From Thalassobius sp. Cn5-15 (GTDB lineage Bacteria > Pseudomonadota > Alphaproteobacteria > Rhodobacterales > Rhodobacteraceae), in NCBI RefSeq assembly GCF_022347685.1, contig NZ_JAKRGF010000003.1, positions 186,001 to 250,000 of the forward strand: a stretch of 64,000 nt of DNA, written 5' to 3'. The stretch's first letter is position 1, and the number at the start of each line of letters is the position of its first letter. Below the pieces are notes generated by a model that saw nothing but the letters and a program-made list of their open reading frames with translations, did not search any database and was not told the origin of the DNA. This document shows positions 1 to 64,000 of this stretch, piece by piece. The position numbers and the translations under genes were made by a program.

Positions 1-853
1 AAGAAACGCCCCTAACCCACTGCTGTTTCATGAAAATTTAGAGCCCACTTTAGTCAAAAAGGTTAACACACAATGTGCAGCTTACCCGCGAAGGTTAAAT
101 TGCGCAGACTTAACATGATCTGAGGCGGCAGGATTTGTATCGCCCGACAGGATAATCGGGGGTCCCCAGCTGCCTTTATCCGCAACGTTTGGCCCACTGC
201 TGCCTCAGATGTCACCGCCAAACGCAGGAAGACGCGGGCGCAGTGTCTCACTGACAGGTGTAATTTTTTGGATTCGATCCTGTTATTCCGGCCCGGGATT
301 TCCAAACGCGTCACCGCAACAACCGCTGAAAGCGATGCGGAATCAAAGGCGGCAAGGAGATTGCAGAAATTATCCCGCAGGACGCGCCCTTGATCATCGA
401 GGCGCTGATTCTGCGCAATGACACCGACAGCGTGCATTTGGACCAGCACGCGTTCATCCACCTCCCGACGTTTCATCAGCGCAGCACACCGGTGCTGGAT
501 AGAGAGATGATCTATCTCGCGGCGGGTTCACTCCACAACGCAACCAATGCCAACACCCCCAGAAGTCCACATCGCCCGCATCAACCTGACTCAGTTTCCG
601 GGCTTCGTCCCAACGTCGGGGGCACCTGCAGAACTTCTGGTCGCACCCCAACAAAGGACATTTCTCCAGTATCTGACGATGCCAACCATCGACGCCATGT
701 AATGCGCCCTGCGCGAGGACTGATCAATCTGTAGCCCGCTCACCGATCAGCCGCATCAATCAGTCACTGTGATCCACGCCAATCACAAATGATCATTTCA
801 CATGCGCTCTCCTTGGCCTTAGCCTGTGGTCAAGACAACGATAGGGAACGCAT
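1..853. other. Left-edge stretch with no recognisable gene
   Basis: No reading frame here has a credible family signature, ribosome binding site and codon usage together. Short frames exist on both strands (for example 63-476 minus and 390-734 plus), but their translations look like low-quality, His- and Arg-rich shadows. The plus frame around 345-530 reads a little more protein-like (GGKEIAEIIPQDAPLIIEA) before degenerating, so a decayed gene remnant is possible. The last 60 bases carry the Shine-Dalgarno of the next gene. Confidence 0.5.
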
Positions 854-1732
854 ATGACCTATAATCTGATCATTGGGGACCGAAGCTTTTCCAGCTGGTC
901 CCTGCGCGGCTGGCTGATGCTGGAAAAGTTCGACCTCGATTTCCGCACAACTGACCTCAGCCTTTATGATGGCAGCTACCGTGCGGTGCTGGCGCCGATG
1001 GCCCCTGCCAAGTTTCTGCCGGTGCTGGTCTGCCCCGATGGTACCGTGATGGGCGAAACAATGGCCATCGCCGAGGAATTGAACAGCCGTCACCCAGAGG
1101 CGGGCATGTGGCCCGCTGATCCGCAGGCCCGTGCCTTTGCGCGCTGGATTTCGGCAGAGATGTGTGCAGGGTTCATGGGGCTGCGCAGTGCCTGCCCAAT
1201 GCAGTTGCTGCACCAATATATGGATTTCCCTGTCAACGATGACGTCAAGGACGATCTGGACCGCGTGCAGGATCTATGGGTCCGCGCGCGCAAACGCTTC
1301 GGCGCGGAGGGACCGTGGTTGTTCGGACAATACAGCCTAGCGGATGCGTTTTTCGCCCCTGTCGCGGCGCGGATTGCCGGCCACGGCCTGCCCGTAGATG
1401 AGGTTGCAGCGCATTATGTGACGACCGTTCTGGCAGATCCCAGTTTCCGTCGTTGGCGCGCGCTGGGGCTTACAAAATCCTATGATCCTGTGCCTTACGC
1501 CATGGACCACCCCACCCGCCCATGGCCGGGCCCGGCCCCGCTGGCGGCACAGGCAGTTACAGGCGCCGATGCGGTGAACAAAGCCTGCCCCTACTCGGGC
1601 GACGCAATCACCCATTGCCTGACACTGGACGGCGTAACCTACGGCTTCTGCAACGAAGTCTGCCGCGATAAAACAGTCGCAGATCCCGAAGCATGGCCAG
1701 CCTTCATGGATTTGGTCGCCACACACAGTTAA
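854..1732 (+). CDS. Glutathione S-transferase with C-terminal YHS-like Cys motif
   Basis: The 292-residue protein has a thioredoxin-fold N-terminal GST domain (about 1-82) with a Ser-rich active-site loop (RSFSSWS, residues 10-16), the cis-Pro (FLPVL, Pro56) and the glutathione-binding Glu68. An all-helical C-terminal domain follows (about 90-225) with the N-capping region SLADAFF (161-167). GSTs conjugate or reduce substrates with glutathione in the cytoplasm. Unusually, residues 245-285 add a module with Cys245, Cys255, Cys266 and Cys270 (ACPYSGD...GFCNEVC) resembling a YHS/TRASH-type metal-binding motif. AGGGA lies just upstream of the ATG. Substrate unknown. Confidence 0.85.
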   Translation: MTYNLIIGDRSFSSWSLRGWLMLEKFDLDFRTTDLSLYDGSYRAVLAPMAPAKFLPVLVCPDGTVMGETMAIAEELNSRHPEAGMWPADPQARAFARWISAEMCAGFMGLRSACPMQLLHQYMDFPVNDDVKDDLDRVQDLWVRARKRFGAEGPWLFGQYSLADAFFAPVAARIAGHGLPVDEVAAHYVTTVLADPSFRRWRALGLTKSYDPVPYAMDHPTRPWPGPAPLAAQAVTGADAVNKACPYSGDAITHCLTLDGVTYGFCNEVCRDKTVADPEAWPAFMDLVATHS

Positions 1733-1809
1733 CCCACGATTTGCGTTGTTAACACATCAGTAACCCCTCCTGCGTTAGGCTATTCGATGTTGAGCGCAGG
1801 AGGGAAATC

Positions 1810-3330
1810 ATGGTCGCGCGGGCCTATACCGTGGCCTTTGAAGGGGTCGCCGCCCGCCGGGTTGAGGTGCAGTGCGCCCTGTCTCCGGGCATGCCTGGCT
1901 TTTCCATCGTCGGCCTGCCGGACAAAGCGGTGTCAGAGGCACGCGACCGGCTGCGCGCCGCCTTCTCCGCCCTCGCCATCGCGCTACCGTCGAAGAAAAT
2001 TACCATCAACCTTTCCCCCGCTGACCTGCCCAAAGAAGGCAGCCATTTCGACCTGCCCATCGCGGTCGCACTACTGGCTGCGCTGGAGATTATCCCCCCC
2101 GACGCGGCAGAGGCGGTGACTGCCTTGGGCGAACTGTCCCTTGATGGAAAACTGATGCCAGTGATCGGCGCCTTGCCTGCCGCCATGGGCGCGGCTGAAG
2201 AGGACCGCGCGCTGCTCTGCCCTGCGGCCTCTGGACCAGAGGCCGCTTGGGTCGGCGCTTGTCAGGTGATCGCCGCGCCGACACTCTCCGATGTGGTGCG
2301 CCACTTCACCGGCCAATCCCCCCTGCCCCCTGCCTCACCGGGAGAGGTAACAGCACCAGCGCATCACCGCTGCCTGCGCGATGTGAAGGGGCAGGAACGC
2401 GCCAAACGCGCGTTGGAAATCGCCGCAGCTGGCCGCCACCACTTGCTGATGAGCGGTCCGCCAGGGTCGGGAAAATCCATGCTGGCCGCACGTCTACCCG
2501 GCATTCTACCGCCGCTAGAGCCGACAGAGGCACTGCAAACCTCGATGATCCATTCCCTTGCAGGATTGTTGACCGAAGGCGGTATTTCGCGTGAACGCCC
2601 CTTCCGCGAACCCCATCACACCGCGTCAATGGCGGCCATCGTCGGCGGTGGACGAAATGCCAAGCCGGGGGAAATCTCTCTGGCCCATAACGGCGTGTTG
2701 TTTCTGGACGAACTGCCAGAATTTAACCGGTCCGTTCTGGAAACCCTGCGCCAACCGATCGAAACCGGCGAGGTGATGATCAGCCGTGCCAATGCCCATG
2801 TGAGCTACCCCTGCCGTTTCATGCTGGTGGCGGCGGCCAATCCCTGCCGCTGTGGCCACCTGACCGATCCGGCCCGTGCCTGCAACCGCGCGCCTGCCTG
2901 CGGCGAGGATTACATGGGGCGGATAAGCGGGCCGCTTCTTGACCGGTTTGATCTGCGCCTGGAGGTGCCCCCGGTCGCCTACACCGATCTTGATCTGCCC
3001 GCGTCCGGCGATCCGTCCTCAGTGGTGCGCGACCGCGTCGCCACCGCCCGCATGCGACAAGCCGCGCGATTTGTCGACATGGGCACCAACACCCTACACT
3101 TAAACGCCGACCTGAATGGTGAGATGTTAGAGGCAGCCGCCCGCCCCGATGAGGCTGGACGGCAGTTGCTGACACAGGTTGCAGACCGCTTCGGCCTCAC
3201 CGCGCGAGGCTATCATCGGGTGCTGCGCGTCGCCCGCACCATCGCAGATCTGGAGGGCGCCGAGGTCGTGCTGCGCCACCACGTGGCAGAGGCAATCAGC
3301 TACCGCCTGATCGCACCGGTCACTGCTTAG
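1810..3330 (+). CDS. comM: YifB/ComM family Mg-chelatase-like AAA+ ATPase
   Basis: The 506-residue protein matches the full-length ComM/YifB family: an N-terminal Lon-protease-like fold (about 1-165), then a Mg-chelatase-type AAA+ module with Walker A GPPGSGKS (216-223) and Walker B LFLDEL (297-302). A Cys cluster (NPCRCGH... and ACNRAPAC, about 345-364) is typical of the family. In naturally competent bacteria ComM is a hexameric helicase promoting branch migration during integration of transformed DNA. The start is set by AGGAGGG six bases before the ATG. Its TAG overlaps the stop of the convergent hydrolase gene. Confidence 0.93.
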   Translation: MVARAYTVAFEGVAARRVEVQCALSPGMPGFSIVGLPDKAVSEARDRLRAAFSALAIALPSKKITINLSPADLPKEGSHFDLPIAVALLAALEIIPPDAAEAVTALGELSLDGKLMPVIGALPAAMGAAEEDRALLCPAASGPEAAWVGACQVIAAPTLSDVVRHFTGQSPLPPASPGEVTAPAHHRCLRDVKGQERAKRALEIAAAGRHHLLMSGPPGSGKSMLAARLPGILPPLEPTEALQTSMIHSLAGLLTEGGISRERPFREPHHTASMAAIVGGGRNAKPGEISLAHNGVLFLDELPEFNRSVLETLRQPIETGEVMISRANAHVSYPCRFMLVAAANPCRCGHLTDPARACNRAPACGEDYMGRISGPLLDRFDLRLEVPPVAYTDLDLPASGDPSSVVRDRVATARMRQAARFVDMGTNTLHLNADLNGEMLEAAARPDEAGRQLLTQVADRFGLTARGYHRVLRVARTIADLEGAEVVLRHHVAEAISYRLIAPVTA

Positions 3331-4232
3331 CCCTGAGCCGCGATGAAATCCGCAATCTGCCTTAGCGCCTGTCGCGCCTCGGGTACCCAACCATCCAGAA
3401 TGTGCCAGACATGCGGTGCCTCAGGCCATTCCTGCAAACCTGCGTCCGCACCTGTTGCGCGCAATTTCTCCGCCATCCGACGACTGTCATCGCGCAGGAT
3501 TTCACTCTCTGACACCTGCATCAATACCGGTGGGCAATTAGGAAACTCCGCAAACAGCGGGGAAATGCGCGGATCCTCCGGCACCAGATCCCCCAAAACC
3601 AGTCTCGCCAGAAACGGCCCGCGATCCCCGGGAAACATGTGATCCCGCTCGGCATTCTCCTGCACCGACAAACCGCTGAACGTCAGATCGCAAAACGGCG
3701 CAATGGCAAAAACCGCCGCCGGTTGCAGCCCCGCCTGACACAGCTCTGCCAACAAAGACAGGGCCAGACCACCGCCAGCACTGTCGCCGCCCAGAACGAC
3801 CTGATCGGGACGATATCCCTTGGCTAACAGATGATCAAAAGCTGCGCGCGCATCCTGCAATGCAGCAGGCGCAGGGCACTCCGGCGCCAAACGGTAGCTG
3901 GGGACAAAGGCCCGCATGCCGGTCATCCGCGCCAAACGCGCGACCATATGCATATGGGTCTGCGGACTACCCGCGATGTAGCCCCCGCCGTGCAGATACA
4001 ACAACACCCGATCTGCATGCACCAGACTGGCGCCGATCCAAAGCGCCGACGCGGGCGCAGTCGCCGCCATATATTGCACCGGCAACACATGGGTATGCGG
4101 CACAGTGCGGCACCACAACCGCGCCGCGCGGGCAAAATGGCGACGCACCAATTGCGGATCAGTCGCATGCTGCAACCGCGCCCGTACCCCACGGCGCAGC
4201 AGCCCGCCAATCAGGCGCAACTGCCAGCTCAT
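3327..4232 (-). CDS. Alpha/beta hydrolase (HSL-type esterase/lipase)
   Basis: The hormone-sensitive-lipase class is shown by the oxyanion-hole motif HGGGYIAGS and the nucleophile elbow GDSAGGGL. A Ser-Asp-His triad is completed by the late segments CPPVLMQVSESEILRDD and APHVWHI. Such enzymes hydrolyse short acyl esters; the natural substrate cannot be read from the sequence. I start at MSWQLRL (301 residues); an alternative ATG at 4262 would add ten residues. The gene lies 43 bases downstream of gshB on the same strand, so cotranscription is likely. Its TAA overlaps the stop of comM on the other strand. Confidence 0.85.
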   Translation of the reverse strand: MSWQLRLIGGLLRRGVRARLQHATDPQLVRRHFARAARLWCRTVPHTHVLPVQYMAATAPASALWIGASLVHADRVLLYLHGGGYIAGSPQTHMHMVARLARMTGMRAFVPSYRLAPECPAPAALQDARAAFDHLLAKGYRPDQVVLGGDSAGGGLALSLLAELCQAGLQPAAVFAIAPFCDLTFSGLSVQENAERDHMFPGDRGPFLARLVLGDLVPEDPRISPLFAEFPNCPPVLMQVSESEILRDDSRRMAEKLRATGADAGLQEWPEAPHVWHILDGWVPEARQALRQIADFIAAQG

Positions 4233-4275
4233 CTGGGTCGAATTAGGACCCGTTGCCGCCATCCCATCAGCCGTT

Positions 4276-5214
4276 TTAATGTGCGCGTTTTGCCTCAATC
4301 GCATCCCAGATCTTCGCAGCGGTGTTGGTGCCATCAAAATGCTCCAACTCCTGAATCCCGGTGGGAGAGGTTACATTAATCTCCGTCAGGTAATCACCAA
4401 TCACGTCGATACCGACGAAAATCTGGCCCTTTTCACGCAGAAGCGGGCCAATACGCTCACAAATCTCAAGATCCCGCGCAGTAAGGCCAACCTTTTCCGG
4501 GCGACCGCCCGCGTGCATATTGGACCGCGTTTCACCGGCCAGCGGCACACGGTTGATCGCCCCCACAGGTTCGCCATCAACCAGAATAACCCGCTTATCC
4601 CCGTTGGAGACATCGGGCAGGAATTTCTGCACGATCAGCGGCTCACGGCTGACGCTGGTGAACAATTCATGCAGCGAGGTCAGGTTGCGATCCTCTGCGG
4701 TCAGACGGAAAACACCGGCACCGCCGTTTCCGTAAAGCGGTTTCAGGATGATATCGCCATGTTTTTCCTTGAACGCGCGAATGGTTTCCAGATCACGGGC
4801 AATGGCGGTGGGCGGCGTCAGATCAGGGAAATCCAGTACCAGCAGTTTTTCAGGATAGTTACGCACCCAGAAAGGATCATTGACCACCAGCGTATCAGGG
4901 TGGATACGATCCAAGAGATGGGTGGTGGTGATGTAGAACATGTCAAAAGGTGGATCCTGACGCAGCCAAACGACATCAAAGGTGGACAGGTCCACCGCTT
5001 GCTGATCACCAAGGGCGTAGTGGTCGCCCTCAACCCGCTGCACGGTCAACGGCCAGCCGCGCGCCATCACCCGCCCCTCTTGGTAAAAAAGTTGTTCAGG
5101 TGTGTAGTAGAATAATTCATGCCCGCGCGCCTGCGCCTCTAGCGCAATGCGGAAGGTGCTGTCTGCGTTGATATCAATGGGACCAATCGGGTCCATCTGA
5201 AAGGCGATTTTCAT
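4276..5214 (-). CDS. gshB: Glutathione synthetase
   Basis: About 312 residues with the prokaryotic GshB layout: an N-terminal domain beginning [20 protein letters not shown], then an ATP-grasp domain with the glycine-rich loop [11 protein letters not shown] and the metal/phosphate segment [20 protein letters not shown]. It joins gamma-glutamylcysteine and glycine with ATP, the last step of glutathione synthesis, in the cytoplasm. The ATG at 5214 is preferred over an in-frame GTG three codons upstream because AGGTGG sits five bases before it. It is grouped with yraN and rsmI on the minus strand, an arrangement common in alphaproteobacteria. Confidence 0.95.
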
Positions 5215-5391
5215 CTTTGCCACCTGTGCTGGTCTACCATCTGATCAGGCCTGAAAAATCACGGCCTGAAAAAGCCGCGTCAAAACACGGGCCCTCCCCC
5301 GATACATGACCCAAGCCTTGCGCAGTGGCAAACCAGAAATCACATTGCCCACGCACAGGTGATCTGCACACGCCCCGCCTAGATGCCACAT

Positions 5392-5808
5392 TCAGGTATC
5401 AAAAATCACCCCCTCAAGGAGCGAAATGTCCCCGATCCCATCAACCAGAGCTACGTCAAACCGCATGTCTGTGAACGGTCCCGCACCGCAGTCGCCCAGA
5501 TATTCCTGCGCGGCCCGCATCAAACGGCGCTGCTGGCGACACCCCAGATGTTGCAGGGCGCGATCAAAGGTTTTGGACTGTTTCACCTCAACAAAGATAA
5601 AGCCCGGAACGGCGGGATGACGCAGGATCAGGTCAATTTCACCAGCCTTCCCGCGCCAACGCGCCTCACAGGTTTCATAGCCGCGCCGCGAATAGTGGAT
5701 ACCAACCTGATCCTCCGCCGCAAGGCCCGCCAGATAGGCCAATTGTCCGCGTTGCTGCCGCTGAGTGGGCGCGACCTCTGCCTTAAAATCAAAACATAAC
5801 TGCGCCAT
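5392..5808 (-). CDS. yraN: YraN/UPF0102 family endonuclease-like protein
   Basis: The 138-residue protein has the UPF0102 core: RRGYETCEARWRGKAGEIDL and VEVKQSK, giving the restriction-endonuclease-like E-x-D...E-x-K residues (Glu57, Asp59, Glu74, Lys76). The family sits in the Holliday-junction-resolvase fold, but a cellular role is not firmly established. It follows rsmI by about 33 bases and is probably cotranscribed. The E. coli order rsmI (yraL), lpoA (yraM), yraN supports the name and matches the LpoA-like gene divergent here. Confidence 0.88.
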   Translation of the reverse strand: MAQLCFDFKAEVAPTQRQQRGQLAYLAGLAAEDQVGIHYSRRGYETCEARWRGKAGEIDLILRHPAVPGFIFVEVKQSKTFDRALQHLGCRQQRRLMRAAQEYLGDCGAGPFTDMRFDVALVDGIGDISLLEGVIFDT

Positions 5809-5841
5809 AGCCCACCGAATGAATTGCGTTTAAGTGTTCTG

Positions 5842-6705
5842 CTAAGTGTTCTGCGACAGCGCCAAAGCCATTTGGTAGATTTTGCGCCGTTTGATACCAG
5901 TGCGTTCCGCCAAAGCGTCGGACGCATCACGCACCGACATCTCCTTCAGCAGCAATTGCAATTTCATTTCTAGATCAACTTCGCTAATATTTGGTGAACG
6001 GGCGCGATCAATCACCACAACGATTTCGCCTTTCAGCGTCCGCTCTGCGCAGATTGCGGCCAGTTCTGACAGTGTCCCGCGCAGAACCTCTTCGAATTTC
6101 TTGGTCAACTCGCGGCACACGGCGACCTCGCGTGCTTCTCCCATCACATCTGCCGCGTCCGCCAGCATGGCAGCGATCCGCTTTGGACTTTCGTAAAAGG
6201 CAACTGTGGCAGGGACATCACACAGCTCTTCCAGCATTTTGCGCCGCGCGCCTTTGGCGTTGGGCAGAAAACCTGCAAACATGAACCGGTCAGTTGGTAA
6301 GCCCGCCAACGTCAGCGCCGTCACCACCGCCGAGGGACCGGGGGCGGAGACAACCGGATGCCCATCCTCCCGCGCAGCGCGAGCCAGATCGAAACCGGGA
6401 TCTGCAACCATAGGCGTACCGGCCTCAGACGCATATGCCAGCGATTTACCCTCCGCAAGAAAGGCCAACAGTCGCGGTCGCATCTGCGCGCCGTTATGGT
6501 CGTGGTACGACAGCAGCGGACGATCGCCAAGGGGCACGCCGTGGATCTCCATCAGGCGGCGCAGGCTGCGGGTATCTTCGGCCACCAGCACGTCAGCGCT
6601 GGCCAGAATATCCAGCGCACGCAAGGTGATATCCCGTGCGGTGCCTATCGGTGTGGCCAGAAGGTACACACCGGGGTCTAGTTTCTTGGGTTGCAGATTC
6701 AGCAC
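5842..6705 (-). CDS. rsmI: 16S rRNA (cytidine1402-2'-O)-methyltransferase
   Basis: This 287-residue protein has the tetrapyrrole-methylase fold of RsmI: GVYLLATPIGTARDITLRAL at the N-terminus, AEDTRSLRRLM, the SYHDHN segment and the SAM-binding YASEAGTPMVADPG. RsmI methylates the ribose of C1402 in 16S rRNA and tunes decoding at the P site. It heads the minus-strand cluster with yraN and gshB and is divergent from the LpoA-like lipoprotein. The C-terminal helical tail (GIKRRKIYQMALALS) is usual in the family. Confidence 0.95.
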   Translation of the reverse strand: MLNLQPKKLDPGVYLLATPIGTARDITLRALDILASADVLVAEDTRSLRRLMEIHGVPLGDRPLLSYHDHNGAQMRPRLLAFLAEGKSLAYASEAGTPMVADPGFDLARAAREDGHPVVSAPGPSAVVTALTLAGLPTDRFMFAGFLPNAKGARRKMLEELCDVPATVAFYESPKRIAAMLADAADVMGEAREVAVCRELTKKFEEVLRGTLSELAAICAERTLKGEIVVVIDRARSPNISEVDLEMKLQLLLKEMSVRDASDALAERTGIKRRKIYQMALALSQNT

Positions 6706-6789
6706 TGGACCCGCCTCTTCCTGTGTTTATTATCGCGCGCAAAATCTTATTTGCGCATTTTCTCCGGTCCCGAAGGAGCCGTATCCCTA

Positions 6790-8010
6790 ATGTTCGCCGT
6801 TTTCCGCAGTGCCCGCAAGTCCACCCGCCCGCAAGCTTTTGAGGTCGTACGCAAGGCCTGCCGTCGGGTCGCACGCCCGCTCTTCACTGCTCTTTCTCTG
6901 GCGGCGATTGCCGCCTGTACACCCGGAACTTTCCCGACTGTGCCTGGCATTGATACCAACCGTCCTGTGACCGTGGCCCTTTTGGTACCCGGTGGTAGCG
7001 ACAATGCAGGTGATCAAATTCTTGCCCGCAGCCTGCAAAACGCCGCGCGTTTGGCGATTGCCGATCTGGAAGGTGTTGATATCAATCTGCGGGTCTACAA
7101 CACCGCGGGCGACCCGACGCAGGCCGCAACACAGGCGGTCACTGCGGTCTCCGACGGGGCGAAAATCATTTTGGGACCGGTGTATTCCGCCTCAGCCAAT
7201 GCCGTTGCGGTTGCCGTGGCCCCAAGCGGTGTGAACGTTTTGTCATTCTCCAACAACGCCCAAGTTGCCGGTGGCAACCTGTTCATCCTGGGCCCGACTT
7301 TCCAGAACACCGCAGAGCGCCTGATCGACTACGCCGCCAAGCAAGGCAAGGCCAATGTGGTCGTCGCGCATGACACGTCGGTGGCGGGTAATCTGGCACG
7401 CGCCGCAATCACCGATGCCGTAAATCGCAATGCCGGTGCCACGATGGTGCAGGCTGTGGGATATGAACGTTCTCAACAAGGGGTCATTCAAGCGATCCCC
7501 GCAATCCGTTCGGCTGTGAAGAGCGGCGGCGATGCGGTATTTTTCAATGCCAACTCCGAAGGCGCACTGTCGCTGATCACTCAGCTACTGGATGAATCAG
7601 GCGTCGATCCCGCCGAAACCCAGTACATCGGCCTGACCCGCTGGGACGTGCCGCCGCAGACCCTGGAGTTGCCCAGCGTTCAGGGCGGTTGGTTCGCCAA
7701 GCCCGATCCGGTCCTGACCCAGCAGTTCAGCAACCGCTACCGCGCTGCCTATGGCTCCGCCCCTCACCCCATCGGCGGGTTGGCCTATGACGGCATGGCC
7801 GCGATTGGCGCGCTTCTTAAAGACGGCAACCGCGATGCGCTGACCATCGGTGCGCTGACCCAACGGGCCGGTTTCCAAGGCGTAAACGGCATCTTCCGCC
7901 TGCGTTTTGACGGCACCAACGAACGCGGCCTGGCAGTGGCACAGATCCAAGACAAACAGGTTGTGATCGTCGACCCCGCCCCGCGCAGCTTTGGCGCTGC
8001 AGGGTTCTAA
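6790..8010 (+). CDS. LpoA-like penicillin-binding-protein activator lipoprotein
   Basis: The product is 406 residues. A basic N-terminus and hydrophobic stretch end in a lipobox (LAAIAAC, Cys43), so it should be a lipoprotein. The rest is a periplasmic type-1 binding-protein fold (VTVALLVPGGSDNAGD, then ILGPVYSASANAVA, and a C-terminal lobe). Proteins of this kind beside rsmI are annotated as penicillin-binding-protein activators, after E. coli LpoA, which stimulates PBP1a. The ATG at 6790 is chosen because AAGGAG lies 11 bases upstream. Direct PBP activation is inferred from context; an amino-acid-binding role remains possible. Confidence 0.82.
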   Translation: MFAVFRSARKSTRPQAFEVVRKACRRVARPLFTALSLAAIAACTPGTFPTVPGIDTNRPVTVALLVPGGSDNAGDQILARSLQNAARLAIADLEGVDINLRVYNTAGDPTQAATQAVTAVSDGAKIILGPVYSASANAVAVAVAPSGVNVLSFSNNAQVAGGNLFILGPTFQNTAERLIDYAAKQGKANVVVAHDTSVAGNLARAAITDAVNRNAGATMVQAVGYERSQQGVIQAIPAIRSAVKSGGDAVFFNANSEGALSLITQLLDESGVDPAETQYIGLTRWDVPPQTLELPSVQGGWFAKPDPVLTQQFSNRYRAAYGSAPHPIGGLAYDGMAAIGALLKDGNRDALTIGALTQRAGFQGVNGIFRLRFDGTNERGLAVAQIQDKQVVIVDPAPRSFGAAGF

Positions 8011-8019
8011 TCATCGTAG

Positions 8020-8043
8020 CGGGGGCCTTTGCGCCCCCGTTTA
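8020..8043 (+). terminator. Hairpin terminator after LpoA-like gene
   Basis: CGGGGGC and GCCCCCG form a seven-base-pair GC stem with a six-base loop, followed by GTTTA, ten bases beyond the stop codon. The U-run is short, so termination may be partial. Confidence 0.6.
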
Positions 8044-8156
8044 CCTTTGGGCGCCGCGGGCCTGCCTGACCCCACTGATCCCACCCTTCCGCGCGTCCTG
8101 CGCGATCACACACCTGCCTGCCCGCTGCGGGGAGGCGCCGCCAAGACAAAGGCACC

Positions 8157-10937
8157 ATGATGCTGACCCTCTCTAAAGCCCCGAGAAAACTGATCTGTAA
8201 CGCTGAGACGATCTTTGACGCGACTAAAGTTGCGGCCGAGATTGAGGCCGCAGCCGCCGAAGCCCGCGGCGCAGCAGATGATGGCACCGCCCTGCGTGGC
8301 CCGGTGGTTCAGATCCTACTGGCCGCACGCAAGGCGGGGATGGCAGCCATTTCCGAGGCCTTCACCAAAAACCCGTTCGAAGCCCGCGCCACCACCCGCG
8401 CCTACACCTATCTGACCGATTGTCTGGTGGTCACGGCAAAATACGTCGCCACCCAGCACATGATCCCCAACCCGTATCCCGGCCATGAGGATCGCCTGAG
8501 CCTGTTGGCCGTGGGCGGCTACGGGCGTGGGGAAATGGCGCCACAGTCGGATGTGGATCTGTTGTTCCTCACACCGAGACAGATCACCCCTTGGGCAGAA
8601 CAGGTGATTGAGGCGATGCTCTATATCCTGTGGGATCTGCGCCTGAAAGTTGGGCATGCCTCCCGCACGGTGCGGGATTGTCTGAAACTGGGGCGTGAAG
8701 ACTACACCATCCGCACCGCGCTACTAGAACACCGGTTCCTGACTGGCGATGCGCTGTTGGCCGATGAGCTGGCCGAACGTTTGGAAGCTGAGCTGTTCAA
8801 AGGCTCCGCTGCTGATTTTATCGAGGCAAAGCTGGCTGAACGGGACAGCCGCCATGAACGCCAGGGCGGCCAACGGTATGTGGTCGAACCCAACGTGAAA
8901 GAGGGCAAAGGCTGCCTGCGCGATCTGCAATCACTGTTCTGGATCGCCAAATACATCCACAATGTGCGCAACGTGAAAGAGCTGGTCGCGCTGGATGTCT
9001 TCACCGAAGAGGAATTCGAAACCTTCAAACAGGCAGAGGACTTCCTCTGGGCGGTGCGCTGTCATCTGCATCTGATCACCAAACGACCCGCCGATCAGCT
9101 CACCTTTGACCTACAGGTCGAAGTGGCCGACCGCATGGGCTATGTCGATGAAAACGGGCGGCGCGGCGTGGAACACTTCATGCAGGATTATTTCCGCCAC
9201 GCCACATCCACCGGCGATCTGACTCGCATCTTCCTGACCAAACTGGAAGCGATGCACATGAAGAATGAGCCGCTGTTGCAGCGCATTTTCCGCAGGTCGC
9301 GCAAGGTCAAAAAAGGCTATAAGGTCATTCATAACCGTCTGGCCGTGGACAATGAAGAGACGTTTCTAAGCGACAAGCTGAACCTCTTGCGTCTGTTTGA
9401 GGAGGGCCTGCGCACTGGCATGTTGATCCACCCTGATGCGATGCGTCTGGTTGTGGCCAATCTGGACCTCATTGACGATGGCATGCGCAATGACAAAGAG
9501 GCCCAGCGCCTGTTTCTGGGGCTGATGCTGAAACACGGCAACCCCGAACGCGCATTGCGGCGGATGAATGAGCTGGGGGTTCTGTCAGCCTTTATCCCTG
9601 AGTTTGAGCCGATTGTCGCAATGATGCAGTTCAATATGTACCATCACTACACGGTGGATGAGCACACCATTCAGGTAATCCGCCACCTGAGTGAGATTGA
9701 ACAGGGCGAACAGGTGGAAAACCTGCCGCTGGTCAGCCAGATCCTGAAGGATGGGGTGAACCGCAAGGTGATCTATGTGGCCCTCCTCCTACACGACATC
9801 GGCAAGGGGCGCGACGAAGACCACTCGGTCCTTGGGGCAAAAATCGCCCGCAAGGTGGCGCCGCGACTGGGCCTGTCGAAATCGGATGTCGAAACAGTGG
9901 AATGGCTGGTGCGCTATCACCTGTTAATGTCCGATATGGCGCAGAAACGCGATATCTCCGATCCGCGCACAATCCGCGCCTTTGCCAAGGCGGTCAAAAC
10001 ACGCAAACGGCTGGATCTGCTGACGGTGCTTACGGTCTGTGACATTCGCGGGGTTGGTCCTGACACGTGGAACAACTGGAAGGCCGTTCTGATCCGTCAG
10101 CTACACCGCGACACCGCGATTGCTTTGGAACACGGACTGGAAGAGGTGAACCGCGAAAACCGTGGCGCAGAGGCGCGAAAGCGTCTGCGCGAACATCTGT
10201 CGGGTTGGGGCAGCACCGCCCTGCGCACAGAAACCGGTCGCCATTATCCGCCCTACTGGCAGGGTCTGGACAGCAAGACCCATGTCGTCTTTGCCGAAAT
10301 GCTGCGCGACATCCCCGATGACGAGGTGCGCATCGACCTGCACCCCGATGAGGATCGTGATGCGACCCGCGCCTGTTTTGCGCTGGTCGATCACCCCGGC
10401 ATTTTCTCCCGCCTCAGCGGTGCCTTGGCGCTGGTCGGTGCCAACGTGGTGGACGCCCGCACCTATACCTCCAAAGATGGCTATGCCACCGCCGTCTTCT
10501 GGGTGCAGGACGCCGATGGCCACCCCTATGAAGAAGAGCGCCTGCCGCGTCTGCGCCAGATGATCCACAAGATCCTGCTGGGTGAGGTGAAGGCCAGCGA
10601 GGCGATGAAATCGCGCGACAAGATCAAGAAACGCGAACGTGCCTTCCGCGTGCCGACCTCAATCACCTTCGATAACGAAGGGTCGGATATCTACACCATT
10701 ATCGAGGTAGACACCCGCGACCGCCCCGGTCTGCTGTTTGATCTGACCCGCACGCTGGCGAACAACAACGTCTATATCGCCTCTGCGGTGATCGCGACCT
10801 ATGGCGAACAGGTTGTCGACAGCTTCTATGTCAAAGATATGTTCGGGCTGAAGTTCCATTCCGACCCACGCCAGAAGGCGCTGGAAATGAAGCTGCGCGA
10901 AGCGATCACCAAAGGTGCGGAAAGGGCCTATTCATGA
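8157..10937 (+). CDS. glnD: [Protein-PII] uridylyltransferase/uridylyl-removing enzyme
   Basis: The 926-residue enzyme has all GlnD parts in order: a nucleotidyltransferase domain with GGYGRGEMAPQSDVD (120-134), a GlnE-like helical region, an HD domain with LLLHDIGKGRDEDHS (about 543-557), and two ACT domains (from about 736, VDHPGIFSRLSGALA, and from about 844, IIEVDTRDRPGLL). It uridylylates PII at low glutamine and removes the UMP at high glutamine, setting the nitrogen-status signal. The Shine-Dalgarno is weak (AAAGG). The stop overlaps the murJ start (ATGA), indicating translational coupling. Confidence 0.96.
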   Translation: MMLTLSKAPRKLICNAETIFDATKVAAEIEAAAAEARGAADDGTALRGPVVQILLAARKAGMAAISEAFTKNPFEARATTRAYTYLTDCLVVTAKYVATQHMIPNPYPGHEDRLSLLAVGGYGRGEMAPQSDVDLLFLTPRQITPWAEQVIEAMLYILWDLRLKVGHASRTVRDCLKLGREDYTIRTALLEHRFLTGDALLADELAERLEAELFKGSAADFIEAKLAERDSRHERQGGQRYVVEPNVKEGKGCLRDLQSLFWIAKYIHNVRNVKELVALDVFTEEEFETFKQAEDFLWAVRCHLHLITKRPADQLTFDLQVEVADRMGYVDENGRRGVEHFMQDYFRHATSTGDLTRIFLTKLEAMHMKNEPLLQRIFRRSRKVKKGYKVIHNRLAVDNEETFLSDKLNLLRLFEEGLRTGMLIHPDAMRLVVANLDLIDDGMRNDKEAQRLFLGLMLKHGNPERALRRMNELGVLSAFIPEFEPIVAMMQFNMYHHYTVDEHTIQVIRHLSEIEQGEQVENLPLVSQILKDGVNRKVIYVALLLHDIGKGRDEDHSVLGAKIARKVAPRLGLSKSDVETVEWLVRYHLLMSDMAQKRDISDPRTIRAFAKAVKTRKRLDLLTVLTVCDIRGVGPDTWNNWKAVLIRQLHRDTAIALEHGLEEVNRENRGAEARKRLREHLSGWGSTALRTETGRHYPPYWQGLDSKTHVVFAEMLRDIPDDEVRIDLHPDEDRDATRACFALVDHPGIFSRLSGALALVGANVVDARTYTSKDGYATAVFWVQDADGHPYEEERLPRLRQMIHKILLGEVKASEAMKSRDKIKKRERAFRVPTSITFDNEGSDIYTIIEVDTRDRPGLLFDLTRTLANNNVYIASAVIATYGEQVVDSFYVKDMFGLKFHSDPRQKALEMKLREAITKGAERAYS

Positions 10938-12478
10938 AACCAATCCGTCTGATGGCCGGTTTCCTGACGGTGGGCGCATGGACCATGATGAGCCGCATAC
11001 TGGGGTTTGTGCGCGATGCGATGATTCTGGGCTACCTTGGCACTGGTCCGGCCTATGAAGCCTTTGTCGTGGCCTTTCGCCTGCCCAACATGTTCCGCCG
11101 CTTCTTTGCCGAAGGGGCGTTCAACATGGCTTTCATCCCCCAGTACTCCAAGCGACTGGAGGGGGGCGAGGACGCGGATAGCTTTGCCTCGCAGGCTTTT
11201 AGCGGATTGGCAACAGTGCTGATCCTGCTGACTCTGCTGGCGCAACTATTGATGCCGTGGTTGATGTATGGCCTTGCCTCCGGCTTTGCCGGGCAGGATC
11301 AGTTCGACCTGTCGGTGGTCTTTGGCCGGATCGCATTTCCCTATATCCTGTTCATCTCGCTCGCCGCGCTACTGTCTGGGGTGCTGAACGCCAACGGCCG
11401 CTTTGCCGCTGCCGCGGCGGCGCCTGTTTTGCTGAACGTGCTGTTGGTCAGCGCAATGATTCTGGCCGTCATAATGGGCTGGGACGTGGCCGCCGCGCTG
11501 GTCTGGATGATCCCGATCGCCGGTGTGGCTCAGATGGTGCTGGTCTGGGTCGCCGCCAAACGTGCGGGTGTACGGATCCGCCTGCAGCGCCCCCGCTTCA
11601 CCCCGGATATGAAGCAATTGGTCATCGTCGCCGTCCCTGCCGCGCTGGCCGGGGGCGTCGTGCAGATCAACCTGTTGGTGGGGCAACAAGTGGCCAGCTA
11701 CTTTGACCGCGCGGTGGGCTGGCTTTACGCTGCAGATCGCCTCTATCAACTGCCGCTAGGTGTTGTCGGTATCGCCATTGGCGTCGTGCTGCTACCCGAT
11801 CTGTCGCGCCGCCTGAAGGCAGGGGATGAGGCAGGTTCGCGCAATGCGCTGAGCCGTGCTGCAGAGATTTCGTTGGCGCTGACCATCCCTGCCGCCGTGG
11901 CCTTGGTGGTGATCCCGCTACCGCTGGTGTCGGTGCTGTTTGAACGCGGCGCGATGACGGCGGATGACAGTGCGTCGATCGCGATCGCTGTGGCAATCTA
12001 CGGCCTCGGCCTGCCCGCCTTTGTGCTGCAAAAGATCCTGCAACCGCTGTTTTTTGCCCGCGAGGACACCAAAACCCCGTTCCACTATGCGCTTTGGGCG
12101 ATGGTGGTGAATGCGGTGCTGGCGGTGGGTCTGGCGCCATTGATCGGCTGGACCGCCAGCGCGGTTGCCACCACGGTGGCCGCTTGGACGATGGTGGCGC
12201 AGCTATCCCTTGGGACGCGCCGCTTCGGCGATGTGGCGCGGTTTGATCCGCGCTTCAAAACCCGCATATGGCGCATCACCGCCGCATCACTGGCGATGGG
12301 TGCGATCTTGTGGGGGGGGCATCTGGTGCTAACGCCATTCCTTGGCATGACGGGCATACGCTACGGCGCGTTAACCGTTTTGGTTGCCGTCGGGATCATC
12401 AGCTACTTTGCCATTGGGCAGGTGATCGGCGCATTCCGATTGGCCGAATTCAAAGGTGCAATGCGGCGGGGGGGCTAA
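10934..12478 (+). CDS. murJ: Lipid II flippase MurJ (MviN)
   Basis: This 514-residue integral membrane protein has about 14 hydrophobic segments and the MviN signature near the N-terminus (RILGFVRDAMIL, then FRLPNMFRRFFAEGAFNMAF, given here as separate motifs). MurJ flips lipid-linked peptidoglycan precursor across the inner membrane. It overlaps glnD by four bases (ATGA), an arrangement common in alphaproteobacteria and implying cotranscription. Conserved Arg and Asp residues of the central cavity are present in the first two helices. Confidence 0.95.
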   Translation: MKPIRLMAGFLTVGAWTMMSRILGFVRDAMILGYLGTGPAYEAFVVAFRLPNMFRRFFAEGAFNMAFIPQYSKRLEGGEDADSFASQAFSGLATVLILLTLLAQLLMPWLMYGLASGFAGQDQFDLSVVFGRIAFPYILFISLAALLSGVLNANGRFAAAAAAPVLLNVLLVSAMILAVIMGWDVAAALVWMIPIAGVAQMVLVWVAAKRAGVRIRLQRPRFTPDMKQLVIVAVPAALAGGVVQINLLVGQQVASYFDRAVGWLYAADRLYQLPLGVVGIAIGVVLLPDLSRRLKAGDEAGSRNALSRAAEISLALTIPAAVALVVIPLPLVSVLFERGAMTADDSASIAIAVAIYGLGLPAFVLQKILQPLFFAREDTKTPFHYALWAMVVNAVLAVGLAPLIGWTASAVATTVAAWTMVAQLSLGTRRFGDVARFDPRFKTRIWRITAASLAMGAILWGGHLVLTPFLGMTGIRYGALTVLVAVGIISYFAIGQVIGAFRLAEFKGAMRRGG

Positions 12479-12499
12479 TCCCCCCGTCCCTACTGCGCC

Positions 12500-13195
12500 T
12501 TAGCGCTGGCGCAGGCGCGCCACCAAACGGCCTATGCTGCCGGGGATTAGAAACACCGCCAAAATCAAACCGGTGACGAAACCGCCCACATCCGCCAGCC
12601 AATCTCCTGTGCTGCCAAACAACACCCCAAAGATCAACTGAATCCCCAACAAAAATCCGATCAGCGAAAACGCTCGAACCTGCTGCTCTCCCAGCATGCC
12701 CAAACGCAGCCACATCAAATAGGTATAGGCGCCAATCATCGCATATGCCCCGGGATAAGCCCCAATAAGGGGGGCCTGCGTATCCAGTACCAGCGCATAA
12801 ACCAGCGCGCCGTTGGCGGTGCCCAGAACGAAAAACAGCAACAGCGCAAACTGGTTATAAACCTCACCCGCCATCTTGCCCAAGGCCAGGAATATCACGC
12901 AGCCAAACAGCGCCTGCGTGAAGCTGAGGTGGACAAACCCATAGGTGACAAAGCGCATCACATGTTCAAACGGCCACTGGCCACTGCCGCGCATCCATTC
13001 AAATATCTCATCCGAAAACGCATATTTCTGTAGCGCTGCCAAACGCCAGCCCATCGCCTCTGGCCCGCCGATGATGCCGCGTGCGCCAAGGTTAAACACC
13101 ACTTCGATGCCGATGATGAACAGGAACAGCGCCACAATCACCGGCGGCAGCGGGTTCACCGGCTTGCTGTCGTCTTGCATGTTTTGATCACTCAT
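12500..13195 (-). CDS. Rhomboid-fold membrane protein lacking catalytic Ser and His
   Basis: The 231-residue protein has about six membrane segments in a rhomboid layout, including FVHLS after the first helix. Where active rhomboids carry G-x-Ser-G it reads GAYPGAY (Pro148), and where the catalytic His stands (usually AHxGG) it reads ADVGG (Asp202). Both members of the Ser-His dyad are therefore missing, so it is most likely a pseudoprotease akin in principle to iRhoms or derlins. The ATG at 13195 is preferred because AGGAG lies six bases upstream; longer frames would run into trpS. It is divergent from trpS. Confidence 0.85.
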   Translation of the reverse strand: MSDQNMQDDSKPVNPLPPVIVALFLFIIGIEVVFNLGARGIIGGPEAMGWRLAALQKYAFSDEIFEWMRGSGQWPFEHVMRFVTYGFVHLSFTQALFGCVIFLALGKMAGEVYNQFALLLFFVLGTANGALVYALVLDTQAPLIGAYPGAYAMIGAYTYLMWLRLGMLGEQQVRAFSLIGFLLGIQLIFGVLFGSTGDWLADVGGFVTGLILAVFLIPGSIGRLVARLRQR

Positions 13196-13292
13196 TCTCT
13201 GCTCCTCGGCGCACTTTACCAGCGCCTGCCTTGACGGGGGTATGGGCCATGGGTAAGCCACCAGAGCATAGAAATCCAGACGGAGAACCACC

Positions 13293-14336
13293 ATGTCGGA
13301 TGCGGTCCAAACGCAATCCACCCAGAACGCCGGCTTTACCCCCCGCGTGTTCTCGGGCATCCAGCCCTCTGGCGGGCTGACCCTTGGCAACTATCTTGGC
13401 GCGATCAAGCGCTTTGTAGAGAAACAGGCAGACGGGATCGAAACGATCTTCTGCGTTGTGGACCTGCACGCCATCACCGTCTGGCAAGACCCCGAAGCGC
13501 TGCGCAAACAGACCCGTGAACTGGCCGCTGGCTATCTGGCCGCTGGCATTGATCCGGCGCAGTCGATCCTGTTCAACCAAAGTCAGGTGAAAGAGCACGC
13601 CGAACTAGGCTGGTTGTTCAACTGTGTGGCGCGCATGGGCTGGATGCAGCGCATGACCCAGTGGAAGGACAAGGCAGGTAAAAACACGCAGAACGCCTCG
13701 CTCGGCCTGTTTGCCTACCCATCGCTGATGGCTGCAGACATTCTGCTGTATCACGCGACAGAGGTGCCGGTGGGTGAGGATCAGAAACAACACGTCGAGT
13801 TGACACGCGACATCGCGGCGAAATTCAATCATGACTATGGCGTTGATTTCTTCCCCATGCCAGACCCCAAGATCGAAGGCGCTGCCACCCGCGTCATGTC
13901 TCTGCGTGACGGGTCAAAAAAGATGTCGAAGTCTGATCCCTCAGACGCCAGCCGCATCAACATGACCGATGATGCCGATACCATCGCCAAGAAGATCCGC
14001 AAGGCCAAGACCGACCCCGAGGCGCTGCCATCCGAGGTCAAAGGTCTGGAAGAGCGCCCCGAGGCGCGCAATCTGGTGAACATCTACGCCGCCTTGGCGG
14101 AGATGAGCGTGGATCAGGTACTGGCAGATGTGGGCGGCAAGCAGTTTTCCGAATTCAAGCCGATTCTGTCGGAACTGGCAGTGACGAAACTGGCGCCGAT
14201 TTCGACCGAAATGTCCCGCCTGATGCAGGACCCGGCCGAAATTGACCGGATGCTGGGCCAAGGGTCCGCGCGCGCCCGCGAGATCGCCGCGCCAATCCTC
14301 AGCCGCACCAAAGAGATCATCGGTATGGTGGGCTAA
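13293..14336 (+). CDS. trpS: Tryptophanyl-tRNA synthetase
   Basis: This class I aminoacyl-tRNA synthetase of 347 residues has the HIGH-equivalent region [16 protein letters not shown] and the KMSKS loop ([10 protein letters not shown]). The segment [15 protein letters not shown] is characteristic of TrpS. It charges tRNA-Trp using ATP in the cytoplasm. A GGAG Shine-Dalgarno precedes the ATG. A GC-rich hairpin follows the gene. Confidence 0.97.
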
Positions 14337-14361
14337 GCGCCCGCTATCATTGAGATACTGA

Positions 14362-14386
14362 GGGCCTCCAGTCGGGGGCCCTTTTG
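14362..14386 (+). terminator. Terminator after trpS
   Basis: GGGCC and GGCCC pair around a ten-base loop and are followed directly by TTTTGC, 25 bases after the trpS stop. It lies just before the stop of the convergent phosphatase gene. Confidence 0.65.
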
Positions 14387-14387
14387 C

Positions 14388-14822
14388 TTATAGCGTTGCC
14401 AGCAACCCGTCAGACGCCGCCTCGACCAGCTCCAGCACTGCATCGAATTCGCCCGTGTAATAGGGGTCCGGCACATCGCCCACATCACGACCAGCAAAGG
14501 GCGCGAAGCGTTTTACCGGCGTCAGGTTACCGGGCGGGCGCTGCGCCTCTACATCTGCCAGATTGCGGCCATCCATCACCAAAATCAAATCAAACCGGTT
14601 GAAATCCACCGGATGAAAGGGCCGCGCTACCTGTTCAGTGATGTTGTACCCGCGCCGTAGGGCCGCATGTTGCATAGGCACATAGGGTGGTTCCCCCGCG
14701 TGCCAATCCGAAGTCCCTGCTGAATCAATCTGCAAATGTGGCGCCTTATGGCGTAACACGCCCTCTGCGGCGGGCGAACGGCAGATATTTCCGAGGCAAA
14801 CAAACAGGATACGGCTGGTCAT
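14388..14822 (-). CDS. Low-molecular-weight protein tyrosine phosphatase family
   Basis: The 144-residue protein starts MTSRILFVCLGNICRSPAAE, carrying the CX5R P-loop (Cys9, Arg15). It ends with the general-acid loop DVPDPYYTGEFDAV, the LMW-PTP DP motif. Such enzymes remove phosphate from tyrosine via a Cys-phosphate intermediate, often on bacterial tyrosine kinases or polysaccharide-export proteins; no such partner is seen nearby. The start is fixed by AAGGAG seven bases before the ATG. Longer upstream frames overlap the sirtuin gene and are not needed. Confidence 0.93.
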   Translation of the reverse strand: MTSRILFVCLGNICRSPAAEGVLRHKAPHLQIDSAGTSDWHAGEPPYVPMQHAALRRGYNITEQVARPFHPVDFNRFDLILVMDGRNLADVEAQRPPGNLTPVKRFAPFAGRDVGDVPDPYYTGEFDAVLELVEAASDGLLATL

Positions 14823-14909
14823 CGGGATCTCCTTCAGCGCAGAGTGTAGTGGGTTCATGCCCAGCGGCAAGACCAAAGCCAACACCCGAACACGCGGAGG
14901 CCAAAGACA

Positions 14910-15608
14910 ATGAGTACAGACAATATCGTGATCCTGACCGGCGCAGGTATTTCCGCCGAAAGTGGCCTTGGCACCTTTCGTGATGAGGATGGGCTTTGGG
15001 CGCAGCACCGGATCGAGGACGTGGCAACGCCCGAAGGCTTCGCCGCCAATCCGCAGCTGGTACACGACTTCTACAACGCACGCCGCGCCCAATCGGTGGA
15101 GGCCGTGCCAAACGCCGCCCACACCGCGCTGGCGCGGCTGGAGGCAAAACATAAAGGTCGCGTGTTGATCGTAACGCAGAATGTAGATGGTCTGCATGAA
15201 GCGGCTGGATCGAAAGCAGTGATGCACATGCACGGCGCGCTGGACGGTGCGCTGTGTGCGGGTTGCGATCATCGCTGGCCCGCGCCTCTGGTCATGCAGC
15301 CAACAGATGCCTGTCCCAACTGTGGCCAGCCAACGACGCGGCCTGACATCGTGTGGTTTGGTGAAATGCCTTATCAGATGGACCAAATCTGGGCGCACCT
15401 ACGCGACGCGGATTTGTTTGTGGCGATCGGCACCTCTGGTAATGTCTATCCGGCTGCTGCCTTTGTTCAGGATGCGGATCGCTACGGCGCCCATACGGTG
15501 GAGTTGAACCTAGAAGCCTCTGCCACCATCAGCGACTTCGCTGAAGCGCGGTTTGGCAAGGCGAGTGAAATTGTGCCTGCGTGGGTCGATGAGGTTTTGG
15601 GTGGGTGA
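14910..15608 (+). CDS. cobB: NAD-dependent protein deacylase (sirtuin)
   Basis: The 232-residue class III sirtuin has the NAD-binding GAGISAESGLGTFRD (11-25), the QNVDGLH motif, the catalytic His in MHMHGAL and a Cys4 zinc site (CAGC and CPNC). Tyr55 and Arg58 in FYNARR correspond to the Tyr/Arg pair that lets SIRT5 and CobB accept succinyl- and malonyl-lysine, so desuccinylase activity in addition to deacetylase activity is expected. It is divergent from the phosphatase gene, with an 87-base gap holding both promoters. Confidence 0.95.
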   Translation: MSTDNIVILTGAGISAESGLGTFRDEDGLWAQHRIEDVATPEGFAANPQLVHDFYNARRAQSVEAVPNAAHTALARLEAKHKGRVLIVTQNVDGLHEAAGSKAVMHMHGALDGALCAGCDHRWPAPLVMQPTDACPNCGQPTTRPDIVWFGEMPYQMDQIWAHLRDADLFVAIGTSGNVYPAAAFVQDADRYGAHTVELNLEASATISDFAEARFGKASEIVPAWVDEVLGG

Positions 15609-15642
15609 GTATCAAAGACCCCACCGGATCGCGTAGCGGTCC

Positions 15643-15766
15643 GGTTCGCGCCCGACCCCGCCCCCAATGGCGGGCGCGATCTTCGACGCATCCAAATTTT
15701 GCACCGTCACGGATAAGAATACTGTAAAATCCAGAGTAGAGCCGCCCTCGGGCTCGGGCGCGAACC
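15643..15766. repeat. Widely spaced perfect 13-bp inverted repeat
   Basis: GGTTCGCGCCCGA at 15643-15655 is the exact reverse complement of TCGGGCGCGAACC at 15754-15766, with 98 bases between. It lies in the 235-base gap downstream of the sirtuin gene, where no gene is seen. It could be a small dispersed palindromic element; function unknown. Confidence 0.55.
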
Positions 15767-15795
15767 TACCCTTACAACCGTTAGCCCTAAACGCA

Positions 15796-15826
15796 AAAAG
15801 GCGGCCCAAGCGCGCCGCCTTTATAC
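15796..15826 (-). terminator. Terminator of the copper-chaperone operon
   Basis: AAAGGCGGC and GCCGCCTTT form a strong stem. Read on the minus strand, the stem is followed by a T-run, 20 bases past the PCu(A)C stop. It may act in both directions. Confidence 0.75.
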
Positions 15827-15843
15827 TTTGATCTCAGTCGACC

Positions 15844-16347
15844 TTAGTTCGACTTCTTCATCATCTTATCATGATCGCCATGCTTGTGACCGTGATCACC
15901 ATGACCGCCCTTGCGGGCCAGGTCCACGGGGATCTCCACAACCACCTCACCCGCCTTCTCAAAGACCAGCGTCACAGGCACCATTTTGTCCTGCGTAAAC
16001 GGCTCTGTCAGGCCCATGAACATCACGTGATGGCCGCCGCGTTCCAGCGACAGCATTTCACCATCGGCAATGGCAAAACCCTCTTTGACGTGCAGCATCT
16101 GCATCACGCCTTCGCCGTTGTCTTTATGGGTGTGCAGTTCAACCCGCTTGGCCACATCGGCGCGGGCATCAATAAGGCGATCATCGGATCCGCTGTGGTT
16201 CATGATCATCATAAACGCCGCGCCAGTTTTCGCCGTGGGGGTGGCAGAGCGCGCATAGGCGTCTTGGACCATGATACCATCAGCAAATGCAGGCAGGGCA
16301 GCAAAGGCGGAAGCAACCGCCACAAGAAGGGTGGATTTCAGTGACAT
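15844..16347 (-). CDS. Periplasmic copper chaperone PCu(A)C
   Basis: This 167-residue exported protein has a Sec signal (MSLKSTLLVAVASAFAALPA, cleaved near AFA-DG) and the PCu(A)C fold. Likely copper ligands are in VELHTHKDNGEGVMQM and the HxM-type GGHHVMFMGL. A His-rich C-terminus (HGDHGHKHGDHDK) may add copper buffering. PCu(A)C hands Cu(I) to the CuA/CuB sites of cytochrome oxidases. AGGAA precedes the ATG at 16347, favouring this start over an upstream one. It follows a small CPDC-motif protein gene, forming a copper-related pair. Confidence 0.92.
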   Translation of the reverse strand: MSLKSTLLVAVASAFAALPAFADGIMVQDAYARSATPTAKTGAAFMMIMNHSGSDDRLIDARADVAKRVELHTHKDNGEGVMQMLHVKEGFAIADGEMLSLERGGHHVMFMGLTEPFTQDKMVPVTLVFEKAGEVVVEIPVDLARKGGHGDHGHKHGDHDKMMKKSN

Positions 16348-16412
16348 AATTCTGGTTCCTGTAGTCTGTCTGTAAAAGCGGCCGGCGCAGCACTGCAACC
16401 AGCCAGCGGAGA

Positions 16413-16760
16413 TCAGGCCAAAACAGGGGGGCCGCGGGCGCTGGCTGGAATGACCCGCGTGACTGCGACGCCTTTGCCGCGCTCAACACGCAACGCCATG
16501 CCTTTCCCCAAGGGACGCAAATTCGGGGCGAAGCCGGGCTGCACCAATGCAACAATAGAGGCGCTACAGTCAGGACAATAATGTGGCGGATCAACGGGCT
16601 GGCCGTCGTCATCGTAATATACCGTGATCGCCTGCGACCCGATACACAGCACCATTTCGCCAACCGGCATCGAAGCATGACGCGCATTCCCCATGGTCTG
16701 TGTGGTCAGAACCATAAGAAGCGCCAGCATCACAGCCAAGTATGTGCGAACACGTGCCAT
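16413..16760 (-). CDS. Small exported protein with H-x-CPDC motif, DUF2946-like
   Basis: The 115-residue product has a basic start and a hydrophobic signal/anchor (about 4-22), then MPVGEMVLCIGSQAITVYYD and the motif HYCPDC. This pattern resembles DUF2946 proteins, which are often encoded beside copper-handling genes. It is immediately upstream of the PCu(A)C gene on the same strand (65-base gap), so a periplasmic copper or cytochrome-oxidase assembly role is inferred. The start MARVRTYL at 16760 fits the signal better than an ATG 14 codons upstream. Exact function unknown. Confidence 0.75.
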   Translation of the reverse strand: MARVRTYLAVMLALLMVLTTQTMGNARHASMPVGEMVLCIGSQAITVYYDDDGQPVDPPHYCPDCSASIVALVQPGFAPNLRPLGKGMALRVERGKGVAVTRVIPASARGPPVLA

Positions 16761-16809
16761 ATCGCCGATATAATCCCTTCGCCTATGAAGGGAAAGCGAC
16801 AAAAGGAAA

Positions 16810-16836
16810 CAGCCCCATTCCGGCGGAATGAGGCTG
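16810..16836 (-). terminator. Terminator after rpmB
   Basis: CAGCC-CCATTCC pairs with GGAATG-AGGCTG around a short GC loop, and a T-rich tract follows on the minus strand (TTTCCTTTT). It sits about 30 bases beyond the L28 stop codon. Confidence 0.7.
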
Positions 16837-16863
16837 CAAATTCCTTGAAGGATCCGGAAGAGA

Positions 16864-17151
16864 TTAGGCGGAGGCTTGTGCCTTCGCGATCTGCTTCTTG
16901 ATCTTCAGTGCGTTGGCGGACAGCTCAACGTCTTTGGCTTTTGCCAGGAACGCGTCCAGACCACCACGGTGGTCAACCGAACGCAGAGCAGCAGCCGAAA
17001 TGCGCAGTTTGAAGCCGCGGCCCAGGGCCTCGGACTGCAGGGTAACGTCGTTCAGGTTCGGCAGGAAACGACGTTTGGTTTTGTTGTTGGCGTGGCTGAC
17101 ATTGTTGCCAGACATCGGGCCTTTTCCGGTCAGTTCGCAACGGCGCGACAT
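16864..17151 (-). CDS. rpmB: 50S ribosomal protein L28
   Basis: The 95-residue protein begins [20 protein letters not shown] and carries [14 protein letters not shown], both diagnostic of L28. It is the long alphaproteobacterial form with a C-terminal extension ([15 protein letters not shown]). It is part of the large ribosomal subunit. It stands alone, with its own leader and terminator. Confidence 0.97.
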
Positions 17152-17296
17152 GGGTGTATCCTCGTCTCTTCGCGGGGCGCTAGAGACCCCTTCAATATAA
17201 CAAGCGCCCGCCAGAGGCAGCGCCCAGAATTCCGTTCGGCGTCATTAGGCGGAATCAGGGGGGAGGTCAAGAGCCTGATCCGCAATGATCAGGGAT

Positions 17297-19171
17297 TCAC
17301 TGGCTTTCACCGGAATCCATCAAGTTTCCTTCAGCCTCCTGCGCAGCTTCGCCCAAGAAACCACCCGATTGCCGCGCCCACAGCCCTGCATAGACACCGT
17401 CGCGCGCCAATAGGGCCTCATGAGTGCCCTCTTCGATCACGCGACCCTGATCCATAACCACAATCCGGTCCATCTGCGCAATGGTGGACAGGCGGTGAGC
17501 AATGGCAATCACCGTCTTTCCCTGCATCAGACCAAACAATGTATCCTGAATCGCAGCCTCCACCTCACTATCCAGCGCCGATGTCGCCTCATCCAGCACC
17601 AGAATCGGCGCATCCTTCAGAATCACCCGCGCAATGGCGATCCGCTGACGCTGACCGCCGGACAGCTTCACCCCACGTTCACCTACATGCGCGTTGTAGC
17701 CCGTGCGCCCCTTAGGATCCTGCAGCGTGGTGATGAAATCATGTGCCTCTGCCCGTTGGGCGGCGGCGATCATTTCCTCTTCACTCGCCGACTGGCGGCC
17801 AAACAGGATGTTAGCGCGGATTGACCGGTGCAACAGCGAATTGTCTTGCGACACCATGCCGATCTGCTGACGCAGCGAGGTTTGATTGACCGACACAACA
17901 TCCTGCCCGTCGATCAGAATCTGCCCCGCCTCTGCATCGCGGAACCGCAGCAACAGATTAACGAGCGAGGATTTACCTGCCCCAGAGCGACCGACCAATC
18001 CGACCTTTTCACCCGGTTTGATTGACAGGTTCACATGGTCCAGACCACCACGCCCTTTACCATAGTGGTGACTGACATCGCGAAACTCGATACCGGCCTG
18101 GTTGACCTGCAACTTCGGCGCATCCGCAGCGTCGGTCACATCATGGTGCACCGCAACCGATTGCAACCCCTCACGGATCACCCCCGCATGTTCAAACAGC
18201 CGCACCGTGACCCACATGATCCAGCCCGACATACCATTGAGACGGATCGTCAGGGCAGAGGCCGCAGCCACCTCCCCTACAGAAATCACACCACGCGACC
18301 ACAGCCAGATCGCCGGGCTAAGCATACCGAGGATCAGCACGCCGTTGATAACGTTGAGGCCAAAGCTCAACTCCGTCATCAGTCGCAGGAACCGTTGGAA
18401 CCGCAGGCGCAGCCGGCGCATGGCCGACAGGACATAGCGTTCTTCCGTCCCTTCATCGGCGAAGAGCTTGATAGTTTCGATATTCGAATAGGCATCGACC
18501 ACCCGCGCGGTGACCATCGACCGCGCACCGGACCACTTCTCAGACGCCACCGCAACGCGACGTGCGATGTAGCGCACATAAGCCACGTAAATCGCCACCC
18601 ACAAGATCAACGGCACCGCAAGCAGCGGGTGCACGCCAGACAGGATCAGCGCAGCAGATATCACATAGGTCAGCGCGTACCAGATGCCTTCAAACGCCAT
18701 ATAGGTGGCATCCTCTACCGCCGCGCCCATCTGCATAACGCGGTTCGACAAACGCCCCGCAAAGTCATTTTGGAAGAAGCTGGTCGATTGCCCCAGCAAA
18801 TGACGATGCGCCCGCCAACGCACCTGTTCCTGCATGTTGCCAGCCAGAAGCTGTTCCAGAAACAGGTGGTTCAACCCGATGAGCAAAGGCCGAATCGTCA
18901 GAATAAACAGGGCCGCCAGCATCAGCTCAGTGCCGTGACTATCAAACAGTTGCGCAGGTGTGTTGGCCCCAAGCAGGTCAATCAAGCGACCCGAATAAAA
19001 GATCAGGCCCGTTTCCACCAAAGCCACCAGAATGCCAGTGACCGCCATCACTCCCATCCATTTGCGGAACGGTCCCAGCTGCGTGTGCAGATAAGCCCAA
19101 AGAGTGCCGGGCGGGGTTTCGGCACGAAACGGGGCGAAAGGGTCAACAAGATTTTCAAAAAAACGGAACAT
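17297..19171 (-). CDS. ABC exporter, fused membrane and ATPase domains
   Basis: The 624-residue half-transporter has six membrane helices (about 35-320) followed by an ATPase domain with Walker A GRSGAGKSS, signature LSGGQRQRIAIARV, Walker B ILVLDEATSALD and the H-loop IAHRLST. The layout is that of MsbA/multidrug-type exporters (type IV ABC fold), working as a homodimer or with a second half-transporter. Substrate cannot be assigned: lipid, drug or peptide are all possible. No partner ABC gene lies next to it. A 145-base gap separates it from rpmB. Confidence 0.9.
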   Translation of the reverse strand: MFRFFENLVDPFAPFRAETPPGTLWAYLHTQLGPFRKWMGVMAVTGILVALVETGLIFYSGRLIDLLGANTPAQLFDSHGTELMLAALFILTIRPLLIGLNHLFLEQLLAGNMQEQVRWRAHRHLLGQSTSFFQNDFAGRLSNRVMQMGAAVEDATYMAFEGIWYALTYVISAALILSGVHPLLAVPLILWVAIYVAYVRYIARRVAVASEKWSGARSMVTARVVDAYSNIETIKLFADEGTEERYVLSAMRRLRLRFQRFLRLMTELSFGLNVINGVLILGMLSPAIWLWSRGVISVGEVAAASALTIRLNGMSGWIMWVTVRLFEHAGVIREGLQSVAVHHDVTDAADAPKLQVNQAGIEFRDVSHHYGKGRGGLDHVNLSIKPGEKVGLVGRSGAGKSSLVNLLLRFRDAEAGQILIDGQDVVSVNQTSLRQQIGMVSQDNSLLHRSIRANILFGRQSASEEEMIAAAQRAEAHDFITTLQDPKGRTGYNAHVGERGVKLSGGQRQRIAIARVILKDAPILVLDEATSALDSEVEAAIQDTLFGLMQGKTVIAIAHRLSTIAQMDRIVVMDQGRVIEEGTHEALLARDGVYAGLWARQSGGFLGEAAQEAEGNLMDSGESQ

Positions 19172-19453
19172 GGCTGGACCTCAAGGCGCGAAAACAACGG
19201 CGCGGAATATTCGGATGTTATGAAGGGTCAGTATAAAAACTGCGGGCAGTGATGTGCTGCGGCGGCACTCTCGTAAGGCCAGCCACATAGGGACGATGAC
19301 CTTAGATAAAGGTGGATCGAATTCCCTGATACATCTACGTGCCTCCGCCAGTTACAAGCACTTGATAGCGCAATCATGCTGCGCTGTCATTTGTTTTCTA
19401 TCTGTTACACTCGGGTGGCGCGCGCGCAAACTACGCGTCAGATTACGCCTGCC

Positions 19454-20434
19454 TTACTCTTTGGTCAGCGCATCCAGCATCTGCTGGGCGGCAGCCGTCG
19501 GGCTGGCCGCGCCTTGCGCCACCTCTTGGCCCAGCCGATCCATCGCAGTGCGGGCCCTTGGCGCTTGCAGTTGTGCCAATAGTGCCTGCTTCACCTCTTC
19601 CTCAAACCAGAAACGAGCCTGCGCGGCACGGCGACCGGCGAAATGGCCAGCCTCTCGCCGCCAATCAGTCAGCGCCTGCATCTCTTCCCAGGCTTTGGAC
19701 AACCCGTCCTCTTCCAGCGCCGACACCGTCATCGCCTTGGGGAAGCCTTCGGGATCCTGTGGGCGTTTGCGCAGCAGGCGCAGGGCACCGGAATAATCAG
19801 CGCAGGTGCGCGTGGCAGTGGCTTTTAGGTCACCATCGGCTTTGTTGATCAGAATGATATCGGCCATCTCCATGATACCACGCTTCACCCCCTGCAACTC
19901 ATCCCCGCCTGCAGGGGCCAGCAGCAGGATGAACAAATCCGACATCTCCGCCACCACAGTTTCAGACTGACCGACGCCAACGGTTTCAATCAAGATCACG
20001 TCAAACCCCGCCCCTTCACACAGCGCCACCGCCTCGCGGGTGCGCCGCGCGACGCCGCCCAGATGCGTCTGACTGGGCGAGGGACGGATGAAGGCATTGG
20101 GGTTGCGGCTGAGCCGCTCCATCCGCGTCTTATCTCCCAAAATCGAACCGCCAGAGCGCGCCGAACTGGGGTCCACCGCCAGAACAGCCACCCGCAGGCC
20201 CTGTTCGGTCAAAAAGGTGCCGAAACTTTCTATGAAGGTCGATTTACCCACCCCCGGAGTGCCGGACAGGCCAATGCGCAGCGCCTGACGGGGGGATTTC
20301 TGGCGGATCTCCTCAATCAGGGCGGCGGCGGTTTCACGATGATCAGCGCGGCTGCTTTCAACCAAGGTAATCGCCCGCGCCAATGCGCGTCGGTCCTGCG
20401 CCACAACCTTATCGCCTAAACCCTGAATATCCAT
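19454..20434 (-). CDS. meaB: Methylmalonyl-CoA mutase-associated GTPase MeaB
   Basis: A 326-residue G3E GTPase with P-loop GTPGVGKST, the metal/switch segment LAVDPSSARSGGSILGDKTRM, ETVGVGQSE and the specificity motif NKAD. MeaB/ArgK protects and loads adenosylcobalamin into methylmalonyl-CoA mutase. The mutase is not in the window, but methylmalonyl-CoA epimerase is at 44.2 kb, so the propionyl-CoA/ethylmalonyl-CoA route is likely present. The ATG at 20434 starts the family-typical MDIQGL segment; an upstream extension would overlap hrpB. Confidence 0.94.
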   Translation of the reverse strand: MDIQGLGDKVVAQDRRALARAITLVESSRADHRETAAALIEEIRQKSPRQALRIGLSGTPGVGKSTFIESFGTFLTEQGLRVAVLAVDPSSARSGGSILGDKTRMERLSRNPNAFIRPSPSQTHLGGVARRTREAVALCEGAGFDVILIETVGVGQSETVVAEMSDLFILLLAPAGGDELQGVKRGIMEMADIILINKADGDLKATATRTCADYSGALRLLRKRPQDPEGFPKAMTVSALEEDGLSKAWEEMQALTDWRREAGHFAGRRAAQARFWFEEEVKQALLAQLQAPRARTAMDRLGQEVAQGAASPTAAAQQMLDALTKE

Positions 20435-20568
20435 GCCCTGCCCCTCTCTTTCTACTGCCCGTGTTTCTGCCAATCTGACGTCCGCCTGTCTACAGTAACG
20501 TGCCGCGCCACTGGGTTTCGCGGCAACCACCGCTTTACCCACCCCGACTGTTGCGGGATAAGCGTCCC

Positions 20569-23025
20569 ATGACCCAAAAGATGCCCAAACTGCCCATCCA
20601 AGACGCTCTGCCTCAGCTGATCACCGCACTGTCGGATCAGGGGCGCGCTGTGCTGCAGGCGCCCCCCGGTGCCGGTAAGACCACCGTTGTGCCACTGGCA
20701 ATGCTGGAGGCGGGGCTGACAGAAGGCCGCATTCTGATGCTGGAGCCCCGCCGGCTTGCCGCCCGCGCGGCGGCAGAACGGATGGCAGATACGTTGGGGG
20801 AGCCACTCGGACAGACCGTCGGCTACCGCATTCGCGGTGAAAGCAAGCGGTCCGCCCAGACCCGCATCGAGGTGGTGACAGAAGGCATCCTGACCCGCAT
20901 GATTCAGTCCGACCCCGAGTTGAAAGGCATCGGTGCTGTCATCTTTGATGAATTTCACGAACGCTCCCTCACCGCCGACCTTGGCCTTGCGCTGTGTCTG
21001 GAAATTGCCGAAGCGCTGCGCGATGATCTGATCCTGCTGGCCATGTCAGCCACATTGGACGCTGCCCCCGTAGCGGCATTGATGGGCGATGTGCCTGTAA
21101 TCACATCCGAAGGCCGCGCCTATCCCGTGGACCTGAAATGGCTGGACCGCCCGCTGCCGCCAAAACACCGCCTGCCAGAGGAATGCGCCAAACTGGTTGC
21201 GCAGGCCGTATCGGAAAGCGAAGGCGGTGTTCTGGTTTTCCTCCCAGGCGAGGGAGAGATCCGGCGCACCGAGGCGTTACTGCGCGACCGCCTGCCGCCT
21301 GAGTGTTCGCTACACATGTTGTTTGGCGCGATGGAGTTTGCCAAGCAACGCGCCGCAATCGAACCCGCGAGACAAGGCCGCAAGGTTGTGCTGGCGACCT
21401 CCATCGCGGAAACCTCGTTGACCATTCAGGATGTCCGCGTCGTGGTCGACGCTGGCCGGGCAAGGCGCGCCCGTTTTGATCCCGGGTCAGGCATGTCGCG
21501 ACTGGTGACCGAGAAAGTGACCAAGGCCGAGGCCACCCAGCGCGCAGGTCGGGCAGGCCGTGTGGCGGAGGGCACCTGTTATCGCCTGTGGACCAAGGGA
21601 GAAGAGGGCGGCTTGCACCCCTTCCCCCCTACCGAAATTGACACCGCCGACCTGTCCGGTCTGGCGCTGGAACTGGCACTGTGGGGCGCAGGACCGGAAG
21701 ATCTGCCTTTCCTCACCCCACCCAATGCGGGCACCTTTGCCGAGGCGCAGGCGCTGTTGCGGATGCTGGGGGCATTAGATGCACAGGGGCGGATTACCGA
21801 TCACGGTCGTCAGATCGCCGCCCTGCCCCTACACCCACGTCTGGCCCATATGCTAACCGTTGCTGGTCCTGACGCAGCACCCATTGCGGCGCTGCTGGCC
21901 GACCGCGATCCGCTGGCCCGCTCTGCGCCCGCCGATCTATCCCTGCGCATCGCCGCTATCCGCGATTTCCGCGCCTATAGCGACCGCCATCCCCATGCCG
22001 CCAATCGCGGCGCAGTGGAAAGAATCAAGCAAGAAGCTAAACGTCTGGCGCGACAAGCAGGCAAGCCCGCAGAACAATATACAGACGCCGAAATGGCCGC
22101 CCTCGCCTACCCCGACCGCATCGGATTGCGGCGAAAGGGGGATGCGGCACGCTTTGTCCTCTCTGGCGGTAAAGGCGCGGTGATGGAGGATCACGACCCA
22201 CTGGCCAGCAGTCGGTTGATCGTGGCCACCGACCTAGACGGTAACCCGCGCGAAGCCAAAGCGCGTCAGGCGATCCAGATCTCTGAGGCAGAGCTGCGTA
22301 ATCTCTTTGCCGCCCAGATCGCTTGGGTCGACAGCTGCAACTGGTCGAAACGCGAACGCCGCGTGATCGCACGACAGCAGGAACGGCTGGGCACCATCGC
22401 GCTAGATGACCGGATCTGGAAAGATGCGCCCGAGGATGCCGTAACCATGGCCATGCTGGAGGGTGTGCGCGATCTGGGGCTGCGACCAACGGATGCCGCA
22501 AAGAGGTTCATCGCGCGGGTGATGTTGGTGCGCGACACCCTGCCTGATCTGCCCGACATGTCAGAGGCTGTGCTGATCGACACGATCGACGACTGGCTGC
22601 TGCCGCATCTGGGCGGGGTCAAAACCGCCGATCAGTGGAAGAAGTTTGATATCCTAAATGCCCTGCGCGCCATGCTGGACTGGAATCAGATGCAGGCACT
22701 GGACCGCGCTGCACCTGCGTATTTCACGACGCCGCTGGGGCGTCAGATCCCAATTGATTATTCCGGCGAGGTGCCAGAAATCAGCCTGCGCCTACAGGAA
22801 ATGTTCGGTCAGAAGACACACCCACTGGTGGGACGCACGCCCTTGCGCGTGACCCTTCTGTCCCCCGCGCAGCGCCCCGTCCAAACCACAATGGACATCC
22901 CCGGTTTCTGGGCCAGTTCCTACGCCGATGTGCGCAAAGACATGCGCGGCCGCTATCCCAAACACCCCTGGCCCGAAGATCCAACAGAGGCTGACCCGAC
23001 ACTGCGTGCAAAACGTCGCAATTGA
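20569..23025 (+). CDS. hrpB: ATP-dependent helicase HrpB
   Basis: This DExH-box helicase of about 818 residues has motif I APPGAGKTT, motif II DEFHER, motif III SATLD and motif VI TQRAGRAGRV, followed by the HA2 region and the HrpB-specific C-terminal domain (ending YPKHPWPEDP). HrpB is widespread in proteobacteria; an RNA substrate is assumed but its job is poorly defined. I chose ATG 20569 because the N-terminal MPKLPIQDALP is family-typical and an upstream start would overlap meaB. Divergent from meaB. Confidence 0.93.
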   Translation: MTQKMPKLPIQDALPQLITALSDQGRAVLQAPPGAGKTTVVPLAMLEAGLTEGRILMLEPRRLAARAAAERMADTLGEPLGQTVGYRIRGESKRSAQTRIEVVTEGILTRMIQSDPELKGIGAVIFDEFHERSLTADLGLALCLEIAEALRDDLILLAMSATLDAAPVAALMGDVPVITSEGRAYPVDLKWLDRPLPPKHRLPEECAKLVAQAVSESEGGVLVFLPGEGEIRRTEALLRDRLPPECSLHMLFGAMEFAKQRAAIEPARQGRKVVLATSIAETSLTIQDVRVVVDAGRARRARFDPGSGMSRLVTEKVTKAEATQRAGRAGRVAEGTCYRLWTKGEEGGLHPFPPTEIDTADLSGLALELALWGAGPEDLPFLTPPNAGTFAEAQALLRMLGALDAQGRITDHGRQIAALPLHPRLAHMLTVAGPDAAPIAALLADRDPLARSAPADLSLRIAAIRDFRAYSDRHPHAANRGAVERIKQEAKRLARQAGKPAEQYTDAEMAALAYPDRIGLRRKGDAARFVLSGGKGAVMEDHDPLASSRLIVATDLDGNPREAKARQAIQISEAELRNLFAAQIAWVDSCNWSKRERRVIARQQERLGTIALDDRIWKDAPEDAVTMAMLEGVRDLGLRPTDAAKRFIARVMLVRDTLPDLPDMSEAVLIDTIDDWLLPHLGGVKTADQWKKFDILNALRAMLDWNQMQALDRAAPAYFTTPLGRQIPIDYSGEVPEISLRLQEMFGQKTHPLVGRTPLRVTLLSPAQRPVQTTMDIPGFWASSYADVRKDMRGRYPKHPWPEDPTEADPTLRAKRRN

Positions 23026-23144
23026 GGCACTTCTTTAAAGAAGCATTCCAGTTGCACTTTTCCTCTATGTCATAATTCCTATATATTAATACGTGTATAA
23101 CAGAGGCTACACAGCGCGAGCAGTTAGAACCGACGCCAAAAACG

Positions 23145-23603
23145 ATGCAAAAAACCGTGCGCAAAGCTTGGAACGAATATGTTCAACCCCTTCTTTACCG
23201 TCCCCCGCAAGTGCAGGTGGCGGCCATGCCCGTGCGCGGTAAGGGCCGCGACAAAGAAGTGCTGCTGATCACCTCACGCGGGACAGGTCGCTGGATCATT
23301 CCCAAAGGCTGGCCAATGGCGGGCAAAACCGACGCCGAAGCCGCTGCGCAGGAAGCCTGGGAAGAGGCCGGTATAAAACCGCAGAAAATTTCGCCCAAGC
23401 CGATCGGCAGCTATCGCTACGCCAAGGCTGGCGCGCAAGGCATCGTCACCCCGATTGAGGCCCATGTGTATCTGCTGAAAGTGGACAGCCTTGCCAAAAC
23501 CTACCCCGAGTTGGGTCAGCGCCGCCGCAAGTGGTTCACCCCCGCAGAAGCCGCCGAGCGGGTGGACGAAATGGGGCTGAAAGATCTGCTGCTACGTTTG
23601 TAA
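23145..23603 (+). CDS. Nudix hydrolase (diphosphoinositol-phosphohydrolase-like)
   Basis: The 152-residue protein has a Nudix fold with the segment RWIIPKGWPMAGK followed by QEAWEEAGI. Aligned to the Nudix box GX5EX7REUXEEXGU, the catalytic EE pair and final G are kept, but the first Glu is Lys and the Arg is Gln. I recall the GWPM subfamily in alphaproteobacteria as resembling diphosphoinositol or dinucleoside polyphosphate hydrolases. The substrate cannot be called. An A+T-rich stretch of about 110 bases precedes it. Confidence 0.87.
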   Translation: MQKTVRKAWNEYVQPLLYRPPQVQVAAMPVRGKGRDKEVLLITSRGTGRWIIPKGWPMAGKTDAEAAAQEAWEEAGIKPQKISPKPIGSYRYAKAGAQGIVTPIEAHVYLLKVDSLAKTYPELGQRRRKWFTPAEAAERVDEMGLKDLLLRL

Positions 23604-23689
23604 CGTTTTTTTGTAACTTTTGTGACGAATCCCTTGCCTAAAAGAGCCATGGCCACTAGGCCGCTGGCAACTTTTGCAAGGTGACTGTC

Positions 23690-25168
23690 ATGAGCGACCA
23701 ACCAACCGGAAAAAACTGGCCCACACTCGACAAGGATCTGGGGCGCATTTCGCAATTCGAACGGGCTGCGGGCTATATCGCACGCCCTTATATCGCCCCG
23801 GGGATCGCGCTGATCTTCATCCTGCTGGCAGGTCTGGCCGCCAGCGTTTTCTTTGGCGGTGCGTCGGGGTCGATCATTGTTGTCGTCGCCGCCGCCTTTG
23901 GCGCTTATATGGCGCTAAATATCGGCGCCAACGACGTGGCCAACAACATGGGTCCCGCAGTAGGGGCCAACGCGCTGACCATGGGTGGCGCGATCATCAT
24001 CGCCGCCATTTTTGAAAGCGCAGGCGCGCTGCTGGCGGGGGGCGATGTGGTGTCCACCATCTCCAAAGGCATCATTGATCCCGCAGGCATTCAGGACAGC
24101 GATGTCTTTGTCTGGGCGATGATGGCAGCGCTGGTTTCCTCTGCCCTTTGGGTGAATCTTGCAACTTGGGTTGGCGCACCGGTCTCCACCACCCACTCCG
24201 TCGTCGGCGGCGTGATGGGCGCAGGCATCGCTGCGGCGGGCATGGCGGCTGTGAACTGGCCTACAATGGGTAAAATCGCGGCCAGCTGGGTAATTTCGCC
24301 GGTGCTGGGCGGCGTGATTGCTGCGGCTTTCCTCGCCTTCATCAAGGCCCGCATCGTCTACCAAGAAGATAAAATCGCCGCCGCCCGTCGCTGGGTGCCG
24401 GTGCTGATCGCGATCATGGCTGCCGCCTTTGCCGCCTACCTGTCGCTGAAGGGCCTGAAAAAGATCATCAAGATCGATATCACCACCGCCCTGCTGATCG
24501 GTCTTGGCATGGGTGTGCTGAGCTACGTGATGTCCAAACCGCTGATCCGTCGCCAGTCCGAAGGTCTGGAAAACCGCAACAAGTCGCTGAAAGTGGTCTT
24601 TGCCATGCCGCTGGTCTTCTCTGCGGCGATGCTGTCCTTTGCCCATGGCGCCAACGATGTGGCCAACGCGGTTGGCCCGCTGGCGGCAATTGTGCACGCA
24701 ATCGAGTTCGGCGACTTTGCGGCCAAAGTGACGATCCCCAGCTGGGTGATGATCATCGGCGCCTTCGGTATCTCCTTCGGCCTGTTCCTGTTCGGTCCGA
24801 AACTGATCCGCATGGTCGGCAACCAGATCACCAAACTGAACCCGATGCGCGCCTACTGTGTCGCGCTTTCGGCAGCGATCACCGTTATTGTGGCCAGTTG
24901 GCTGGGCCTGCCGGTTTCGTCGACGCACATTGCCGTGGGCGGTGTGTTCGGTGTTGGTTTTTATCGCGAATGGCATATGGAACGCCGCCGTCAGCGCAAT
25001 CTGGCCACCAAAGCGGTGAAGCCCGTGACCGCCGAGGAGCGTCGTCGCCGCAAGCTGGTGCGCCGGTCCCACTTCATGACCATTGTGGCCGCTTGGGTCA
25101 TCACCGTGCCTGCCGCTGCGGGTATGTCGGCCGCGATCTTTACCCTGCTCTACTCCATCGCAGGCTAA
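23690..25168 (+). CDS. Inorganic phosphate transporter, PiT family
   Basis: This 492-residue membrane protein has the duplicated PiT signature: GANDVANNMGPAVGA in the N-terminal half and GANDVANAVGPLA in the C-terminal half, with a hydrophilic loop between. About 10-12 helices are visible. PiT carriers import phosphate, often as metal-phosphate, using the proton or sodium gradient. ATG 23690 is preferred over an in-frame GTG three codons upstream because AAGGTGA lies directly before it. No PhoU-like gene is adjacent. Confidence 0.94.
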   Translation: MSDQPTGKNWPTLDKDLGRISQFERAAGYIARPYIAPGIALIFILLAGLAASVFFGGASGSIIVVVAAAFGAYMALNIGANDVANNMGPAVGANALTMGGAIIIAAIFESAGALLAGGDVVSTISKGIIDPAGIQDSDVFVWAMMAALVSSALWVNLATWVGAPVSTTHSVVGGVMGAGIAAAGMAAVNWPTMGKIAASWVISPVLGGVIAAAFLAFIKARIVYQEDKIAAARRWVPVLIAIMAAAFAAYLSLKGLKKIIKIDITTALLIGLGMGVLSYVMSKPLIRRQSEGLENRNKSLKVVFAMPLVFSAAMLSFAHGANDVANAVGPLAAIVHAIEFGDFAAKVTIPSWVMIIGAFGISFGLFLFGPKLIRMVGNQITKLNPMRAYCVALSAAITVIVASWLGLPVSSTHIAVGGVFGVGFYREWHMERRRQRNLATKAVKPVTAEERRRRKLVRRSHFMTIVAAWVITVPAAAGMSAAIFTLLYSIAG

Positions 25169-25193
25169 GCCGCACACATATTGACAGAACAAC

Positions 25194-25226
25194 AAAGGGC
25201 GGCCTAATCGAAGCCGCCCTTTTTTA
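25194..25226 (+). terminator. Strong terminator between pit and argF
   Basis: AAAGGGCGGC and GCCGCCCTTT form a ten-base-pair stem followed by TTTTTT. The complement also begins with an A-rich run, so it can serve both convergent genes. Confidence 0.88.
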
Positions 25227-25247
25227 TGGTGCTACACGGTGGTGTGC

Positions 25248-26174
25248 TTACTTACCAAGACACCAGCGCATTACTGCCTTCTGCGCATGAAGACGATTTT
25301 CGGCTTCATCAAAGATGACCGAATGCGGACCGTCCATCACAGCGCTAGTCGCCTCATCATCACGGTGGGCAGGCAGGCAGTGCATGAACAGTGCGTCAGG
25401 TTTGGCGTGGCTCATCAGCGCCTCGTTCACCTGATAGGGGCGCAACTGATTATGGCGGCGTTCCTTGGCCGACTGCGGGTCGTGCATACTGACCCAAGTG
25501 TCGGTGACCACCAAATCGGCGCCTTCAACAGCGGCAAGGGGATCGCGCATGATCTCAACCTTTGAACCTTTAGCGCGGGCCTCTTCAACAAAAACCATTT
25601 CGGGATCCAGCGTTTCTGGACCGGCAAAGGTCAGATCAAAGCCGAACTGCCCCGCAGCGTGCGCGAAAGAGGCAAAGACGTTGTTGCCGTCACCACACCA
25701 GACCACCTTCTTGCCTTTAATCGAGCCGCGGTGTTCTTCAAACGTCAGGATATCAGCCATGATCTGGCAGGGGTGGGTGCGATCAGTCAGACCGTTGATC
25801 ACTGGCACGGTGGCGTATTCCGCCATTTCCAGCAGCGTCTGTTCCTCAAACGTACGGATCATGATCAGATCCACATACCGGCTGAGGACACGGGCTGTGT
25901 CGGCAATGGTTTCACCGTGGCCCAGCTGCATGTCAGTGCCGGACAGCACCATGGTCTGACCGCCCATCTGGCGCACGCCCACATCAAAGCTGACACGCGT
26001 CCGGGTCGAAGGTTTTTCAAAGATCAGCGCGACCATATGATCCTTCAGCGGCAGGTCAGCGTCCGGCGTGCCTTTGGGCAGGCCATGACGCGCTTCTTTG
26101 GCGGAACGCGCTGTGTCGATCATGGTCCGCAGATCGGCAGGGTCGGTTTTGTGAATATCAAGGAAGTGGTTCAT
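25248..26174 (-). CDS. argF: Ornithine carbamoyltransferase
   Basis: The 308-residue enzyme has the carbamoyl-phosphate site FEKPSTRTR, the HPCQIMAD motif and the ornithine-binding FMHCLPAHR near the C-terminus; DTWVSM supports OTC rather than aspartate carbamoyltransferase. It makes citrulline from ornithine and carbamoyl phosphate in arginine synthesis. It lies 64 bases downstream of argD on the same strand, so argD-argF form an operon. carB, which supplies carbamoyl phosphate, is 10 kb away. Confidence 0.97.
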
Positions 26175-26238
26175 ATCATCGTCTTTCTTGAGGCGAGGCG
26201 CGATCTATCGGCCCTCGCATATCTGTCAAACTCTTGGC

Positions 26239-27408
26239 TTAGCCGAGGCTCTTGGCCGCGGCATCAAGGCGGGTGATCGCCTCGTCAATTTCATTGTCGC
26301 TGAGCGTCAGAGGCGGCAGCAAACGGATCACATTGTCGGCGGCGGGGACGGTGATCACCTCATTGGCGTAACCGGCATTCACAACGTCGATGTTCACGGC
26401 TCTGCACTTCAGACCCAGCATCAGACCGGTGCCGCGTACCTCTTCGAACACTTCGGGGTTTTCGGCCACCAGCCCTTCAAGGCGCTGGCGCAACAGGCCC
26501 GCTTTGGCGCGCACACTGTCGAGGAATGCGGGGTCCGCGACAATTTCCATCACCTTGCTGCCCACGGCGCAGGCCAGTGGGTTGCCCCCGTAGGTGGACC
26601 CATGGGTGCCTGCAGTCATGCCGCTGGCAGCCTCCTCAGTGGCCAGAACCGCGCCCAGCGGGAAGCCTCCGCCGATACCTTTGGCAACCATCATGATGTC
26701 AGGCGTGATGCCTGCCCATTCATGGGCAAACAGTTTGCCAGTGCGGCCAACACCGCATTGCACCTCATCGAGGATCAAGAGCAGGTCGTGATCATTCGCG
26801 ATGGCCCGCAGCGCCTGCAGATCCGCATCCGCCATCGGGCGAATGCCGCCCTCACCCTGAACGGGTTCGACAAGAATAGCGCAGGTTTCATCGCCGATCG
26901 CGGCTCTTACCGCATCAAGATCGCCCCAAGGAAGCGATTTGAACCCGCCAAGCAAGGGACCGAAACCCTTGGTCATCTTCTCCGAACCAGCCGCCGCGAT
27001 GCCGGCAGAGGACCGACCGTGGAACGCGCCTTCAAAGGTCAGGATCTCTACTTTCTCTGGCAGGCCCTTCTCATACCAGTATTTGCGCGCCATTTTAACG
27101 GCAAGCTCGCAACTTTCGGTGCCGGAGTTGGTGAAAAACACTGTGTCCGCAAAGCTGTGATCGACCAGTTGGTCGGCCAGCGCCTGCTGCTGCGGTATCT
27201 GGTAAAGGTTCGACACATGCCAGAGGTTTTGCGCCTGCGTGCTCAGCACCTCCACCAAAGCCGGATGGGCGTGGCCCAGAGCGTTCACCGCGATACCCGC
27301 GCCCAGATCCAGAAAACGTCGCCCATCCGCCTCGATCAGCCAGCTGCCTTCGCCTTTAACGAAGGTCAAAGGGGCACGGGAATAGGTCGGCAAGACGGAA
27401 GCGATCAT
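26239..27408 (-). CDS. argD: Acetylornithine aminotransferase
   Basis: A class III PLP-dependent aminotransferase of 389 residues: the PLP phosphate site NSGTESCELAVKMAR, the LILDEVQCGVGRTG aspartate motif and the Schiff-base Lys in MMVAKGIGGGFPLG. It converts N-acetylglutamate semialdehyde to N-acetylornithine in arginine synthesis, and may double as succinyldiaminopimelate aminotransferase. First gene of the argD-argF operon. The family start MIASVLPTYSR is typical of alphaproteobacterial ArgD. Confidence 0.95.
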   Translation of the reverse strand: MIASVLPTYSRAPLTFVKGEGSWLIEADGRRFLDLGAGIAVNALGHAHPALVEVLSTQAQNLWHVSNLYQIPQQQALADQLVDHSFADTVFFTNSGTESCELAVKMARKYWYEKGLPEKVEILTFEGAFHGRSSAGIAAAGSEKMTKGFGPLLGGFKSLPWGDLDAVRAAIGDETCAILVEPVQGEGGIRPMADADLQALRAIANDHDLLLILDEVQCGVGRTGKLFAHEWAGITPDIMMVAKGIGGGFPLGAVLATEEAASGMTAGTHGSTYGGNPLACAVGSKVMEIVADPAFLDSVRAKAGLLRQRLEGLVAENPEVFEEVRGTGLMLGLKCRAVNIDVVNAGYANEVITVPAADNVIRLLPPLTLSDNEIDEAITRLDAAAKSLG

Positions 27409-27776
27409 AATAGGATCATCCTTATTCTGTCAGAAGCCCCGAACAAGCATTACGAGGGCATGGGTGTCAACAATTTCAGCTTAGAGAGCCGGCATTCGGC
27501 GGTTCAAACAGCGGTCCTGCGGTCATTTCACCTGCAAGCACGCGGCAACGGACGTCAGACGCTGGTGCGTCGGCGTCGGCTGGTTAGGATATGGCGTCGT
27601 TTGAACATGGCGCCTTGCATAAGGCGCAGCGGTCAGAATGCAAAGCATATTTTTACAAACTGATCATTTTGCGCAAAAATGACCGCCCATTCATCATAAT
27701 GACACTCTTTTGCACCTTGTGCCGTGGCATAAACGGCGGGAAAGCTGGCGGGTCGAACAAATCCGGTCCCAAGATC
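27409..27776. other. Divergent intergenic region, argD and DMT transporter
   Basis: 368 bases without a convincing gene. It must hold the argD-argF promoter (minus) and the EamA transporter promoter (plus). The section 27640-27710 is visibly A+T-richer than its surroundings and is the best place for the plus-strand promoter. I see no clear ArgR box or other palindrome. Confidence 0.5.
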
Positions 27777-28673
27777 ATGATTCCCCAGATTCCCGCCCCG
27801 AATCCGCGCCTTGCGATGGTGCTGATGCTGTCCTCCACCGCTTTCATGGCCGCAACCACCCTGATGGCCAAGGCACTGGGAACCGACACACTGGGGGATC
27901 CACTGCACCCGCTACAGATCAGCCATGGTCGGTTTATATTTGCCTTTCTGTTTTATGCCACAGCGGCTGTGGTCGTCCGGCTGCGGGTGCGCCGCCCGGC
28001 GCTACATCTGCATTTGGGTCGCACACTATTTGGTTGGGGAGGGGTCAGCTGCCTATTTGCAGCCGCAACGTTTATTCCGCTGGGGGATGCAACGGCGATC
28101 AGTTTCCTCAACCCGGTGTTTGCGATGATGTTGGCGATCCCTCTCTTAGGGGAACGGGTGGGGCCGTGGCGTTGGGCAGCAGCCGGTGTTGCGCTGATCG
28201 GGGCCCTGGTGCTGCTACGCCCGACGCCGGACAGTTTTCAGCCCGCAGCACTGATTGCGCTGGCCTCTGCCCTGCTGTTCGGGATGGAGATCATCTTTAT
28301 CAAGAAGCTGGCAGGCCGTGAGGGGCCATTTCAAATTCTGCTGATCAACAACGGTCTGGGGGTGGTGATTTCATCACTGGCAGTGATCGCTTTCTGGCAG
28401 GTACCCAGTATGGCACAATGGGCGGTGATGGGCAGCCTGGGCCTGTGCATGGCGATGGCCCAGGCCTGTTTCATCAATGCGGTTGCGCGGGCCGAAACCA
28501 GCTTTGTCGCGCCGTTTTCCTACGCCACACTGGTTTTTGCCAGTCTCTACGACTGGGCCGTTTTTACGCAGATTCCAGACGCGATCTCCTACCTTGGTGC
28601 CGGTATCATCATCTCAGGAGCTGCCCTACTGGCATGGCGAGAGGCGCTAGCAGCCGCGCGCGCCTTTCCTTAG
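27777..28673 (+). CDS. EamA/DMT-family transporter
   Basis: About 298 residues with ten predicted membrane helices in two EamA repeats (first from LAMVLMLSSTAFMAATTLMA, second from LIALASALLFGMEIIFIKKL). Drug/metabolite transporters of this family export amino acids, metabolites or drugs; the substrate is not readable. The frame is open 62 codons upstream, but that part is poor in hydrophobic or conserved sequence, so I start at MIPQIPAPNPR. The Shine-Dalgarno there is weak, leaving the start uncertain. Confidence 0.85.
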   Translation: MIPQIPAPNPRLAMVLMLSSTAFMAATTLMAKALGTDTLGDPLHPLQISHGRFIFAFLFYATAAVVVRLRVRRPALHLHLGRTLFGWGGVSCLFAAATFIPLGDATAISFLNPVFAMMLAIPLLGERVGPWRWAAAGVALIGALVLLRPTPDSFQPAALIALASALLFGMEIIFIKKLAGREGPFQILLINNGLGVVISSLAVIAFWQVPSMAQWAVMGSLGLCMAMAQACFINAVARAETSFVAPFSYATLVFASLYDWAVFTQIPDAISYLGAGIIISGAALLAWREALAAARAFP

Positions 28674-28683
28674 GCCGGCGCGA

Positions 28684-29523
28684 TCAGCTTTTCAGGCGAT
28701 AGCCGCTGCGGAACATGGCCCATGCAAGGGCGGAAACCGCCAGCGCACTGCCTGCCGAGACGGCCAACGCCAACATAGGTGCGCTGTCAGACACGCCCAC
28801 AACACCAAAACGCACACCGTCAATCAGATAGAAGATCGGGTTGAAGTGAGTCAGCCGCGCAATGAACGGCGGCAGCGCCTCCACCGAATAGAAGGTGCCG
28901 GACAGAAATGCCAAAGGCGTGACAATGAAATTGGTAATCGCCGCCATCTGGTCGAACTTGTTGGAATAAATCCCCGCGACCATGCCCACCGCCCCAAGGA
29001 GGGCCGCACCCAGCACCACAAACAGCAGCGCCATCAACGGATGCGCAGGTACAATTCCCAGAAACAGCATCAACCCCGCGCACAGCAACAGCGCCACGAT
29101 CACACCGCGCGCAATTGCGCCGGCCAGATAGCCCAGCACCAGTTCCAGCGGCGACAGGGGCGGCATCAGTGTGTCGACGATATTGCCCTGAACCTTGGAG
29201 ATCACGATAGAGGAAGAGGTGTTGGCAAAAGCGTTCTGAATCACCGTCATCATCAAAATGCCCGGCGCGATGAAATGCGTGAAGGGCAGGCCCATCACCT
29301 CACCGCGTGCCTTGCCGATGGCGACAGAGAAGATCATCAGAAACAGTGCCGCGGTCGATAGCGGCGCCAGGAGCGTTTGCGTCCAGACCGCAAGGAAGCG
29401 CATGATTTCTCGGCGCCCCAATGTCACCATGCCCAGCCAATTGAACCGGCCAAACCGACGGTCGCCCATTTGGCTGGCAAAAGCGCTGTCTGCGCTATGG
29501 TCGGGGGTGGCTTGGCTCTGCAT
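28684..29523 (-). CDS. ABC-2 type transporter permease
   Basis: This 279-residue protein has six hydrophobic segments and the ABC-2 family motif region (TPLAFLSGTFYSVEALPPFI, then THFNPIFYLIDGVRF). It resembles permeases of NodJ/YadH-type exporters of polysaccharide, lipid or drugs. No ATPase subunit gene lies next to it, so its partner must be encoded elsewhere. The soluble N-terminal 30 residues precede the first helix. It ends ten bases past the convergent EamA gene. Confidence 0.88.
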   Translation of the reverse strand: MQSQATPDHSADSAFASQMGDRRFGRFNWLGMVTLGRREIMRFLAVWTQTLLAPLSTAALFLMIFSVAIGKARGEVMGLPFTHFIAPGILMMTVIQNAFANTSSSIVISKVQGNIVDTLMPPLSPLELVLGYLAGAIARGVIVALLLCAGLMLFLGIVPAHPLMALLFVVLGAALLGAVGMVAGIYSNKFDQMAAITNFIVTPLAFLSGTFYSVEALPPFIARLTHFNPIFYLIDGVRFGVVGVSDSAPMLALAVSAGSALAVSALAWAMFRSGYRLKS

Positions 29524-29674
29524 CGGGCGGTGTCCTTTGTGCTGTCATGGCCACGCAGGCGCATGGTCTGATTCGACGCCTTGTAACTCAGGCCCTGTTG
29601 GCTAGAATAGGGGCTGATCAAAAATTTCAGGGCGGCTCGATTCCTACGGGCCGTCTTTTACGAAGGGAACCGGC

Positions 29675-30268
29675 ATGTCCTGGACCGACGAACGCGTCGA
29701 ACTGCTTAAGAAAATGTGGGGCGAAGGCCAATCTGCAAGTCAGATCGCCAAAGAACTGGGCGGCGTGACCCGCAATGCGGTGATCGGCAAGGTGCATCGC
29801 CTTGGCCTGTCGAATCGTGCCACCAGCGCCAGTGCCGCTGATGCCAGCAAGACCGAGGCAAAGGCAAAGCCCGCCCCTAAGAAAGAGGCTGCGGCTAAGT
29901 CAAAGCCGAAAGAGGCCGCAGCGCCCGCGCCAGAACCCGCCGCAGCTGCGCCGGTACCGACCCCGCGTCCAGCGGTGAGCCCCGCGCGCAAGGCAATCAT
30001 TCCTGCAGGTCAACCGCTGCCACCGCAGCCTTCGGCCAATGAGATTAGCCCTGAAGCCTTGGCAAAGGTGAACGAGGTTGAAAAGAAGTCGAAGAAGTTG
30101 GGCCTGCTGGAACTGACCGAACGGACCTGTAAATGGCCCGTCGGTGACCCTGCAACCGAAGACTTCTGGTTCTGCGGTCTGCCTGTGCAGGCGGGCAAGC
30201 CCTACTGCGAAGCGCATGTTGGCGTCGCGTTCCAGCCGATGTCCTCGCGACGCGATCGTCGTCGCTGA
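29675..30268 (+). CDS. gcrA: GcrA family cell cycle regulator
   Basis: The 197-residue protein begins with the GcrA DNA-binding segment MSWTDERVELLKKMW and SQIAKELGGVTRNAVIGKVH. A low-complexity Ala/Pro/Lys linker (about 50-115) follows, then a C-terminal sigma-factor-interacting domain (TCKWPVGDP...FCGLP). In Caulobacter GcrA binds GANTC sites methylated by CcrM and recruits sigma-70 to cell-division genes. GAAGGGA is nine bases before the ATG. It marks the window as alphaproteobacterial. Confidence 0.95.
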   Translation: MSWTDERVELLKKMWGEGQSASQIAKELGGVTRNAVIGKVHRLGLSNRATSASAADASKTEAKAKPAPKKEAAAKSKPKEAAAPAPEPAAAAPVPTPRPAVSPARKAIIPAGQPLPPQPSANEISPEALAKVNEVEKKSKKLGLLELTERTCKWPVGDPATEDFWFCGLPVQAGKPYCEAHVGVAFQPMSSRRDRRR

Positions 30269-30293
30269 TACCGGCCGCCATGATCGAGAATTC

Positions 30294-30326
30294 AGCGCCC
30301 TGCACCTCACGGTGTGGGGCGTTTTT
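30294..30326 (+). terminator. Terminator after gcrA
   Basis: GCGCCC-TG-CACC pairs with GGTG-T-GGGGC(G) around TCAC, followed by TTTTTC, about 27 bases beyond the gcrA stop. Confidence 0.75.
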
Positions 30327-30457
30327 CTGTGTGGGGATTGAGTATTTTGGGATCATTGAAAGAACGGCGGGAAATAGCCAGCGCGGCACAGCGATGGGAA
30401 TAGAGCCTAGGCATCGGGCAGCGATCTGCCTAGTTTGGCCACACTTGGAGGTGAGTG

Positions 30458-30943
30458 ATGACCCAGTATTCCCGTCGTTTTATGATGCTATCGCCGCTGG
30501 CGTTGACTGGCCTGACACTGACCGGTTGCGGTAGCACGCAACCTGCCCCGCCTGCGCGCCCAAGCGAGCCACCGCTTTACCCCAATGAAACGCCGCAGAT
30601 CCGGTCGTTGATCAACAAATATGCCGATCACTATGAGGTACCGCGTAGCTTGGTGCACCGCGTGGTTCAGCGTGAAAGCATGTATCGCCCCAGTGCCCGC
30701 AACGGGCCTTATTGGGGGATGATGCAGATCCTACCCGCAACCGCGCGCAGCATGGGATTTCGCGGCCAGCCCAATGATCTCTTGGATGCAGAGACGAACC
30801 TGAAATACGCTGTAAAATACTTGCGCGGCGCGTGGTTGGTGTCCGACGGGGATGAGGCGACGGCCGTCAACTGGTACGCCCGCGGCTATTACTACGAGGC
30901 GAAGCGCCGCGGCCTGTTGCGGGAAACAGGCCTGCGGCCCTGA
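30458..30943 (+). CDS. Lytic transglycosylase lipoprotein (SLT domain)
   Basis: 161 residues. The signal peptide ends in lipobox LTLTGC (Cys24). A compact SLT domain follows with the catalytic Glu73 in VVQRESMYRPSA, the GMMQILPATARSMGF motif and the late NWYARGYYYEA. It cleaves glycan strands of peptidoglycan to 1,6-anhydro ends, probably anchored in the outer membrane. It is short for the family, consisting of the catalytic core only. GGAGG six bases before ATG 30458 fixes the start; an in-frame GTG one codon earlier is less likely. Confidence 0.92.
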   Translation: MTQYSRRFMMLSPLALTGLTLTGCGSTQPAPPARPSEPPLYPNETPQIRSLINKYADHYEVPRSLVHRVVQRESMYRPSARNGPYWGMMQILPATARSMGFRGQPNDLLDAETNLKYAVKYLRGAWLVSDGDEATAVNWYARGYYYEAKRRGLLRETGLRP

Positions 30944-30958
30944 ACCGAATAGCTGATC

Positions 30959-32914
30959 CTAGTTGAAGAGGTTGCCGAGGCCTTTCAGCAGCTCCTTCTC
31001 CAACTGCTCTTTGGCCGCATCCTCAAGGCTTTGTCCCTCTTCCTGCTTGATGCCCAGCTCTTTCTTCACTGCCTCTTCCAGCTTGGCCTTGGCTTTGGCT
31101 TCGGCCTTTTTCTTTTCTTCCTGCAGGTTCAGATCGATCGCCCGCTCCAGATCCGGCCAGACCTTGGGGCTGGCCCACGGCCCCCGGATGCGCACCGGCA
31201 CAGCGATGCCACGCTGCCCCTCAAGACTGCTAATCTGTGGTGCGAACAGATAGTCGATATCCCGCTTGCCCAGGCCAACGCGCCCTTCGCCCGTAGCGGA
31301 AATGCGGGGCAATTTAAGTGACAGGTCAGGATTGTTCAAATCCCCATTTTTCATGCTGAAACTGGCGCTCAACTCATCAAAAACCGTGGTACCACCCGTC
31401 GCCAAACCCTGCCGCATAAGACTGTCCAGATCGACACCTTCAATCGTGCCACGCCCCATGTTGATCGCGCCGTTTCCTGAAAGGGAGTTCATGATCTGAT
31501 GCACGCTCTGCCCGACGCCAAGGTAGGACAGTTGCGCCGCCGCGCGCCCGGTAAAGCGAGTGATGCCTGCCAGATCGCCCAGCAACTGCTGCATTTCCAC
31601 CCCTGACGCAGTTACATTGCCACCAACGCTGAGGCCGTCACGGTTGTTCGCGACCACCTGCCCGGCAAAGCTGCCACCGTACCCCTGCAGCGCGTTCAGC
31701 GTGACCACGGCACGCGATCGGTCAATGCCCGCCCGCAGGTCCAGCGCCTGGAACCTAAGGCTCGGTAGCGCAATTGAGGGTGCAGTCAGCGTCAGATCCG
31801 CATTGGCCAGACTAAGCGCGGAGGCATCAATCGGCGCCTTGGACCAGTCGCTCGTGTTCGCGACCTGTGTTGCCGTTTCACCAGAGACGCGCGATCCGCT
31901 GGCAAGGCCGGTGAAATCAAGCGCTCCGCTCTTCAGGCGCGCGGTCACGACAGGGCGCGACGGCGTCAGATCCACATCTACCGCGCCGCTGAACCGGTTC
32001 TGATCCAGTTGCAGCACCATATCGCGCAGGCTGAGCTTCATGTCCTGCGTCAGCGTCAGATGACCCGCCAGCGTCACCTGCTGTCCCAAACCACGCGGCA
32101 CCGCAACACCCTTAACGCCCGCCGCAGCAAGGGCTGCCGAGGTGTTTTCCGTTTTCACCGCAACGCTGCCCTGCACCTGCCCCGGCGCACCGACAACACC
32201 GTCAAAGGCCGCCGTCGCACCGCCCAGCGCAGCCTTCGCGGTGACACCCGTCACCGCCCCCTCGATCAGGGCGGCCAGATCGGCGATGTCACCGCTCACA
32301 CTGATCACCTCCATCCCTGTGGGGCGCGCTGTGAGGGCAAACCCCGCCGCGCCGCGATAAATCGGCCAGCTGAGGTCGAGCGACAAATCCCTAACTGTCA
32401 GGTCCGTACCCGCAGCGTGATCCAGATAGCGCAGGCTGCCACCAGTGACCAATGCACGGTCCAACGACAGGGCCAGCGCGTTTTCACTGGCCGCTGCAGA
32501 CGCGTTCTGTCCCGACGGGCTGACGCCATCCACCCCGATCTCCCAATTCGCGCGACCATCGGCATGGCGTTCCATCAATACGGCCGGCGACAGAACCTCC
32601 AGACCGGTAATCTTGATATCGCCGGCAATAAGCGCGACCAGATCAACGCCGATCTTCATCGCTTCCGTCCGCAGGAGCGGACCATTGTCGGACCAATCAG
32701 CATTCGCAATCTCGACCGCGCCGGTACGCGCGCCGAGGATGGGGTAGTAACTCAGCTGCACATCCCCAAGGAGCGTGACCCGCCGCCCTGTCTGCGCCTC
32801 TATCTGATCCAGCGCGACACGCGCGATCCTCTCACCGGGTAAGAGCAACAGACTGGCCAACCCAACGACCACCAGCAGCGCCAACACCAAAACAACCCGA
32901 ACCAACCAGCGCAT
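30959..32914 (-). CDS. AsmA family protein
   Basis: A 651-residue protein with one N-terminal membrane anchor ([20 protein letters not shown]), then the AsmA N-terminal repeat ([20 protein letters not shown]) and a beta-rich periplasmic body with the C-terminal AsmA_2 region ([18 protein letters not shown]). It ends in a Lys/Glu-rich helix likely to be coiled coil ([19 protein letters not shown]). AsmA-like proteins bridge inner and outer membranes and are linked to phospholipid transport. ATG 32914 follows AGGGGTAGG. Divergent from rimO. Confidence 0.92.
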
Positions 32915-33053
32915 CTGCCTACCCCTAATGCTATGCCTCTTCTTCAAAAACCTAAGCCAGACAGCCGCCAGGAACAACAAACCAAAGGATCAGATCACCA
33001 TTTTCAGCGCAAAAGCCTTTGCCAGCGCCCCCCACCTCAACTATATGCCCGCC

Positions 33054-34430
33054 ATGACCAGCAATCCGCCAGACCTCCGCCCCGACCTCGCCCCGCGTGC
33101 GCAGTTTTCCGACACCCCCCGTGCCGGCCAGCCAACGATTGGCATGGTGTCCCTCGGCTGCCCAAAGGCACTGGTGGACAGTGAACGAATCCTGACCCGT
33201 CTACGCGCCGAAGGCTACGGCATCTCGCCACAATACGCGGGCGCCGATGCGGTGATTGTGAACACCTGCGGCTTTTTGGATTCAGCCAAGGCCGAGAGTC
33301 TTGAGGCGATTGGAGAAGCCCTCCACGAAAATGGCAAGGTCATCGTGACCGGCTGTCTGGGGGCGGATCCTGAATATATCACCGGTGTTCATCCCAAGGT
33401 GCTGGCCGTAACCGGACCACATCAGTACGAACAGGTGCTGGATGCGGTACACGGAGCCGTGCCGCCCAGCCCTGACCCATTTGTAGATCTGTTGCCTGCA
33501 TCGGGCGTCAGCCTGACACCGCGCCATTACAGCTATCTGAAAATCTCCGAAGGCTGCAACCACGCCTGCAAATTCTGCATTATTCCCGATATGCGCGGCA
33601 AGCTGGCGTCGCGCCCCGCCTTCGCGGTAATGCGCGAGGCAGAGAAACTGGTGGAAAACGGGGTGAAGGAACTGCTGGTCATTTCGCAGGACACCTCTGC
33701 CTACGGTCTGGACCGCAAGCATGAAACAGAGCGCGGCCATCGCAGCCACATCACCGATCTGGCACGAGATCTGGGGTCGCTGGGGGCATGGGTGCGACTG
33801 CACTACATCTATCCCTACCCCCATGTGCGCGAGCTGATTCCACTGATGGCCGACGGTCTGGTGCTGCCCTATATGGACATCCCGTTTCAGCACGCCCATC
33901 CCGACACGCTGAAACGCATGGCCCGCCCCGCAGCCGCCGAACGCACACTAGACCGCATCGCTGAATGGCGTGGCATCTGCCCTGACATCACCCTGCGCTC
34001 CACCTTCATCGTCGGCTACCCCGGAGAAACGGAGGCTGAGTTCCAGACCCTTCTGGATTGGATGGATGAGGCACAACTGGATCGCGTTGGCTGTTTTCAG
34101 TACGAAAACGTCGAAGGCGCTCGATCTGCCACGCTATCCGATCATGTACCCGACGAGGTAAAACAAGAGCGCTGGGAACGCTTCATGGAAAAGGCACAAG
34201 CTATTTCCGAGGCAAAACTGGCCGCGAAGGTTGGTCAGGTTATGGACGTGATCGTGGATGAGATCGACGCAGACGGTATTGCCACCTGCCGCACCAAAGC
34301 CGACGCACCGGAAATTGACGGCAACCTGTTTATCGATGAGGGCACCGAGGGGCTGTCTGTGGGTGACATTGTCCGCGTTGAAGTGGACGAGGCTGGCGAA
34401 TATGATCTGTGGGGTCAGGTGAAGGCGTGA
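33054..34430 (+). CDS. rimO: Ribosomal protein S12 methylthiotransferase RimO
   Basis: About 458 residues with the three-domain methylthiotransferase layout: an N-terminal UPF0004 domain ([36 protein letters not shown]) holding three Cys for one 4Fe-4S cluster, the radical-SAM CX3CX2C in [12 protein letters not shown], and a C-terminal TRAM domain. It adds methylthio to Asp89 of S12. The [10 protein letters not shown] motif separates RimO from MiaB. The start codon is uncertain (33045 or 33054); neither has a clear Shine-Dalgarno. Confidence 0.94.
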
Positions 34431-34467
34431 GCGGAGGATGCTAAGCATCATTGCTATATTAGATTAA

Positions 34468-34505
34468 CTTTCCTAAATATCCCTTAAAGGTGAAGTTTAG
34501 GAAAG
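34468..34505 (+). promoter_or_regulatory. Inverted repeat overlapping the Shine-Dalgarno of the ParB-like gene
   Basis: CTTTCCTAAA (34468-34477) and TTTAGGAAAG (34496-34505) are perfect ten-base arms with an 18-base spacer. The right arm contains the AGGAAA ribosome-binding sequence, ten bases before the TTG start at 34516. As RNA it would sequester the Shine-Dalgarno; as DNA it is a plausible operator. Both readings are inference. Confidence 0.6.
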
Positions 34506-34515
34506 ATATTCAATT

Positions 34516-34806
34516 TTGAGATTTAAAGAGATCGAAGTAGACAAGCTGGTCGTCAATCCCAGCAATGATCGGCATGGCCCAATGGGGTCTGAATCGGCAG
34601 CGATAGCATGGCTATTTGAGAACAAAGCGCGTGACATGAAGGCGCTTGCTCAACACATCTCACAAACCGGGCGCCTTTTCGATAGTCCTTTGGTCGTCAA
34701 GGATGGCGACAAATTTCTTGTTAAAGATGGAAACCGCAGAGTTACATCCATCAAATTACTCATCGACCCAAACAAGGCGCCAATCCAGTATCGTGATTTT
34801 TCATAG
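34516..34806 (+). CDS. ParB/Srx-like domain protein, N-terminal part (frame-broken)
   Basis: The 96-residue frame starts at TTG and reads as a ParB/sulfiredoxin-like N-terminal domain: RFKEIEVDKLVVNPSNDR, SQTGRLFDSPLVVKDGDK and FLVKDGNRRVTSIKLL, the last with the GNRR motif. It ends at TAG (34804-34806) after IQYRDFS. One extra T in the TTTTT run at 34797-34801 would carry the frame on into the downstream 35007-35846 coding sequence, giving about 443 residues. The base composition is visibly A+T-richer than both neighbours. Likely laterally acquired; a defence or plasmid-like role is only a guess. Confidence 0.6.
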   Translation: MRFKEIEVDKLVVNPSNDRHGPMGSESAAIAWLFENKARDMKALAQHISQTGRLFDSPLVVKDGDKFLVKDGNRRVTSIKLLIDPNKAPIQYRDFS

Positions 34807-35006
34807 ATTTACAGCGAAGCGCTAACATCAAGTTCCCGCATAACATCACCTGCCAAGTCGAAGAAAATTTATCAACTGCCGACAAGATCATCGGCCTACG
34901 GCACAATGGTAAGCAAGAAGGAAGGGGACAGCTGGCGTGGGGTACTCGAGAAAAAGCCAATCATTCAAACCGAATATCCGGAAACTCTGACTATGAATGG
35001 CCGCAG

Positions 35007-35846
35007 TTGGTTGAGAAGTATCTAACCCAACATGGTTATCAAGCAGAAGCTGAAAGCATTCAACGATCAACATTAGATCGCGTAATCAAAGCCAAAAAAC
35101 GACGCCTAGCATTGGGGATTTCGAAGACGGGCAACGGCGAATTACACGCCGTAAATGGCGACGAGAAATTGGTACCTCTTCTCCGCAAGTTGGTTGCCGA
35201 TATGTCTTCGGGAAAACTCTCACTTGCCAACACATTGCGAGCCGCAGACGTCGACCAGTACTTAGGCTCTTTGCAAGGCATGGGATACGTCACGCATCAA
35301 CCATCAAAGCCTGCAAAGGAAAACTCCGCTCATGAGAACACAAACAAAAGCCCGCGAAACAAGCCCACGCAGCCTCTAGAACGTAAAACACTTATTCCAA
35401 GTCATATAAACTACCATTTCAGTTGGATAGCTGGTCAGTCCAAAATTCAGTTAGTTTGGGAAGAGCTGCAGTATAGCTTGAAGCTCAAAGAACATGCATT
35501 CTCTATTGCGATCGTGCTTCGTGTACTTCTGGAGATAAGCGCGAAAAACTATCGCGATAAGTTTCAGCTAAAAGACCTGAACACTCTTTCGAAGAACCTC
35601 TCTCAAAACCTTGATGCGCTGCATGAAAGCGGAAATATCAACACACAGCAAAGAGGCGACATCCGGCGAATACTGAATGACAAACAGTCGATCTGCTCAA
35701 TCGAAAACTTGCAGCGCGTCGTGCATTCAAGTTCTCAAGTGCTGTCAAATGACGACTTAATAACCCTATGGGATTGCATAGAGCCTCTCGTAGTCAACAG
35801 CATTCGAGCCGTGCAAGAAAAGAAGTCGTCGCTGTACACAGTCTAA
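35007..35846 (+). CDS. C-terminal part of the frame-broken ParB-like protein
   Basis: This frame is open from 34803 and in sense continues the ParB-like protein (IDLQRSANIKFPHNITCQVEE). The first ATG is at 35007. It has a middle region with WPQLVEKYLTQHGY and KTGNGELHAVNGDEKLVPLL, a hydrophilic Lys/Asn-rich linker (about 110-130), and an alpha-helical C-terminal domain (AFSIAIVLRVLLEISAKN...VHSSSQVLSNDDLITLWD). I do not recognise a named C-terminal family. Whether it is translated alone, by -1 frameshifting, or is a pseudogene cannot be told from this sequence. Confidence 0.6.
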   Translation: MVEKYLTQHGYQAEAESIQRSTLDRVIKAKKRRLALGISKTGNGELHAVNGDEKLVPLLRKLVADMSSGKLSLANTLRAADVDQYLGSLQGMGYVTHQPSKPAKENSAHENTNKSPRNKPTQPLERKTLIPSHINYHFSWIAGQSKIQLVWEELQYSLKLKEHAFSIAIVLRVLLEISAKNYRDKFQLKDLNTLSKNLSQNLDALHESGNINTQQRGDIRRILNDKQSICSIENLQRVVHSSSQVLSNDDLITLWDCIEPLVVNSIRAVQEKKSSLYTV

Positions 35847-35876
35847 TTTTCCGACCTAGGGTCCCCCACAAACACA

Positions 35877-35906
35877 AAAGCCCCCGCCGGTCTGGCGGGG
35901 GCTTTG
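35877..35906 (-). terminator. Terminator after carB
   Basis: AAAGCCCCCGCC and GGCGGGGGCTTT form a perfect twelve-base-pair stem with a five-base loop, followed on the minus strand by a T-rich tract. It lies 23 bases past the carB stop and may also end the ParB-like transcript. Confidence 0.85.
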
Positions 35907-35928
35907 TTGTTTCTGACCCTAGAGCCGA

Positions 35929-38900
35929 TCAGCCTTGCAACGGCATCACGGCAAAGTCACCTTCGGCACGCGCTTTGATCGCCTCGGCGGCGGCTTGGGC
36001 GCCGGCGGCGGTGGTGAAGTAGGGGATCTTGTCATAGAGCGCGACAGAGCGGATGGCGGAGCTGTCTTTGACCGCCTGTGCGCCTTCGGTGGTGTTGATC
36101 ACCAGCGCAATACCGCCATCTTTCAGCACGTCCACAATGTTGGGGCGGCCTTCGTAGACTTTGTTCACCTGTTCACACTCAATGCCCTGCTCGGTCAGCC
36201 ACGACTTGGTGCCCAGCGTCGCGATGAGCGAGAAGCCTTGTGCCACCAGCGTACGCGCAGCCTGAGCCGACGCGGCGGTTTTATCCGCATCCTTGATCGA
36301 GAAGAAGACGCGGCCTTCGCTCGGCAGTTCAGTGCCTGCACCCATCTGTGCCTTGAGGAAGGCCAGCGGGAACGACGTATCCCAGCCCATGACCTCACCG
36401 GTGGAACGCATTTCCGGGCCCAGAATGGTGTCTACGCCGGGGAAGCGGGCGAAAGGCAGCACGGCTTCTTTCACACTGAACCACGGCATATCGGGGTCGG
36501 CCAGGGTCATCGGATCCGCCATCGGCAGGGTGCCGGGTTTGGCATCTGCTGGGTAGGCACCGCGGAAGGGGAAGTTTTCCATCGGTTCACCGGCCATCAG
36601 ACGCGCCGCGATAGAGGCGATCGCGCTGTCGGTTGCTTTCGCAACAAACGGCACGGTCCGGCTGGCGCGTGGGTTTACCTCAATCAGGAAGATTTCACTA
36701 TCTTTCACGGCGAACTGCACGTTCATCAGACCAACCACGTTCAGCGATAGGGCCAGTTCAACGGTCTGGCGCTTGATCTCAGCAATGATGTCCGCCGGCA
36801 GCGAGTAAGGGGGCAGCGAACAGGCGCTGTCGCCCGAATGCACGCCTGCCTCTTCGATGTGCTGCATGATGCCCGTCACGTGGACTGTTTTGCCGTCAGA
36901 CAGTGCGTCCACGTCACATTCGATGGCACCCGACAGGTAGCTGTCCAAGAGAACGGGGCTGTCACCCGACACCACAACCGCCTCTGCGATGTAGCGTTCC
37001 AGCTGCGCCATATCGCGCACAATCTCCATCGCGCGTCCACCCAGAACGTAGGAAGGACGGATCACCAGCGGGAAACCGATTTCCTCAGCAATCGCCAGCG
37101 CCTGTGCGTCCGTTGAGGCAATGCCGTTTTTCGGCTGCTTCAGCTCCAGCTTGTTGACCAGCGCCTGGAAGCGTTCGCGGTCTTCGGCAAGGTCAATTGC
37201 GTCCGGGCTGGTGCCGAGGATCGGAATACCTTCCTCAAACAGCGCGTTGGCCAATTTCAGCGGGGTTTGGCCACCGAATTGAACGATCACGCCGTGCAGG
37301 GTGCCGTTTTCCTGTTCAACACGCAGGATTTCCATCACGTTTTCAAAGGTCAGTGGTTCAAAATACAGACGGTCCGAAGTGTCATAGTCGGTCGACACGG
37401 TTTCGGGGTTACAGTTGATCATGATGGTTTCATAACCGGCATCCGTCAGCGCGTAGCAGGCGTGACAGCAGCAGTAGTCAAACTCGATCCCCTGACCGAT
37501 CCGGTTCGGCCCCCCCCCCAGAATGACCACTTTCTTGCGGTCGCTCGGGCGCGCCTCACATTCGACATCACCCATCGCAGGCGCCTCATAGGTCGAATAC
37601 ATGTAGGGCGTCTGCGCCTCAAACTCTGCCGCGCAGGTGTCGATGCGTTTGAACACAGCGTTGACGCCAAGGTTCTGACGGGCGCGGCGTACATTTGCCT
37701 CGGTCCGGCCGGTCAGGATCGCCAGACGCGCATCGGTGAAGCCCATCATCTTCAGTTTGCGCAGACCTGCCTCAGTCACCGGCAGGCCGTCCTTACGCAC
37801 GACCTCTTCGGCATCCACAATTTCGCGGATACGGTCGAGGAACCACGGATCAAACGAGGTGACGTTCTGAATCTCGGCGTTGGTCAGGCCGTGGCGCATC
37901 GCCTGCGCGATGGTGCGCATGCGGTCGGGGGTCTGTTTGCCGATCGCCTTGATTACGGCGACCTTGTCCGGTGCGCCGGGGATGTCCACCTCGTCAAAGC
38001 CGGTCAGACCTGATTCCATCGACGCCAGCGCCTTTTGCAGCGATTCGTGGATGGTGCGGCCGATGGCCATTGCCTCACCCACCGATTTCATCGCGGTGGT
38101 CAGGTAGGGTTCGGACCCCGGGAATTTCTCAAACGCGAATTTCGGGATCTTGGTGACGACATAGTCGATTGTCGGCTCAAACGACGCGGGCGTCACCTTG
38201 GTGATGTCATTGTCCAGCTCATCCAGCGTGTAGCCGATCGCCAACTTGGCCGCGATTTTTGCAATCGGGAAACCGGTTGCCTTGGACGCCAGCGCCGACG
38301 AACGCGACACACGCGGGTTCATTTCAATGACCACCATACGGCCATCGGCGGGGTTCACCGCCCACTGCACGTTGGATCCGCCGGTTTCCACGCCGATCTC
38401 ACGCAGAACGTTGATCGAGTGGGTCCGCATGATCTGAAACTCTTTGTCGGTCAGCGTCAGCGCGGGAGCCACGGTAATCGAATCACCAGTGTGCACCCCC
38501 ATCGGGTCGACGTTTTCGATGGAGCAAACGATGATGGCGTTGTCCGCTTTGTCGCGCACCACCTCCATCTCGTATTCTTTCCAGCCCAAGAGGCTCTCAT
38601 CCACCAAAATCTGGTTTACTGGCGAGGCATCCATGCCGGTGCGGCAGAAATGGATGTAATCTTCTTTGTTATAAGCCACACCACCGCCGGTGCCGCCCAT
38701 AGTGAAGGCAGGGCGGATAATGGCGGGCAGGCCGATTTCGTCCAGCTCATCCAATGCGATCTGCACACCGGCGTCCAGATCGGCGCTGCCGTCTTCTTTT
38801 TTCGGTGCGGTGACGATGGTGGCTTTGGGGTTCTCGATGCCCAGGCGGTCCATCGCTTCGCGGAAGAGCTTGCGATCTTCTGCCATTTCAATGGCATCAC

Positions 38901-39258
38901 GGGTCGCGCCGATCATTTCGACGTTGAACTTATCCAGCACACCCATCTCTTCCAGCGCCAGCGAGGTGTTCAGGCCGGTTTGGCCACCCATGGTGGGCAA
39001 CAGCGCGTCAGGACGCTCTTTTTCGATGATCTTGGCAACCACTTCAGGGGTAATCGGTTCGATGTAAGTGGCATCTGCCAGGCCCGGATCGGTCATGATC
39101 GTCGCCGGGTTGGAGTTGACGAGGATCACGCGGTAGCCCTCTTCGCGCAACGCCTTACAGGCTTGTGCGCCGGAATAGTCGAATTCACACGCCTGACCGA
39201 TCACAATCGGACCTGCGCCGATAATCATGATGGAGGAGATGTCAGTTCTTTTGGGCAT
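35929..39258 (-). CDS. carB: Carbamoyl-phosphate synthase large subunit
   Basis: The full-length 1109-residue enzyme has two homologous ATP-grasp halves, the first opening [20 protein letters not shown] and the second [19 protein letters not shown]. An oligomerisation domain lies between them and a C-terminal MGS-like allosteric domain ([19 protein letters not shown]) follows. It makes carbamoyl phosphate from ammonia, bicarbonate and two ATP, with CarA. The product feeds pyrimidines and, through argF at 25 kb, arginine. ATG 39258 with AGGT upstream is chosen over the longer frame. carA is not adjacent. Confidence 0.97.
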
Positions 39259-39499
39259 GGCGGACCTCATTATTTCGCGGGGCAAGTCGCGGGCAGCTGG
39301 GGACGCTGGCGGTGACTCGCCAACGCGCAAATTGTCGTGGGTTATAGAGATCGCGAAGCAACGCGCAAGAGGGTTCGGAAAACTAGTGTAATGTGCCGCA
39401 TACGCGCCCTGTCAAATTGCAGTGCGTGCCCTATACCTATAGGGGGAGGCCACAGGGGCAGCCGTAGGCTACACTCAAGCCACAGTACCGAGACGCAAG

Positions 39500-40651
39500 A
39501 TGCAGATTAGAATGGACAAAGGGCCGGAGGCAACGCCGGTTTGGTTTCAAAATCCCAGCGCGGTGATCACTGCGCTGAATCCAGATGATGTGCCTACTGC
39601 CCTAGCTGCTGTTGACGCCGCCCTTGCCGCGGGCAAATGGGTGGCAGGCTATGCGTCCTATGAACTGGGCTATGCTTTAGAAGACCGGCTCGCCCCTGTT
39701 ATGCCAGAGACACGCGAGCTGCCTTTATTGAGCTTCGGCGTTTACGACGGCCCACAGGTGGCAGGCCCGTTGGCCACGGGTGGCCAACTGACGGAATTGA
39801 CGCCGCGTTGGGATGCAAACCGCTACGCCGAGGCGTTTCAAACTGTGCATGACTACATCGGCGCAGGTGACATCTATCAGGCCAACCTGACCTTCCCGAT
39901 TGATGCGGTTGCGACAGGTTCGCCCGAAGCGATTTATGGCACACTGGCTGCTCAGCAACCCGTGGGTTACGGCGCCTTGGTTCTGCCAGAACGTGGGCCG
40001 GCGATTTTGTCGCGTTCGCCGGAACTGTTTTTCCGCACATCGGCGCAGGGACGGATCGAAACCCGCCCGATGAAAGGCACCCAGCCGCGCAGTTCTGATC
40101 CAGTCGAAGATCAGAGACGCAAGGCGTTCCTAAATTCGGATGAAAAGAACCGCGCCGAAAATCTGATGATCGTGGATCTGCTGCGCAACGACATTTCCCG
40201 CGTCGCACAGGCAGGCAGCGTTCAGGTGCCGGAGCTGTTCAAGGTCGAAAGCTATGCAACCGTGCATCAGATGGTGTCCCATGTGATTGCCGATCTGCGC
40301 CCTGATGCCACCCTTTCACAGATATTCGAGGCGCTGTTCCCCTGCGGATCAATCACCGGCGCACCGAAACTGCGTTCCATGCAAATTCTGCGGGATCTGG
40401 AACCGTGGGCGCGTGACATTTACTGTGGCGCCATCGGCTGGGCAGCACCGGACGGGCGGTCCGAATTCAACGTTGCAATCCGTACCGTGATGCTGGATGG
40501 CGACAAGGCACGTCTGAACGTCGGCGGCGGCCTTGTTTGGGACAGCACCGCCGCGTCGGAATATGAGGAAGCCCTATGGAAAAGTCGCTTCGCCCAAACG
40601 CAGGAGATGGCTCAGCCTTTGATCCCGCCCTCAATCCCGAATGTCGCCTGA
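39500..40651 (+). CDS. pabB: Aminodeoxychorismate synthase component I
   Basis: The 383-residue chorismate-binding enzyme shows RPMKGTQPR, the DLLRNDISRVAQAGSV motif, and PCGSITGAPK followed by RDIYCGAIGW. The short N-terminal part lacks the tryptophan-binding features of anthranilate synthase, favouring PabB. It makes 4-amino-4-deoxychorismate for folate synthesis. It is translationally coupled to the class IV aminotransferase downstream (pabC role), which overlaps it by 76 bases. A 241-base gap separates it from the divergent carB. Confidence 0.92.
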   Translation: MQIRMDKGPEATPVWFQNPSAVITALNPDDVPTALAAVDAALAAGKWVAGYASYELGYALEDRLAPVMPETRELPLLSFGVYDGPQVAGPLATGGQLTELTPRWDANRYAEAFQTVHDYIGAGDIYQANLTFPIDAVATGSPEAIYGTLAAQQPVGYGALVLPERGPAILSRSPELFFRTSAQGRIETRPMKGTQPRSSDPVEDQRRKAFLNSDEKNRAENLMIVDLLRNDISRVAQAGSVQVPELFKVESYATVHQMVSHVIADLRPDATLSQIFEALFPCGSITGAPKLRSMQILRDLEPWARDIYCGAIGWAAPDGRSEFNVAIRTVMLDGDKARLNVGGGLVWDSTAASEYEEALWKSRFAQTQEMAQPLIPPSIPNVA

Positions 40652-41274
40652 TTGAAACCTTCGGATTTCGTCCCTCTCAAGGTATTGCGCGGCGTGCGTT
40701 GCACATCGCGCGGCTGACAGCCTCGGCAGAGACACTAGGGTTTCGATTTGATAAAGCCGCGCTTATTGCTGAACTCGACGCCATCACTGGTGATACACCT
40801 TTGCGCTGCCGCCTGACAGTGGCGCAGGATGGCACGCTTGATCTGACCACCGCACCTATGCCTGATCCGTGGCGGATTGCGTGTTTTGTCATCTCTGACA
40901 TTCGTCTACCTTCAGATGACCCGCTGCTGCGGCACAAAACCACCCGCCGCCACCTCTATGATCAGGCCCGCGCTGCATTGCCCGAGGGTGTGCATGAGGC
41001 GGTGATGCTGAACGAACGCGGGGAAGTGTGCGAAGGCACGATCACCAATATCTCAATCACCACCCCAGACGGCGATCGCCTGACGCCGCCGTTATCATCG
41101 GGCCTGCTGGCGGGTGTGTATCGTCAAAGCCGCCTGAACAAGGGGCTGTTACAAGAGGCGAGGCTGACACTCGCCGATCTGGCGGACGCCACGTCGATCA
41201 ACCTGATCAACTCGCTCCGTGGCTCAACGCAGGCGGACTGGGCGCCTGAGTGCACGCATTTCCCTCAACAATAG
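40576..41274 (+). CDS. Aminotransferase class IV, aminodeoxychorismate lyase-like
   Basis: The 232-residue PLP enzyme of fold type IV has LIETFGF, the HIARLTASAETLGF segment, KTTRRHLYDQAR and VMLNERGEVCEGTITNI; Lys and Glu of these motifs are the PLP site. Directly after pabB it should act as PabC, releasing pyruvate to form p-aminobenzoate. The ATG lies 76 bases inside pabB, but a strong GAGGAAG sits four bases before it, so the overlap looks real. Later starts would cut the conserved LIETFGF region close to the N-terminus. Confidence 0.88.
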   Translation: MEKSLRPNAGDGSAFDPALNPECRLIETFGFRPSQGIARRALHIARLTASAETLGFRFDKAALIAELDAITGDTPLRCRLTVAQDGTLDLTTAPMPDPWRIACFVISDIRLPSDDPLLRHKTTRRHLYDQARAALPEGVHEAVMLNERGEVCEGTITNISITTPDGDRLTPPLSSGLLAGVYRQSRLNKGLLQEARLTLADLADATSINLINSLRGSTQADWAPECTHFPQQ

Positions 41275-41423
41275 CGGCAATTCCCCCACATCGCTTGACA
41301 ACGCGGTCGCAACCTTGTGTATCGGCCTAGATGAATTCCGTGTGCCCGTGGGCGCATCCTATCAGCCACGACGCACATACTAAGATTGTCCGAAAAGACG
41401 ACCCGATCACGAAAGGTCACACC

Positions 41424-43205
41424 ATGCACGCATATCGCAGCCACACCTGCGCTGAGCTGAACAAATCCAACGTGGGCGAAACCGTCCGCCTGTCGGGCTG
41501 GGTCCACCGCGTCCGCGACCACGGCGGTCTGCTGTTTATCGACCTGCGCGACCACTATGGCATCACTCAGGTGATGGCAGACCCCGACAGCCCCGTTTTC
41601 GGCGAGCTGGAAAAGGTCCGTTCCGAGTGGTGCATCAAGATCGAAGGCAACGTCATGGCCCGTGACGAAAGCCTGGTGAACCCGGCGATCCCCACCGGTG
41701 AGATCGAAGTGTTCATTCGTGACCTCGAAGTGCTGGGCAAAGCCGAAGAGCTGCCGCTGATGGTCTTCGGTGATCAGGAATACCCCGAAGAGACCCGCCT
41801 GAAGTATCGCTTCCTCGACCTGCGCCGTGAGGCGATGCAGGAAAACATGAAGATGCGTTCGGACGTTGTGATGTCCATGCGCAAGCGTATGTGGGATCTG
41901 AACTTCCGCGAATACCAAACCCCGATCATCACCGCATCCTCGCCCGAAGGTGCGCGCGACTTCCTCGTGCCGTCGCGTCTGCATCCGGGCAAGTTTTACG
42001 CCCTGCCGCAGGCCCCGCAGCAGTTCAAACAGCTGATGATGGTTGCGGGCTACGACAAATACTTCCAGATCGCGCCGTGTTTCCGTGACGAAGACCCGCG
42101 TGCCGACCGTTCGCCGACCGACTTTTACCAGTTGGACCTGGAAATGTCCTTTGTAGAGCAGCAGGACGTTTTCGACACCATCGCACCTGTTTTGGCCGGT
42201 GTGTTTGAAGAGTTCGGTGGTGGCCGCAAGGTTGACGCGCCGCAGGACTGGCCGCAGATCAGCTACCGTGACGCGGCGCTGTGGTATGGCAGCGACAAGC
42301 CCGACCTGCGGAACCCGATCAAGATGCAGATCGTGTCCGAGCATTTTGCCGGGTCCGGCTTTGCCATCTTTGCCAAACTGCTGGAACAGGAAGGCACCGA
42401 AATTCGCGCGATCCCCGCGCCAACCGGTGGCAGCCGCAAGTTCTGTGACCGCATGAACAAGTTCGCCCAGGGCGAAGGTCTGCCGGGCATGGGCTACATC
42501 TTCTGGCGTGAAGGCGCTGACGGTATGGAAGCAGCCGGTCCGCTGGCCAAAAACATCGGCCCCGAACGCACCGAGGCCATCCGCCAACAGCTGGGTCTGG
42601 GTGTGGGCGATGCGGCCTTCTTCCTGGGTGGTAAGCCCAAGGCGTTTGAAGCGGTGGCTGGTCGTGCCCGCAACGTCATCGGCGAAGAACTGGGCCTGAT
42701 CGACAAGGACCGTTTTGCCTTTGCCTGGATCGTGGACTTCCCGATTTATGAACAAGACGAAGAGTCGGGCAAGATCGACTTTGAGCACAACCCCTTCTCG
42801 ATGCCGCAGGGTGGTCTGGACGCGCTGAACGGCGATCCGCTGCAGGTGTTGGGCTATCAGTACGATCTGGCCTGTAACGGTTACGAACTGGTGTCGGGCG
42901 CGATCCGTAACCACAAGCCTGAGGTGATGCTGAAAGCCTTTGAAATCGCCGGCTACGGTGAGGAAGAGGTAAAGAACCGCTTTGGCGCGCTTTACAAAGC
43001 GTTCCAATACGGCGCCCCACCACACGGTGGTTGTGCCGCAGGTGTGGACCGCATCGTGATGCTGCTGGCCGATCAGCAGAACATCCGCGAAGTGGTGATG
43101 TTCCCGATGAACCAACGCGCCGAGGATCTGATGATGAATGCCCCGAACGATCCCACCAGCGACCAGTTGATGGAACTGGGCCTGCGCGTCATCCCTCAGG
43201 AATAA
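41424..43205 (+). CDS. aspS: Aspartyl-tRNA synthetase
   Basis: This 593-residue class II synthetase has an N-terminal OB anticodon-binding domain ([20 protein letters not shown]), class II motif 2 ([13 protein letters not shown]), a bacterial GAD insertion and motif 3 ([15 protein letters not shown]). The bacterial-type length suggests the form that in many alphaproteobacteria also aspartylates tRNA-Asn. AAAGG precedes ATG 41424; the frame is open 31 codons upstream but that part is not conserved. Its codon usage is strongly biased, as expected for a highly expressed gene. Confidence 0.97.
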
Positions 43206-43227
43206 TCCTGCCCCCAATGTGTTTTGG

Positions 43228-43260
43228 AAAACCCGGTTGCTGACGCAGCCGGGTTTTTCT
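43228..43260 (+). terminator. Terminator after aspS
   Basis: AAAACCCGG and CCGGGTTTTT pair around a loop of about 12 bases, ending in TTTTTCTTT, 23 bases beyond the aspS stop. It also faces the convergent receiver-domain gene. Confidence 0.8.
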
Positions 43261-43282
43261 TTGCCAGTCCTCAGCAGGCACG

Positions 43283-44014
43283 TTACACAGCAGGCGCGGC
43301 AGCGATGCGCCGGTCCAGCAAATCGCGCAGCTTTTTCAACGCTGCATCGGGACTGGCATCACGCATATGGGCGACAGCCAGCGTCATACTGGCGTCCTGC
43401 ACCGCCTCATCCCCTGCGCTGCGACTGACGCCCAGCAAAAACTGCGCGGTATAGTCCAATCGCCCCTCGCCCCGCCCGGCCTGCAGCAGACCAGCGGCAT
43501 GCCTCAGATCATCCACATAGCTCATCCGGTCAGGTGTCACCGCCACATCGTTCACCATCCGTGGTGCCAGCGGCCGCCGCTCCTGCGGCATGAACTGCAG
43601 CAGCACCTCCTGAAAGGCCGCGAGCGAGCGAAACGGCTTGGCAATAAACCCGTCCGCGCCAGCCCTGGCCGCGGCCTGCGCCACCCCGTCATCACCGCTG
43701 ATCGCCAGAACAGCTGCCGCACCATGCCGCACCTGCGCCAGCCCGCGTATCAGGTCCAGACCACTGCCATCCGGCAGGCCCAGATCGACCAGCACAAAAC
43801 TGGGGCAATAGACCTGCAGATGCCGCTTGGCCGCCGTCAGCGTATCTGCGCGGCGCAAACGCGCACCGCTGTATTGACACATCAGCCGTACAGTTTCGCA
43901 AGTCAGTCGGCTGTCATCGACAACCAGGACTGTGGTACCGCGCAGCGGTCGATCAGCAGTTGGGTAGGGCGGCGCGGCGGGCAGCGGTGGCAGGGGCGGT
44001 AGTGTGTCATCCAT
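43283..44014 (-). CDS. Response regulator with receiver domain, no DNA-binding domain
   Basis: The 243-residue protein has a Pro-rich N-terminal tail (1-25), then a receiver domain (about 27-140) with Asp33/Asp34 (VVDDSR), phospho-acceptor Asp77 (LVDLGLPDG), Ser106 and Lys126 (IAKPF). The rest is predicted helical with no recognised output domain. Such stand-alone receivers relay phosphate or act by protein contact. No histidine kinase is next to it. It is convergent with aspS and divergent from mce. Confidence 0.85.
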   Translation of the reverse strand: MDDTLPPLPPLPAAPPYPTADRPLRGTTVLVVDDSRLTCETVRLMCQYSGARLRRADTLTAAKRHLQVYCPSFVLVDLGLPDGSGLDLIRGLAQVRHGAAAVLAISGDDGVAQAAARAGADGFIAKPFRSLAAFQEVLLQFMPQERRPLAPRMVNDVAVTPDRMSYVDDLRHAAGLLQAGRGEGRLDYTAQFLLGVSRSAGDEAVQDASMTLAVAHMRDASPDAALKKLRDLLDRRIAAAPAV

Positions 44015-44183
44015 GAGACTTTCTTCCCATTCTTGTCGGCACAGATGGTGTGTCGCGGGTTCAGCATTGCCTGCAGCCCCCTAAGACACAGTTAACGTTG
44101 CGGCTGCACCGCCTCAGTGCTTGCGCGACCGTGGTTGGGGGCACATAAGGGAGCGACTTAAAGCCAGCTAGAGGAGAGCCCCA

Positions 44184-44588
44184 ATGATTGGACGCCTGAA
44201 CCACGTTGCCATCGCCGTCCCCGACCTAGAAGCCGCTTCCGCGCAGTATCGCACCGCGCTGGGTGCCAAAGTCGGCGAACCGCAGGATGAACCCGATCAC
44301 GGCGTCACCGTGGTGTTTATCGAGTTGCCGAACACCAAGATCGAACTACTCTATCCCCTTGGCGAAGACAGTCCGATCAACGGCTTTCTGGCCAAAAACC
44401 CCGCTGGCGGCATCCACCATGTCTGCTATGAAGTCGAAGATATCATCGCCGCGCGCGATCACTTGAAAGAAACTGGCGCACGTGTGCTTGGCTCTGGCGA
44501 GCCCAAGATCGGCGCCCACGGCAAGCCTGTGCTGTTCCTGCACCCCAAGGACTTCAACGGCTGCCTTGTAGAACTGGAGCAAGTCTGA
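44184..44588 (+). CDS. mce: Methylmalonyl-CoA epimerase
   Basis: The 134-residue vicinal-oxygen-chelate protein has metal ligands in RLNHVAIAVPDLE (His7), GGIHHVCYEVED (His79) and GCLVELEQV (Glu130), and the mce-type segment SPINGFLAKNPAGG. It interconverts R- and S-methylmalonyl-CoA in propionyl-CoA and ethylmalonyl-CoA metabolism. MeaB in this window serves the mutase of the same pathway. Its TGA overlaps the next start (TGATG), so the two are coupled. AGAGGAG precedes the ATG. Confidence 0.94.
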   Translation: MIGRLNHVAIAVPDLEAASAQYRTALGAKVGEPQDEPDHGVTVVFIELPNTKIELLYPLGEDSPINGFLAKNPAGGIHHVCYEVEDIIAARDHLKETGARVLGSGEPKIGAHGKPVLFLHPKDFNGCLVELEQV

Positions 44589-44869
44589 TGGGCCCCACCT
44601 CGGCAATTGTCCTTTATGCGGTCATCTGGTTTTTGACGCTGTTTATCGTCCTGCCGATCCGCCTGAAAACACAGGGCGATGTCGGGGAAATTGTGCCCGG
44701 CACCCACGCTGGCGCACCGGCAGTGACCAATCTGAAGAAAAAGACCCTGATCACCACGGTGATCGCGGCGGTTCTGTGGGCGATCATTGCAGGGATCATT
44801 CTGACCGAAACGATCACCGTTCGGGATCTGGATTGGTTCAATCGGATGAGCCAACCGGATCTTAATTGA
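44588..44869 (+). CDS. DUF1467 family membrane protein
   Basis: This 93-residue protein has two membrane helices (about 5-22 and 55-77) joined by a short loop with RLKTQGDVGEIVPGTHAGAP, typical of DUF1467, a family seen in alphaproteobacteria next to mce. Function unknown. It overlaps the mce stop by one base and is followed by a strong terminator, so mce-DUF1467 form a two-gene operon. Confidence 0.9.
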   Translation: MGPTSAIVLYAVIWFLTLFIVLPIRLKTQGDVGEIVPGTHAGAPAVTNLKKKTLITTVIAAVLWAIIAGIILTETITVRDLDWFNRMSQPDLN

Positions 44870-44886
44870 TCGACCTCTTGGAAAAG

Positions 44887-44916
44887 AAAGCGGCGCCTCG
44901 CGGGGCGCCGCTTTTT
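44887..44916 (+). terminator. Terminator of the mce operon
   Basis: AAAGCGGCGCC and GGCGCCGCTTT form an eleven-base-pair stem with a short loop, ending in TTTTTG, 18 bases after the DUF1467 stop. Confidence 0.88.
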
Positions 44917-44937
44917 GTTGGTGTTTGTCTTATTGGA

Positions 44938-44992
44938 ATGGCGCGGGCGTCAGCCCGGGCCGCGCCCGACCCTTCCCATGGGAGGGGCTTTG
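44938..44992. repeat. Palindrome-rich intergenic element
   Basis: GGCGCGG pairs with CCGCGCC around GCGTCAGCCCGGG, directly followed by the palindromic CCCTTCCCATGGGAGGG. It shares the core CGCGCCCGACCC with the inverted repeat at 15643. The 230-base gap between the mce operon and the EI24 gene is otherwise empty. I suspect a dispersed GC-rich element, but only these two partial copies are visible. Confidence 0.4.
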
Positions 44993-45099
44993 GCGATGTC
45001 GTATTTGACACGGGCGTTTCCGTTGATTGCACACATCGGACGCCACTATGAGGTCATCTACGCCCACCCAGTGTCAGGCGCGTCCCTAACCGGAAGATA

Positions 45100-45807
45100 T
45101 TACAGCTCCTTCGCTGCAGCCGCGTGGAAGATGTGGGTAAAGGTTGCCGCGCCCAAAATCGGAATCGCAAGGTTCATCAGCGGCACCGACAGCGGGATCG
45201 CCATCAATGTCCCCGCCAGCCAGATGGTGCCCATATGCTTCCGCCGCAGCTGCTTGGCCCCTGCGCGCCCCACACGTCGGATCGCTGCAAGGGTGAAGTA
45301 TTCGCGCCCCAACAAAAACCCGTTCAGCGCCCAGAAAATGAACAGCGCAAAAGGGCTGAAGATCGCATAGACAATCAGCGCCAGAAGGTTCGCCGCGATG
45401 AGAACCCCGAGGAAATTCACCGTGTCCTTCACAGCCTCAGCAAAAGGCACTGGCGTGGCGGGCGGCAGGTGGCGGTAATGCTTGTCCTCAACCGCTTGCG
45501 CTACATCATCAAGAAACATCGAGGTGATCGCCGATGCCACCGGCACCATTAAAAACACCGACAGGATGGTCATGAACAGCAGACTGCCCCATGTGGCCAG
45601 ATCATTGATCCACGTCACCTCCCCCACAACAGGCAGGGTGCTGGACGGCCCCAAAATCCACTGCAGGACCCAAAGGAAAGCCACATAGGCAAAGGCCAGC
45701 AACAATACCGCCAGCCCGATGCCAAGGCCCAACACACGGCGAAACCTCGGATCGCCGATCTGGCCCAGTGTTTTGCCAAAGGCGGCAAGAATCATTCCGA
45801 TACCCAT
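45100..45807 (-). CDS. EI24 domain membrane protein (CysZ-like)
   Basis: The 235-residue protein has about four to five hydrophobic segments and the EI24 features MFLDDVAQAVEDKHY and LNGFLLGREYFTLAAIRR. In E. coli the related CysZ takes up sulfate; in other bacteria the family is uncharacterised, so sulfate transport is only possible here. GGAGG lies ten bases before ATG 45807; an alternative ATG at 45795 would give an ATGA overlap with the preceding nitroreductase gene. Either way the two are coupled. Confidence 0.85.
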   Translation of the reverse strand: MGIGMILAAFGKTLGQIGDPRFRRVLGLGIGLAVLLLAFAYVAFLWVLQWILGPSSTLPVVGEVTWINDLATWGSLLFMTILSVFLMVPVASAITSMFLDDVAQAVEDKHYRHLPPATPVPFAEAVKDTVNFLGVLIAANLLALIVYAIFSPFALFIFWALNGFLLGREYFTLAAIRRVGRAGAKQLRRKHMGTIWLAGTLMAIPLSVPLMNLAIPILGAATFTHIFHAAAAKEL

Positions 45808-46385
45808 GTTGTCACTGCCTCCAGATCAGGGCGGGGCCGTTCGGGGGGCACAGTTTTTTCCGTTCCGATATGGATCAGGCCGGCGATGCGTTCATCATCC
45901 GCCAGTCCCAGACCTTGCGCCACAAAATCACGGTCATGGCTGGCCCAGCCGGACAGCCAGTTTGCACCCCAGCCCGACGCCAGCGCCGCGTTCAACAGCT
46001 GCAGGCAGGCGGCACCGGCGGAATAGGTGATTTCAACCGCAGGCACTTTCTCATTTGGTTTGATGATCTCCACCACTGCGATGGCCAGATTGCCATTGGC
46101 AAACTGATCAACGCCCTTTTGCACCTGAACCTCATCCAATCCCATCGCCTGACCCCGCGCCTCCGCCAGCATGGCCAGTCGGGTCAGTGCCGGCTTTTCC
46201 AGCACGATGAAACGCCACGGCTCCAGCTTGCCGTGATCAGGGCTGCGCGCGGCGGCAGTCAGGATCGGCAGCAATTCTTCACGGCTGGGCACCGGCGTGG
46301 TCAGCGTTTTGGCAGGGCGCGAACGGCGGGTCAGCAAGAACTCCAACGCAGCGGCATTATGTGTAAGGGGCTGGATGTCGGGCAT
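45792..46385 (-). CDS. Nitroreductase family protein (YdjA-like)
   Basis: The 197-residue flavoprotein has the FMN phosphate motif LLTRRSRPAKTL, the ARSPDHGKLEPWRF segment (as in YdjA/TdsD minimal nitroreductases) and the C-terminal GLIHIGTEKTVPPERPRPD. It probably works as a homodimer with FMN and NAD(P)H. The natural substrate is unknown. The EI24 gene starts inside its last codons, indicating a two-gene unit. Confidence 0.9.
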   Translation of the reverse strand: MPDIQPLTHNAAALEFLLTRRSRPAKTLTTPVPSREELLPILTAAARSPDHGKLEPWRFIVLEKPALTRLAMLAEARGQAMGLDEVQVQKGVDQFANGNLAIAVVEIIKPNEKVPAVEITYSAGAACLQLLNAALASGWGANWLSGWASHDRDFVAQGLGLADDERIAGLIHIGTEKTVPPERPRPDLEAVTTWVSE

Positions 46386-46540
46386 CGCGTCTCTTTCTTT
46401 GCAGGTCGCACTTATGTCGGGGGTGGCTGCCCTGTGGTCAAGGTGGCGGCGGGGTGATAATTCTGCGGCGCACTATCAAGCGCGCCCAAAGACTTGTCCA
46501 CCGGATTTAGGGTGCTGGGACCGAAGGCAAAAGGGACCGC

Positions 46541-46810
46541 ATGACCATGAACGACACCTCCCCCGCTGATCTGTCTGCACATATCGTCGAAGGGGCGCTG
46601 CCGGTCAAAGTCACGCCTAAAGCATCGCGCAGCCGGATCACAGTGACCGACGAAGGCGTGCGGGTCTATGTCACCACGGTGCCCGAAGGCGGCAAAGCCA
46701 ATGCCGCGGTGCAAAAGCTGCTGGCTAAGGCGCTGGGGCTGGCCAAATCCCGCGTGGTATTGATCCGCGGCGACACCAGTCGCGACAAGCTGTTCCGTAT
46801 CGACGGCTAA
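46541..46810 (+). CDS. DUF167/YggU family protein
   Basis: This 89-residue protein contains VKVTPKASRSRI, VTTVPEGGKANAAVQKLLAKAL and KSRVVLIRGDTSRDK, the full DUF167 signature. The function of this small alpha/beta domain is not known. It stands alone between two minus-strand genes. Confidence 0.9.
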   Translation: MTMNDTSPADLSAHIVEGALPVKVTPKASRSRITVTDEGVRVYVTTVPEGGKANAAVQKLLAKALGLAKSRVVLIRGDTSRDKLFRIDG

Positions 46811-46818
46811 GAAACCCG

Positions 46819-47061
46819 CTACTCTGGCGGATCAGGGCGCAGTTTGTAGACACCTTCCGGCAGGTCCAGCGCAGCGGCCAATTCTTGCAATTGGTGCAGG
46901 GACAGGGTGATCTTGCTGACATCATCTGTGCGGGGATCATACTGTTCGACCGTCACACATTCCTGAAAAGCATGGATGCTGACATCCTCTTGCAGAGGGG
47001 TTTCACCTTCATCCATCAGGGTTACGACGGTGGCGTCGAAATCGTGTTCTATGGTAAACAT
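46819..47061 (-). CDS. Small acidic hypothetical protein
   Basis: 80 residues, acidic, without membrane segments: MFTIEHDFDATVVTLMDEGE at the N-terminus and LHQLQELAAALDLPEGVYKL near the end. I do not recognise a family. Codon usage and a position in a gap that exactly fits it support a real gene. It is convergent with the DUF167 gene, eight bases apart. Confidence 0.7.
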   Translation of the reverse strand: MFTIEHDFDATVVTLMDEGETPLQEDVSIHAFQECVTVEQYDPRTDDVSKITLSLHQLQELAAALDLPEGVYKLRPDPPE

Positions 47062-47181
47062 ACATTAACGATAAGGCGCTAGCGTAAGGATGCAAGGGGT
47101 TTAGCCACCGTACTGTCCGGCGCAGCGTAGGGCTGGTGCGTGTGCAAAACGGTGCTACACTATCCTGCGAAGGAGTTTTGA

Positions 47182-47937
47182 ATGTTGTTGCTGCTCGACC
47201 GTTTGTCCCCGCTGCGCCTTTGCCTGCCCCGACTGTCCCTTGTGCAGGTCACGGCGCTGCTGATGGCCGCGGTTCTGTCCGCCTGCAGTGTGCCCGGATC
47301 GGATCCAGCTTATGCGCCCGGCTATGGCAACGGCAGTCAGGCTGTGGCGCGGCAGGTTGCGCAACAATTCATACAGGTGGTGGACACCGTGGAACCCGTG
47401 GCCGAACGCGAATGCCGTCGCCGCACGGTGGGATCAAACTGCGATTTTCTGATTGTGGTCGATGACCGTCCTGACCAGCCCCCCAATGCGCACCAGTTTG
47501 TCACCGATGAGGGGCAGCCAGTGGTAGCTTTTACCTATTCGCTGCTGGAAACCGTGCGCAACGCGGATGAACTGGCATTTGTCATGGGCCATGAGACGGC
47601 GCATCACATCGCTGGCCATCTTGACCGTCAGGCCGCCAGCGCCGAACGCGGCGCGGCCATTCTGGCCGGACTGGTCAGCGTGCGCGGCGGCAACGCCGCC
47701 CAGATTGAGGAGGCGCAGAAAATCGGCGCGCTGATCGGATCGCGCCGCTACTCGAAAGAGTTTGAACTGGAGGCAGACGCGCTGGGGACAGTGATCACTC
47801 TGAAGGCGGGCTTTGATCCTGTACGCGGGGCGGAATTTTTTAACCGACTGCCCGATCCGGGCAACCAGTTCCTAGGCACCCACCCGCCCAATGCGGACCG
47901 GCTGGCAACCGTGCGGCGCACCGCCGCCGCGCTCTAG
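47182..47937 (+). CDS. M48 family metallopeptidase lipoprotein
   Basis: The 251-residue protein has a signal sequence ending in lipobox AAVLSAC (Cys35) and a zinc-protease motif HETAHH (137-142) with the downstream Glu ligand in FELEADALG. It resembles BepA/LoiP-like periplasmic M48 proteases that degrade or fold outer-membrane proteins, but lacks TPR repeats. AAGGAG stands upstream of the ATG. Confidence 0.92.
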   Translation: MLLLLDRLSPLRLCLPRLSLVQVTALLMAAVLSACSVPGSDPAYAPGYGNGSQAVARQVAQQFIQVVDTVEPVAERECRRRTVGSNCDFLIVVDDRPDQPPNAHQFVTDEGQPVVAFTYSLLETVRNADELAFVMGHETAHHIAGHLDRQAASAERGAAILAGLVSVRGGNAAQIEEAQKIGALIGSRRYSKEFELEADALGTVITLKAGFDPVRGAEFFNRLPDPGNQFLGTHPPNADRLATVRRTAAAL

Positions 47938-47962
47938 CCCTTACGAAAACGAACCACACACC

Positions 47963-48316
47963 ATGCTACAGATTGAAAACGTCGTCAGCGACCGCGGGTC
48001 GCGCTACGCTGTATCTGGCGGTCCTGCTGCCAGTGAGGCAGAGGTTACGGCCTTCCTCAAACAGCTGAAACGGGCCAAGAAATACGCCAAAGCCACCCAT
48101 AACACGTGGGCGATGCTGCAATTGGACGGGACGCAACGCAAAGGCGACGATGGCGAAAGCGGCGCCGGAAACGTGATTCTACGGATGCTAGAACGCGAAG
48201 ACCTACGCGACCACATTGTGGTTGTCACCCGCTGGTATGGCGGCAAACATCTGGGCGGAGATCGTTTCCGCCACGTGCAAACCTGCGTAAACGCTTACCT
48301 AGAGGCACTCTCTTAA
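47963..48316 (+). CDS. IMPACT/YigZ N-terminal domain protein
   Basis: The 117-residue protein matches the UPF0029 (IMPACT) domain: FLKQLKRAKKYAKATHNTWA, DDGESGAGNVILRMLE and VVVTRWYGGKHLGGDRF. Typical YigZ is about 200 residues, so the C-terminal DUF1949 domain is absent. The IMPACT/YIH1 fold in eukaryotes touches GCN1; the bacterial role is unclear. The start at 47963 avoids overlap with the M48 gene, 25 bases upstream. Confidence 0.88.
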   Translation: MLQIENVVSDRGSRYAVSGGPAASEAEVTAFLKQLKRAKKYAKATHNTWAMLQLDGTQRKGDDGESGAGNVILRMLEREDLRDHIVVVTRWYGGKHLGGDRFRHVQTCVNAYLEALS

Positions 48317-48335
48317 GTATAGGTTCGGGCCTGGG

Positions 48336-48349
48336 TTGATCTGAATCAA
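48336..48349 (+). promoter_or_regulatory. FNR-type box upstream of DUF6455-type gene 1
   Basis: TTGATCTGAATCAA is an exact match to the FNR/FnrL consensus TTGAT-N4-ATCAA. It lies 61 bases before the ATG at 48411, a distance fitting an activator site upstream of a promoter. In Rhodobacterales FnrL responds to loss of oxygen. The binding protein is inferred. Confidence 0.7.
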
Positions 48350-48410
48350 TTCAGGTTGCGGGTTAGGTCACTAGTTAACGACTGGTCGACGATCCCAAAG
48401 AGAGCCCTTA

Positions 48411-48689
48411 ATGCAAAGCGACTCCCCAGATCGACTCCATACGGAGTTGTTTCATCACATGGCTGACGCCACAGGTGTAAACCTTGAGACAGAGTTGCTG
48501 AGCGGGCGCTTGAATCTTAACGATCTGACAAGTGCTATCGAACGCTGCAAAAACTGCTCTGGCCCCACAGCGTGTGAGGCTTGGCTGAAGCAGTCCCAAC
48601 CCAATCACGAAGAGACCCCGCCCGGCTACTGCCGCAATTCCGCTATGCTGCAGGTCCAGCGTGCCCTTGGCTACCTGTCCTCGGGATAA
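48411..48689 (+). CDS. DUF6455-type small four-Cys protein, copy 1
   Basis: The 92-residue protein has C-x2-C-x5-C at Cys46, Cys49 and Cys55 (RCKNCSGPTAC), Trp58, and PPGYCRN with Cys74; a helical stretch precedes (MADATGVNLETELLSG). The four Cys are shared by all four neighbours, suggesting a metal or Fe-S site. DUF6455 is the best family match I know; function unknown. An FNR-type site lies upstream. The 115-base gap to copy 2 holds a second FNR-type site, so copy 1 may be its own unit. Confidence 0.82.
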   Translation: MQSDSPDRLHTELFHHMADATGVNLETELLSGRLNLNDLTSAIERCKNCSGPTACEAWLKQSQPNHEETPPGYCRNSAMLQVQRALGYLSSG

Positions 48690-48739
48690 CCGCTGCGAAA
48701 GAAGAAGACGGCCACACACGCCTCCTGCACCTTTCCTGA

Positions 48740-48753
48740 TTGATCCGCGTCAA
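48740..48753 (+). promoter_or_regulatory. FNR/CRP-type box upstream of DUF6455-type gene 2
   Basis: TTGATCCGCGTCAA fits the FNR/Dnr-type half-sites TTGAT-N4-GTCAA, one base from the strict FNR palindrome. It is 51 bases before the ATG of copy 2 at 48805. FnrL or a Dnr-like nitric-oxide regulator could bind; this is inference. Confidence 0.6.
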
Positions 48754-48804
48754 AGACATACCTGCGATGCCAACCTAGCATAGGTCAGCTACGGAGGATC
48801 GCTC

Positions 48805-49092
48805 ATGAAACCTTTAGGAAATTTGAAGCGTCATTTCTGGTTGGTCAAACGCATGGCCAAAACCACTGGCGTAGATCTGGCAGCCGCCCGAGACGGCGGA
48901 CAGTTGTCGCAAAAAGACTGGGCACAAATGGTATCGCGCTGCCGCACCTGCAGCACGCCGGAAGCCTGCTCCAGATGGTTGGACAGCGCAGCACTGAACG
49001 GCGGCGCGGAGGTTCAGCCCGAATACTGCGAAAACAAGGACCGCCTGAACTCGCTGAAATCAGGCACAACAGCGCCCTGCGCAACAGACTAG
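48805..49092 (+). CDS. DUF6455-type small four-Cys protein, copy 2
   Basis: 95 residues with the same pattern as copy 1: GVDLAAARDGGQLS, RCRTCSTPEAC (Cys46, Cys49, Cys55), Trp58 and QPEYCENKDRL (Cys75). An extra C-terminal Cys (PCATD) is present. GGAGG eight bases before the ATG is strong. Copy 3 starts 15 bases after its stop, so copies 2-4 are probably cotranscribed from the promoter near the FNR-type site. Confidence 0.82.
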   Translation: MKPLGNLKRHFWLVKRMAKTTGVDLAAARDGGQLSQKDWAQMVSRCRTCSTPEACSRWLDSAALNGGAEVQPEYCENKDRLNSLKSGTTAPCATD

Positions 49093-49107
49093 GACAGGAT
49101 CGATCAG

Positions 49108-49368
49108 ATGGGACACCGCACAACACTGGGCTGCCCTGAACTGCATTTCTGGCTCAACCGGTCGGTTGCCCGCGCGGTAGGCGTTAATCTGAGCGAAGCC
49201 ATGGCCGAAGGCGATTTGACACCGCAGGGTTACGCGGAAATGGTGACACGCTGCCGGCAATGTCATCAGGCAACAGCCTGTCAGGAGTGGCTTTCGCAAA
49301 GCCCGTCCCATCACACCCCACCCGCGCATTGCCTCAACGCCGGAGAGATCGCACGACTGAAACACTAA
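49108..49368 (+). CDS. DUF6455-type small four-Cys protein, copy 3
   Basis: 86 residues: LHFWLNRSVARAVGVNLSEA, RCRQCHQATAC (Cys49, Cys52, Cys58), Trp61 and PPAHCLNAGEI (Cys75; the usual Tyr is His). The start HFWL resembles copy 2 (HFWLVKRMAKTTGV), suggesting these two are the closest pair. It has an additional Cys9. Confidence 0.82.
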   Translation: MGHRTTLGCPELHFWLNRSVARAVGVNLSEAMAEGDLTPQGYAEMVTRCRQCHQATACQEWLSQSPSHHTPPAHCLNAGEIARLKH

Positions 49369-49438
49369 CCACCCCACACCAAGGCCCCGCGCCCAACAAA
49401 CCATACCAATAGAACCTCACAGATACTCAGGACCCCCA

Positions 49439-49732
49439 ATGAGCTTCTTTGACCGACTGGTCCGCACGGTGGACCTGATGCCCAGACTGGCACAACGTCT
49501 GGGTATCAATTGGCAGAGCCGGATAGACCGTGACCCCTATGGGGCTGCTGAATACCGTGATGCCCTGATGCGCTGCGCGCAATGCCCTCATGACGCGGCC
49601 TGCCGCCAATGGGTAGAGCGTCTCATCGAAACTGATCAGCCACCGGATTATTGCAAGAACCGGGCGCTTCTGCTCAGGCTGAGCGCTGAAACTCAGTCAG
49701 AAACCAAAGCCGCAAGTGCGCTGCAGGATTAA
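49439..49732 (+). CDS. DUF6455-type small four-Cys protein, copy 4
   Basis: 97 residues: MSFFDRLVRTVDLMPRLAQR, then LGINWQSRIDRDP, RCAQCPHDAAC (Cys46, Cys49, Cys55), Trp58 and PPDYCKNRALLL (Cys72). It is the most diverged copy in its N-terminal part and has a Ser/Ala-rich tail. No FNR-type site lies in the 70-base gap before it. dgkA follows 68 bases downstream. Confidence 0.82.
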   Translation: MSFFDRLVRTVDLMPRLAQRLGINWQSRIDRDPYGAAEYRDALMRCAQCPHDAACRQWVERLIETDQPPDYCKNRALLLRLSAETQSETKAASALQD

Positions 49733-49800
49733 ACGCACAGACGCTTTTGCGCCTTGACCATCCCTTTGCCCCGACAGCATAAATCGGGGCGGAGGATCCA

Positions 49801-50151
49801 ATGACCAACTTTTTTGTTCGCCTGAAACATCGCTGCATCTGGAGCTGGGCCGGTTGGCTGGACAGTTGGCGCACCGAACATTCTTTCCGCAGCTGGGTCT
49901 GGGCTAATCTGGCCTCAGCCGCAATGGCACTGACCCTCTCCCTCAGTCCTGTTGAACGGGCGCTGATCCTTGCGCTGGGGCTTTTGGTGCTGGCGATGGA
50001 ACTGGTGAACTCCGCGATTGAACGGGTGGTGGACTATATATCAACCGATCACCATGAACTGGCTAAACAAGCCAAAGACGCGGGATCTGCCGCGGTTGCG
50101 GTCGCTGCGATTGCCACTGGTGTGGCTTGGATTGTGGTGCTGTGGGGCTAG
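49801..50151 (+). CDS. dgkA: Diacylglycerol kinase
   Basis: The 116-residue protein has three membrane helices and the DgkA catalytic stretch ELVNSAIERVVDYI followed by HHELAKQAKDAGSAAVAVA. It phosphorylates diacylglycerol to phosphatidic acid, recycling lipid released during membrane glycan synthesis. GGAGGA precedes the ATG. A likely partial operon with the DUF6455-type array upstream. Confidence 0.95.
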   Translation: MTNFFVRLKHRCIWSWAGWLDSWRTEHSFRSWVWANLASAAMALTLSLSPVERALILALGLLVLAMELVNSAIERVVDYISTDHHELAKQAKDAGSAAVAVAAIATGVAWIVVLWG

Positions 50152-50172
50152 CGCGCTAACCCACTTGCCAGA

Positions 50173-50631
50173 TCAGACGCTCTCTTCTTCGAGGTGCAGC
50201 TTCATCTTGATCAGAACCTGCTGCAGAGCAAGGGTTTCTCGCAACATACGCTTGGCCTCGTTGATACTGATCACACCGTCTTCGATCGACTGATTGTATT
50301 CCGCCATCAACATCGCAAAACGCTGACTCAACAAGATCACGTCAGCGTTGATGCCACCCGACCCTTCGGAATTGCGACGTTCATCATTCATCGACAGGGT
50401 AATGCCCTTCAGATCTGCCAGCGCGCTGGTGACATGTGGGAAGGACGCCGCCTCTTCCAGTGCAGCCACTGCATCCACTGGCATAAAACGATCCGCATGT
50501 TCAGCGTGATCCGAATAATAGCGTCCCAACGTGGCCTTGGATTTGCCGGTCAACTGGCAGGCTGCTTCGATGCCGACATCCTTGACCAAGGCTTCGGTGT
50601 GTTTCTTCAGATACCCGGAAACGACTGACAT
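50173..50631 (-). CDS. Hypothetical protein with helix-turn-helix-like N-terminus
   Basis: The 152-residue protein opens MSVVSGYLKKHTEALVKDVG, then EAACQLTGKSKATLGRYYSD, which fits a helix-turn-helix for DNA binding. The C-terminal half is helical and acidic (LRETLALQQVLIKMKLHLEE). No family named with confidence; a transcription regulator is the best guess. The frame extends 12 codons upstream, but ATG 50631 opens the conserved-looking part. Confidence 0.65.
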   Translation of the reverse strand: MSVVSGYLKKHTEALVKDVGIEAACQLTGKSKATLGRYYSDHAEHADRFMPVDAVAALEEAASFPHVTSALADLKGITLSMNDERRNSEGSGGINADVILLSQRFAMLMAEYNQSIEDGVISINEAKRMLRETLALQQVLIKMKLHLEEESV

Positions 50632-51077
50632 GATTGCCCCTTTACTGCCCGTGATGCGTGCCGTCACACACCCCCGGGGAAAACCAAACTTCCTTTCCCA
50701 TTAAACCGCCCGCTGGATTTTGTCATTTATAAAACCACGCAAGGCGGTCGTGCTGGGGCATTAAGCCCCGCCCTCGGGGGGATTTATGCAGCGGTGGGCC
50801 GGCTGGCGTGCGTAACCAGTGGTAGCTGTTTATTTGAGTTTAGTGCTGCCTGAGTAATCAGTGTCCCCTCTCCCGTCCAAGAGAGTGGTGGTGTGTATTG
50901 GCAAAAGATCAGGGGCCATCCCCATTGGGGCAACGTCCCATCCCTGATCTGGCAGGCCCGAATATATCGAAATTTCTCTGCGATATGGGTCTGCCATGCC
51001 ACGGTTCCGCAAGCGGCTTCACAGCCAGCTTGAAAAGCCGCTTGAAACCGTGCCCGTGGGCGGCGATAGAACCTGAC
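50632..51077. other. Gap with hairpin-rich tdk leader
   Basis: 446 bases without a credible gene. It holds three stem-loops: GGGGC-ATTAA-GCCCC near 50754, AGATCAGGG/CCCTGATCT (50907-50915 with 50942-50950) and a long imperfect hairpin at 51000-51052. The frame of tdk is open to 50898 but is not conserved-looking before 51078. Confidence 0.5.
50907..51052 (+). promoter_or_regulatory. Two stem-loops in the tdk leader
   Basis: The first pairs AGATCAGGG with CCCTGATCT (nine base pairs). The second pairs CACGGTT with AACCGTG (51000-51006 and 51046-51052) and AAGCGGCTT with AAGCCGCTT (51011-51019 and 51035-51043), leaving a 15-base loop and ending 25 bases before the ATG. No U-run follows, so it is not a plain terminator. 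Regulatory leader or palindromic repeat. Confidence 0.5.
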
Positions 51078-51671
51078 ATGGCCAAGCTCTACTTCAACTA
51101 CTCCACCATGAATGCGGGCAAATCGACAGTGCTTTTGCAGGCGTCGCACAACTACCGCGAACGTGGGATGCAGACTTATCTGATGACCGCGCAATTTGAC
51201 AATCGCGCCGGCGAAGGCTGTATCGCGAGCCGCATCGGCATCAGCGATAAGGCGGACACATTTGCACCGGGCGAAGATCTTTATGTAAAACTGTCCTGCA
51301 GGCTGTTGGAACAGAAGGTCGCGTGTATCTTTATCGACGAGGCGCAGTTTCTGGAAAAAGATCAGGTCTGGCAGCTGGCGCGCGTGGTCGATGATCTAAA
51401 GGTACCTGTGATGTGCTACGGCTTGCGCGTCGATTTCCGCGGTGAGCTGTTTCCGGGATCCGCCGCCCTCCTAGCATTGGCCGACGAAATGCGTGAAGTG
51501 CGCACTATTTGCCATTGCGGCAAGAAGGCAACGATGGTGGTGCGCATGGGATCTGACGGTAAGGCCCTGCATGAAGGCGCCCAGGTTCAGATCGGTGGCA
51601 ATGAAACCTACGTCAGCCTCTGCCGTCGCCACTGGCGCGCCGCGATGAATGGCGAACCAATTGTGGGATGA
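51078..51671 (+). CDS. tdk: Thymidine kinase
   Basis: The 197-residue type II enzyme has the P-loop YSTMNAGKST (8-17), the Walker B/DEAQ motif FIDEAQFL, the lasso/zinc Cys in TICHCGKKATM and a late LCRRHW. It phosphorylates thymidine for salvage of DNA precursors. Starts further upstream are open but lack family-like sequence. Confidence 0.94.
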   Translation: MAKLYFNYSTMNAGKSTVLLQASHNYRERGMQTYLMTAQFDNRAGEGCIASRIGISDKADTFAPGEDLYVKLSCRLLEQKVACIFIDEAQFLEKDQVWQLARVVDDLKVPVMCYGLRVDFRGELFPGSAALLALADEMREVRTICHCGKKATMVVRMGSDGKALHEGAQVQIGGNETYVSLCRRHWRAAMNGEPIVG

Positions 51672-51784
51672 GGCATTTTCTGATCCCAGAAAACGCAGCC
51701 ACACACCAGCACCAATCTGCACGTCTCCAAAACCAAAACGGCACTGCCAGAGCTCCGTTTCTGGTCACTCATCAAACTTTTACG

Positions 51785-52906
51785 TCAGGCTTTTTCGATG
51801 ATCACCGATCCAACCGAATAGCCCGCGCCAAACGAACAGATCAGGCCGACATCGCCCTTTTCCATATCATCAGAGTATTTCGAAAACGCGATGATCGACC
51901 CCGCCGACGAGGTGTTAGCGTAATCCTGCAGAATGTTGGGCTGTTCCCCCTCTTCCGGCATGCGGCCCAGCACCTTACGGCCAATGAAATCGTTCATGCT
52001 CTTGTTCGCCTGATGCAGCCACATACGGCGCAGATCCTCAGGCTTGCGGCCCTCTTCGGTCATGTGTTCGTGAATGTGAGCTGCCACCATCGGTACCACT
52101 TCTTTGAACACCTTGCGGCCGTTTTGCATGAATTGCATATCACGACGTTCCGCCAATCCATCTGGACGGTTGCGACGCAGGAAGCCGAGGTTGTTGCGGA
52201 TGTTGTTTGAAAACTCGGTCGCACAGCGGGTCGAATGGACAATAAAATGGTCACCCTGCGCATCCTCGGCGCGTTCGATCACCACAGCGGTCGCCACATC
52301 ACCGAAGATAAAGTGACAATCACGGTCGCGCCATTCCAAATGGCCGGAGGTCACTTCCGGGTTCACAACAATCGCGCATTTCACGGAACCAGAGCGCACC
52401 ATATCCGCTGCCGCCTGGATGCCAAAGGTCGCGGAGGAACAGGCGACATTCATGTCAAAGCCGAAACCGCCCGCGCCCAGCGCCTGCTGAATCTCTATCG
52501 CGATCGCCGGATAGGCACGTTCCATGTTAGAACAGGCACAAATCACCAAATCGACGTCAGCACCGACGCGCCCTGCAGCGGCCAACGCCTTGTTGCAGGC
52601 GTCCATGGCAATTTCGGTCATCAGACCGGGTTCATCATCACTGCGCTGACGGAATTTTGGATACATACGGGTTGGATCCAGCACGCCCTCTTTATCCAAC
52701 ACGTAGCGCTGTTCGATACCCGAGGCTTTGAAGATAAACTCGCTCGAGGAATGGGCCTTGGCTTCCACCTCGCCAGCTGCGATCGCTTCGGCATTTTCAG
52801 CGTTGTAGAGGTCAACGTAAGCATTGAAGCTCTCAACAAGTTCGTCATTGGTAATGACGTTGGGCGGGGTGAAAACCCCGCTTCCGGTGATGGCTGGCGT
52901 ATACAT
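51785..52906 (-). CDS. 3-oxoacyl-ACP synthase III (FabH-like)
   Basis: The 373-residue thiolase-fold enzyme has active-site Cys156 (MNVACSSATFG), His298 (LHQANKSM) and Asn331 (DYANTSSAG), the KAS III triad. It is longer than housekeeping FabH (about 320 residues), with insertions near 35-90, and belongs to the FabH2-type group sometimes annotated as beta-ketoacyl synthase III. It condenses acyl-CoA with malonyl-ACP; whether for fatty acids or a special product is unknown. GGGGGAT precedes ATG 52906. Confidence 0.88.
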   Translation of the reverse strand: MYTPAITGSGVFTPPNVITNDELVESFNAYVDLYNAENAEAIAAGEVEAKAHSSSEFIFKASGIEQRYVLDKEGVLDPTRMYPKFRQRSDDEPGLMTEIAMDACNKALAAAGRVGADVDLVICACSNMERAYPAIAIEIQQALGAGGFGFDMNVACSSATFGIQAAADMVRSGSVKCAIVVNPEVTSGHLEWRDRDCHFIFGDVATAVVIERAEDAQGDHFIVHSTRCATEFSNNIRNNLGFLRRNRPDGLAERRDMQFMQNGRKVFKEVVPMVAAHIHEHMTEEGRKPEDLRRMWLHQANKSMNDFIGRKVLGRMPEEGEQPNILQDYANTSSAGSIIAFSKYSDDMEKGDVGLICSFGAGYSVGSVIIEKA

Positions 52907-52999
52907 AAGATCCCCCGAAAAAACTGGGCTACAGATCACCTCAACGGCAGCAAATGGTCAAGAGTTACCGCTAGGGAAATCTACGCCGTTTCCAGTGAA

Positions 53000-53980
53000 T
53001 CAAACACTATTACTGGGCGTGCGATCACTAAAATACGCCTCTAAATTGTCTAGCGCCATCAACCCCATATCACTGCGCACCTCTTCGGCGGCGGTGCCCA
53101 GATGTGGCAACAAGGTAACGTTGTCCATCTGACGTAGGACCTCTGGCACCTTTGGCTCGAATTCATAGACATCCAGACCCGCGCCGGCGATCTGGCCCTG
53201 TTTCAGCGCTGCGATCAGTGCCGCCTCCTGCACCACGTCACCACGGGCAATGTTGATGAAATGCGCGTGGGACTGCATAGCTGCGAAGACATCTGCCCCG
53301 ATCATATGGTGTGTGTCTGCCCCACCGGGCACTGCGACGATAACCACATCTGCCTGCGCCGCCACCTCCGTCACAGACATTTGCTGCGCGGGGAAGTCCA
53401 CAGCCTTGGTTGAGCGGTTGGCATAAATCACATCCATGCCGAACCCATAGTGACAGCGACGCGCAATCGCCTGGCCGATGCGACCCATTCCAATGATCCC
53501 GACAGTTTTGCCGCTGACATGCAGGCCCAGCATCTGGGTTGGATGCCATCCCGTCCACGCGCCTGACCGAACCAGACGTTCACCTTCACCGGCGCGGCGG
53601 GCAGACATCAACATCAACGTCATCGCCACATCCGCAGTGGCGTCCGTCACAGCCCCCGGCGTATTGGTCACGGTGATGCCATGTGCGCGGGCTGCGTCTA
53701 TGTCGATATGATTATACCCAACGCCGAAATTTGCCAGAATGCGGCAACGGGGGCGGCCAAATTCGGCAAAGATCTCTGCCGTGAAACGATCGCCAAGGGT
53801 GACCATGATCCCATCATAAAGCGCCAGTGCCGAACGCATTTCAGCGCCACTCATCGGATCATTGCTGTCGCGCCATTCCACATGAAACAATTCCTCTGCC
53901 CGCGCACGCACGGCAGCAGGCATCGGACGGGCGATCAACACACGGGGCGGCGTGGCACGGGCGCGGCCTGCAGCGGTCAT
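53000..53980 (-). CDS. 2-hydroxyacid dehydrogenase, glyoxylate/hydroxypyruvate reductase type
   Basis: The 326-residue D-2-hydroxyacid dehydrogenase has the NAD(P)-binding VGIIGMGRIGQ (about 160-170) and catalytic Arg246 (NIARGD), Glu in VYEFEP (271-276) and His293 (LPHLG). Sequence order fits GhrB/GyaR-like glyoxylate reductases. It overlaps the csaA-like gene by one base (TGATG). The exact 2-ketoacid is not readable. Confidence 0.88.
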   Translation of the reverse strand: MTAAGRARATPPRVLIARPMPAAVRARAEELFHVEWRDSNDPMSGAEMRSALALYDGIMVTLGDRFTAEIFAEFGRPRCRILANFGVGYNHIDIDAARAHGITVTNTPGAVTDATADVAMTLMLMSARRAGEGERLVRSGAWTGWHPTQMLGLHVSGKTVGIIGMGRIGQAIARRCHYGFGMDVIYANRSTKAVDFPAQQMSVTEVAAQADVVIVAVPGGADTHHMIGADVFAAMQSHAHFINIARGDVVQEAALIAALKQGQIAGAGLDVYEFEPKVPEVLRQMDNVTLLPHLGTAAEEVRSDMGLMALDNLEAYFSDRTPSNSV

Positions 53981-54321
53981 CAGTGCATCCTCCCGCCAAG
54001 CGGCACATCATGATCCGGTGACAATAGCACAATGCCGCCTTCCGCATCCGACACTCCCAGAACCAGCACCTCTGACATGAAGCGCCCGATCTGGCGCGGC
54101 GGGAAGTTCACCACTGCCATCACCTGTTTGCCGACCAGCGCCTCTGGCGTGTAGTGCGCAGTGACCTGCGCTGATGTCTTCTTCTCCCCAATCTCAGAAC
54201 CGAAATCGATCCACATCTTGATCGCAGGTTTGCGCGCCTCTGGATAGGGTTCGGCGCGGGTCACGCGACCGGCGCGAATATCAACCTTGAGGAAGTCGTC
54301 AAACGTGATCTCATCAGCCAC
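53980..54321 (-). CDS. csaA: tRNA-binding OB-fold protein CsaA
   Basis: The 113-residue protein has the EMAP-II/tRNA-binding OB domain: FLKVDIRAGRVTRAEPYPEA, the central KQVMAVVNFPPRQIGRFMSE and VLGVSDAEGG, matching CsaA. It is reported as a tRNA-binding, chaperone-like dimer. It overlaps the proC stop by eight bases and the dehydrogenase start by one, so the three genes form one operon. Confidence 0.9.
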   Translation of the reverse strand: MADEITFDDFLKVDIRAGRVTRAEPYPEARKPAIKMWIDFGSEIGEKKTSAQVTAHYTPEALVGKQVMAVVNFPPRQIGRFMSEVLVLGVSDAEGGIVLLSPDHDVPLGGRMH

Positions 54322-55129
54322 GGGCCAGCTCCTTTGATCGGGTCACCGCTGCAGCAACTGCGCGGTCCAGCAGATTGGGGAAACCTCTACCTTCGTCCAT
54401 CAACACCTCCAGCGCGGCCTGCGTGGTGCCGTTGGGGCTGGTCACGTTGATGCGCAGCTGTGTCGGATCTTCCTCCGCCACCTCGGCCAAAGCGCCTGCG
54501 CCGCCGACCGTGGCCTTGGCCAGTTGCATCGCCAAATCAGCCGACAGACCCTGTGCCTCACCCGCCTGTGCCAGCGTCTCGATCAAATGAAAGACATACG
54601 CGGGACCGGAGCCAGAAACGCCAGTTACTGCATCAATCTGATCCTCGGTTTCCAGACGCACCACCTGGCCAATGGCGGCCAGCAGCTGGTCGGCCAGATC
54701 AAGGGCAGCATCGCTGACATGGCGGTTGCCAATGATTGCGGTGATCCCCCGGCCAATGGCGGCAGGGGTGTTGGGCATCGCGCGTACGATCGGGGTTTGG
54801 CCGCCCAGCACGTCCTCAAACTGTGCAATCGGAGTGCCTGCGGCGACCGAGACAAAGACCGTATCGCCGTTACCCATCGCCGCCATCACTGGCAGCGCCT
54901 CACCCATCATCTGGGGTTTCACCGCGACCAGAACGATTGCAGGATCTGTGGGCAGGTCAGTGTTTATATGAACGTTCGTGGTCAGCAACCAATCCGACGG
55001 ATAGGGGTCAAGTACGAAGACCGAAGCGGCAGGCAGACCATCCTTCAGCCAGCCGGCCAGCATAGCCGACCCCATTTTGCCACAGCCCAAGAGTACAAGG
55101 CCCTTATCGGCCAGATGCTTCATATCCAT
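54314..55129 (-). CDS. proC: Pyrroline-5-carboxylate reductase
   Basis: The 271-residue enzyme has the Rossmann start LVLLGCGKMGSAMLAGWL, the segment RAMPNTPAAIGRGITAI and the C-terminal AVTGVSGSGPAYVFHLIE and VTSPNGTTQAALEVL, all classic for ProC. It makes proline from pyrroline-5-carboxylate with NAD(P)H. AAAGGGG lies before the ATG. First gene of the proC-csaA-dehydrogenase operon; the YbjN gene lies 36 bases upstream on the same strand. Confidence 0.95.
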   Translation of the reverse strand: MDMKHLADKGLVLLGCGKMGSAMLAGWLKDGLPAASVFVLDPYPSDWLLTTNVHINTDLPTDPAIVLVAVKPQMMGEALPVMAAMGNGDTVFVSVAAGTPIAQFEDVLGGQTPIVRAMPNTPAAIGRGITAIIGNRHVSDAALDLADQLLAAIGQVVRLETEDQIDAVTGVSGSGPAYVFHLIETLAQAGEAQGLSADLAMQLAKATVGGAGALAEVAEEDPTQLRINVTSPNGTTQAALEVLMDEGRGFPNLLDRAVAAAVTRSKELARG

Positions 55130-55165
55130 GATTGCCCCTTTGATCAGATGTCATGGGGCAAAGTG

Positions 55166-55666
55166 TTACGCGCGCCCGTACGCCTCTGCAATGGCGACTT
55201 GAATCGCTTCCTGCGGCGACCGTCCGCCCCAGACCAACAGCTGCAGCGCAGGGTAATAGCGTTCAGCGTTCGCCACGGCGGCACCGATCATCATATCTAC
55301 CTGTTCGGCGCTGGCATCCTGACCACCCGCCAAGAGCAGACCATAGCGGAAGACCATGAGATTCTGCTCTTCCCAGAAGGTGAAGCTACCGGACCAGATC
55401 TGATCATTGATCGCATTCAACATTTCATAAACGGCAGGCAGCTTGTCTTTGGGCGGTTCCATCTCGAACGTGCAGATAAGGCGCAGCGCCTCTTCCTGTT
55501 CCGACCACGCGAGGGTCAGAGTGTAGGTGCGCCACTGGCCTTCGACGGCCATAGCGATCTGATCCTCACCGATCCGGTCGAAATCCCACTGATGATGTTC
55601 CGCGATATACTCAACGAGGTCGATCGGATGCAGGTCTTCACCGATGAACTGCTCTGTCAAAGCCAT
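55166..55666 (-). CDS. YbjN domain-containing protein
   Basis: The 166-residue protein has a YbjN (type III-chaperone-like) fold: FIGEDLHPIDLVEYIAEHHQ, QEEALRLICTFEMEPPKDKL and MVFRYGLLLAGG. YbjN in enterics affects motility and stress tolerance; the function here is unknown. AGGTG before the ATG sets the start. Probably cotranscribed with proC. Confidence 0.87.
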   Translation of the reverse strand: MALTEQFIGEDLHPIDLVEYIAEHHQWDFDRIGEDQIAMAVEGQWRTYTLTLAWSEQEEALRLICTFEMEPPKDKLPAVYEMLNAINDQIWSGSFTFWEEQNLMVFRYGLLLAGGQDASAEQVDMMIGAAVANAERYYPALQLLVWGGRSPQEAIQVAIAEAYGRA

Positions 55667-55977
55667 CTTGTCACCTCATGCTCTTGCCCCGGCATGCAAA
55701 CCTCAGCGTTTTCGCTGCGAGACCTGGCAGAGCCTCTATCGTTTGTCGCCTGTTCTAAATGATCGGTGAATATCCCCCGACCTTACAAGATATGGTGCCT
55801 GCGATGGTGAATCCTGTAAACCCCCACACTTGGGGATAACCGCAATAAGTTGTGGATGAATTGAATCTAAGCGCGATAAGCTGTGGGTATTTAGGCAAGG
55901 ACCCGCCGGTTGAACAAACCGAAGGCGCCCCCGAAACTCCGGAAGCGCCCTAAATATTAACGCCAGATCAGCAGCGT
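55667..55977. other. Intergenic region with DnaA-box-like repeats
   Basis: 311 bases without a gene. Three same-direction nine-mers resemble the DnaA box TGTGGATAA: TGGGGATAA (55831), TGTGGATGA (55851) and TGTGGGTAT (55882), within 60 bases. A GC-rich stem near 55923-55952 (GGCGC and GCGCC arms) may end the ubiK transcript on the minus strand. Confidence 0.45.
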
Positions 55978-56223
55978 TTACGTCTGCGTCGCGTCCAACG
56001 CATCAAGGCGGGCTTTCAGCGCCTCGTTCTCTTCACGCGCTTTCTGCGCCATGGCGCGCACGGCGTCGAACTCTTCGCGGGTGACGAAATCACGGTCTGC
56101 CAGCCAGCGGTCCAGCATGCTTTTCATCGCGTTTTCTGCTTCGTCCTTCGCGCCTTGGGCCACGCCCATCGCGTTGGTCATCAGTTGCGACATATCATCA
56201 AGAAACTTGTTGCGGGTCTGCAT
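55978..56223 (-). CDS. ubiK: Ubiquinone biosynthesis accessory factor UbiK
   Basis: The 81-residue protein is a BMFP/YqiC-type coiled coil: MQTRNKFLDDMSQLMTNAMG and a C-terminal heptad stretch (REENEALKARLDALDATQ). UbiK assists the Ubi metabolon in ubiquinone synthesis with UbiJ. The longer open frame upstream (to 56418) lacks family features; GGAGAG before ATG 56223 supports the shorter start. Divergent from lgt. Confidence 0.9.
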   Translation of the reverse strand: MQTRNKFLDDMSQLMTNAMGVAQGAKDEAENAMKSMLDRWLADRDFVTREEFDAVRAMAQKAREENEALKARLDALDATQT

Positions 56224-56350
56224 CTGGCTCTCCACCGTTACCAATTGTCCCTCATGAATATGGGACGGATAGAATTTCTCCCTATATGGGGCGGAACGCG
56301 ACGCTTCACAAGGTTGACTTCGCACCACGCCCAGAGGCACAGATACCACC

Positions 56351-57253
56351 ATGCAGGCAATGATCCACTTCCCCAACCTCTCGCCCGAGATTTTTTCCAT
56401 CTCGCTCTTCGGTATCACCTTCGCACTGCGCTGGTATGCCCTGGCCTATATTGTCGGCATTCTGGCCGGATGGAAGCTGATCAACATGGCGGTGTCGCGG
56501 CCACAGCTATGGCCCGGGAACACAGCCCCGATGACCAAACCGCAAGTCGAAGATCTGCTGACGTGGATTATCCTTGGTGTCATTTTTGGGGGACGTCTGG
56601 GTTATGTGCTGTTTTATCGGCCCAGCTATTATGTCGAAAATCCCAGTGAAATTCTGATGGTCTGGCAAGGTGGCATGGCGTTTCATGGTGGCTTCCTTGG
56701 CGTGGTCGTCGCCGCATGGATCTGGGCTGGAAGACAAGGGGTCAATCGCCTCAGCCTCGGTGACAGTCTGGCATTGGCGGTGCCGACAGGTCTGTTTCTG
56801 GGCCGCGTGGCCAACTTCATCAATGGAGAGCTGTGGGGCCGTCCGACAGACCTGCCGTGGGGCGTCGCATTCCCCGGTCCATCTGCACAAACCTGTGAGG
56901 GTATTATCGGGCTCTGCGCACGTCACCCGTCACAGCTATACGAGGCAGCGCTGGAGGGGTTAATCCTCGGCACGCTCTTGTTGATCCTCGCCTTCCGCCG
57001 CGGGGCGCTAAAAGTGCCGGGACAATTGATGGGGCTGTTTGTGGCAGGCTATGGCCTGTCGCGCTTTATCGTCGAATTTTTCCGTCAGGCTGACGACCAG
57101 TTCATCACAATCGATAACCCGATGGGTTATGTGATCCAGTTCGGAGCCGCGGGCATCAGCATGGGACAACTGTTGTCGCTGCCGATGCTGCTCGGCGGGA
57201 TCGCGATCATGGTTTGGGCCCGTGGACGCGCCCGCAAAGAGGCCACCGCATGA
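56351..57253 (+). CDS. lgt: Prolipoprotein diacylglyceryl transferase
   Basis: This 300-residue membrane enzyme has seven segments, GGMAFHGGFLG, the Lgt signature GRVANFINGELWGRPTDLPW, and HPSQLYEA near the end. It transfers diacylglycerol from phosphatidylglycerol to the lipobox Cys of prolipoproteins, and would act on the several lipoproteins encoded in this window. Its TGA overlaps the next ATG (ATGA), starting a three-gene coupled operon. Confidence 0.96.
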   Translation: MQAMIHFPNLSPEIFSISLFGITFALRWYALAYIVGILAGWKLINMAVSRPQLWPGNTAPMTKPQVEDLLTWIILGVIFGGRLGYVLFYRPSYYVENPSEILMVWQGGMAFHGGFLGVVVAAWIWAGRQGVNRLSLGDSLALAVPTGLFLGRVANFINGELWGRPTDLPWGVAFPGPSAQTCEGIIGLCARHPSQLYEAALEGLILGTLLLILAFRRGALKVPGQLMGLFVAGYGLSRFIVEFFRQADDQFITIDNPMGYVIQFGAAGISMGQLLSLPMLLGGIAIMVWARGRARKEATA

Positions 57254-58311
57254 GTGCAATGCTGGGGCAGCTGTTGGAGCGGATCAACGACAGCGGCCCG
57301 CTGACGGTCGCTGATTTCATGGCGGAATGCCTACTGCACCCGACCCTTGGCTATTACACAACCCGCGATCCCTTGGGCGCTACGGGCGATTTCACCACTG
57401 CGCCGGAAATTAGCCAGATGTTTGGCGAGTTGGTCGGTCTGGTATTGGCGCAAAGCTGGCTGCATCAAGGCGCCCCGGATCAGATCGTGCTGGCAGAGGC
57501 TGGACCGGGACGCGGCACGCTGATGGCCGATATCCTGCGCGCCACACGCGCGGTGCCGGGGTTTCATGCCGCGCTGACCCTACATTTGGTCGAGGCATCG
57601 CCGGTTCTGCGCGCCAAGCAACAAGAGGCGCTGGCAGGCTACAACGTCACGTTTCACGACAGCATTGCAGACCTCCCGGAGGCGCCACTGTGGTTTGTTG
57701 CCAACGAGTTTTTCGACGCCCTACCGATCCGCCAGTTCATCCGCGATGGCGAGGGCTGGCGCGAAAAACGTGTGATCGCACAGGATGGTGATCTGGGTTT
57801 TGCCCTTGGCGGCATCGCGCCAATTGCGACATTGGAGCACCGTCTGGGCGATACAGAAACAGGCGACATGGTCGAGGTCTGTGCCCCCGCCGCACCACTG
57901 GCGTCCGAGTTGGGTCGCCGAATCGCAGAACACGGCGGCGTGGCGCTGATTTTCGACTATGGCGACTGGCGCAGCAAGGGCGACACGCTTCAGGCGGTGA
58001 AAGCACACCAAAAGGTGAACCCGCTTGCAGGCCCCGGTGAGGCGGACCTAACGGCCCACGTGGATTTTGAAACACTGGCCCGCGCCGCCGCCCCTGCAGC
58101 CCATACCCCCCTGACCCCTCAGGGCGTTTTTCTGGAACGCCTCGGCATTACCGAGCGGGCGCAAGCACTGGCAACGCGTGCCGCAGGGGGCACGCTTGAT
58201 GATCTGATCGCTGCACATCGCCGCTTGACGCACCCTGATGAAATGGGGACGCTCTTTAAGGTGCTGGGTCTTTATCCGGCTACACATGCACCCCTACCAG
58301 GATTTGAATAA
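57250..58311 (+). CDS. MidA/NDUFAF7 family SAM-dependent methyltransferase
   Basis: The 353-residue protein has the DUF185/MidA motifs: PLTVADFMAECLLHPTLGYY, GDFTTAPEISQMFGELVG, the SAM site LAEAGPGRGTLMADIL and ANEFFDALPIRQF. In mitochondria NDUFAF7 methylates an Arg of complex I subunit NDUFS2; a complex I or protein-Arg role is inferred for the bacterial family. It overlaps lgt by four bases and pgeF by one. Confidence 0.92.
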   Translation: MSAMLGQLLERINDSGPLTVADFMAECLLHPTLGYYTTRDPLGATGDFTTAPEISQMFGELVGLVLAQSWLHQGAPDQIVLAEAGPGRGTLMADILRATRAVPGFHAALTLHLVEASPVLRAKQQEALAGYNVTFHDSIADLPEAPLWFVANEFFDALPIRQFIRDGEGWREKRVIAQDGDLGFALGGIAPIATLEHRLGDTETGDMVEVCAPAAPLASELGRRIAEHGGVALIFDYGDWRSKGDTLQAVKAHQKVNPLAGPGEADLTAHVDFETLARAAAPAAHTPLTPQGVFLERLGITERAQALATRAAGGTLDDLIAAHRRLTHPDEMGTLFKVLGLYPATHAPLPGFE

Positions 58312-59066
58312 TGACACTGGACATCCTGACCTCTGACCTGCTGGCTCCGATGCCGCATGGTTTTTTCACACGCCGTGGCGGCGCATCTTCGGGCGTGTTT
58401 GAGGGGCTGAACTGCGGTCAAGGCTCCAGCGATCAGGCTGAGATTGTCAAGATCAACCGCACCCGCGTGGCAGAGGCGATGGAGGTGCCTCTCAGCCATC
58501 TGGTGACGGTGCATCAGGTGCATTCGGCTGATGTCGCCGTTGTGGATGGCCCGCTGGGCGAACGCCCGCAGGCAGATGGCATCGTCACCGCAACCCCCGG
58601 CCTGACACTGGGGATCCTGACCGCCGATTGCCAGCCGGTGTTGTTCCGCGATGCCACCGCAGGCGTCATCGGAGCGGCGCACGCAGGCTGGCGCGGGGCG
58701 GTTGAGGGTGTACTAGAAAACACCGTCGCCGCGATGGAAAGTCTCGGCGCCAAGCGCGACAACATCCATGCTGTGGTTGGTCCCTGTATCAGCCAGCGTG
58801 CCTATGAGGTCGGGCCAGAGCTGCGTGAACAGTTCATCGCACAGGACCCCGCCAACGCTCGCTTCTTCGCCCCCGGTGACGGTGACCGTTATCAGTTTGA
58901 CCTGCCTGCCTTCGGTCTGGCCAAACTGCGCGCTGCTGGCGTCGGTCAGGCTGCGTGGTCCGGTCATTGCACCTATAGTGACCCAATGCGATTCTATTCA
59001 TATCGCCTGTCCACGCACCGCGAACAGGCGGACTATGGGCGTTTAATCTCCTGTATTAGACTCTGA
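58311..59066 (+). CDS. pgeF: Peptidoglycan editing factor PgeF
   Basis: The 251-residue multicopper-oxidase-like laccase domain protein has TADCQPVLF, GAAHAGWRGAVEG, VGPCISQRAYEVG and CTYSDPMRFYSYR, carrying the Cys/His metal site. In E. coli PgeF (YfiH) removes wrongly incorporated Ser from peptidoglycan precursors. Its start overlaps the previous stop (TAATG). Third gene of lgt-midA-pgeF. Confidence 0.93.
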   Translation: MTLDILTSDLLAPMPHGFFTRRGGASSGVFEGLNCGQGSSDQAEIVKINRTRVAEAMEVPLSHLVTVHQVHSADVAVVDGPLGERPQADGIVTATPGLTLGILTADCQPVLFRDATAGVIGAAHAGWRGAVEGVLENTVAAMESLGAKRDNIHAVVGPCISQRAYEVGPELREQFIAQDPANARFFAPGDGDRYQFDLPAFGLAKLRAAGVGQAAWSGHCTYSDPMRFYSYRLSTHREQADYGRLISCIRL

Positions 59067-59329
59067 TTCAGGACATTGCACCGACAGGCGCAAAGATCAC
59101 ACCACAATTTGGCCATATGACATGCCTCCCATTTAAGGCGCAATGCCGTTTTTCGCTTCGATTTCAACGCTCTCGACAGAAATCCACAGGAGCGAAGCCC
59201 GATCACACAATCGCCCCATTTCCCGCAATCCCTGCCCCATATTGGCCCAAATGGATCGCCATATTGGGATCAACCAAGGCGCGCACCAAGCCGCACCATC
59301 AGAGATTTGAGTGAGCAGGAGTACCCAAG

Positions 59330-59458
59330 ATGAAACGTCAGAAACGCTGGATGAAATCCGTGATCGCCACGTCGCAGACTGACCTGCCAACCCTGCCATG
59401 GGCTGCGCGCAAGGCCACTGCCTCGGCACAGAAACCAGCTTCCAAGAAAGCCGCATAA
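59330..59458 (+). CDS. Small basic protein, 42 residues
   Basis: The 42-codon frame runs MKRQKRWMKSVIATSQTDLP, then TLPWAARKATASAQKPASKK and AA. AGGAG lies nine bases before the ATG and a terminator follows. I recall similar tiny Arg/Lys-rich proteins with an LPW or MPW core in related bacteria, without a known function. The start and codon usage look real, but the length makes it tentative. Confidence 0.6.
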   Translation: MKRQKRWMKSVIATSQTDLPTLPWAARKATASAQKPASKKAA

Positions 59459-59535
59459 CCCCTGCGTCTCCCAAGACCTGACCACCATCTCTCCTGCGCA
59501 AGTTTTCGTAACGAGTGATGTCAGTAACCAAGTAA

Positions 59536-59564
59536 AGGGCCGCCCCGTATTGGGGCGGTCTCTT
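59536..59564 (+). terminator. Terminator after the small basic gene
   Basis: GGCCGCCCC and GGGGCGGTC pair around GTATT and are followed by TCTCTTCCC, 78 bases beyond the stop. The U-run is imperfect. Confidence 0.65.
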
Positions 59565-59622
59565 CCCCTCAGGATCTGCGGCGCAGTTGTCGCATGAGAC
59601 CTCCAGTTAAAGAGTTTTTGTT

Positions 59623-60381
59623 TTGAATAGTCTCACCCCTTCGGCACTAATCCGCCCGCCTTCAACGTCGCTTGCCGCAAAATCCCGCATTCTGAAACCG
59701 CACGCCAAGCCCAAGAAGCCGCCGCTGATGCGCCGCTATGAATGCCTGACCGAACAGACCACCAACACATTGATCGCCCCCGCGCTGCCCCTGTTTGAGG
59801 CGGCCTTTTCCGCTTTTGCCCGTGGCACCGTATTCAAAACCAACCAGGGCCCCTGTCCGGTAGAGGATCTGATGCCCGGCATGGCGCTGGACACCGTTGA
59901 TCATGGGCTGCAGCCGCTGCTGTGGCGTGGGATGATGAACATCGTGCCGAACACCCCAACAAACCACCCCGAAAGCCAGCAACTGGCGCGGGTGATGCAG
60001 GGGTCCTTCGGGTTTGCCCGGCCAGAGGCGGACCTTATGCTGGGCCCTGCGGCTGAAATCGTGCGCCCGGCACCGACCGGCGGCGCACCGAACCTCACCC
60101 CCGTGACGGCTCTTATTGATGATCACACGGTATTCCACACCTCCCCACCTTCCAGCGTGCAAGTGTTTCACCTGATGCTACCGCGCCAATGCGGACTAAT
60201 TGCAAACGGGGTGCAACTGGCCAGCTACCATCCGCCACTGGAACGGGTGCGACTGCTGGGTCCGAACATGAAACAGCTGTTCATGTCCTTCTTCCCGCAC
60301 ATCAAGCGACCAGAGGATTTCGGTCCTGCCCTGCGCAACGAAAAATCCGCGTCACGGGACGCGGATCTGCATTGGGCTTAA
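59623..60381 (+). CDS. Hint-like domain protein lacking the active-site Cys
   Basis: The 252-residue protein has a Hint (hedgehog/intein-like) region around 65-200: FARGTVFKTNQGPCPVEDL, MALDTVDHGLQPLLWRG and HTSPPSSVQVFHLM. Related alphaproteobacterial Hint proteins start the domain CFARGT; here it reads AFARGT, so self-splicing or self-cleavage is not expected. I start at the TTG of 59623 after AAAGAG; an ATG at 59728 is an alternative. Function unknown. Confidence 0.75.
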   Translation: MNSLTPSALIRPPSTSLAAKSRILKPHAKPKKPPLMRRYECLTEQTTNTLIAPALPLFEAAFSAFARGTVFKTNQGPCPVEDLMPGMALDTVDHGLQPLLWRGMMNIVPNTPTNHPESQQLARVMQGSFGFARPEADLMLGPAAEIVRPAPTGGAPNLTPVTALIDDHTVFHTSPPSSVQVFHLMLPRQCGLIANGVQLASYHPPLERVRLLGPNMKQLFMSFFPHIKRPEDFGPALRNEKSASRDADLHWA

Positions 60382-60405
60382 ATTTCTGGAAAACCGCGAA
60401 ACGCT

Positions 60406-60906
60406 TTAAGCCAGACGGCTCAGGCGTTCTTCCAGCACCTCGAAAGGCACACCGGGTTCATCCTTGGCGCTGCGGATCACCAGCGAAGTTTTGACCGACG
60501 CCACATTCGACGCCTTCAGCAGATCACCGGTAAGGAACGACTGAAACGTGCTGAGATCCGGCGCTACGCATTTCAGGATGAAGTCCACCTCGCCATTCAG
60601 CATATTGCATTCACGGACCAGCGGCCAGTCGCGGCAGCGCGCTTCAAATTCGCTTAGATCACTTTCGGCCTGTGACTGCAGACCGACCATCGCGTAGACC
60701 TGAACCTCAAAGCCCAGTTCCCGCGAATCCACCTCTGCGTGGTAGCCTTTGATATAGCCCGCTTCCTCCAACGTGCGCACACGGCGCAGGCACGGCGGCG
60801 CAGAGATGCCAACCCGCTTGGCCAATTCAACATTGGTCATGCGGCCATCTGCCTGCAATTCAGCCAGAATTTTACGGTCGATCGGATCCAGCCGCGCAGC
60901 AGACAT
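60406..60906 (-). CDS. Lrp/AsnC family transcriptional regulator
   Basis: The 166-residue protein has an N-terminal winged HTH (LDPIDRKILAELQADGRMTN, then ELAKRVGISAPPCLRRVRTL, about 6-47) and a C-terminal RAM/ACT effector domain (VRECNMLNGEVDFILKC). Lrp-type regulators sense amino acids and often control a divergent gene, here trxB 240 bases away. Effector unknown. Confidence 0.93.
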   Translation of the reverse strand: MSAARLDPIDRKILAELQADGRMTNVELAKRVGISAPPCLRRVRTLEEAGYIKGYHAEVDSRELGFEVQVYAMVGLQSQAESDLSEFEARCRDWPLVRECNMLNGEVDFILKCVAPDLSTFQSFLTGDLLKASNVASVKTSLVIRSAKDEPGVPFEVLEERLSRLA

Positions 60907-61146
60907 AAAGCACTCTCCTTTGATGGCTTTCTTATATCACTCGCCAAAACACGCGCAACATTATTTCGCGCACTCAGACACGCCTTTGCGAATCTTTGAA
61001 AGTTCCTGCGCTAACAGCGTGCATTCTGGCGCTTTCGTCGATTTGATCGCCCCACCCCCGACATTGTGCGACAGGGGGGTTTTCTGGTGAGGGTGCCTTG
61101 TCTATATGCGTTTGGGACTGAATTATTGATACGAGAGGGCCCAGAC

Positions 61147-62088
61147 ATGGCCGAAACACGTCACACCAAGGTACTGATCATCGGATCGGGTCCGGCGGGC
61201 TATACCGCAGGCGTTTACGCCGCCCGCGCCATGCTGTCGCCAATTCTGGTTCAAGGTATTGAGCCGGGCGGGCAGCTGACCACAACGACTGAGGTGGAAA
61301 ATTACCCCTCCTTCGTTGAGGTGCAGGGCCCTGAACTGATGATGAAGATGGAAGAACACGCCCGCGCCATGGGCACTGAGGTGATCGGCGACATCATCAC
61401 CGATCTGGACACCAGCACCCGACCCTTCATCGCCAAGAGTGACAGCGGCACGGTCTACACGGCAGATGCGGTCATTCTGGCCACCGGCGCGCGTGCCAAA
61501 TGGCTGGGTCTGGAAAGCGAAGAAGCCTTCAAGGGTTTCGGCGTTTCGGCCTGTGCGACCTGTGACGGCTTCTTTTACCGCGGTCAGGAAATCGTCGTGG
61601 TCGGCGGCGGCAACACCGCTGTCGAAGAGGCACTGTTCCTGACGAACTTTGCCTCCAAGGTGACGCTGATCCACCGCCGCGATGAACTGCGCGCAGAAAA
61701 GATCCTGCAGGACCGCCTGATGAAGAACGAAAAGATCGAAACACTCTGGTTCCATGAACTGGAAGAGGTTGTCGGTGACGACAATCCAAAAGGCGTCACC
61801 GGCGTAAAGGTGAAACACACCCAAACCGGCGAGATTTCGGAAGTGCCGTGTAAAGGTGTCTTCATCGCCATCGGCCACGCACCGGCAAACGAATTGGTGA
61901 AAGATGTGCTGGAACTGCACAACGGCGGCTACGTTCAGGTGACCCCGGGCACCACAGAAACTTCCATCCCCGGCATCTTTGCTGCGGGCGATCTGACCGA
62001 TCACAAATACCGTCAGGCTGTGACCTCGGCTGGGATGGGCTGTATGGCGGCGCTGGATGCAGAACGCTTCCTTGCCGAGCAGGAGTAA
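61147..62088 (+). CDS. trxB: Thioredoxin reductase
   Basis: The 313-residue low-Mr enzyme has the FAD motif [18 protein letters not shown], the redox CATC (Cys136, Cys139), the NADPH motif [16 protein letters not shown] and the C-terminal [19 protein letters not shown]. It passes electrons from NADPH to thioredoxin. ATG 61147 starts the conserved N-terminus; the frame is open further upstream without similarity. RraB-like gene six bases downstream. Confidence 0.96.
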
Positions 62089-62093
62089 GCGCC

Positions 62094-62429
62094 GTGGCGC
62101 ATGATTACGCACAACAGAAGGCCGAGACACTCTCGGCCTTTTCTGATTTGCAGGCAGCCAACACCCTACCGGATGTTGCGGACCTGGAGTTGTTCTTCCT
62201 GCCTGCAAAACCTGCGCTGGACTGGCAACCGCTGGCCAATGCGCTGGCCGATTTGGGCTTTGCCTGCGAATGGATTGACGCTGATGGTGATGATCCAGCC
62301 GCTTTGGTCGCTGTGATGGAGGATCAGCCGCTGTCTGCCTCATCCATCTGGATGATCGAAGAGCTGGCAACGCGCGTTGCGATTGAAAAAGGTTTCACCC
62401 CCGATGGCTGGGGTTTTGCCGCAGACTGA
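62094..62429 (+). CDS. RraB-like ribonuclease E inhibitor family protein
   Basis: The 111-residue acidic protein has the RraB-type N-terminus (HDYAQQKAETLSAFSDLQAA) and a ferredoxin-like core (VADLELFFLPAKPALDWQPL, ANALADLGFACEWID). RraB binds RNase E in enterics; the role in this group is inferred. It starts with GTG; AGGAG eight bases upstream fits. Five bases separate it from trxB, so they are one operon. Confidence 0.75.
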   Translation: MAHDYAQQKAETLSAFSDLQAANTLPDVADLELFFLPAKPALDWQPLANALADLGFACEWIDADGDDPAALVAVMEDQPLSASSIWMIEELATRVAIEKGFTPDGWGFAAD

Positions 62430-62589
62430 TTTGTCAGAATACTGTCCCACACCTGCAAATAGGTGTGGGAAACCTGCCTTAACTGACCTTTTACCCTGAA
62501 AATTGCACATTTTGTTCTTTGTTGCGCCGCAGGTCTATGCGATGCGTTCACCCGTGAACACAAATTGAGTCGCCAGTAGAGTCGCCCGT

Positions 62590-62955
62590 ATGACCATCCC
62601 ATCCCCCCAATTCACCGCCGCCGAGGAGGACATGCTGTTCCGCCTGCTGCGCCAGCTGGACATCACCCCTGATGCCACCCAGCGCACGACGGCAGAGGCT
62701 TTGGGAATTTCACTGGGCCGACTGAACACCCTGCTGCGCACCACCTCCGAACAGGGGCTGATCCAGATCTCTGCTCGTGACGGCCCCGACAAAAGACAAC
62801 GCTTCGCCTACGCGATCACCGCACGCGGCGCAGCAACCAAGAACAGGCTGACGGATCAATTCCTGAAGCGGAAATTTGCAGAGTACGAGGCTCTGCATGC
62901 AGAACTAACAGGCACCACCAGCGGCCTGGTCCCATTCAAGAGTAGGATGCACATC
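62590..62955 (+). CDS. MarR-type winged-helix segment in frame with ATP sulfurylase
   Basis: 122 codons without a stop: an N-terminal HTH ([39 protein letters not shown]) and a tail ([20 protein letters not shown]) matching the MarR family EPS-associated regulators. No stop codon separates it from the ATP sulfurylase start at 62956, so it may be the first 122 residues of a fused protein, or an independent regulator that lost its stop. Upstream is a 160-base gap after the RraB-like gene. Confidence 0.6.
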
Positions 62956-64000
62956 ATGCAAAACAATCTGGCACCCATCCCAGAGCTCTACGTTTCATAC
63001 GACAGTGCTCAAAAACTGAAAGTCGAAGCGGCTGATCTGATCAGCTGGGATCTGACCCCGCGCCAGATCTGCGATCTGGAACTGCTGATGAACGGCGGCT
63101 TCAACCCACTGAAAGGCTTCCTGACCGAGGCAGACTATGACGGCGTTGTTGAAAACATGCGCCTCGCAGACGGCAGCCTGTGGCCGATGCCGATCACCCT
63201 CGACGTTAGCGAAGAGTTCGCCAGTTCGCTGAAAGAAGGTCAGGACATCGCCCTGCGCGACCAAGAGGGCGTCATCCTCGCCACTATGACCGTCACCGAC
63301 AACTGGGTTCCGAACAAAGCGCGCGAAGCTGAAAAAGTATTCGGCGCCGATGACGACGCGCACCCCGCGGTGAACTACCTGCACAACACTGCAGGCAAGG
63401 TCTATCTGGGCGGCCCCGTAACCGGCATCCAGCAACCTGTTCACTATGATTTCCGCGCCCGCCGCGACACGCCGAACGAACTGCGCGCCTATTTCCGCAA
63501 AATGGGCTGGCGCAAGGTTGTGGCCTTCCAAACCCGCAACCCGTTGCACCGCGCACACCAGGAACTGACCTTCCGTGCCGCGCGTGAAGCGCAGGCCAAC
63601 CTGTTGATCCACCCCGTTGTGGGCATGACCAAACCGGGCGACGTTGACCACTTCACCCGCGTGCGCTGCTACGAGGCAGTTCTGGACAAATACCCGCAGG
63701 CCACCACCTCCATGTCACTGCTGAACCTCGCCATGCGTATGGCTGGCCCGCGCGAAGCGGTATGGCACGGCCTGATCCGCGCCAACCACGGCTGCACCCA
63801 CTTCATCGTTGGTCGTGACCACGCCGGCCCCGGCAAAAACTCCGCCGGTGAAGATTTCTACGGCCCCTACGACGCACAGGACCTGTTCCGCGAGCATCAG
63901 GATGAAATCGGCATCGAAATGGTCGACTTCAAGCACATGGTCTACGTTCAGGAACGCGCCCAGTACGAACCAGCAGACGAAATCGAGGACAAGGAAAACG
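62956..64000 (+). CDS. sat: Sulfate adenylyltransferase (ATP sulfurylase), partial
   Basis: From [20 protein letters not shown] the protein shows the Sat motifs: [33 protein letters not shown] (the Q/TxNxxHxAH type site), [14 protein letters not shown] and [20 protein letters not shown]. It forms adenylyl sulfate from ATP and sulfate for assimilation, the first step to cysteine. In many related bacteria an APS kinase domain follows; the window ends at residue 348, so this cannot be seen. An internal AGGA site stands before this ATG, so separate initiation is possible. Confidence 0.92.

Follow-up and report, generated by a model that had tools for sequence, protein, structure and literature searches.

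Putative FnrL-type promoters before an old tandem array of four-cysteine DUF6455 genes in Rhodobacteraceae

A tandem array of four DUF6455 genes was found in the window (the whole stretch of DNA analysed, 64 kb in length), and at low oxygen these genes are most likely switched on by FnrL. In the arrangement that we propose, two FnrL-dependent class II promoters would direct the expression of four old paralogues, small helical proteins with four cysteines each. Sequence statistics support the promoter architecture and its conservation, the family assignment, the old duplication and the four conserved cysteines; the actual induction, the identity of the metal and the partner are what we infer. 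The earlier note had proposed an oxygen- or NO-responsive set of metal- or Fe-S-binding small proteins. The regulatory half of this idea is well supported at the sequence level, and the biochemical half is a reasonable hypothesis.

The four genes are consecutive open reading frames on the + strand, as the earlier note had described: copy 1 (paralogue group A, 48411..48689, 92 aa), copy 2 (group B, 48805..49092, 95 aa), copy 3 (group C, 49108..49368, 86 aa), and copy 4 (group D, 49439..49732, 97 aa). Profile searches of each copy, which the note had called for, gave 84.6, 103.4, 77.2, and 74.8 bits, respectively, so that all four are full members of DUF6455 (PF20056; curated Pfam cut-off 23.7 bits). 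The Pfam entry lists the function of the family as unknown. No further DUF6455 match besides the four copies was found in this draft genome (3,525,422 bases), and no Rfam family was detected in 47500–50800. The closest named relative of copy 3 among the best 80 of 133 loci was that of Thalassovita mediterranea (79% identity), which puts the organism in Thalassovita or close to it. Searches of one open-licence literature library, including combinations with PF20056, FNR, FixK, and low oxygen, yielded no functional study of DUF6455. A member of the family appears among the ethylene-affected transcripts of Azospirillum (+1.67 log2) in the accessible part of one report (PMC11819568).

Box 1 (TTGATCTGAATCAA, 48336..48349, + strand) is located 75 bp upstream of the start codon of copy 1, and box 2 (TTGATCCGCGTCAA, 48740..48753, + strand) 65 bp upstream of the start codon of copy 2. 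Both FNR-type boxes noticed earlier proved to be exact, and no other exact match to TTGATNNNNRTCAA was present in the window, where 0.2 box-like words are expected under a first-order Markov model. Copies 3 and 4 have no box of their own. Copy 3 begins 15 bp after copy 2, with which it probably shares a transcript; copy 4 begins 70 bp after copy 3. Genome-wide, TTGATNNNNRTCAA occurred at 21 distinct sites, compared to one per strand for the reversed control pattern. The surroundings of the 19 other sites were fetched as 17 pieces, and the adjoining genes were named by eye from translations. They included hemA, the fnrL/hemN region, the usp/ccoN (cco) region, ccoG, coxI, ctaC, and tldD; one further box adjoined a gene for a PPK2-like polyphosphate kinase. 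Since eight of the 19 boxes overlapped an open reading frame in the mechanical gene call, a match to the pattern does not by itself prove function, and some of these sites may be due to chance.

Putative -10 elements, TAGTTA (48372..48377, + strand) and TAGCAT (48776..48781, + strand), lie 22 nt past box 1 and box 2, respectively, with the spacing of a conserved TAnnnT. The promoter alignment comprised 87 boxes (85 from named loci, the best 80 of 133, and two from the window), of which 76 were left after dereplication at <75% identity. In these 76 promoters, the TAnnnT starting 22 nt past the box was conserved at 84% (T), 84% (A), and 83% (T), and it was the only strongly conserved element besides the box and the two bases following it. 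The 33 new loci that carry a box showed an exact TAnnnT at 22 nt in nine cases, at 21 nt in four, at 23 nt in four, and twice elsewhere between 10 and 35 nt. The -10-like signal is weaker here than in the first set, yet it peaks at the same spacing of 22 nt. A -10-like element at this distance places the box centre near -41.5, a position called almost optimal for Fnr-dependent promoters in the available text of a Dinoroseobacter shibae study (PMC5398030). Both boxes of the window thus fit the spacing of class II FNR promoters.

The box, the promoter spacing and the co-regulated set of this genome (by eye: hemA, hemN, usp, cco, ccoG, coxI, coxII, and tldD) match the FnrL/FNR core regulon of Alphaproteobacteria, to which several of the box-preceded genes belong according to the accessible sections of Dufour et al. 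(2010, PMC2908626). These sections make no mention of DUF6455. They list ortholog set 2905, a hypothetical protein of the FNR group without a Rhodobacter sphaeroides member, which could be DUF6455. The cluster would join the known FnrL regulon with a family of unknown function whose predicted fold is unmatched. A promoter anatomy kept over many genera places this family beside the genes for heme synthesis and high-affinity oxidase in a low-oxygen regulon, and the DUF thereby becomes a testable question.

Enrichment of FNR-type boxes near DUF6455 genes of related bacteria, on which the earlier note had made its proposal depend, was found in two sets of loci, 79 of 80 (the best 80 of 133) and 33 of 36. 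In a scan of 61 genomes (our own and 60 relatives), 25 carried DUF6455. The other 24 genomes contributed 27 cluster loci, which were searched with the pattern [AT]TGA[CT]N4[AG]TCA[AT]. The distance from the box to the first gene was at most 250 bp in 26/27 and at most 110 bp in 24/27; two loci had the box only at -200 and -221. The sole exception, with no box within 250 bp, was the lone copy-4-type gene of L062. Within the genus, a box preceded copy 1 in all six members having this copy and copy 2 in all nine members (window included in both counts).

The named set consisted of the best 80 of 133 loci from a protein-led scan of named genomes; nine of them share DNA with the 27 relatives' loci. 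The box was present within 160 bp before the first gene in 79 of these best 80, at -67 to -117 (median -74). The one exception was L186, in which an extra copy is located upstream and the box precedes the next three-gene cluster. Later genes of the same best 80 loci carried a box in 6 cases out of 147, five of them being copy 2 in loci with a Thalassovita-type copy 1 and the sixth belonging to L186; where the gap to the preceding gene was <30 bp, there was no box (0/118). Over the 635,206 bp of these loci, 94 box words were counted, vs. two for the reversed control. A further test took 40 Rhodobacteraceae genomes by best DUF6455 score, with a box at 37/40 loci, or 33/36 after removal of the four sharing DNA with the named set. 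The remaining three had, at -66, -70, and -72, a box with a single mismatch among its 10 fixed positions. In four more loci of the family, the box was absent twice (L272, L273). By these counts, the FNR-type box is a feature across the DUF6455 loci of Rhodobacteraceae.

DUF6455 was matched in 115 of 199 sampled Rhodobacteraceae genomes; its absence from the other 84 indicates an accessory function. Matches were found in 19 of 385 genomes of Alphaproteobacteria (17 above the cut-off) and in 29 of 398 genomes of Pseudomonadota (28 above the cut-off), two being outside Alphaproteobacteria. Outside the family, 23 genes were searched for TTGAYN4RTCAA up to 600 bp upstream of the domain. The box was detected at 7/15 and 6/8 genes, 13/23 altogether, and the other ten had no strict box. 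These counts exclude L108 and L109, two matches from the class-wide scan that score below the Pfam cut-off, lack the four-cysteine motif and are probable wrong-frame matches, and include L113, which is also below the cut-off and was kept for its four-cysteine motif (12/22 without it). One of the 13 is L269 (G840), a gene outside Alphaproteobacteria with an upstream TTGATGCGCATCAA box. The box also stands before the first gene in both Thioclava plasmid loci read. Two divergent DUF6455 genes, each with its own upstream FNR-type box, were observed in one distant genome (L197; G102; L106/L112). A single open frame at L195:1361-3229 encodes a GT4 glycosyltransferase with a C-terminal DUF6455 domain, possibly a fusion. 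A DUF1127-like N-terminal extension, suspected by eye in the distant long forms, received no Pfam support at E ≤0.01 in the one protein scanned (L198). No recurrent neighbour family was found at distant loci by Pfam search of 20 proteins (18 neighbours, one fusion and one DUF6455).

A tree was built from a chosen subset of 96 proteins; with 91 alignment columns it gave no firm order for many inner branchings, and the bootstrap had not converged. Copies 1–4 of the window fell into four clades of 25, 23, 31, and 12 proteins, with supports of 95/86, 97/84, 97/91, and 98/87, respectively. Their clade-mates are mostly proteins at the matching array position in other genera, with exceptions such as copy 1 of L141. 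Copy 1 is absent in three members of the genus, one of which is represented by an incomplete genome. Judged from the tree, the four copies are old paralogues whose clades are older than the genus, and the array is old, its order largely kept, with absences. The expansion by duplication suggested earlier was right, with the qualification that it is old, the four clades predating the genus.

Each copy contains C-x2-C-x5-C and a fourth cysteine 17–20 residues past the third: 46/49/55/74 in copy 1, 46/49/55/75 in copy 2, 49/52/58/75 in copy 3, and 46/49/55/72 in copy 4. The motif positions agree with the reported cysteines at 46, 49, and 55 in three copies. Conservation of the cysteines across the family, on which the proposal of metal binding hung, was seen in 258 of the 260 distinct proteins drawn from the named (best 80 of 133) and relatives' loci, 222 with Cx2Cx5C and a later cysteine and 36 with Cx4Cx3C and a later cysteine; copy 2 of L189 and L064 have neither pattern. 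All 36 shifted proteins are of the copy-3 type, mainly from Ruegeria and near relatives. Relative to the first cysteine, their second one has shifted from +3 to +5, with the first, third, and fourth unchanged. One cysteine has accordingly moved in one or a few events with the total of four kept. A shift with constant number fits modestly with ligands of one site. Its restriction to one paralogue group lowered our estimate for a metal site, which had stood slightly higher before. Metal or Fe-S binding by DUF6455 proteins is plausible from the sequence, and the four conserved cysteines are likely to form a metal site. Regulation by FnrL together with some metal site, taken jointly, appears moderately probable.

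Cx2Cx5C with a distant cysteine is the spacing of [4Fe-4S] sites in FNR, Wbl, Cas4/AddB, and EndoIII. In E. coli FNR, whose sensory-site cysteines are C20, C23, C29, and C122, the Cx2Cx5C is followed by one distal cysteine as in DUF6455 (PMC5398030, in its available part). Unlike FNR, the DUF6455 proteins have 86–97 residues here and no detected DNA-binding domain; FNR is the regulator and DUF6455 the likely target. WhiB1 is likewise a small helical protein with Cx2Cx5C and a fourth cysteine (C9, C37, C40, and C46), and its NO-sensitive [4Fe-4S] cluster is needed for partner binding, as stated in the accessible text of PMC5741622. The fourth cysteine of WhiB1 (Cys9) is N-terminal, whereas that of DUF6455 is C-terminal, so the arrangement of the Wbl family, Cx2Cx5C with an N-terminal fourth cysteine, is not that of DUF6455. 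The DUF6455 proteins also differ from Wbl in being mostly acidic and in having no Pfam or fold match to it. The N-terminal CX5CX2CX5C of RseC (PMC11729352) shares the Cx2Cx5C core, but its fourth cysteine is on the other side, and RseC belongs to the SoxR-reducing system as a membrane protein.

The four cysteines might instead bind structural Zn2+, in which case DUF6455 would be a zinc adaptor that is induced at low oxygen and senses neither redox state nor gas. Four conserved cysteines, one of them shifted with the number kept in one paralogue group, would suit zinc equally, and the helical models are well ordered. The cysteine spacing is as in [4Fe-4S] sites (numbers for FNR and WhiB1 from the accessible parts of PMC5398030 and PMC5741622) and low-oxygen expression suits a labile cluster; neither argument is decisive, and we consider the zinc explanation rather unlikely. 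At the predicted site, the balance tips slightly toward Fe-S rather than Zn.

AlphaFold2 gave confident all-helical models for copy 2 (pLDDT 88.8) and copy 4 (pLDDT 90.8). In these predicted models, Cx2Cx5C bridges two successive helices, from the end of the first to the beginning of the second, and the fourth cysteine is located just before the last helix. Foldseek found no match in the PDB at E 0.001 and, for copy 2, none among viral models; the PDB sequence profile search gave no match better than E 0.25. No known Fe-S protein was matched in sequence or fold by Pfam, the PDB profile search or Foldseek. Homology to Wbl or ferredoxins was considered and found unsupported by Pfam, PHROGs, the PDB sequence search, and Foldseek; a Pfam scan of the four copies reaching up to E = 1 contained no Wbl family. 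With no detectable solved structural relative and a four-cysteine site, the family is a promising candidate for a metal-site fold of a new kind. The proteins are mostly acidic (pI <7 in 72% of 227), which gives no hint of DNA binding.

The preferred reading is a compact helical bundle in which the C-x2-C-x5-C turn and one distal C-terminal cysteine would form a metal site. Its most likely occupant would be a [4Fe-4S] cluster that is labile to oxygen or NO. The protein would probably act in the low-oxygen state as a soluble adaptor or sensor on a protein partner, and what would set the paralogues apart is their partner or the lability of their cluster. A role as soluble adaptor or sensor is put forward tentatively. 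It is distinctly doubtful, going further, that DUF6455 proteins are new, fold-unique [4Fe-4S] gas/redox-sensing adaptors, made under FnrL control at low oxygen, whose cluster loss, once oxygen or NO returns, switches the hold on the partner. As part of that reading, they could be, by analogy in the way of working and not by descent, a proteobacterial counterpart of the WhiB-like proteins, an idea of the same speculative standing; equally speculative is that up to five paralogues per genome are each tuned to a partner or threshold of their own.

A role in redox chemistry or electron transfer, by a ferredoxin-like or dithiol/disulfide protein serving cbb3 or another low-oxygen respiratory chain, would agree with the small size and with the same type of box before the cco genes and hemA in this genome. 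We regard this as improbable: no conserved respiratory neighbour was seen, four paralogues occur in one genome, and no ferredoxin family came up in the Pfam scan of the copies, which reached up to E = 1.

Searches for the Crp HTH and cNMP-binding domains revealed one protein with both (64.2 bits), which is FnrL-like and encoded on contig C14 (the window is on C11). It has 248 aa and a Cys-rich N-terminal stretch, and its gene is located between hemN and a universal-stress gene (usp). The weaker HTH matches (≤29 bits), which extend over 30–44 positions of the profile, resemble regulators of other types. A further cNMP domain lies inside a 625-residue frame. No separate DNR/NnrR regulator was found in this draft genome by these domain searches. 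With a single FnrL-like regulator and no DNR/NnrR detected, FnrL is the likely reader of the boxes and a separate NO regulator is unlikely. Sites for FNR, FixK, and DNR are very similar (PMC2908626, in its accessible part), so an NO-responsive DNR/NnrR might read the boxes and the genes might answer to NO, not oxygen. A plasmid gene of Mesorhizobium ciceri, with a box at -65, is located near fixJ, genes for a PAS protein and a CBS protein, a Crp/Fnr gene, pseudoazurin, and NnrS, and the proximity of the Crp/Fnr gene and NnrS would suit such control. We consider it very improbable here, as the one protein found with both Crp/Fnr domains in this draft genome is FnrL-like.

FnrL control of the cluster is, in our estimate, highly probable. 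The box kept across the family, the class II geometry and the one FnrL-like regulator strongly support oxygen-responsive control. The oxygen part of the earlier proposal stands on sequence evidence, and the NO part is unlikely in this organism insofar as it needs a DNR/NnrR regulator; FnrL itself may respond to NO. As oxygen falls, FnrL would regain its Fe-S cluster, bind the boxes centred near -41.5 and bring RNA polymerase to the -10 element that lies 22 nt downstream. Copy 1 would be expressed from box 1, and copies 2, 3 and probably 4 from box 2, with read-through from box 1 into the later copies being possible. The conserved promoters suggest that marine Alphaproteobacteria switch on DUF6455 when oxygen is short.

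The suggested link to the following dgkA found no support, as dgkA was on the same strand in only 26 of the 80 named loci (best 80 of 133) and has no exact box before it in the window. That the cluster works as a component of a lipid module with dgkA (diacylglycerol kinase) is hardly credible, despite the same-strand position of dgkA downstream of copy 4 in the window, since dgkA was near the cluster at only 27/80 named (best 80 of 133), 10/27 relatives' and 0/17 further loci (14 of them outside the family), and upstream neighbours were better kept in the named loci (M48 peptidase in 78 and IMPACT/UPF0029 in 62 of the best 80 of 133). The better-kept upstream side makes the location look like a fixed chromosomal site, with dgkA not an operon partner. 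The small gene beside dgkA in the window (50173-50667, - strand) showed weak, below-cut-off matches to phage regulators of the CII/YmfL type, and a tblastn search with it found nothing in any of the 80 named loci (best 80 of 133). A downstream gene of the CDGSH iron-sulfur type, recognised by eye, was observed near 40 of the 80 named loci (best 80 of 133), in 39 of them on the opposite strand.
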